Assembly: GCA_900088475.1 (NCBI GenBank)
Contig: FLMG01003203.1
Span: 5,888-41,654 of the forward strand
Length of the DNA stretch: 35,767 nucleotides
DNA from: Hyphochytrium catenoides
Taxonomy: Eukaryota; Sar; Hyphochytriomycetes; Hyphochytriales; Hyphochytriaceae
Direction: 5' to 3'
Part shown: positions 1 through 35,767 of the stretch, in pieces
How positions within the stretch are numbered: position 1 is the first letter of the stretch
Layout: each line of letters opens with the position of its first letter
Made by a program: the position numbers and the translations under genes
Notes under the pieces: model-generated
What the model was told of the DNA's origin: nothing
The model's input: only the letters and a program-made list of their open reading frames with translations
Databases searched by the model: none

Positions 1-396
1 AGAGAGAGAGAGAGAAGAGGAAGGGGAACAGAGCGAGAGAAAAGAGAGACGGAGAGGAGTTGCGAGGAAGAAGAGAGGAGGGGGAACGGATGAGAGAGAG
101 AAGACGAGATGGGGAACTGAGAAAGAAATCGCGAGGGAGACAGAGAGAGAAGGAGAGAGACAAGATGGGCATCAAACAGAGCGGCGAAGAAGCTATGCCT
201 TTCCCTTATTCTCTCTAGAAGACAGAGCGGAGATGGATCTAGAGGCCTTAGTGTTAGAAGAAAAGGGAAGGGTGCAAGACGAACATGAGCTCTGGAAAAG
301 GTTAAGAAAGTGGCTTTGAAAACCTTTCTTCGGTGGCAGACAAATGGATACAGAGGAGATAAAGAAGAGACCGGGGGGGAAAGGAGAAGAGAGAGA

Positions 397-452
<56 letters not shown>

Positions 453-496
453 CATAGAGAGAGAGAAGAGAGAGACAGAAGAGAGAGAGAGAGAAG

Positions 497-541
<45 letters not shown>

Positions 542-562
542 AGAGAGAGAAAGAGATCCAAC
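1..562. repeat. GA-rich low-complexity region (probable intron of the minus-strand polymerase gene)
   Basis: The plus strand is dominated by GA/GAA dinucleotide runs, longest at about 398-540. Read on the minus strand this is a CT tract, like the introns of the other minus-strand genes here, so most of it is probably intron of the adjoining polymerase gene. Around 180-345 there is less repetitive sequence, but no palm exon with an S-I-D-E-like motif could be recognised. A minus-strand open frame at 193-561 is mostly Ser-Leu repeats from the CT tract and is not supported as protein. Confidence 0.6.
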
Positions 563-2114
563 CTCCACGTGAAAGCCTAGATTCTGGGAGAGGAAGCGGT
601 GTATGGCTGTAGAGCACTCTCGATACTTGCGCAGATCCTGTGAGAAAGACACTGTCAGTAGACTTCTCTTTATGTCTCTCTTTGTATATCTGGCGGCATG
701 GGGAAGACACAGAGAGAAAGAGACTGACGTAGAGAAGAAGAAATAGGGAGAGAAGAGAGAAGGAAATAGGGAGAAAGAACGATAAAAGAACTAAAGGGAA
801 ACAGGGAGGAAAAGAGAGAGAGAAGTTGGTACGAAGAAACAAGAAAGAAAGAAACAGAAAGAGGAGAGAAAGCAGAGAGAGAGAGAGAGAAGCAACGAGG
901 CCAGGACAGACCCAGGTAAGAGCAAGCAAGACAGAGTCAAGAGTCCGACGCCTTACCGAGCCATCTCGTACGACGAGGTCTGGACAGACTGCCAGAGCTT
1001 CTTCGATGGAGGTGAGTTTCTTGAGCCCTCTCTCTCGCGCCGGATAGTTGCAGGTCGCCAACAAATTCTTCTGTTCTCCCCCGCCGAATAGCGCATGTTA
1101 GAAGGCACCATGAGAGCCCTCTCTCTCGCTCTCTCTCGCTCTCTCTCGCTCTCTCTCTCGCTCTTTTCTCCTTTTTCTCTCTCTCTCGGTCCGTCTCTCC
1201 CCATCCCATTCTTTCTGTCCTTCATTCCATTCCTACATTTCTGTTTCTCCATTGGACTTTCGAATCCATTTTCTTGTCTCTCTCTCTCTCTCTGTGTCTG
1301 TCTCTTCCAGCAACTCTTTCCTGGTGCCTTGTGCTGTCAACCTCTCTCTCTCACTCTCTCTCTCCTCGGCTCCTATCTCGCAACTCTTTCCCTCTTTCTT
1401 CCTCGCTCTGTCTCTCTCTCTCTCTCTCTTTTTTGGTGGCTTAGACATCCGCAGTGTACCTGCAGGATACCGAGAGGCTTGTCTCGCAGGGAAGGATCTT
1501 CGACCATCTCCACTTGCGCTAGAAAGAGACAGAACTCAGCCATCAGACCAGGAAATGTAGAAAAGCAAAGAGCAAGAGACAGATAACTAGCGACACTTTT
1601 CAGGAGAAGGTTCTCAAACAAAGAGAGAGAAAAACAGAAAGGGAGATAGACAGGCAGAGCGCAAAAATGAGAGAGACAGAGAAAGAGAGAGAAAGAGACA
1701 AAGAGAGAGGCAGAGAAAGAGAGAGACAAAGACAAAGGGAGGAGAGAGAGAGAGAAAAAGAGAGAGAGAGAGAGATGCAGGCCACAGCCACAGCTAAAGG
1801 CACTGCAGGAGAGGCAGAATGAGATGTAAGGGCATAGATAGGGAGACAATCTACGTTGAAAGAGAGCGTAGTTTCTCTCATTGCATAGGCGACTTTAAGC
1901 CACACGGACCATAGAAGCAGTCAATATCAAAGTGGATAATAACCCGCGTGGGAGATCTTCCTCCTGCCAGAGATCTCTGCGCTTCTTCTCGTTGAGCCTT
2001 TGTCGGGCTGCCTCGATAGGGACGGCAGCGGCTGTTATTTCCTAGTCTTTCCACCTCTTCTATGTCCTCCTCCTCTTCTTCTTCTTCTTCCTCTGCGGAG
2101 TATACGAGCTCCAT
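563..2114 (-). CDS. Y-family translesion DNA polymerase, Pol iota-like, N-terminal part (partial)
   Basis: Four exons on the minus strand join in phase: 1910-2114, 1460-1518, 957-1070 and 563-637, giving about 151 residues. After an acidic N-terminus (nine Glu in a row near residue 8) comes the first catalytic motif, VIIHFDIDCFYAQVEM, whose Asp residues bind metal in the palm. It is followed by DKPLGILQKNLLATCNYPAR and then a fingers-type segment ending in DLRKYRE. The order and wording fit Y-family polymerases, and DKPLG plus CNYPARERGLKKL fit Pol iota best. The family inserts nucleotides opposite damaged bases during lesion bypass. The start ATG has an in-frame TAG six bases upstream. The second palm motif (S-I-D-E-like) and the rest of the protein are missing, so the gene either continues past the left edge or is truncated. 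Donor sites are loose (GTCCGT, GTACAC, GTAAGG, GTTGGA). Pol eta is the main alternative. Confidence 0.85.
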
Positions 2115-3332
2115 AATCCGCTACTTCCAAGCCGCAGTCCTCCAACAACAAGCGTTTCGGTTTGTCATCCGCCTTGTTCAAGAATCTGTCTATCACGTCA
2201 ACTTCCCTGTCTCTCTCTCGACCTCTCCCAGTCTTAAAGGGGGGACAAAAAACTCAGTCGCTTCATAAATACCCCGTAAGGGCTCTGCATACACTTCCCT
2301 AAGAAGGCCTTCCTCTTCCCTTTCAATCTTCATCGAAAACACCTTCTGTACCTTAGCCCGGAGCTTCAGAATGACATAGAAGCTCCACAGAGTCCGCTGA
2401 TCTGCAAAAATCTTCAGAAATTAGCGCCAAAGCGTCAGAAACTTCGTGTTTGGTGCTTCGCGCCACAATAATTGACGTTAGCGGTAGTCTATGTGCTCGT
2501 TAACGGCTCTTGTGCGTCAATGTCGTTTCGGATGTGGAGAGCATTGCAGAAAGAGAAAAAGAGAGAGAGACACAGACAGAGAGAGAGAGACAGAGAGAGA
2601 CAGAGAGTGAGAGAGACAGAGACACAGAGAGACAGAGACACAGAGAGACAGAGAGACAGAGAGACAGAGAGACAAAGAGACAGAAAAAGAAAAAGGGAGA
2701 GAGAGACAGAAAGAGAGAAAGAGTGAGAGAGAGAGAGTGAGAGAGAGAGAGTGGAGAGAGAGACAGAAAGAGAGAGAGAGTGAGAGAGAGAGTGAGAGAG
2801 AGAGAGTGGGAGAGAGACAGAGAGAGAGGGGCAGAGGATTGATGAGCAGAAGAAGGGCAAAGTGGTGTCCGTCCCAGAGAAATGAGAGACGGACAAACAA
2901 GAAGGTCTCCCATGTGAGTCGAAGGACAGACAAGGAGGAAGAGAAATCTGTCCTTTCGAAGGGAAAGGAAGGAGACACAGTGCCGATCAAGGGCAGAGAG
3001 AGAGAGAAGAGAGAAGAAGAACAACCCACCCAGAGAGGGAAAGAAGTGCCTCCCCGGCTTGCAAGATGCAGAAACGGAGAGAGAAGGAGAGAGAGAGAGA
3101 GAGACATCGGAGAGGGAGAGAGACAGAGAGAAAGCAGGTGATATGATGGAGGAAGAAACTATTCAGGTCTAGCCATGGTCTAGTGAAGAAGGCGAGGAAG
3201 GGAAAGAGCTGTGCTCGATCTTTCTAGTTTCTTTCTCTTTTGTCTCTCTCTCTCCTTGGTTCTCTCCCTCTCCTCCACTCTCATTCTTCTCCCTTTTTCC
3301 TCTTTCTCTCTCATTGGCGAGCACAGAGAGAC
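2115..3332. other. Divergent intergenic region with GA microsatellites and a hairpin
   Basis: This stretch lies between two head-to-head genes and probably holds both promoters and 5' leaders. Positions about 2548-2835 are GA/CAGA repeats. A plus-strand open frame at 2737-3141 has a mixed charged composition like the kinase N-terminus, so part may be leader or an upstream exon, but nothing in it is recognisable. Just before the kinase ATG, 3225-3325 is a CT tract ending in AG, which would suit a 3' splice site of an intron in the 5' leader. I see no convincing TATA box. Confidence 0.5.
2360..2386. repeat. Perfect 8-bp inverted repeat (GGAGCTTC ... GAAGCTCC)
   Basis: The arms are 2360-2367 and 2379-2386, separated by an 11-base loop. 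It lies in the divergent intergenic region, roughly 250 bases upstream of the polymerase ATG. It could be a hairpin or a dimeric protein binding site, or chance. Confidence 0.4.
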
Positions 3333-6300
3333 ATGGGAAAGGCACTTTCAAAGGGCAAGGTCTTCAAGGAACCAACCTCCACTCCTTCTCTCCCTTCTCT
3401 TTCTCCTCGTGCACGCTCTCTCCCTGTTGAAGGCACAGGACGAAAGGAAGAGAGAGAAGAGAAAACATCGACTCTTGTCCCTCTTTCCTCTCTCTCTCCT
3501 TCCGAAGGAAAGGTTCTCAGTGTCAGGGCCCCTGCGAGCCTCTCCTTCTCTCCTCCTGCCGCGCTCTCCCTCTCTCAAAGAGGAGACGTGGAAATAAACG
3601 GAGAGAAAGAGAGAGAGAAAGAAAAAGAGACAGAAGAGAAGAGAGAGGAAGAGAGAGAGAAACAGCGATTCCATGGCCTAGGGAGACGGAAAGACTGGAT
3701 TACCAGCAGCAGCCCCATCGATGACATTGTGGACGGCGTAATAGACTCCAGCCGGAGAGAGAGAGACGATGAAGAAGAGAGAGACGACGACGAGGTAGAA
3801 GTCGTGGAAGACTGGTGCTTGGAAGGAGAAGAAGGGAAAGAGAGAGAGAAAGAAGAGAAAGATGGAGATACGGATACAAAAGGGAGAAGAAAAGCGTCGC
3901 TTCATGGCCTTAAAAGAGAGAGAGAGAAGAACAAAGAGGAGACAAAGACCTTGCCCAAAGCGAAGAAAAAGAAGAAGAAGAGAGAGAAGAGAGGCGTGCA
4001 TGACTGGAGGGGAGAGGAAGAGAACGAGAGAGAGAAAAAGGTCCTCCCAGGCTACGATTCTTCTTCTTCTCTCTCTTCTTCTACTCCTGAAGACGATGGA
4101 AGCACGACGAAAGACAGTTCCTCTGCCTCTCACGAAGAGGAAGAGGGCGAGTTGTATGACTGGTGCACCTCTACTCAGGAAGAAGTGGTGGAGAAGATAG
4201 AGAAAGAGAGAGAGAAAAAGGGAAAAGGAACGGCTGAAGATGAGGGAAGAGATCAACACGAAAGAGAAGAAGAAGACAGAGAGAGAGATGGCGTTGACAA
4301 TTTGAAGGAAAAGGGCTCCAAAGAAGTGAGAGGGAAAGTCCAAGAGGAAGAGAGAGAGAGAGGACAGATGGGCCCTGATTCTTCTTCTTCCTCTTCTTCC
4401 CCTTCTCGAACTCTGGCGAAACCCTCAGTCACGCCCTCCTCTGCTGTCTTCTCTCCTCTCTCTCCCCATCGTCGGCCCGTAGCCCTAACCCTTGGGACAG
4501 GAGGAGGAGGTGCAGGGGGAGAGAGAGTGCCTTTTCCTGGTCCTCTCCTGCCTCCGTCTCCCCTTGCCAAAGGTCAAACATCAGGTCCTCCCGCTGTTTC
4601 TCTCTCTCATCCTCTCTCCTCCCAGACACCTCTTATTATAGGAATGCCCATGGGAAAGCCTCCTCCTGCGAGCGGTAAGCCACCTGGACGGGGAGGAGAG
4701 AGAGGAGCAGGGGCAGGGGGAGGACTGCTCTTTCCTCCTGTCTCTTATACAAAGAACGGCGCTATCGCTGCTATTTCTTCCTCTTCTTCTCTCTCTCCCT
4801 CTCCTACAAAGGGGGACCAACCTCGGCCCTTCCCTCCTCCAATGCTACAGCTTCCCCATAGTCCCAAGCACGCGGGGAGAGGAGCAGACTTCTCTCTCTC
4901 TCTTTCTCTGGGGAATAATGCGGAGGGAGAGAGAAGAGAACAAACGAAAGGGTTCACCTCCTTTCCTCCTTCTTCTTCCTCTCCCACCGGCGCATCTTCT
5001 CCTCTCCCGCCAGGAGGAGCGGGACGTAGGGCAGGGCCGGGTAGTCCTCTCAATAAGCCTCCTCCTCAACCAGGAGAGATGCCTCTCTCTTCCTCTCTCT
5101 CTCCTTCCCCTCTCTTTCTCTTGCCAATGTCGGCCGGTCCTCCTCCCTATGGCACTTCTCTCCGAGGTTCTCCCACTGGAGCGGGAGGAGGAGGCGGAGG
5201 GAGACTCATGGTCCGGCCTCCCGCTCCCTCTCCTCCTCCGTCTCTCCATATTCTTCAAGCTTCTCTCCCGTCTGACCCGTCTCCCTCTCCTCTCCCCTCC
5301 TTTCCAGAAGGCTCTCTCTCTCTCTCATATGAGAATCATCTCTCTCTCTCTCCCGCACCGCCTTCCTTAGGGGGAGAGCACAACCCTGTCCTCGGTGAGG
5401 CAAAGTCTCCCCCTTTCCCTCTCTCTTCTCTCTCTCTCTCTTCTTCTTCTTCTCCTTCTTCTTCCTCTCACATTCGAGACACCAAAGTCGTGAAGAAGAA
5501 GAAGGTGGAGCTGCCTAAGGGCCATCTGCCACATCCTAAACCCAAGTTTGGCGATTGGCTCTCCTCCCGCGTGATGATAAACAACTACATCGTCCTCGAG
5601 TCACTGGGAAAAGGGAGTTTTGCAGAAGTGCGGCTGTGCAAAGAGAAGACCTCTGACAAGCTCTTTGCCTTGAAAATCATTGACAGACAGAATATGAAGA
5701 GCTCTCAGCTGGGGAAGAAACAGCCCAAGTTTGAGGACATCAAGAGAGAGATTGAGATCATGAAGCAGCTGAACCATAAGAATGTCCTGCGGCTGTACGA
5801 AGTGATGGACGATCCTAAGGTTAACAAGCTCTATCTCGTGATTGAGTACATGGCTCATGGAGACCTTCTGAGCATGATCAAGGGCTCAGCTGAAGAAGAG
5901 AGAGAAGGAGAGGGAGAGAGAGGAGCAGGAGGGAAGAAAGAGAAAGAGAGAGAAGGAAAGAATAAGATGCATCCTCTTTCCGATGAGGAGATTTGGTCCT
6001 TACTCTTGCAGGTCCTCGACGGTCTCAGGTACCTTCACGATAAGAAGATCGTCCACGGAGACATAAAGCCTCAGAATCTCTTGGTCGGAGAGGGAGGAGT
6101 GGTCAAGATTGCGGACTTTGGCATCTCTCAGACTCTCTTCGCCAGTAAGCAGAAGCTGACTGATGTCGCGGGCACGCCTGCCTTTATGTCTCCAGAGATG
6201 TGCTCAGGGGAAGAATGTCAGTAGGCTCAGTATCCCTTTGCTTTTTCTTTGTTTTCTGGTTTCCTTGACTTCAACCTCTTTCTCGCGCTCTCTCTTCTCT

Positions 6301-8924
6301 TCTTTCTCTCTCGCGCTCGATTCAGCTCACGATCTGCTCTCTCTCTCTCTCCTCGTTCAAACCTCAGCCCTCTCCGGGGCCGCTTAATTAGTTCTGCCAC
6401 TCTCCTGTCCGGTCTAGGGCCTTAGACCTTTCTCCTCGCCTCGTTTGCGTTTCATCTCTCTCTCTCTGCTCCCTCCGTCCGCTGCCTTCCTCTTATGCTG
6501 AATGCCTCTGTGTTTTCCGGTTGACCCCCTCTCCCACTGCCTGTCCTTCTTCCCATCCAGACTCAGGCCAGCTCGCGGACATCTATGCCTTGGGTGCTAC
6601 AGTCTACATGTTAAGGTATCATCTCTCTTTCTCTCTCTCGTCTCTCTCTTTCTCTCTTCTCTGTCTCTTTCTCTCCTCTGTCTCTTCCTCTCTCCCCGTC
6701 GTCCGATGCCCCTTAGCGGTTAGTGTTCCCCCTTCAAACATTATGGTCCTCTCTCTGTTCCTCTCGTTTCATTTTTGCGTCACTTACGCTTCGTCCTCTT
6801 CAAGCTGTCACCGGTGAGGTCGACCTCTTTCTCTGTCAAGCTGCCCCCCTCGCTCTCTCTATATATATCAGTGACTAGATATATATCTCACAAGGTCCGG
6901 CAGTCTCACACGGTTAACTGTTCCTCTCTCTCTTATTATCTCCCCTCTCTCTCTCTCCGTGTCTCTCTAATTGTCTCTCTCCCTGTCCGTCATTGTCTGT
7001 ATCTCTTTCTCTCTTCTCCTCTTCTTCAACGCGCAGGTTCGGCAGTCCTCCGTTCATAGCAAACTCGATCCTGCAGCTGTACTATAAGATCCAGAATGAG
7101 CCTCTCTCCTTCCCTCCAAACACTCGCGTAGATCCTCTTCTCATAGATTTACTTCGAGGAATGATGGAGAAGAACCCCAGCCAACGACTGACATTAGAAG
7201 GAGTGATGGCCCATTCTTGGCTGAAGCAGAGGCCCTCTCCTCTTTTGGACGAGGAGACGAGCGAGAGAGAGGAAGAAGAAGAAGAGAAGAAAGAGTCCAA
7301 GAATGAGAGTCAAGAAAGGGAGAGAATGGAGGATACGGCAGAGAAAGAGAAAGAGTTGACAGCTCAAGAAGCTATGCAGCGCTCGGTCAAGTTCATTTCT
7401 ATGGCCACGCACCGGAGTATCCCCAAAGAAAGAGTGCAAAGTGACGAAGAAGAGTCTGATAGCTGCGGGGAAGGAGAAGAGGAAGTCACTTGCGGAGCAG
7501 GTGGGGAAGGAAGAGAGAGAGATACAGAGAGCCCGGAAAAAGAGAGAGACGTGGAAGGTCATTCAACGGAGAGAGAGAGAGACGCTAATTGCTCCTCTGT
7601 CGTCAAGGTCACGACCCAAGACTCGCCTCGGCTCCAGGAGCTTCTCTCCACTCTTCAAGTGCAACAGTTGGGAGAGCCATCAGCGGAAGAGGGTGCTCAA
7701 GAGGGAGAGAAAGAGGCAGAGGGCGTGAGGCTCCCTTTCTCCTCTCTGCGTGTCTCTTCGCGCGAGTTAGAGAGAAAGCAAATCGGCATTTGTTTCTCTT
7801 CTTTCTCTATTCAAGGACAGAGGGAGAGACAGGAGGATCGCACTGCTATTATCGGGGACATGATGAAGATCGATCTGCAGAACGGGACAGCGCCAGCGGA
7901 GGAGCTGTCTTCTCTCGCCTATTTTGCTGTCTTTGACGGCCACTCTGGAGACTTCTGCTCTTCCTTTCTCTCTTCACACTTCCACGAGTACCTTGTCTCT
8001 TCCTCATCTTTCCCTTCTGATACGGAGAAAGCACTGACCGAGGCATGTCTCGCCATAGATGAGACCATCTGTCAGAGAATGTTAGAGAAGGGGCAAGACT
8101 GTGGCTCTACGGCGACGATTGCCATTCTGGACGGGAGAGAGAGAGAGGAAGAGACTTCACCTACGCTAGGACCAGGAGAAGCAGACACGGTAGAGAAAGA
8201 GAGAAAGAGACGACGTCTCTACGTCTGCAACGTGGGAGACTCGCGCTGCATTCTTTCTCAAAAGGGCCAAGCCCTCGCCCTAACTTCAGACCACCGACCC
8301 ACGAGAGAGGATGAGGCGCAGCGCGTGCTCCAGGAAGGCGGCTGGGTGGCCAATGACAGAGTGAACGGCGTGATGGCCGTCTCTCGCGCCTTTGGGAACC
8401 TTGAGTTCAAAATCTATGGCAATGGCAAAGGGAACTTTGTGACGGCCAAGCCGGAAGTGACTGTCCACGAGTGCACAGCTGAAGACGAGTTCTTTATAAT
8501 TGCCTGTGATGGACTCTGGGACGTTCTCTCTCCTGAAGAGGCGGTGAAGTTTGTGAGAGGAAGAGCGAGGCGGCACGGGAGAGTGGAGCAGGTCGCGAAA
8601 GAGCTGGTAGAAGAGGCGCTGAGGAGGTTCAGTGCCGATAATGTTAGCGCTGTCATAGTCTTTCTTGATGGAGAGAGACTAGGAGATGAAGGAGGAAATG
8701 TCTCCTCTTTCTCGTCTTCTTCAACTGCTTCTTCTCTTAGAACGGGAGAGAGTCACTCTGCACTGGGGAGCTCTCTTTTGCAAGGAACGTCTCTTCCTCT
8801 TCCCTCGCCAATTATAGAAGGACAAGACGCGGTGGCGCCTTCTCTGCCCGGAGGGTCTGCCCAGCCTGCCTCCTCTTCCTCTACAGCGGGAGCGATGCAA
8901 CTATTGAGCGATGGGAAAGAGTAA
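3333..8924 (+). CDS. CaMKK/GRIK-type protein kinase fused to a PP2C protein phosphatase
   Basis: Exons 3333-6216, 6561-6615 and 7037-8924 join in phase to encode 1608 residues. Residues 1-745 are acidic/basic low complexity followed by Ser-Pro-Gly-rich sequence, probably disordered. The start MGKALSKGK matches an N-myristoylation context (Gly2, Ser6). The kinase domain, about 751-1040, shows GKGSFAEV, the ALKI lysine (781), the catalytic loop HGDIKPQN (Asp910), DFG (928) and GTPAFMSPE. A charged EREGEGERG-type insert splits the N- and C-lobes. Kinases of this class phosphorylate AMPK/SnRK1-type enzymes; HGD rather than HRD recalls plant GRIK/SnAK. The PP2C domain, about 1230-1520, has QEDR (1246-1249), VFDGHSG (metal Asp1280), SRAFGN, CDGLWDV and DNVS (Asp1514), so both enzymes look catalytically intact. 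The exon 1/2 junction restores EEYSGQLADIYALG and exon 2/3 restores MLRFGSPPF, which supports one continuous kinase domain. The PP2C follows in the same exon as the kinase C-lobe, with no stop between them. Confidence 0.93.
3593..4370 (+). repeat. (GA)n tracts within coding sequence, encoding Arg-Glu/Lys-Glu runs
   Basis: Repeated GAGAGA tracts lie inside the first exon of the kinase-phosphatase gene and read as alternating Arg and Glu. A (GA)n run gives GAG and AGA codons in all three frames, so its own translation is not altered by frame, although unit changes would shift the flanking frame. Similar shorter runs occur within the kinase insert near 5900-5960 and in the linker near 7260-7560. 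Confidence 0.8.
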
Positions 8925-9743
8925 ACGAATTAAGCAAGCGAGAGAGAGCGAAAGAGTAAGCACGAGGGGGGAGATACCTGCTTGGCGATATATCTCTTCT
9001 CTCGTTTGGCCTCCATCTCCTCATTGGCAGACTGATGGCGGTCACTTTTTCAGCTACATCCCTAGTCTTCGCCTCCAAGAAGTGGGGCTTTGTCTCAGGA
9101 GCGGCAGGATATGTACATTAATATAGAACAGGCCGCATACAGAGTGTAGCGATGGAAGGACGAAGAAACGAGAGAGACAGCAAGAGAGAGAGAGAAAGAT
9201 TAAAAGAGAGAGAGATGAGAAAGAGTCTCCCTTTCATTTACTTTTACTTGCCTCGTATGATTTCCTATTTATAGATAATGAAGAGCGAAAAAGCTTACCA
9301 AAGTTTAAACAATCTCTCTCTCTCTCTTGGAATCAAAGATATAGAAGGGGCAGCCAAAGCCTAGCTCTGCTTTTCGTCTCTCTCTCTCTCTCTCTCTCTC
9401 GCAACCCCTCTCTTCTGTCACAAAACCTCCTTTCTGTATGTGTCTCTCTTAAAGCAAGCTCTAGTGGATGATAAAAGGGAGACGGAAAGCGCAGAGAGCA
9501 TTCATTGCAGCTGGTGTTTATTGCTCTTTCGTCTCTGTGAACCCTTAGAAGCTAAATCTCCGCATTCTCTCTCCTTTCTCTCTCCTTTCTCCCTCTTAAC
9601 TCTCTCTCTCTTGCTCTCTCCCCTTCACCTCTCCACTTACGCCTTCACGTCTAAGAAGGGAACACAACGGTAGTGTTTCTTCCTTCACCTCTCTTAACCT
9701 TCTTACCAAGACTCTTCGCTTTCTCTCTTTGTGTCCCACATTC
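8925..9743. other. Tail-to-tail intergenic region (3' ends of kinase-PP2C and epsilon-COP)
   Basis: No gene was found. The stretch contains a GA run near 9175-9220 and CT runs near 9312-9330 and 9378-9402, with A/T-richer sequence around 9230-9310 that could hold 3' processing signals. Two short open frames here are low-complexity and were not called. Confidence 0.5.
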
Positions 9744-11755
9744 CTATCCAAATGTGGTTGCGACTCTGTCAAATGCTGAGGAGAGAGAAGAGTATGTCGC
9801 AAGGAAAGAGTGCTGAGGGGCGACAGTCTGCAGCTGAGAAAGATACTTCTGGACCAGTTCCTGAGGCTTCCGCAGGTGAGAGGAGCAGACAATCAAGTTT
9901 ACCAGCGTGTCCGCGTCCTCGGGGTTCTGTATGAGCAGAGAGAAACAATGATGAAGGCGTCGAAACAAGACGAGACAACACGTGAGAGGGGACAACATGG
10001 GAGAGAAAAGCGAGAAAGTAAGAGGGGAGAAGAAGACAAAGAGGAAGAGTGAGAGTAGGTAAGAGAGAGAGAAGAGAGAGAAGAGACGAACTAATGTCGG
10101 AACAGGGGGAAGAGACTGAGAGTAGACGAGACAAGAAACAAAGAACGAAAGAGAGATGAAGGAAGAGCAAGAAAGCAGCGCGACAAGGACAAACGAAAGG
10201 CCAGCAGGAGGCAGGACAACTAGAAGAGAGAAGACCGACGTGCAGATGCTGTTGCTGACCTTCCCAGCTGCATCCACAAGATATCTCAGTGCATCCTCAT
10301 AGTTCCTCAGGTGCATGTTGGCCACGGCCAGGCCGTTCAGAAGCTTTGAAGACTGTCCGAAGCGTTCTCCTAGCTCCTGGAAGAGGTACGCAGCCTCCTT
10401 ATATTTAGCACCGCCCTAAGGAGCAAGCAAAGAAGAAGCGAGAGAGACAAAGACAGAATACATGACAAGGCACAGGCAAATAGACACACAGAGAGAGAGA
10501 GAGAGAGCAGAAGGTCAGGCAGTCCGACTATCTCTTGGTCTCGTTTGCCTTGCTACGACGGACGAAGGACCCCGCAACTCCTCTTCTCTAGCTTCGGGAG
10601 CCTATTTCCTCCTGACCATCTTTGTGAATCTTTTTCTTCCTAAACGTTAGTATTCACCTGCGCCAGATAGACCCAGGCTGCTGCGAGCTGTGTGATCGTT
10701 GACTCGTCGTCCGCGGCCTGCATCTTCTTCAGCTCAGCTTCTGCTAAATCCAGCCGGTCCAGCCTGAGCAGGACTTGGACTGTCAGGGCCATCCTAAAAA
10801 AGGGAAGAGAGAGAAAGAGAGAGCGAGAGACACACACAGAGAGAAAGAGAGAGAGAGAAGCGATGGGAAGAACACAAAGGTGGGTGGAACGGGGAGAACA
10901 AAGGTAAGTCTCGATAGGACAGGACAAGAGACATGAACAGCTTGTTACGCTAGAGAGTAAGAGGCAAGGGCAATGGACGACAACAAATAGAAAGGAAAGG
11001 GAAGAACTGGCAGCCAGACGAAGACATTTTTAAGGACAGCAAAAGGTTACTTTCACAGCAGGAGGACTGACGGTGGAAGGCAACAGGAGACAGTTTGTCT
11101 GAGAGAGAGGAAGAGAGAGCAAGAAAGAAGGAAGAAGAGAGAGATAGCCACCCGAGAGAGGAGAAAAAGAGAATGGAAGAGAAGCAAAAGAGAGAAAACG
11201 GACATAAAGAAAGAGAGACGGTCAATATCGGGAACCGCACACACCAAAACAGTTGTTGACTGCAGAGGAAGAGCATCAGCAAGAGACTCGCTCTTAAGCA
11301 GACGAGAAGAGGAGAGAGACTTGTGCTCACATCTCAAGCTTAGTCCCGTTCTTAACAGCTTTTAATGCCTCCGCGAACTTTCCCTCATTGCAATAGATAA
11401 TGCCCGCGATCAGCTGCAGAGTAGGATTGTTCGCCGTGTTGGTGTCATTGAGCCAGTCATTAAGCGTTATGAAGACAATCTCTTTGTCTCTGTGCTGAGG
11501 AGCGGGAGAGAGATAGGTTGCTAGCAGTTTGACTGCCTGCAGGTCCACTGGTGCGCTCACGGGCACTGAGTCAATAACAAGGTTGTGCTGGTTGAGCCCG
11601 ATCTGTGCTCTGTGTATGTACACATCCCGCTGAACTCTTAGGGACTCTGGCAGGTTGGTGAGGACCTGGCCCTCCATCACCGCCATCTAAAGGGGAACGC
11701 AGGCACGATGAAATGAGAGATGAGAGAGAGAGAGGCCACCACGAAGCGAGTTATC

Positions 11756-11788
<33 letters not shown>

Positions 11789-12161
11789 TGTACGAGAAAG
11801 AGCCGGGACCCCGCAAGAAGAAAGGGCATGATGTAGGCAAACCGAAAGAAGTGATCCATTCGCATTTCAGAGCCAACAGAACAAGTCGAAGGGGCCAGAT
11901 GGTACCCCGGCGCCACTGGGAAAGAAGAGCAATAGTCTGAAGGCAAGCACAGTAGTTAAGCCGGTGAGAGGCGGCGACAGCCGGCGCAGGGGCCATATTC
12001 TAGAGAGGAACCAGGTGCGCTAGCGTCAAGGTTTCATGATATAAGAATGAGGGTTGTACAAGAGACACGACGTAGAAGTCGAAGCGAGCTGGCCGGCCAA
12101 CCTGGTAATTTCCGAGCCAGAAGTAGTTGCGGACAGTGAATAGCTCATCTGGCTCCTGCAT
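9744..12161 (-). CDS. Coatomer subunit epsilon (epsilon-COP), complete
   Basis: Five minus-strand exons (12102-12161, 11331-11686, 10658-10793, 10260-10415, 9744-9926) join in phase for 296 residues, close to the roughly 300 usual for epsilon-COP. The protein starts [20 protein letters not shown], the conserved N-terminus, and continues through tetratricopeptide-like helices: [52 protein letters not shown] and [20 protein letters not shown]. It ends in a short FDRVATTFG tail. Epsilon-COP is part of the B-subcomplex of the COPI coat on Golgi-to-ER vesicles and stabilises alpha-COP. All introns except the first have clear CT tracts on the minus strand. The gene is head-to-head with LEO1 across about 1 kb. 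Confidence 0.95.
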
Positions 12162-13186
12162 CTTTCCCTATACTCTAGAGCACTACTGTCCCACGCTAGA
12201 CCTACGCCTTCCAAACGTCTCAAGATTCAAGCTCTGGAACCGCGCGAAGAGTCTCTAGCCGAGCTCTGTCTGCAGATTCAGGTGAAGCTCCTGGATCTCT
12301 GGCAAATGATCTGCCGCTTGGGGGCGGGGAATCACTGTGCGCTACTGTAGGCACACCACTGAGGACGCGTATCAGGAATAAAATGAAACCTTAATGGGTT
12401 CCAATGTTCTGTTTGTTTCACAAAATCCTCATCTTTTCCTATGTGTAATAGATAGAGGCATCCACTTATTCTTCAGATTAATGATTTGGAAATATATATA
12501 AAGGTTGTTCCTGATATGTATTCCCTTATTCTTGATGATAGGCCATGGGCCCTGAAGCAGAAAGAGGCAAAAACCACAATCTTCCAAAGCTTCGAGGAGA
12601 AAGCTTCAGAAATCAAGAAAGCGCCAAGCTCTTTCTCTTCCCATTGCGCCGTCTATAGCTGATCCGTCTCGAGACTCTGAAGGACGAGCGGAGCACACTG
12701 TCGCGTTGAAAGATAATAGAAGACTTCAGTTCTTATAGATGCCAATTGTGGAGACTGTTGAGGAAGTGGAGTGTCCGATAGTCGAGCTTGGTATTGCGTG
12801 AAGTACTGTCATCTCCGGCTCCATCTCATCTCGGGCTCTCTATATCTGCTGAGGAGCCGGTTGCTGGTGCACCTACTAGGGCAACCCGACCTGTGATGGC
12901 GTCCAAGCCACAGGTGCAGACCCCATGCCTCCTTCCTCTACGTATCTCCTACTTTCCCATGCACATATCCAAAGAAACTCGTCCTCCTCGGCGTCAATTG
13001 CTGTCTTCGTATCTGTCTTTTTCTGAATCTCATTCTCTCTTTTACGGCTATCTTTCTCTTTCTTTCTCTCTCTCTTTCTTTCTCTCTCTCTCTCTCTCTC
13101 TTTCTTTCTCTCTCTCTCTCCCACTCTGGCTATCGCGCTCTTCTGGTGCCTTATCGCTGTTGCCCTGCTAATCTTCTCTCTAATGG
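12162..13186. other. Divergent intergenic region between epsilon-COP and LEO1
   Basis: About 1 kb with no supported coding sequence, presumably carrying both promoters. Positions 12360-12560 are clearly A/T-richer than the neighbours, including a TATA-like TATATATAAAG near 12493-12503 on the plus strand. That site is roughly 690 bases from the LEO1 ATG, so any link to transcription is a guess. A CT tract at about 13050-13120 precedes the LEO1 start and may be an intron in the 5' leader or promoter sequence. Confidence 0.5.
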
Positions 13187-14843
13187 ATGTCGCAGGAGGG
13201 CGATGGCTCCAAGAAGGAGAACCCGCTCGCAGATATCTTTGGATCTTCTTCTGAGGAAGAGGAGGAATCACCATCATCACAAGTAGCGAACAAGGGAAAG
13301 AGAAGAATACAAAGCGATTCTGATGAAGAAGAAGAGGAGAGAGACGCGACAGAGAGAGACTCGCGCCCCAGCACTCCTACACAGAGCCAGGGAGCGGGAA
13401 GAAGCAAAACTCTTCCTCCCTCTTCGTCTCCCGCTCATGAAGAGAGTAAAGAGAACGAAGAGAGAGAGACATCCTCTGGCAATAGGAAGACAAGGACTAT
13501 AGGGGACGATGAGGAGGAGGAAGAAGAGAAGGGAGAGAAAGGAGAGAGAGATAAGAGTGAAAAAGCAGGAAGCTCCGCTCCACCCGCGACTGCCGCCGAG
13601 TTATTCGGTTCTGACTCTGAGGAGGAGGATGCTGACCGAGAGAAAGCACCCGAAAGAGTGACGACCACGAAAGATCTGTTTGGCTCTGATGAAGAGGAAG
13701 AGTTTGATGAAAGGTTCGACGCGGCTTTCTGCTACTCTGATTATCTTTTTTTCTCTCCTCCTCTCTCCTTCTTTTCTCGTTTTGTGCTTTGGTGGCTCTA
13801 TTTTTCTCTCTTCTCCCCTTCGTCTTTAGAGATCTTCACCTACTTCCTTTCCATGGCAGAGAAATGGCTGAGACTAGGTCATCATCCAGTGACTCTCCTT
13901 CCTTCTCTCATCACTCTGCGCTCTCTTTCTATCTCCCTCTGTTTCTCTCTCTCGTCTCTCTCTCTCTCTCTCCCTCTCTCTCGTTCTCTCTCTCTCTTAA
14001 CCCATCTTTCTCTTCCTTGCCTCAACCTCGTCTCCACCATGTCATGTCAATATTTCTCTCTTCCACATATTCCCCTCATCTTATTCCCTATCGTCTCCCG
14101 CACCCTTCTCTCTCCTCCTGCGCTCCAATTTTCCTTCCTCTCTCCCTAATCCGTCTCTCTCTTCTGTGTCTTCAGTCAGGTCCGAGGGGACAACCGTCGA
14201 TCTGTCCCCTCCGAGATCTATGGCGAGGAGACCATGGCGGGCTCTCAGCGCTCGGATGAGGTCGTCATCCCTCGTCTTCCTGCACCCACACCCAGTCAGA
14301 AGGTAACAGAATATAGAGTAGCTCTCCCAATCCGTCGCCTTCTTCTTCTCCATCTCTCTGTAAGAGCTTCCCGCTCATATAGTCTCTCTCTCTCTCTCTG
14401 TCTTTCACTCTGTATGTCTCTGTCTTTCACTCTGTATGTCTCTCTCTCTCTCTCTGTGTGATTATACGTGGCACCTTTGCTGCTACCACTTGTTGGTGTC
14501 TATCCCAATTTTTTTCCGTGTCCCTATCTTCTCCTTGTTCTCTCTTTTTCTTTGTCTCCTTTCTCCGCTTCAGGCTATCTCTCTAGGTGGCTTCATGGGG
14601 TTATATTCTGCTAATGTGCTCTATCTCGCTATCTCTCTCTCTCTCATACAGCTTGTCTTCTGCCGGCTGCCAAACATCCTTGGGACAAAGGCCGAGGTGT
14701 TTGACCGGCGGACCTATGACTCGAAAGCAGAGGAAGGAGGAGAGCACAAGCTCTTTCTGAGGTGGAGATACAAGCTCGATGAGGAAGGAAAGGTCAAGCT
14801 GGACGATCAGGGAAAGCCGATGGTGAGATAAAGGGGTTTCTCG

Positions 14844-14875
<32 letters not shown>

Positions 14876-16537
14876 AGAGGCGCCTGACATTGTTCGAGAG
14901 AGAATGCCAGAACTATGCTGTCTCTTTCCTTTCTGTGCCTCTTCTGCTCTCAGGATACGGTCTCGCTTTTATTATAATATTCTACCATTTCATCCTCTAC
15001 CTCTCTCTCCTTCTCTCTCGTGGAGAATCGGTTCTAAGTTGGCTGCCTCTCTCGTTCGCTGCTAGCGCGAAAGTAATGCTCGGATGGTGCGGTGGAGCGA
15101 TGGGAGTCTGCAGCTCTTTATCGGGAGCGAGGCGATAGACGTCACACAGCAGCAGCTCATCAACCAGTTCGCCTATGTGAACCAGGTGAGCTCCTAAAAT
15201 TTCAGCCCTGCAGCCCCCGCTATGACGCTTTCCTTAAAAAGGATCTCTGACTTCTGTCCCAGCCGCCCTCTCTTCCCCTCTTTCTCCTCACTGATTAGTC
15301 GGCTTCTTAGATACGGCGCCTTGCTTGCTTATCTCCACTGTCTCTATCGCTCTATCTCCTTCCTTTCCTTTCTCTGTCTCCTCTAACTATTCCTTTGCAT
15401 GGCAGACTTCACGTTCGGACAACCGCACGGAGACTTGTCTACAGTGCCAAGGCTCTGTCCCCTCAAAGTTCATTTTGAAGCCTCACTCCCTTACCTCTCA
15501 AGCCCACCAAAATCTGACACTGACAGTCAGGGCACGGCACATGCGCGGTGCGAACCGCTTGGGCCGTGTGAATAAGATTAGCAATCCCGAACAAGAGAAG
15601 GAAGCTAGAGCCAAGGTGAGTGAGACGAGGAACGAGAAGAGAGAAGGCGTCATATGAGAAGAAGGAGTGGCCTCTGGAATCTATGAGCCGGGGATAGGAA
15701 GAGCAAAGCAGACGCTGAGACCTACGGCGGCGGCGTCAGCCGGCAAAGGCAGTTTGCTGACGGAAAGGATGTGATAGAGAGGAGAAGCATTCGCAAGAGG
15801 AAAGAGGCTACTACCATGAAGTTGCCCACGTGATGGGGGAGACGAGAGAAACGAGATGTCACAGAAGTGAGATAGCAGATAGTGTTAGAGCATGTCCGTA
15901 GGAGGAGAAATAAGAGAGCAGTCCCCAACCTCACCTGAAATGCTTGCGTCAGATGGTGGAAGATCAGTTACGCATGCAAGCGCGGAAGAAACAGCAGCAG
16001 GAGTACGAGACCAGCAGAAGCAGTAGGAAAAGAATTAGTGAGCAGTTCCTGGAAGAGGTGAGGTTCCATCTCTCCCTTGTTGTGTGCTCCTCTTCTAAGA
16101 AGAGATGTCTCCGTCTGTGACAGTGCAGCCTTGCTCCCTCTTTCTCCTCTCCTCCCTTCCTGCACTTTCGGAAAGGGCACAATCTGCTGTTGTTGTCGGT
16201 CATTTCTCTTTGAGATGATCTTTTGTCTTATTCATACTCTGTCTCTCTTCCAGGACATAGAAGGAGAGGCAGAGTTTGAGGAAGAAGACATCTCAAAGAT
16301 TAAAGGGCGCCTCGGTTTGGCGAAAGGACGAGGGAAGGACAAGTACAATGAAAGATTCTTCCAGAAAGGGTGAGCACCGCCCCTCTTCCTCCCGAAGCTC
16401 CCTTTCCATTGCCTGTCGCTCCTCTGCGGTGACGAGGATCTAACCACTCTCTATCCTCGGCTGGGTGGCGCAACCCTTCCTGCTTGTCCTCTTCCGATTT
16501 CTCCTGGCGTCGACCAGTTGTGGTCTGTCTGTCTGTG

Positions 16538-16574
<37 letters not shown>

Positions 16575-16841
16575 TAGTTACTCTGGTTACTTTTCTCCGT
16601 CTATTCTGCATACCCTAACCATCGCGACCCCTTATAACATCTCAGAGATAGCGACCAGGAGGATAGAGGCATTGAGGACTATCGGTCCGACATGGCGTCT
16701 TCGAGACTCGACCGCAGGAGAGAGGAAGCATCGGCAGCGGTGGAAGAGTCGTCCGAGGCTGAGGAAGAAGACGAGGAGGAGGCTCCAATAGTTAAGAAAA
16801 GGAAAAGGAACGTCCTAGATGATGATGATGACGACGAGTGA
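13187..16841 (+). CDS. LEO1: RNA polymerase II-associated PAF1-complex subunit LEO1, complete
   Basis: Eight exons (13187-13713, 14176-14302, 14652-14822, 15066-15185, 15406-15615, 15953-16057, 16254-16369, 16646-16841) join in phase for 523 residues. Residues 1-175 are acidic, with three FGS-acidic motifs (DIFGSSSEEE, ELFGSDSEEE, DLFGSDEEEE). The conserved LEO1 core follows: FCRLPNILGTKAEVFDRRTY, then KLFLRWRYKLDEEG, RESNARMVRWSDGSLQLFIG and KFILKPHSLTSQAHQNLTL. The C-terminus is charged, with KKRKRN (a nuclear signal candidate) and a final run of Asp. LEO1 works with PAF1 in the PAF complex, which travels with RNA polymerase II and promotes histone modification and elongation. In exon 5 a second frame also looks protein-like, but the LQCQGSVPSKFILKPHS reading matches the family and was chosen. 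Confidence 0.93.
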
Positions 16842-17365
16842 GAAGAAAGCCCGGCGAGAGAGACGAGAGAGTGAAAGGAGAGATGGAAGAGAGAGGTACA
16901 TGACGATTTCCTTTCTCTCTTGCTTTTCTAAGCAAACACTATATAAGCAAGAGAAATGTAAGCTTCTTTCTGTACTTCTCTGCCCTTTATATTATGAGAG
17001 ACAATAGTCGGTGCCGTCAGAGAGAGTGAAAGGAAGGGGCGGGCGCCATAAGTGGGGATGCAACCCTATCCTTCTCCTTTACCTATCCTTTCTTCGGATA
17101 GATAAAGCTTTCCTCCCTGTCTGTCCAACTCCATCGCCAGCAACGCACTGCTGGTCCTTCTTGAGAGTAAGACGCCGCTCTCAGACACATCTCTCACCTG
17201 CTAATAGCCTATTAGGCCCTCGACCTATCTATCACTGACTGACATGAGCACTAAAAGGACTGCACCAGCTTGACCGCCAGCCAGAATTGTTGACGGACGG
17301 CACGACATTGCTCATATTTTGTTCGTAGCGGAGACTCTTCTGACGCGTCACAAAGCCCTTGATCG
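16842..17365. other. Tail-to-tail intergenic region between LEO1 and aldehyde dehydrogenase
   Basis: No gene was recognised. It starts with a short GA-rich part and then becomes ordinary mixed sequence. It presumably contains the two 3' untranslated regions. A plus-strand open frame at 17011-17238 has no recognisable features. Confidence 0.5.
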
Positions 17366-20300
17366 CTACTGCTGGAGCTTCAGATTGTACTATGGACAGA
17401 GAGACGTTATACGGAGAAGATAAAGGCAGAGCAAATGGGCGAGGCCGAGGACAGTATAGTGAAAAGCACGAGTGGATGTTAATGCTAAGTATCATTCGGA
17501 GGCGAGACATACAAGCCTTCGAAGAGGAAGGAACGTGTTTATTTGGGAGAAGAGAAAGAGAGTGTCATTCTTACGCTTTTCACTCTGTAGAAGCTTCTAA
17601 AGCCGAAAGCAGAGAGCGAGTTCCCCTTGCCCGAGTCCTTCATCCCACCCCAGGCAAGGTGCGGGTCCAGGTAGTCGCAGCGATTCTGAAAAATGGTTCC
17701 ACATTCAAGCTTCTCTCCCATCCGGAGAGCACGGTCCTGGGAGAGTCATATGAGGGAAATTGTGAAACACGCAGAGAGTGAGAAGGTAGACAGCGAGCAA
17801 GAGAGTGGACAAAACTTCCGCGTGACATGAAGAATGGTGCGAGAGAGAGAGACAAAGACAGCCAGACAGACAGTGAGAGGCAGACAGACAGACAGACTCA
17901 GAGGGAACACACACAGAGATAGAGACCATGCAAGTTTTTCTTTCATTTTAACTCCCTGTTGATCCGGTTTCTCTCTAACTAAACTCTCGTCTTCTCCCTC
18001 CCTTACATCGTCTGTCTCCTACGGGTACCACTTCTCTTGACCGCCTGGCCTTACTACATCTCACCTTGTCTGCGGTATACACTGCGGCTGTTAGTCCGTA
18101 GGGACTGTCATTCATCAGCTTCAGCGCTTCTTCCTCTCCGGTCACAGGCATGACTGCCGCGATAGGACCAAAACACTCTTCCCTCTGTTAAGTGAAACGT
18201 TAGAGATCTAGTGCTCTCTCTCTCTCTCTAGCTGAGGCCAATACGTCCCCCATTGTCTCTTCGTGTCCCGTCCTTGCACAGCCCCTACTGCTTCTTCCTC
18301 TCTCTGCACCGTTTGTCTCTCACGGCGACTCCTCTCTCTCTATATATATATGTAGTTTTTCTTCCCTTCTCCCTCCCATCTGCTCTTCCTCTAACCTACT
18401 GACCATAATGCTCATCTTATGGTTGCAGTCGGCTATCAAGGTTGGAGCAAAAAATCGTCCTTTTCCGTTCTTATCCGTTGTCGGAGAGCCACCGCAGAGC
18501 AGTCGCGCACCTTTCGACACTGCCTCCTTGACCTTACGTAGAGACAAACCAAAGGGACAAGAGACAGAGAAAGGGTAACGGGGTAGGAGGAAATAGATAA
18601 ATTGGCAAAGCCCTGATTAGACGGTCAAAGATCTTGAAGAAAGAAAAAAGAGAGAGAGAGAGAGAGTGTGTGAGAGAGACAGAGAAAAAGAGAGAGAAAG
18701 GAAGAGAGAGAGAGAGAGAAAAAGAGAGAGAGAGATCTCAATCGAAAGTTCTGTAAGGACAATCTAAAGAGAGAGCTAGCACTTTTTACCTGGTTATGTA
18801 AGAATTCAGGTTGCTGCGGCAGAGCCATTGGACCCATCGTCGTCTTCGACTCCATAGGGTCGCCCAGCTGGGCAAAAGAGAGATAAGCAAGGAGGCAGGC
18901 GAAGAAGTGGGAATAATACTCAGTGTTGATGACTCTTTTCTGCCTCAGGAGAAGCCCTAGCGCTCGCTTCATCCGCTCCACACTCTCGCAGGGGTAATGA
19001 GATCTCTTTCCTCCCCTTCCGTCTCTCTCCTCCCTTGTAAGGAGATTCCTAGACTGCTCGCCCATCGCTGGTGAAGGTTCTCTATTGACCGCTTGTCCAG
19101 TCTCTCCTACTCACTTACCACGTACTGCTCCACAATCTCTTTCGCAGACTGGAGAAACTCTTCATAACTCTCTCTTTGCACGTAAATTCTCTCTACAGAG
19201 CAGCAGCTCTGCCCGGCATTATATAGCGCGCCGTCCACCAGAGAGGCAGCTGAGGCAGAAACGTCTGCATCCTCCGCGACGTAGGCCGAATCCTGAAGGA
19301 GAGAAGAAAGGAAGCGAGGTCCATTATTGATGGGAAGAATGAACAAAGTAGAGAAAGGGAGAGAGTAGGATAACCGCTGCAGTCCGCAGAGTGGAACGAT
19401 AGAAAGCTTCGATCGATAGAGAAAAAGTTGCTTCTCTTACAAACTCATGGAACAACAATGGAGAGAGAGAGGGAGAGCGGTGGGCCGAGAGCGAGAAGAT
19501 CGAGAAAAAGAGCCAATCAAAGAGAGAGGTAGATAACGATGAGAGAGACAGAGAGTAGTAAGAGACAAAGAAAGAGAGAGACAGCGACACCGAGAGAGAG
19601 AGAGCGAAAATGAGATTGAGAAAGAGTTGCAAAAGAAAGAAAGCTAGACTTTTCATAACGGCTATATGTTCACCTTTCCCCCGAGCTCGAGCGTGCAATC
19701 AATGAAGCGTGAGTCCGCTATGGCGGAGTACACTTGACGGCCGCTGGAAGCCGAACAAACCGACGGTCAGTGCCAGATCTACTCCCTTGGCTCCAATCGC
19801 GCGTGTTCTTTCTCTCCGAATGCACCGTTTCTTCCTTCATGCGCTGACCATGCACAGCTCTAGTCACCTCATATCGCTCTCAACCAACATCTGTCTCTCT
19901 CTGTCCAAATCCCTCTCTCTTCTCTTTCTCTCTCTCTCTCGTCTTCTTTCTCTCTCTCTGCTTCTCTTCTGTCCATCCAATACGACTCTCTCCGTCTCCC
20001 TTACCCTTGGACAGATCCAGTAAAAGAGACAAAGCCGACCTCAGGCTGAGCAATCACCTAAAGGAAGCGAGAAAACAGAGGTGAAGAGAGCTAATTTATA
20101 GCGAGAAACGATACTATATGAGAAGATTAGGCATGATAGAAGGCGCGTACAGATACAGATCCCAGATAAGTAGAAGCTAGGCAGGGAGAGAAAGGGAGAG
20201 AGAGACCCGTTCGCACCTTGGCTGCAGTTCCATGGGAGCACAGCAGAGACTGAACGAGAGTCTCTGGCGCGCCGGCCGAGACAAAAAGTTCCTCGAAGTG

Positions 20301-21941
20301 TTCTCCACAGAGAGGAGAGCGAGGCGAGTGCTTGACAAGAACAGAGTTGCCTGCACGTCTCTATAAGTTCCGGATATGGCAACAAAAGATAGCGACATGC
20401 AGCAGCAGAACGAGGGAGAGCAAGAGAAGAGGAGGGAGATGGATAAGAGAGAGAAAGCTAAAGACAACAAAAAACGAGACAGAGAGAGCGAGAGAGCGTA
20501 TGAAATTTCTGGAGAGAGAGAGTCTCGTAAGGATGAGAGGCGAGACGGTATGGGAAGAAAGAGAAAATAGACCTTAAGGTTCGGCTTTCTCTCCTACCTG
20601 CCAGCACAGCTGGTACAATGGCATTAACTGCTGTTAGTAAGGGATANNNNNNNNNNNNNNNNNNNNNNNNNNNNNNNNNNNNNNNNNNNNNNNNNNNNNN
20701 NNNNNNNNNNNNNNNNNNNNNNNNNNNNNNNNNNNCTTACAATGACGAGCACGACCCCCACTGGCTCCTTTGTAATCTTTCTCAGGAAACCTTCTCTCTC
20801 AGGCAAGCTGTGGTCCGCCAGCGCCTCCTGCGCGAGCGCTATCATCTGCCTGAAGGTGACGAAGAGAGAAGAAAAGAAGGGAGATTAATTTTAAAAAATA
20901 GGGGAGGCAGCAATGACAGAGAGTAAAACAGGGAGAGAGAAAGAGAGACGGCGAGAGAGAGAAAGAATGGGTTCTGAAGAAATAGTGGAGAAGAGCTGAG
21001 ATGGCAGAGGGCGCCGCCAGAAAGATGAAGAGAAGACGGATATAGCCTCCTAGAATGACACCAAGGAAGGGCTTGAGGGAGAAGCTCTTGTCAAACAGAA
21101 GAGAAGACAAACGACGAAGGGCAAGCCCTTAGAAGAGAAAGGCCCATACTTTGTTCTGTCCACAGTGGTGTTAACTTCTCCGATCGCCTGCAGACCCAGG
21201 GAGCGCCGACCCAGGGAATGAAAGGAGGCCATGCCGTCAGTCCGGCCAACAGGAAGGGAAGAGAGAGATTCTTAAGGGAGAGAGGTATCGAAGGGGGAAC
21301 AGAGAAGCAGAGAGAAAAAAAACGATGAAGAAGAGAGAGAGACTCAGGACAAGCCAGAGTAAGGACGGAGAGTTGGCGATAGGAGCAGCGGCTCCGCTGT
21401 CCATTACCTGGCTCAGGGGTTTGCCCATCATGTTCGAGATATCAGCGGCTACTCTCTCTTTGTTCCGCTCCAGCGCCGTTGCAAAAGAGGAACAGACCTC
21501 CATCCGTCTCTCCAATCCCTGCTGTCGCCACTCTCTCTGGGAAAGGAAGACGGAGAATAGAGACGGAGAAGGCGGCCAGGAGAGAACCATCAGCGAGGTA
21601 GGAGAAAGGAAGTAGAAAAGGAGGGCCAAAAAGAGAGAGAGAGAAAGAGAGTGCATCGTGATAAGGGCTCGGCTAGCCTAATCATGAGTTAGGTACTTAG
21701 GAGAGGAAAGAGAGCTGAAAGGAGGAAGTTCAGAGGAGAGAACAGAAGAATAGGCCTCGTGACGAACTGACCGCAACGCGGCGGCGATGTGTTAATGTCA
21801 GCGCGGAATCAGAGGATGAGTTCGTTTATAGAAAAGGCAAGACTGAAATTTCCTCACTCTTTTTCTCACTCTCTCTCTCTGTTGATTTCCGTCTTGCTCT
21901 CCCTCTTTTCTTTCATTCCCACTGTATACCTGGCCCACCCT

Positions 21942-21976
<35 letters not shown>

Positions 21977-22347
21977 TGTATTCACCTGGCAGTCGGCGGC
22001 TCTCTTGACTGCCTGGATGGCGCCGTCCTCGTGCACAAAGTCGAAAGAGTGCACAATTTCTCCATCATAAGGACTCTCCACCTCCACCCTTCCCGCTGCG
22101 AGGGAGACAGAGGACGAGGAGAGAGAGCGAGGAGCGCTGGAGGAACAGGAGAGAGTCAGAGGGACGGAGAAGGAAGAGCGAGGCAAGAGTGACATTGAAA
22201 CAATGTAGCCAGAGAACATCACGAGGGAAGAGAGAGAAAGAAAGAGAGACAGAGACAAAGAGAGAGAGAGAGAGCAAGGACTACCCGCTTGGGCGGAGAA
22301 GACCTTAGGAGCCGGGAGAAGAGAGCTGTAAGGAAGCGCCAGAGCAT
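17366..22347 (-). CDS. NAD(P)-dependent aldehyde dehydrogenase, many exons, with an assembly gap
   Basis: Minus-strand exons: 22304-22347, 21986-22088, 21408-21536, 21150-21187, 20741-20849, (gap)-20598, 20217-20350, 20005-20057, 19674-19743, 19119-19292, 18790-18867, 18404-18532, 18065-18184, 17575-17736 and 17366-17389. All junctions are in phase except the unseen start of the exon in the gap, for roughly 470-480 residues. Family landmarks in order: ESPYDGE, MGKPLSQ, EPVGVVLVI then YPLLTAVNAI (the APWN-type motif falls in the gap), SVLVKHSP, FTGSVQGG, LELGGK (catalytic Glu), NAGQSCCSVERIYV (catalytic Cys is the first of the pair), ECFGP, NDSPYGLTA and NRCDYLDPHLAW. The enzyme oxidises an aldehyde to an acid; the substrate cannot be read from sequence. 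The first exon is uncertain: the model gives MLWRFLTALFSRLLR, resembling a mitochondrial presequence, using an AAG acceptor. An alternative frame upstream has no ATG. Confidence 0.9.
20647..20735. other. Assembly gap (89 N) inside the aldehyde dehydrogenase gene
   Basis: A run of 89 unknown bases. On the minus strand the exon before it ends ...GVVLVI followed by GTAAG, a splice donor, and the sequence after it resumes mid-exon at YPLLTAVNAI. The gap therefore hides most of one intron, its acceptor, and about four codons of the conserved APWN-type motif. The N count may not be the true length. Confidence 0.95.
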
Positions 22348-22595
22348 TCCTTGTCAGATCACTCACCCGACTCCTCCTACGATCCTCTTCCTTCTTCCTC
22401 TGCGCACAGCGAGCGCCGCCAGTCTGATCATCCTCAAGAGTCAGAAGAGGCCTTCACTGTTTCCTTAATGATCGCTGACTTCCTCACTCGCCACTGCGAT
22501 CGCTTAGCGCTCTTCCCTCCCGCTTCTTTTTCTCTCTTTTTTCTTTTTTTCTACGTCTTTCTATGTCACTTTCTCTCTCTCTGCTGCACACACAG

Positions 22596-23069
22596 AGTCC
22601 ACTATCACTGGGGTGGAGCTGGAGCACGATGATTCGGAAGTGAGGAGAGATAAAGAGAGGAAACTTCGTTCACAGGGTGAACGGAGGGAAAAGGAGAGTT
22701 GGGTGACAGAAGAGAGAAGAGAGAGAGGAGACAGGAAGAGGGAAGAGGAAGGAGTCATCACATCCGTAGATAGAGGGACAGAGAGGAGGAACAGAGAGAG
22801 AAGAGAACAAGAGAGAAGAGAGAGAGAGAGAGACGAAGGGATAAGGAGTCAAAAGGAGAGATGAAGAGAAAGAGTGAGAGTGAGAAGAGAGAGGAAAGGA
22901 GAGAAAGAGGAAACGGAAAAGATCCCCTATTATCCGACCGTTAGCGGCCTCAGAACTCCCTTGAAGAAGATTCGCATCTTTCTCAGTCGACTCCTGTCCC
23001 CACCGCTGACGCACTTGTTCTTCCTCCGCCTCGTTCCCCTCCCCTCTCCCTCATCATCATCCCTCCTTC

Positions 23070-23120
<51 letters not shown>

Positions 23121-23935
23121 TCTCGCTCTCTTTTTCTCTATCTCTCTTCTTCTCTATCTACTCCGTAACCATCTATCTCACTTCGTTCTTCTCTCCCCTC
23201 TGCCCGCATTTTTTAAGGTCTCTGCGGCTGTCTGGAGCTTGTCCCGTTCATTCCCCCATTAAGAAAAGGGTAAGCAGTGTGTGAGGACGACAGGAGGAGA
23301 GGCTGTGAAGCGTGAGTAGCTGTCTGGCTGGGCAGTGTCACCCCGCGGTCCTTGGAGCCAGAGAAGGGAGCTATCTCCTAACCGGCATTGCACTTTGGCG
23401 CATTAGCCAGGACCCGCCTCAGCGTCAAGCCTCGTATCCGCAGGGACTGGAGGGACCTCTGCGCTATGACTGGGCTTCCTCCTCTCCTTACCTAGCCCAG
23501 ATAGATAATGACAGTCCTTTTACCGTGAGAACTGTTAGGGAGAGAGAGAGAGAGAAGAAGAAGAGAAAGAGAAGGAAAAGGAGAAGAGCGCGGGCGAGAA
23601 AGGAGAGAAACGAGAGAGAGGGAAGAACAACAGACAGAGAGAGTGAGACAAGGAATAGTCTTGCACGTTGGAGGAGACAAGTCAGGTAGAGAGGAGGGCT
23701 TCTCATCATTAATTGTTAGGCCGTCACTCTTTCTCACTGCTAGGCCACGCCCTGGTGTTATTTATAGACTGACGGTTAAGAAGGAAGCCACAGGAGTCTT
23801 CTAACTCTCACTCTCTTGTCACCTGCCGCTCTTCTTGTTTCTTAGGGCCATTCTCTTTCTCGCCCTGAGTTCAGCTCCTCCCTTCCCCTGGTAGATCCCC
23901 TCTCATTCCCTCTCCCTCTGTCTCTGACTCTCTGA
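22596..23935 (+). CDS. Unrecognised protein, C-terminal exons (5' end unresolved)
   Basis: The best-supported exon is 23336-23524 (63 codons), with a pyrimidine/AG acceptor and a GTGAGA donor. It reads GARE-GSYLLTGIALWRISQD and later YPQGLEGPLRYDWASSSPYL. It joins in phase to 23218-23269 (...ACPVHSPIKKR) upstream and to 23846-23935 (GHSLSRPEFSSSLP..., stop TGA) downstream. A further candidate exon at 22596-22639 reads STITGVELEHDDSE and might belong to the same gene, but the links across the repeat-rich 22640-23217 are not clear. I do not recognise a family. The CT tracts on the plus strand in the presumed introns support plus-strand transcription. The gene ends 35 bases from the convergent sterol reductase stop. 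Confidence 0.45.
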
Positions 23936-23970
23936 CTGTCTGTGTGTGTCTCACACTTTGCCCTGCGCAT

Positions 23971-26641
23971 TTAGTACAGTCCTGGTACGATCCTGTAGGG
24001 CACAAGCTGGCAGTAGGCATCCCAGTCTCTCCCATACTTCCTCCGGCAGTGCTGGTTATCTCTCCTTTCCCTGTGTACCAGCAGCACGGCGAAGTAGATG
24101 GCGTAGAAGTGAGGCAGCAGCGCACCACAGCCGCAGCAGAGGCACCATGCCAGCCCCATCAGCCAGTCACCAAGATAGTTCGGGTGACGGCTAAGGCCCC
24201 ACCACCCAGAGGCCAGCAGACGCGTGCCTCTCTCCGTTTGGACGTAGCGCACAGCTCTGCCCCAGATTCTCTCCCTCTCTGGATGGGCAGAGGAGCGGAA
24301 AGTGTGCTTCTGATTGTTAGCAGAGCGAAACAGATAGTAGCCGAAGAAGTTCAAGACAACCAGGAGGCAGAGAGAGAGATATCCGAGGCTTTCCTGAGGG
24401 TTCTTCCATAGGTAGAAGGCTTGCAGGGAGTAAGAGAAAGGGACGAACGCGAGGTCGCCGTAGCAGAGCATGAAGCCGAATTTGTCATGCATAATATCCA
24501 TCGTCGTTAGAATCGCCTCTTCCTGCCAGAAATAGTCGACAATGTACCAGGTTTGAAAGAGAGAGACAGCGAGGAGAGAGGGAGTGACAGTGCCAAGCTC
24601 CTCATACTGTTTGAAGCAGAAGGACCAGTTGATGAGTACCCAGAACATGAGACCTGCGGCAAGACGAGAGAGCGAGAGATGAGACCTACAAGACTGAAAA
24701 GGGAGAGGGAGATCGGCTCCTTAGGGCCCCCGAGTCCCACATGTTATTCTCCTCTCAGTACCAGTAGTGGCCATTTCACCTCGTTGTTTCCCCATCTTGA
24801 GGCCCCACCTTCACCATCTTGAAGCCTTACCGGCTCCACATTCTCCCTCCTAGGGAATCTCTGTCTATCTCTCACTTAGAGTGGTGCTTTGACAGAGCTT
24901 CTCTTTCTCTGTCCTCTCGATCCTTCTCAATGTAACATTGTGCTCACCGGGTCTACTCTCGCAGAAGCACTTCAGGTCGAAGTTTCCGATCCGCGGATTG
25001 ACGCTTCCACCAAGGAAAAAGTTGAAGATGTCGCTGCTTGTCTCTCTCTCCATCTTCCACCCAAAGGCGCCCACCTGTATGACAATGGAAGAAAGTGGAG
25101 ACAAAAGAGAGGGCCGAGAATGTATATTGAGAGATCAAACAGTAGGGAGTCTGGGGAACAGCCATGGGCAAGGGGGAAAAAATTGCGCAGAATGGGGAAG
25201 AGAGCGATAAAAAGAGGTGCTCTAAGGGAGGTACTGGCTCCAATAACATGGAACATGGAAGAGGTTCCATTTAAGCGTTGAAAGAGACCACGAAAGAACT
25301 GCTTGAAAGAAAAAGCACTGTGCAGGCGCAATGTAAGGAGTGGAGCAGAAGCCAGATCTGCAAGTGTCCGTTGGTTGAGACCGAATACCGGGCCCATGCA
25401 GAGACAGGAGCAGGGCAGTGACCACAGGGCGGACCCCTACCTTATGTCCGAGATAGAGGAGCGCACTAAGAGTGTAGGCAAAGATCGTGGCCACCACCAC
25501 CAGCTCACCCAGATGATCAACCAGAATGCCGCCCTCAAACAGACCAAGGTACGCACCAAGTAAAAAGCCGCTGAATGTAATGCACATGGCGCACCAGCCG
25601 TTCATTTTATAAGGCAGGCGGCGGCCTTGCTCTTGAGGAAGCGGCACGCCAAAGACCGTTTCTCCTGGGCAGAAGAGCTGCAGGAGAACCTGAAGCGAAA
25701 ACCAAAGCCCATAAATCTTTGCTGCAGCCCAAGACGGGGAGGGAAAGTGCGCTAGATAGAGAGAGGAAAACTCATCCCAAGAGGAAGGGAGAGGGATGTG
25801 TCCCTCGTGGTGCTGCATTACGATGTGGAAAAAGATGACCAATAAAGGCAGGCTTGAGATGATGAGGAAGCAGCCCAGAGGGCCGCCGAACTCATCAGCT
25901 CTGTAAGCGTAGATCTTCCGCGTAGGAGAAGAAGTCCGAGAGACAATGGCCAACGAGGATAGCACAGCCATAACGAAGATGCCGGTCATGAGAGGGAGCT
26001 GCAGGGAGAGGAGAAGAGTGAGAAAGGGTTGGCAGCCGGGAAAGAAAACACCAGGTAGAGCAAGCACCAAAGAAACCAAAGAAGTTAGGCTAAGCGTGGG
26101 TACTTTTGCAGTCTGCCCCTGTGTAAATATTACCTGCATCTTCTCGTGCTCCCATAGGGCTGGGCCTTGAGAGACCAGCTCCCCTGCAGCAGCCTCCATA
26201 CTTCTCAGAGCTTTAAGGTACTGCTTTTCTTCAAAGGAGGATTTCACTGCGTTCCTTAATGGCTCGTCTCCTTCATCAGAAAGAGCCCAATACCAGATCT
26301 TCAGCCTGCAAGGCGCAGAGCTGCATAGCCAAGACCCGAGAAGAGAGCGGCACACCTGGCCCCAGACGTATAAGTAGAGAAGAGTAGGGATAGGAGAGAC
26401 CAGGTCTGGAAGAGAGAGAGGGACGGGGAGGAGGGAGAAGAGCGAGACAGAGACAGAGACACAGGGGATAGGCCCACGGACACACAGAGACAGAGACATA
26501 GAGAGCGCAAAAGAAGAGAGGCAAGTGGCTGATGATCGGAAAGATTCTCTCCTTAGGAAGGATCCTGATAGCCCCTAATAATACATTAGAACGACAGGGG
26601 CTGCTGTGCTGTAGTTCGTGATTTGGCCAGCGTGTCATCAT
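23971..26641 (-). CDS. Membrane sterol reductase of the ERG24/LBR/DHCR7 family (probable delta-14 reductase)
   Basis: Core exons on the minus strand are 25441-25998, 24948-25074 and 23971-24653, all in phase. They encode multiple hydrophobic helices beginning at [19 protein letters not shown]. Landmarks are [44 protein letters not shown]...[33 protein letters not shown] and the C-terminal [18 protein letters not shown]. The family uses NADPH to reduce ring double bonds of sterols in the ER membrane. The LNPRIG-like and RPGL segments fit C-14 reductases (ERG24/FACKEL/LBR) slightly better than DHCR7, but sequence alone does not decide it. Upstream, an exon ending at 26134 (ALWEHEKMQ) joins in phase; its 5' boundary is 26305 or further upstream. 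The start is tentatively the ATG at 26641 ([12 protein letters not shown]), only 52 bases from a tRNA gene. The 5' structure is uncertain. Confidence 0.88.
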
Positions 26642-26685
26642 CGAAGGTCTGTCAGAGCCTGCAGCCACAAGTTAGTAGCGCTACC

Positions 26686-26690
26686 AAAAA
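26686..26690 (-). terminator. Pol III oligo-T terminator of tRNA copy 1
   Basis: Five T in a row on the minus strand, four bases past the tRNA discriminator, as expected for RNA polymerase III termination. Confidence 0.75.
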
Positions 26691-26693
26691 GAT

Positions 26694-26765
26694 TAGCTTT
26701 GCACGGTTTCGATCCGTGGACCTGTGGGTTATGGGCCCACCACTCTTCCTCTGAGCCACAAAGCT
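26694..26765 (-). tRNA. Initiator tRNA-Met (CAU), copy 1
   Basis: On the minus strand it folds with a 7-bp acceptor stem AGCTTTG/CAAAGCT, a D arm GCTC/GAGT, an anticodon stem GTGGG/CCCAC around loop CCCATAA (anticodon CAT), and a T arm CACGG/CCGTG with loop ATCGAAA, then discriminator A. Initiator hallmarks are the A1-T72 pair, three G-C pairs at the base of the anticodon loop, and A54/A60 in the T loop. Position 33 is C rather than the usual T. No intron. A run of five T follows on the minus strand. Confidence 0.95.
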
Positions 26766-26842
26766 GCTAACACTGGAGGAAGGGAAGCGCTTTGTCAATA
26801 TGAATTGTTCCTTGCTACCCCCAGTTGCCAATAAACAGTGCT

Positions 26843-26847
26843 AAAAA
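26843..26847 (-). terminator. Pol III oligo-T terminator of tRNA copy 2
   Basis: Five T in a row on the minus strand immediately downstream of the second initiator tRNA gene, at almost the same distance as in copy 1. Confidence 0.75.
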
Positions 26848-26849
26848 GA

Positions 26850-26921
26850 TAGCTGCGCACGGTTTCGATCCGTGGACCTGTGGGTTATGGGCCCACCACT
26901 CTTCCTCTGAGCCACGCAGCT
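26850..26921 (-). tRNA. Initiator tRNA-Met (CAU), copy 2
   Basis: Identical to copy 1 through the D, anticodon and T arms. It differs only in the acceptor stem, AGCTGCG/CGCAGCT instead of AGCTTTG/CAAAGCT; both strands of the stem have changed together, so pairing is kept. It has the same initiator features (A1-T72, CCCATAA loop, ATCGAAA T loop) and lies 84 bases from copy 1 in the same direction. Confidence 0.95.
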
Positions 26922-27487
26922 CCTCAGCATGCAAGCGCCGAACATTGCACAGTATATAGCTTTCCTAGATCAGAGCCCACAGCTTTTCGGGTGTGGCGTT
27001 ATTTTTATCTTTCCTTCTTCTTCTTCCTCGTCCTCTCCACACTGCCAGACCCGCAGCTGCTGATCAGCCGCACAGCCCGCGCTACTGCCGCCGCCGTCGG
27101 GACGGGCGATCTGATGCTGGTGCTGCGCGGAGAGAGAAACAAGGGCGAGTCACACCGCTGAGACGGAGGCGCAGAGAAGGGCCACTGATGAGCTTCAACT
27201 CCGTCGTGATAGGCAACGATGGGTTGTACAGTGACACTGCTCTCCCTTAGACAGCCTACCTCACACACTCTGTTTGTCTTGGAGACCGAGGCATGGAAGG
27301 GAGGGCAGAGGAAGGTACGATCTGTCAAACCGAGAAGGCTCGTCCTGTTCCCTGAATCTTTAATTTTGACGGCAGATAACGTCATTCACTGGCGTCTTTT
27401 CATGTAGCTGGGGAGTTAGCTTTGCAATGCCTGTCACTGCCTCAGAGTATGGACAATCTGGAGTGACGGAGAAAAGAGATAACCGGC
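26922..27487. other. Intergenic region upstream of the doublecortin/armadillo gene
   Basis: A TATATA element occurs near 26952 on the plus strand. Short open stretches on the plus strand, such as 27041-27161 and MSFNSVVIGNDGLYSDTALP at 27188-27250, have mixed composition and could be exons of a small or upstream gene. Neither is recognisable, and the strand is not decided, since the minus strand is also open over 27005-27385. Nothing was called. Confidence 0.35.
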
Positions 27488-29539
27488 ATGATGAAGACTA
27501 GGCCAAGAAATCAGCCACCATCTTCTCCCTTGAAGGAGCTACAACAGGGAAGAGGAAAGCGAGAGGATAGTGGGCTGGGCGGTAGCACAATGAAGAAGAG
27601 GACAGCTCCGCGGCTGGATAAGAAGATCACGTGGGTGGGCGAGAGAAGCCAGTACACAAAGCTTCTACTAGAGGAAAAGGCAGAGGAAGAAAAAAAGAGC
27701 CGCCTCAAGCTCTCCTGTTCCACCGCCAGCTCTGGTCCAGAAAGCAAAGTCTTCTTTGCGCAGGTGGACGGCGCACCATGGACTCGGACGGAGGTCCACG
27801 TCGGCCCCCGGACGACCTGGGAGCAGCTCCTTCTTCTCCTCCAAGAGAGACTCATGGTCCCGGTACGGAAGAGTTCTCTATTACTTAGACTTCTCGTTCT
27901 ACTGCTCTCTAAATACTCTGCGGACTATGTTCCTGGTATGATCCCTTGCATTTAGCTGCTTCTGCAACTTGTTTCACTCTTCTTTTCTCATTTGCTGCTG
28001 CTTCCGTCAGGGACAGATCAACTCCTGTTTTGAACTCTCCGTATAGCTCACTCTGACTACACTGTGGATCTCTGCCTTAATCATTAGGTATTACCGCATC
28101 GTACACGACTCACGTCTTCCCTTGATGCTGTCTCTTCCCTTCTTTATGGGAACTCTCTCCGTTTCTGTTCCTCTTCGTTTCTTTAGGCAATAGAAGGAGT
28201 GTATGCGAAGTATGGCGGGCACCAGCTGTGGCGGGTGGAGACTATCCCAGCACTTACAGAGGTCATTGTCAAAGAGTCTCAGGACACAGCTTTGTTCCGC
28301 GCTCTATTGCAAGACGAAACAGCAAACCAGGATGAGAGGAAGTCAGCAAAGAAAAGGACAGAAGAGAGGGGAAAGGAAGGGTTGAGAGAAGACCAGGAAG
28401 ACCCAAAACCTGTTGATGTGAACCGAGAAAGGGAAAATAGAAACTCGATCTCAAGTTCTTCCTCCTCCTCCTTCTTCCATCTTTCGTCCGCACCAAAATG
28501 GGAAGTTGCGGAGAGAGCAAGAGAAGCCAAGCGGCAGCTCTCATCTCTTCCTGTCGTATTGAGAGAGAAGGAAAAAACCCTGAGCAACGAAGCAAAAATG
28601 CCAACAATTTGCACCTGCGGCTCTTCGCAGTGTGCGGAGCGGGCGCCAGTGATGCTGCAGGAGGCTGAAAGCTTGCAAGCGGTGCTGCAGTTGATGAAAG
28701 AACACAAAGAGGTGCGGGAAGAAATCGCAGAGAAGAAAGATACATCAACCTTTTCAGAGTAGAGAGATCACCAGGGCTGAGTGAGAGAGAGTGTGGGAAG
28801 ACGGATTGGCGCCTGGTGCAACAGCGAAAAGGTTGGAGAAAGAGTTTAAGCCGAACAGGAGATCTCATTCATAGTTTTACTCTGATTTTCTTATCTGCGC
28901 CTAGGTCGGACTCCTCCTCCTCTTCCCCTTTCCTCGGAGTGGCCTTTCTAACATCGTTATATAGCAAGTTTTACAGTTTCGTCCTTTTCTCATCCACACC
29001 TCTAACCCTTGCACGTCTCTCTTTTTTTGCCACTTACAGTGCGCTCAGCTGCAAAGCATCTGCTGCCGACTAATTGGGAGCCTTCTCCTGGGAAGTCCTC
29101 ATGCCGTGGCTTCCTTCTGCCCCCACCCTTGCACTTCTCTGTCTCTACCTCCCTCAATTCTCTCTCCCTCTCACCCCCTCTCTTCCTCTCTGCATCTCCC
29201 TCCTGACCTGGTGGCTCTGCGGTTGGAGGTGTCCGAAGCTGTCCTCTGGGCATCTCAGGCAAGGGAGGAGCTCGAGGGCGAGGCCACTTGCGGCGCAGCA
29301 GTGCATCGAATATGTCAGGCGATGGACTTATTTCCTGCCGATGTATCTGTTATTATCTACGGTATTCAGGCTCTCGCGGCGCTAGCCAGGATCATCTGGA
29401 GATATCGGTCGGTAGCCAGTCCAAGCCGTCTTCTCTTCGATGTATATGTCTTCTGCGGCCTCGTCAAACTCTCTTCCTTGGTCTGACCGCCCTTAGCTTA
29501 GGCTCAAAATTTCATTGGAATCTTAAGTTTGCCTATATA

Positions 29540-29576
<37 letters not shown>

Positions 29577-31205
29577 GGACCCGTCCCCTCTGATCTTTAA
29601 GACCCAATCCTGCCTTCAGTACACGTAGCTTCGTAGCTTCTCCCCCTAGTAGCCAATATCATTGACCTCGAGCCGGACAGAAAAGTTTTACCCACTATCC
29701 CAATCACTGCTTTCACTAGTTCCGACCTGCTTCGTCTCTCTGCGATTTTGGCTTACTCTCTTCCTTTCGCTTCTCTCTGCTGCATCGTTCCGTCTGCCAA
29801 TGCTGATTGCTTTGGCCTTCAGTCCTCCGGACCTTGCCGCAATACTCTGCGAACAAGAGACAAATACACAGTTGCTACCGAACCAGAGGTTAGAGAAGCG
29901 CCAAGTGGCGGGAGACGAAGAGGAAGAGGACGAGGGGTCAGCCACGCCCATATCCTCGCTTATCAGCGTCAAACGAGTAAGAGTTAGCGAAGTTTAATGG
30001 GATGTCTTCCTTCTTTTTACCTCGTTCGTCTCTCCCTTGGGCTTTGTTGGCTTCTACACTAACGGGTTGAAGGGAAAGGAAGGGGATGAAGCTGGTAATG
30101 AGCTAGACGGATAGCGGTTAGTAGAGAAAACGATAGGATAACCAAGTGAGAAAGATAGAGGACAAATTAGCTCCGCAAGAAAAAAAGGACGAGAGAGGAA
30201 GAGCAAGAGAGGTAGAAGAAGAATGGCAGTGAGGAAAGAGGGAGTTGGGATGAAGTAAAGCGTCAACTATGGCGTTTGATTCTTTCATTAGTCTGCTGTT
30301 CCTCTTCAGGCCCTGCCTGTTCCTATTTGCTCTCCATACTAACTATCTCTATATCTTATGGATTCCACCTCCTCACTCCAGCTAATGGTGCAGATCTGTG
30401 ACTTGATGGACAGAGTAGATCTGGATTCGCACCCGCGAATGGCCTCGACCCTTGTCTGTAGCACACTTAATCTCCTGCGGTATGCTCCTCCTCTCTGCCT
30501 GGGACCCTTTCTGAGGGAAAACCGGGGTTGTCTCTCCCTATCTGGCCTCCTCGAGCCACGAAGGCAGGGAGAGAATGCTAACGTTGTGGTCCCTGCTCTG
30601 TGGCTTGTCCTCAAGCTCTGTGCCCTGATGTGGCCTGACCCGGAGGATGCTCCTTCTCCTTCGTTCTCTGCTCTGTTTCTGTCAGAGCGCACCTCGTCAT
30701 CCCCTGTCATACGGGAAGAGAATGGCGGACCGACCCTAGCAGGAGCAGAAGAGCATGATGGACAAAATCGACAGGGGAAGGAGCAAGAGAGTAATGACAA
30801 TGCAAGTGAATTAAAGGAGGAAGAGGATAACGGCTTTCGGCTTATAGAAAAGCTAATCCAAGCCAAGCTCCCTGAGCGCTGCGCCTTCTTCTCCACAAGG
30901 TTTGCAGAGGTAGATGCTGGAGTTTTGCCTCTTTCTGATGAGGTTCTGTTCTTGTTAGAACGCTACACAAAGGCTATGGGGCGAGATGATCTAAAGGTAA
31001 GCCGCCATTTCAAGCTCTGATGCCCACAATATGTTTCCTTCCTCAGCATGGTTATTGGTCATAAGTTATCTCAACTTCGCGTCTTTTGGTCCTCCACTGC
31101 TGTGACAAAGCAATTTCCTTCTCCCTCATTGCCTTTCTGTTGCTGGCATAGGCGGAGATTCAAGCGCAGAAAGTGGCAGGAAAGATTGCGGGTGGGACGC
31201 TTTGA
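27488..31205 (+). CDS. Doublecortin-like domain plus armadillo-like repeat protein
   Basis: Seven exons join in phase: 27488-27862, 28187-28711, 29040-29105, 29229-29407, 29823-29976, 30382-30996 and 31152-31205, for 655 residues. About residues 85-155 (VFFAQVDG...TTWEQLLLLLQERL then AIEGVYAKYGGHQLWRVETI) resemble a doublecortin-type ubiquitin-like fold, which often binds microtubules. A charged linker follows. Then come alpha-helical segments of armadillo style: LQAVLQLMKEHKECAQLQSI, CCRLIGSLLLGS, AVHRICQAMDLFPADVSV and IIYGIQALAALA, and further on LMVQICDLMDRVDLD and STLNLLRYAPPLCL. The end reads AEIQAQKVAGKIAGGTL. The family is not certain; a microtubule or ciliary role would be an inference. 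The junctions at 29105/29229 and 29407/29823 are the least certain. Two ATGs (27488, 27491) are possible starts. An AATAAA lies near 31253. Confidence 0.65.
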
Positions 31206-32990
31206 TGCTGGAGACAGACGTGCCGCCTCGTGCTGTTTTGTAAGGAAGGCCGAATAAATAATTTTGAGGGTCTAGTCATCGGACGGACGAGGGACAATGA
31301 CCGTTGGTGGGAATTGTTGACTTTCACTATAGCCAAGCCATGGCCTCTTCCTTACGAGGTAGGCGCCTCTTGTCCACTCCTAGCACCGCACTTCTCATTC
31401 TTTGCCCTCTGCACCGAACAACAAGAGAAGCCTATGGTTTGCCTGAAAGATTCCTTGTTTCTTTTCTTTGTCCACCAATTTCCTGTTATGCACTCTGATA
31501 GTAGGAAAGGGATACTAGTGTTGTCCTCACACGGCGGGGAGTGTAGAATAATTGGTGATGTAGCATACCGACTGGATAGTAAAGTCTGGAGGTTGGTAGT
31601 ACGTGGTAGCAGTAGCCATGACCCGACGGTTATTCTGGAGGGCCAGCGATTATCTTGAATAAAGCTGGCAACTTGTGTTCCTTTCGCCAATTTGTCCTTG
31701 AAGGGTTCAGCTGGCAACTGCACATAATACAACGGGCAGGCACTTTTCCCCCTTGGACCATCCCAATCCTTGCAGTTTGTTAGAACTCTGAGTGCGCTAG
31801 TCTCCTCCCTTTTCGCGGCGATTTGGTTCCGGGAGCTCCTTGATTTTCTTTACTTCCTACGCCTTCAGAATCGACTTCAAGACGGACAAACTGGAACGAT
31901 ATACTTTCAATTAGTTCATGTCAATACTCAGAGTTCCTTCTCTAACAGAGGTCAGATTTGCTTTTATAGACTTTGCAAAAGTCGATTGCCCTCGTGGAGC
32001 GACGACGACTACGTATTATCACTTCTTCTTTTTCTGAGACAAGAAAGAAGGATGCCTCGATATTCCGTCCTTCCTCGTTACGTACTTCTCATTAGTTGTA
32101 TAGTAGGCACATTCCTTCGACTCTAAGGCATTGCGTGCCAACGGCAGCCTCTAATATTTTATCATGATAGATGGCGTTCATCAATTTCCATCCTGTTACT
32201 ACACAGTAGTTGACAAGCCTTCCCCTCTCTCTCTCTAGCCAAGGCGTTAAGATACGACCCGCAACAAGTAGTAAAGCAGAACAAGCAACAAACATTAGAA
32301 CGAAACATGCATCCGTTCTCCTCCAGCGACAGGAAGGTAGGGAGAAGGCAGACGAAGAGAATCAGAGCTACTCCTATCTTGTCTATGGGTGACGATTGGT
32401 GTCCTGACATCTGCTGACAATAATTGACTGCTTCTTTATCGTCTTCAAAAAAGCACCCTGAAGGAGATGTGATGCTCGTTGGACTGTTCTTCTCTTCATC
32501 ATCCTCTTACTCCTTGTCGATGTCACCCTCTAGTTATCATCAACTGGCTGAATACTGAATTACTGCATAGCTTTATAGGTTGATCATTGAACCCACACCT
32601 GACGAAACAGCTTTTTTCCGCTGCTCAAAAATGGGTACCTCAAGCTCTTCACCTGAACCCTGACCGCTCAGGTTCAGGAAGGGCTTGTTGTCCCGCTTTG
32701 TTGGGGACCCAGCGCTGTTGTTGCATCTTCTCTTTTCTTGCTGCTGCTTTTTTATGTTATAATGTATGGGACTTTGAAGACACTCTTATTCAGGTTACGT
32801 GGTCTACTAATATGGATAGAATGAGTATGGAGAGCTTATGAGACCCTATTTCCTAGTTATCACTTTGTCTAATTGTTCCAGTTAGTAACTTTGACAGCTC
32901 CCATCTCTAAGTACCTTCTGATATGAAAGATAGTCCTGAACCGCAGATTGAGGCTATCGATCCCGTAAAACAGTACAAGACCCAGCTACT
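31206..32990. other. Gene-poor region, A/T-richer, no recognised genes
   Basis: The GA/CT low complexity that marks the first 31 kb is absent here. AATAAA signals occur near 31253 and 31659 on the plus strand. An open frame at 31230-31658 (142 codons) overlaps an equally long minus-strand frame and has no domain I recognise. The frame at 32587-32841 is likewise unrecognised. The right part may include decayed retroelement sequence, because the homology of the next feature ends near its edge. Confidence 0.4.
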
Positions 32991-33001
32991 GTTTCTTCAC
33001 C

Positions 33002-33195
33002 TCCTATGATGACTTACCTTGTGATAATAGCTTAGTTACCATAACTCTGAAAACAATTTTTTTTGTCTTCTCTCTCTTGTGAGGTTAGTGTCTGGAACTG
33101 AGAGCTTTTGACAGCTTCGGCTCTCAACATCTCCTCGCAGGTCCCGACTCTTCGATTGCTCGTCTGCCTCCGCCTTGTCCTTCCCGGAAGGTATA
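33002..33195 (-). mobile_element. Decayed copia gag-end fragment, inverted copy of the right-edge sequence
   Basis: The minus strand here matches the plus strand at about 35600-35765 with moderate divergence. Shared landmarks include ATGATGACTTACC, ATAATA..CTTAGTTA and the translated order GPARRC-stop-EPKLSKAL against ARGSRC-stop-EQKLTRAL. The two copies therefore form a spaced inverted repeat of roughly 160 bases. The right copy follows a copia gag frame, so this one is read as a gag-end relic. It abuts a copia RNase H tail rather than gag, so it is rearranged. Confidence 0.6.
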
Positions 33196-33940
33196 CTTTG
33201 TCTTACGCAAGTGGAGAGGACAATTCCGAGGAGTTGGAGAAGTTCTCGGAACTGAGCTGCTGATAACGCCGTGAGAATGTCGGCAGTCAGCTTCTTTGCT
33301 GGACAAAAGTTTCAATTCCAAGACTTTGCGATTCGCCTGATTCCCAACCACACAGTGCTTGACCCATCAATAGATGTCGATTTTGGTATCGGCATTTCGC
33401 AGACTGTTATTGTGCTGTTGTTATCTTAATGAGAGACGATGGGTCTACCCAGTGGACACTGAAGCTCCTGTAAGGAATAAGACATGTGTTCTGCATGTTT
33501 GGTTCCGGTCAAACGTGAGATACACTCTGCTTCAGTGGTTGAGGACGCCACTATGTCTTGCTTCTTAGCCTTCCAAGTATTAGCACCAGTCCCTAGGTAG
33601 CCATAGTGGATTTTTTGTCGTTATGACCATTTGCCCTGATGAATGCATGGGATTCGGAGACAATTATACTATGAGTTCCTGCTCGGCTTATAAGCCTGAA
33701 AGGGTAGTCTCTAGATTGGAGGACCCTATTTTTAAATTTCGGATCCTGAATACTACTGAGATGTGTTCCTAATAGGGAGTACCTGTTCTCTCTTAGTATT
33801 AAGCCATAGATAACATTAGACTCCATGTCTTCCTTCAAATCTCTGCTTCTTCTACTTGCAGTTTGGGACTGTAACTTGGACAGTTGGTCTGTACATCTTA
33901 GTTCTATGAAGTAAGACTCAGATAGTCCATACTTCAACAC
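33196..33940 (-). mobile_element. Ty1/copia pol fragment (RNase H region), copy A, degenerate
   Basis: On the minus strand, near 33490-33600, translation gives GTGANTWKAKKQDIVASSTT followed by EAECIS, the hallmark of the copia RNase H domain. Further along at about 33240-33290 is LTADILTALSAAQFRELLQL, the usual end of pol. These blocks sit in different frames with stops between them, so the copy is inactive. The open frame 33593-33940 lies upstream on the same strand and is probably its decayed continuation, although only the KKSTM-like end is suggestive. Confidence 0.7.
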
Positions 33941-34007
33941 CTCCCCGCAGTTCCAAATGTCTGTAGGTAAGAGGGGTTGAGGGGTTCGATCCTGAGAGAG
34001 AGGATGG

Positions 34008-34391
34008 TCATATGGTAGGTTTGTTGGGTACTATTCCTAGCTGAGGGAGTAAGGCTTGGAACAGTGGAATCGGTAGCGCCTTGGTGAGAATATCAGCAGT
34101 CATATGTTGGACGGACAGTAGGCAATCCTTAGGACATTGCGGTTGACTTTGTCGCGGATAACCCAATGTTTGACATCGACGTATTTGATATTTGGTCTTG
34201 GCATTTGACATATAGTGATGGTGTTTTTGTTGTTTTGGAATGCTTCTACAGCTCCTGCTTGCGGGTAATTGATTTACCTCGAGGAAAAGGTTATGTTCTG
34301 TGTGTTTGGATCCTGTCCACAACAGGGAGATGCACTCAGCTTCTGTTGTCGAAGATGATACAATGTCTTGATTTTTGTTGAGTGCTACCAA
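34008..34391 (-). mobile_element. Ty1/copia pol fragment (RNase H region), copy B, frameshifted
   Basis: The minus-strand frame reads NKNQDIVSSSTTEAECISLL and, near its end, MTADILTKALPIPLFQALLP, both copia RNase H signatures. Between them the expected segment after the HHHYMSNAKTKY stretch is in another frame, so there are at least two frameshifts. It is a diverged paralogue of copy A, with the plus-strand blocks at about 33487-33555 and 34307-34374 alignable base by base. No LTR pair was found. Confidence 0.8.
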
Positions 34392-34797
34392 TGTTCGTTG
34401 TCAAGTAGAGTAGAACAGTAGTCACTCTCTATACACACCGAGCTCTCAGGGACATAGACGTTACGGGTACACCTGTGTTATAGGAAAGAGAGATGTGAGA
34501 AGAATTCCTGAAGAACGCTGGAGCAGCACAGTAGGAGAGAGCGAAGATGAGGGGAAGCTGGGCCGAGCAAAAGATCTTGAGAGCAGACCAGACACTCATG
34601 ACTCAGTCATTCAGAGAAATCTCAATCATAGATCAATATCAAGTCCCTTTGTTATCGTTTCACCTAGATTGTGCTCATACAGAAGCTTCTTCAGGCATTG
34701 CCATCCAGCTCTGTAAAGTTCATCAGGTTATAGGCCCACACTCGCAGTTGGGCGTGACTGTTTGCTTCTCCTCGTCTCTCTTGAGCTGCTAGAGTGA
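34392..34797. other. Unassigned sequence between oppositely oriented copia fragments
   Basis: No gene recognised. The left end may be the upstream continuation of the minus-strand copia copy B, and the rest precedes the plus-strand gag frame. I looked for a matching terminal repeat by eye and did not find one. Confidence 0.35.
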
Positions 34798-35628
34798 CGA
34801 TCCTGTCGCATACAACGACAGCAAAGGAAGGCGGAGTTCATCCGCACAATATCGCTGTTCTACACAGCAAGGACCAGTATCCTATCTGGTTCAAGCCGGG
34901 TACGAAGTTACCTGGATGATGAGTTAGACCTACTCGTTCACATTGAGGATGAGAGTCAGACAATGATGGCCGATGGCAAAGACCCGCTCACCAGTAGGGA
35001 TTTCACAGAGACAAGCAAGAAGAACTGGAAGAAGAATGATCGGAAGACGATCAACAAACTGGTTCCCCTAGTTTCTGATGAGCTCCTGTCGCTGCTGGAA
35101 GGGCAAGAATGAGCGTACGCGGGATGGCTAAAACTGCAAGAGCAGATGAATGGAAAGGAAGGGGACAACGTCCTCAGGCGCCTTCAGGGGATCACCAACT
35201 CAAGGTTTGATTCTGGAGGCACCACCTCTCTGAGATCCCACCTGACCACCCTGAAACAGAGGACAGAGGTTGACGGTTTAAAGTTATTGACTCTAAAGAA
35301 TATCTTCGAAAGGAGAAACAAGAAAGAGAACCAGCAAGACATTAATGAGACAATCCTCATTTCTTCAATTCTCCAAAGCCTCCCTCCGTCCTTTGACTCT
35401 ATAGTGAGCCACCTGTACGTCTTAGGGACTTCCTCTCTGGCTGCAGATGAGGTTATCGACCGTATTATGGATGATGAACAGAGAGGAGGGTCTAGCTCTG
35501 TACACTCTCCGGTTGCTACTCTACCTTCTTCGGAGATGAATGCTCTCTCTGCTCCAGGGGAAAGGAAAAGAGAAGATCCCCCAGATCAGCGAAGACAGGA
35601 GAAACCTGCGCGTGGCAGCAGGTGTTGA
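34798..35628 (+). pseudogene. Ty1/copia gag (UBN2-type) with an internal stop codon
   Basis: One frame is readable from 34798 to 35628 apart from a TGA at 35110-35112. It encodes AEFIRTISLFYTARTSILSG, YLDDELDLLVHIEDESQTMM, a WKKNDRKTINKLVPLVSDEL block, then WLKLQEQM, LRSHLTTLKQRTEVDGLKLL and ISSILQSLPPSFDSIVSHLY. The W..ND.K block and the ILQSLPPS(F/Y) block are typical of copia gag/UBN2 polyproteins, which form the particle that packages element RNA. No start ATG is visible at the front, and the frame also ends at 35628 without a zinc-knuckle motif, so the copy is broken. Confidence 0.8.
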
Positions 35629-35767
35629 GAGCAGAAGCTGACAAGAGCTCTAAAATGCTCACAGTCCCAGACTCTATCTGACAAGAGGAAGAAGACACAA
35701 AAACAAAGTGTTTCAGAGTTGTGATAACTAGGTTATTATCATCAGGTAAGTCATCATATGACGTCAA
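35600..35767 (+). repeat. Right arm of a spaced inverted repeat (partner at 33002-33195)
   Basis: This plus-strand sequence is the reverse-complement relative of 33002-33195. The match runs to within a few bases of the window end, so the repeat may extend further right. Confidence 0.6.

Follow-up and report, generated by a model that had tools for sequence, protein, structure and literature searches.

Does a single gene of Hyphochytrium catenoides encode a protein kinase and a protein phosphatase in one chain, and what might such a protein do? The question arises from a 35,767-nucleotide stretch of DNA (hereafter the window), in which the first-pass annotation had read one in-phase model of 1608 residues containing both enzymes. 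We rebuilt that model from the same exons (Table 1). Both domains are matched by Pfam far above the cut-off: Pkinase at residues 752-1042 (E 1.2e-59) and PP2C at residues 1235-1516 (E 9.4e-63). The core motifs of the kinase (GKGSFAEV 759, ALK 779, REIEIM 805, HGDIKPQN 908, DFG 928 and GTPAFMSPE 947) and the motifs of the phosphatase (RQEDR 1244, DGHSG 1280, VGDSR 1379, DGLWD 1471 and DN 1514) are all present, as the annotation had claimed, and both catalytic cores are intact. At the level of sequence, the fusion is confirmed as real. Its product is a putative bifunctional kinase/phosphatase, and we infer both activities from the conserved motifs.

Table 1. Features of the kinase-PP2C gene, in window coordinates
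Feature	Position	Strand	Content or basis
Exon 1	3333..6216	+	low-complexity N-terminal region (about residues 1-710), pre-kinase block, kinase to just past activation loop
MGKALSKG, N-myristoylation-like start	3333..3356	+	start-pattern comparison across clade
Conserved pre-kinase block IRDTKVVKKKKVELPKGHLPHPKPKFGDWLSSRVMINNYI	5472..5591	+	orthologue alignment
Kinase domain, first part (residues 750-962; HGDIKPQN, DFG)	5580..6216	+	Pfam and sequence comparison
Exon 2	6561..6615	+	kinase subdomain IX (YSGQLADIYALGATVYML)
Exon 3	7037..8924	+	kinase end, linker, PP2C, C-terminal tail, stop
Kinase C-lobe end (to residue 1046)	7037..7235	+	Pfam
Linker motif A, LTAQEAMQRSVKFISMATHRSI (family [LM]SxEExxxRxxxF)	7356..7421	+	orthologue alignment
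Linker motif B, QDSPRLQELLSTL (family LDELLLTTL / FNSVMDTL)	7617..7655	+	orthologue alignment
PP2C domain, four metal-binding motifs	7776..8687	+	Pfam and motif alignment

How widely is this layout shared? A homologue search scored 7987 candidates, of which 846 passed, and we examined the best 120 of these 846. By profile matches, 89 of the 120 carry both domains and 31 carry the kinase alone. In a tree of the kinase domains, the fusion kinases form one clade together with four kinase-only sequences (100/99). Nine sequences outside this clade were left out, five with both domains (P0079, P0088, P0093, P0118 and P0103) and four kinase-only (P0108, P0111, P0113 and P0117). Hence, among the best 120 of 846 homologues, 84 clade members have both domains, and the architecture is not unprecedented, as the annotation had held on the strength of a plant family (VTC3, discussed below). 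All two-domain clade members that bear organism names are stramenopiles, and the many name-less sequences leave room for a wider spread. The named genera are Phytophthora, Nothophytophthora, Pythium, Aphanomyces, Thraustotheca, Saprolegnia, Achlya, Ectocarpus, Pelagomonas, Octactis and Triparma; one further name reads “Leptoc”, which we take as the diatom Leptocylindrus. Several of these stramenopile proteins are named “CAMKK/CAMKK-META” in databases. The lineage survey thus points to stramenopiles, for the named sequences among the best 120 of 846.

The window kinase is sister to ten sequences, seven of them named oomycetes (100/98); H. catenoides lies near the oomycetes, a placement taken here from the kinase tree alone. 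The main subgroups of the kinase tree reappear in the PP2C tree, which, on a weak backbone, puts all fusion PP2Cs on one side of a branch (76/88); the group of the window protein, P0023 and the oomycetes reaches 56/32. We consider one fusion event behind the stramenopile kinase-PP2C genes likely, though not proven. Among the kinase-only models are P0063 of P. infestans, P0061 of P. cinnamomi, two sequences of Ectocarpus and P0106 of the diatom Stephanodiscus. Some of these models may be truncated. Nonetheless, with a kinase alone modelled in 31 of the 120 listed homologues, the PP2C domain may be dispensable. The nesting of P0106 and two relatives inside the fusion clade suggests that PP2C has been lost there, although an approximately unbiased (AU) test did not reject a tree in which the fusions alone form a single clade (p 0.31).

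The stramenopile kinase-PP2C proteins of Phytophthora, Pythium, Aphanomyces, Saprolegnia, Ectocarpus, Pelagomonas and Triparma resemble the window protein in domain order, in the HGD and GTPAFM motifs of the kinase and in the PP2C motifs. Of the 56 clade members whose PP2C is essentially complete, P0056 and P0082 lack some of the four PP2C motifs, and the other 54 keep all of them. Most of these proteins also have the pre-kinase block and the linker motifs, both of which the window protein shares with its orthologues, and most of the long models begin with MGxxx[ST].

What type of kinase is this? The four best solved-structure matches of the window kinase are CaMKK1/2 (E 3.8e-53 to 3.8e-49; 183.8 to 170.7 bits), and the next kinase type, Aurora, reaches 138.5 bits. 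We built a profile from 15 fusion kinases, the window kinase among them. It gives CaMKK 250-269 bits and GRIK 252-255, LKB1 182 and VTC3 42-61. Fusions of the cNMP-binding type score 193-273 bits and the kinase-only, unclassified P0111 scores 272; five other kinases of the H. catenoides genome score 123-171, with two AGC-like ones at 125-132. The catalytic loop reads HGD in 76 and HND in five of the 81 complete clade kinases. HGD is also found in all 120 GRIK sequences and in three of three insect CaMKK sequences, whereas all 120 VTC3 sequences have HRD. Structure matches, profile scores and HGD together support the CaMKK/GRIK type that the annotation had assigned, and CaMKK1/2 of animals and GRIK/SnAK of plants are the closest kinase type by both sequence and fold. 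Unlike the window protein, the CaMKK and GRIK sequences we saw have no PP2C. An Arg-Pro-rich insert is a feature of CaMKK; CaMKK1 has it, whereas the window kinase is shorter at that point in the alignment and lacks it.

The kinase tree gives no supported order for the deep branching among CaMKK, GRIK, cNMP-type fusions and LKB1, and AU tests rejected none of five kinase groupings, that with VTC3 included (p 0.30-0.57). LKB1 was also considered. It is absent among the 60 best PDB matches of the window kinase, and we dropped this identity on its 182 bits against 250-269 for CaMKK/GRIK, with a joint clade left standing by the AU test (p 0.337).

A further comparison with CaMKK concerns the segment after the kinase. 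A CaMKK-like V[ST]xDE[IM]-type segment is found in 22 of the 30 other stramenopile fusions (0.28 expected from shuffled linkers), whereas the window protein and its close relative P0023 have no match to the pattern, a weak comparison since the pattern also misses a true insect CaMKK (P0113). We had considered LTAQEAMQRSVKFI as this segment in the window protein and dropped it, since the orthologue alignment puts LTAQEAMQRSVKFI at linker motif A.

The lipid-anchor-like start of the protein is new relative to the first-pass annotation. We compared start patterns in 80 clade members that begin with M and have a complete N-terminal side of the kinase. MGxxx[ST] is found in 17 of the 18 in which 400 or more residues precede the kinase (the exception is P0006; PP2C is modelled in 14 of the 18), in 31 of the 55 with 200 or more such residues and in 31 of all 80, counts that are not independent since the clade members share kinship. 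In the controls, the pattern occurs in 1 of 119 GRIK and 2 of 120 VTC3 sequences (3 of 239 together); a bare MG start is common in VTC3 (85 of 120), but without S/T at position 6. The pattern turns up again in sequences of oomycetes, of the Ectocarpus and Pelagomonas clades, of Triparma and of Stephanodiscus, and the window protein fits it (MGKALS). Its K after G is excluded by the strict PROSITE pattern PS00008; NCS-1 and hippocalcin start with MGKxxSK and are myristoylated. The genome of H. catenoides has NMT_C exons. The N terminus is probably myristoylated, judging from these patterns. Relatives from water moulds to brown algae share this layout and a likely membrane anchor, so the gene probably represents an ancient signalling switch built into one protein rather than an oddity of a single genome.

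The linker carries two short conserved motifs. Of 32 linkers, 25 match the pattern for motif A (2.5 expected by shuffling) and 24 that for motif B (0.04 expected); both patterns were composed after the alignment had been viewed. We modelled the structure of an orthologue, P0033 (839 aa), with AF2 and 50 sequences. The model has two confident domains and a mostly disordered linker (pTM 0.47) and so predicts no fixed kinase-PP2C contact. In it, motif A is a modestly confident helix (pLDDT near 65, dropping below 50) and motif B a low-confidence helix (pLDDT below 50). The best fold matches of the modelled phosphatase are PPM1B, TAP38 and ABI1; those of the modelled kinase are mostly CaMKK1/2, with AMPK among them too.

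What might be the function of a kinase and a phosphatase in one chain? The H. catenoides gene would be a copy of an old stramenopile gene in which a CaMKK/GRIK-type kinase is followed by a flexible linker and then by PP2C. A myristoylated N terminus would hold the protein at the membrane. There, the kinase would phosphorylate the activation loop of a co-localised SnRK/CaMK-type client kinase and the tethered PP2C would strip the phosphate from the same loop, such that one chain would set and reset one switch; the linker motifs would decide which activity dominates. The most economical reading is a membrane-tethered chain that writes and erases phosphate on a client, which may be a kinase of the SnRK/CaMK type; we rate this reading just short of an even call. 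Weighed against it are a second CaMKK-like kinase in the genome, the lack of a clear AMPK-alpha (both described below), the kinase-only homologues and the disordered linker of the P0033 model. We also put forward a bolder form, which is possible but doubtful: an enzyme of the class that activates AMPK/SnRK, lipid-anchored and able to “write and erase” within one chain. Its kinase and phosphatase would counteract each other at the membrane on one and the same residue of the activation loop, and it would be older than the oomycete/ochrophyte split and have been dismantled in some diatoms.

Two other arrangements deserve weight. The PP2C might act on its own chain, dephosphorylating the kinase domain or the linker, while the kinase alone meets the client. 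This would suit the long flexible linker that joins the domains, and also motif A, in which basic and Ser residues in many sequences may mark a cis phosphosite; however, conservation of the serines in motif A is not strict, and the kinase, with its HGD loop, is of the non-RD kind. Non-RD kinases often do without an activation-loop phosphate. We consider such self-regulation unlikely. Alternatively, the two enzymes might have different substrates and be joined solely for co-localisation at the membrane. The absence of a fixed interdomain contact in the P0033 model is consistent with this, as are Stephanodiscus P0106 and the relatives P0095, P0096 and P0100, whose models have an MGxxxS start and a kinase without PP2C. 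Against separate substrates, the domain order, the linker motifs and both active sites have been kept across deep stramenopile splits, which suggests functional coupling, and we rate this explanation, too, as improbable.

If the write-and-erase reading is true, PFK-2/FBPase-2 and similar bifunctional regulators would have a counterpart in Ser/Thr signalling. Should kinase and phosphatase indeed counteract each other on a single residue, the chain would be a natural phosphorylation switch within one protein, maintained over a very long evolutionary time and directly testable in algae, and the picture of AMPK/SnRK-type signalling in stramenopiles would be redrawn. Furthermore, the conserved lipid-type signal would give the protein a cellular location and offers a simple test.

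Which clients and competitors does the genome offer? One review names CaMKK-beta as a kinase that phosphorylates AMPK, and GRIK/SnAK as acting on SnRK1; both targets are dephosphorylated by PP2Cs and have myristoylated beta subunits (PMC4033248). We searched the H. catenoides genome (42.5 Mb, 1105 contigs) and found an AMPK-beta-like exon, Mo25 exons and 43 exon-level PP2C matches. The kinase loci inspected are by eye CIPK-, CaMK-, AGC- and AMPK-related-like, with no clear AMPK-alpha among them. A search with PF16579 gave zero matches, as did its controls, and so is no sign of an absence. A second, unfused CaMKK-like kinase (G000:C539:135031-135855) has HKDLKPEN and a CaMKK-like VEVSEEEL post-kinase segment. 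Hence, the fusion is not the sole candidate upstream kinase.

Kinase-PP2C proteins in Phytophthora are already in print. The accessible text for P. infestans lists four kinases with PP2C, of classes AGC, CAMK and OTHER, and describes two PKG-PP2C proteins with cNMP domains whose kinases are inactive (PMC3019232). For P. sojae, five kinase-PPM proteins, called bifunctional, are reported, each from a single transcript (PMC10925823). Among the literature matches listed, mostly outside subscription journals, we found no description of a CaMKK/GRIK-type fusion, of a stramenopile-wide spread or of a lipid-type start, and these family-level features seem to be undescribed. Four of our homologues (P0079, P0088, P0093 and P0118) have kinase and PP2C in one chain, like the window protein, but carry a cNMP-binding domain, and their kinases are a separate clade (96/95). 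These kinases group with CaMKK/GRIK (89/81), away from AGC-like sequences, and P0079, P0088 and P0093 keep HRD, unlike the inactive kinases of the P. infestans PKG-PP2C proteins. Homologue P0103 combines a response-regulator domain (PF00072) with a kinase and a PP2C in a single chain.

The known plant case of a kinase and PP2C in one chain is VTC3 (PMC12675267), a protein kinase and PP2C-like protein. VTC3 has the same domain order as the window protein, and, with long branches, a clade uniting it with the fusions survived the AU tests for both the kinases (p 0.345) and the PP2C domains (p 0.13). However, the VTC3 kinase is TKL-like, labelled TKL-Pl-3 in two database names, has HRD in place of HGD/HND, and scores on the fusion-kinase profile not only far below CaMKK/GRIK but below the two AGC-like kinases of H. 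catenoides itself; the MGxxx[ST] start is also all but missing from VTC3. We therefore dropped membership of the plant family as very improbable, on the profile scores and the catalytic loop, though the AU tests left the joint clades standing. The annotation is supported on this point, as it is on the kinase type, the single chain and the intact catalytic cores, whereas the role that it proposed in energy or stress signalling is conjectural.

The gene model itself fits the fusion. Spliced together, the three exons give the open frame, and M1 is the first ATG in the frame beginning at 3228. The introns (6217-6560, 344 bases, and 6616-7036, 421 bases) are GT..AG, and neither length is divisible by three. 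Both interrupt the kinase-coding part, none lies between the kinase end and PP2C, and the GTPAFMSPE-to-FGSPPF segment, spanning both junctions, aligns without gaps to five of six printed orthologues; the sixth (P0018) has one additional residue. The splice model is thus supported by homology across both junctions. Since the kinase end, linker and PP2C share exon 3, no splice is required between the two enzymes. With both domain E-values below 1e-58 and both domains in the 84 clade homologues, the fusion is not due to chance. That two adjacent genes were falsely joined, or that assembly or splicing misled us, could draw on the kinase-only models, but we dropped it as having almost no chance given the shared exon and the two-domain homologues, some of them transcriptome-derived (P0035 and P0065); the single-transcript P. 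sojae genes, which may include the orthologue, point the same way.

The window sequence is strongly CT/GA-rich throughout, and the pyrimidine share is ~76% in both introns of the kinase-PP2C gene. Elsewhere in the window, at 35113-35628 on the plus strand, is a weak copia-type gag match, under the Pfam cut-off. The minus strand carries a coatomer epsilon subunit in two pieces (9747-11686), a piece of an aldehyde dehydrogenase (19110-19436, E 1.2e-12), an ERG4/ERG24 sterol reductase in two pieces (23974-26574, E 8.6e-91 and 1.1e-16) and two closely spaced tRNA-Met (CAT) genes (26694-26765 and 26850-26921).
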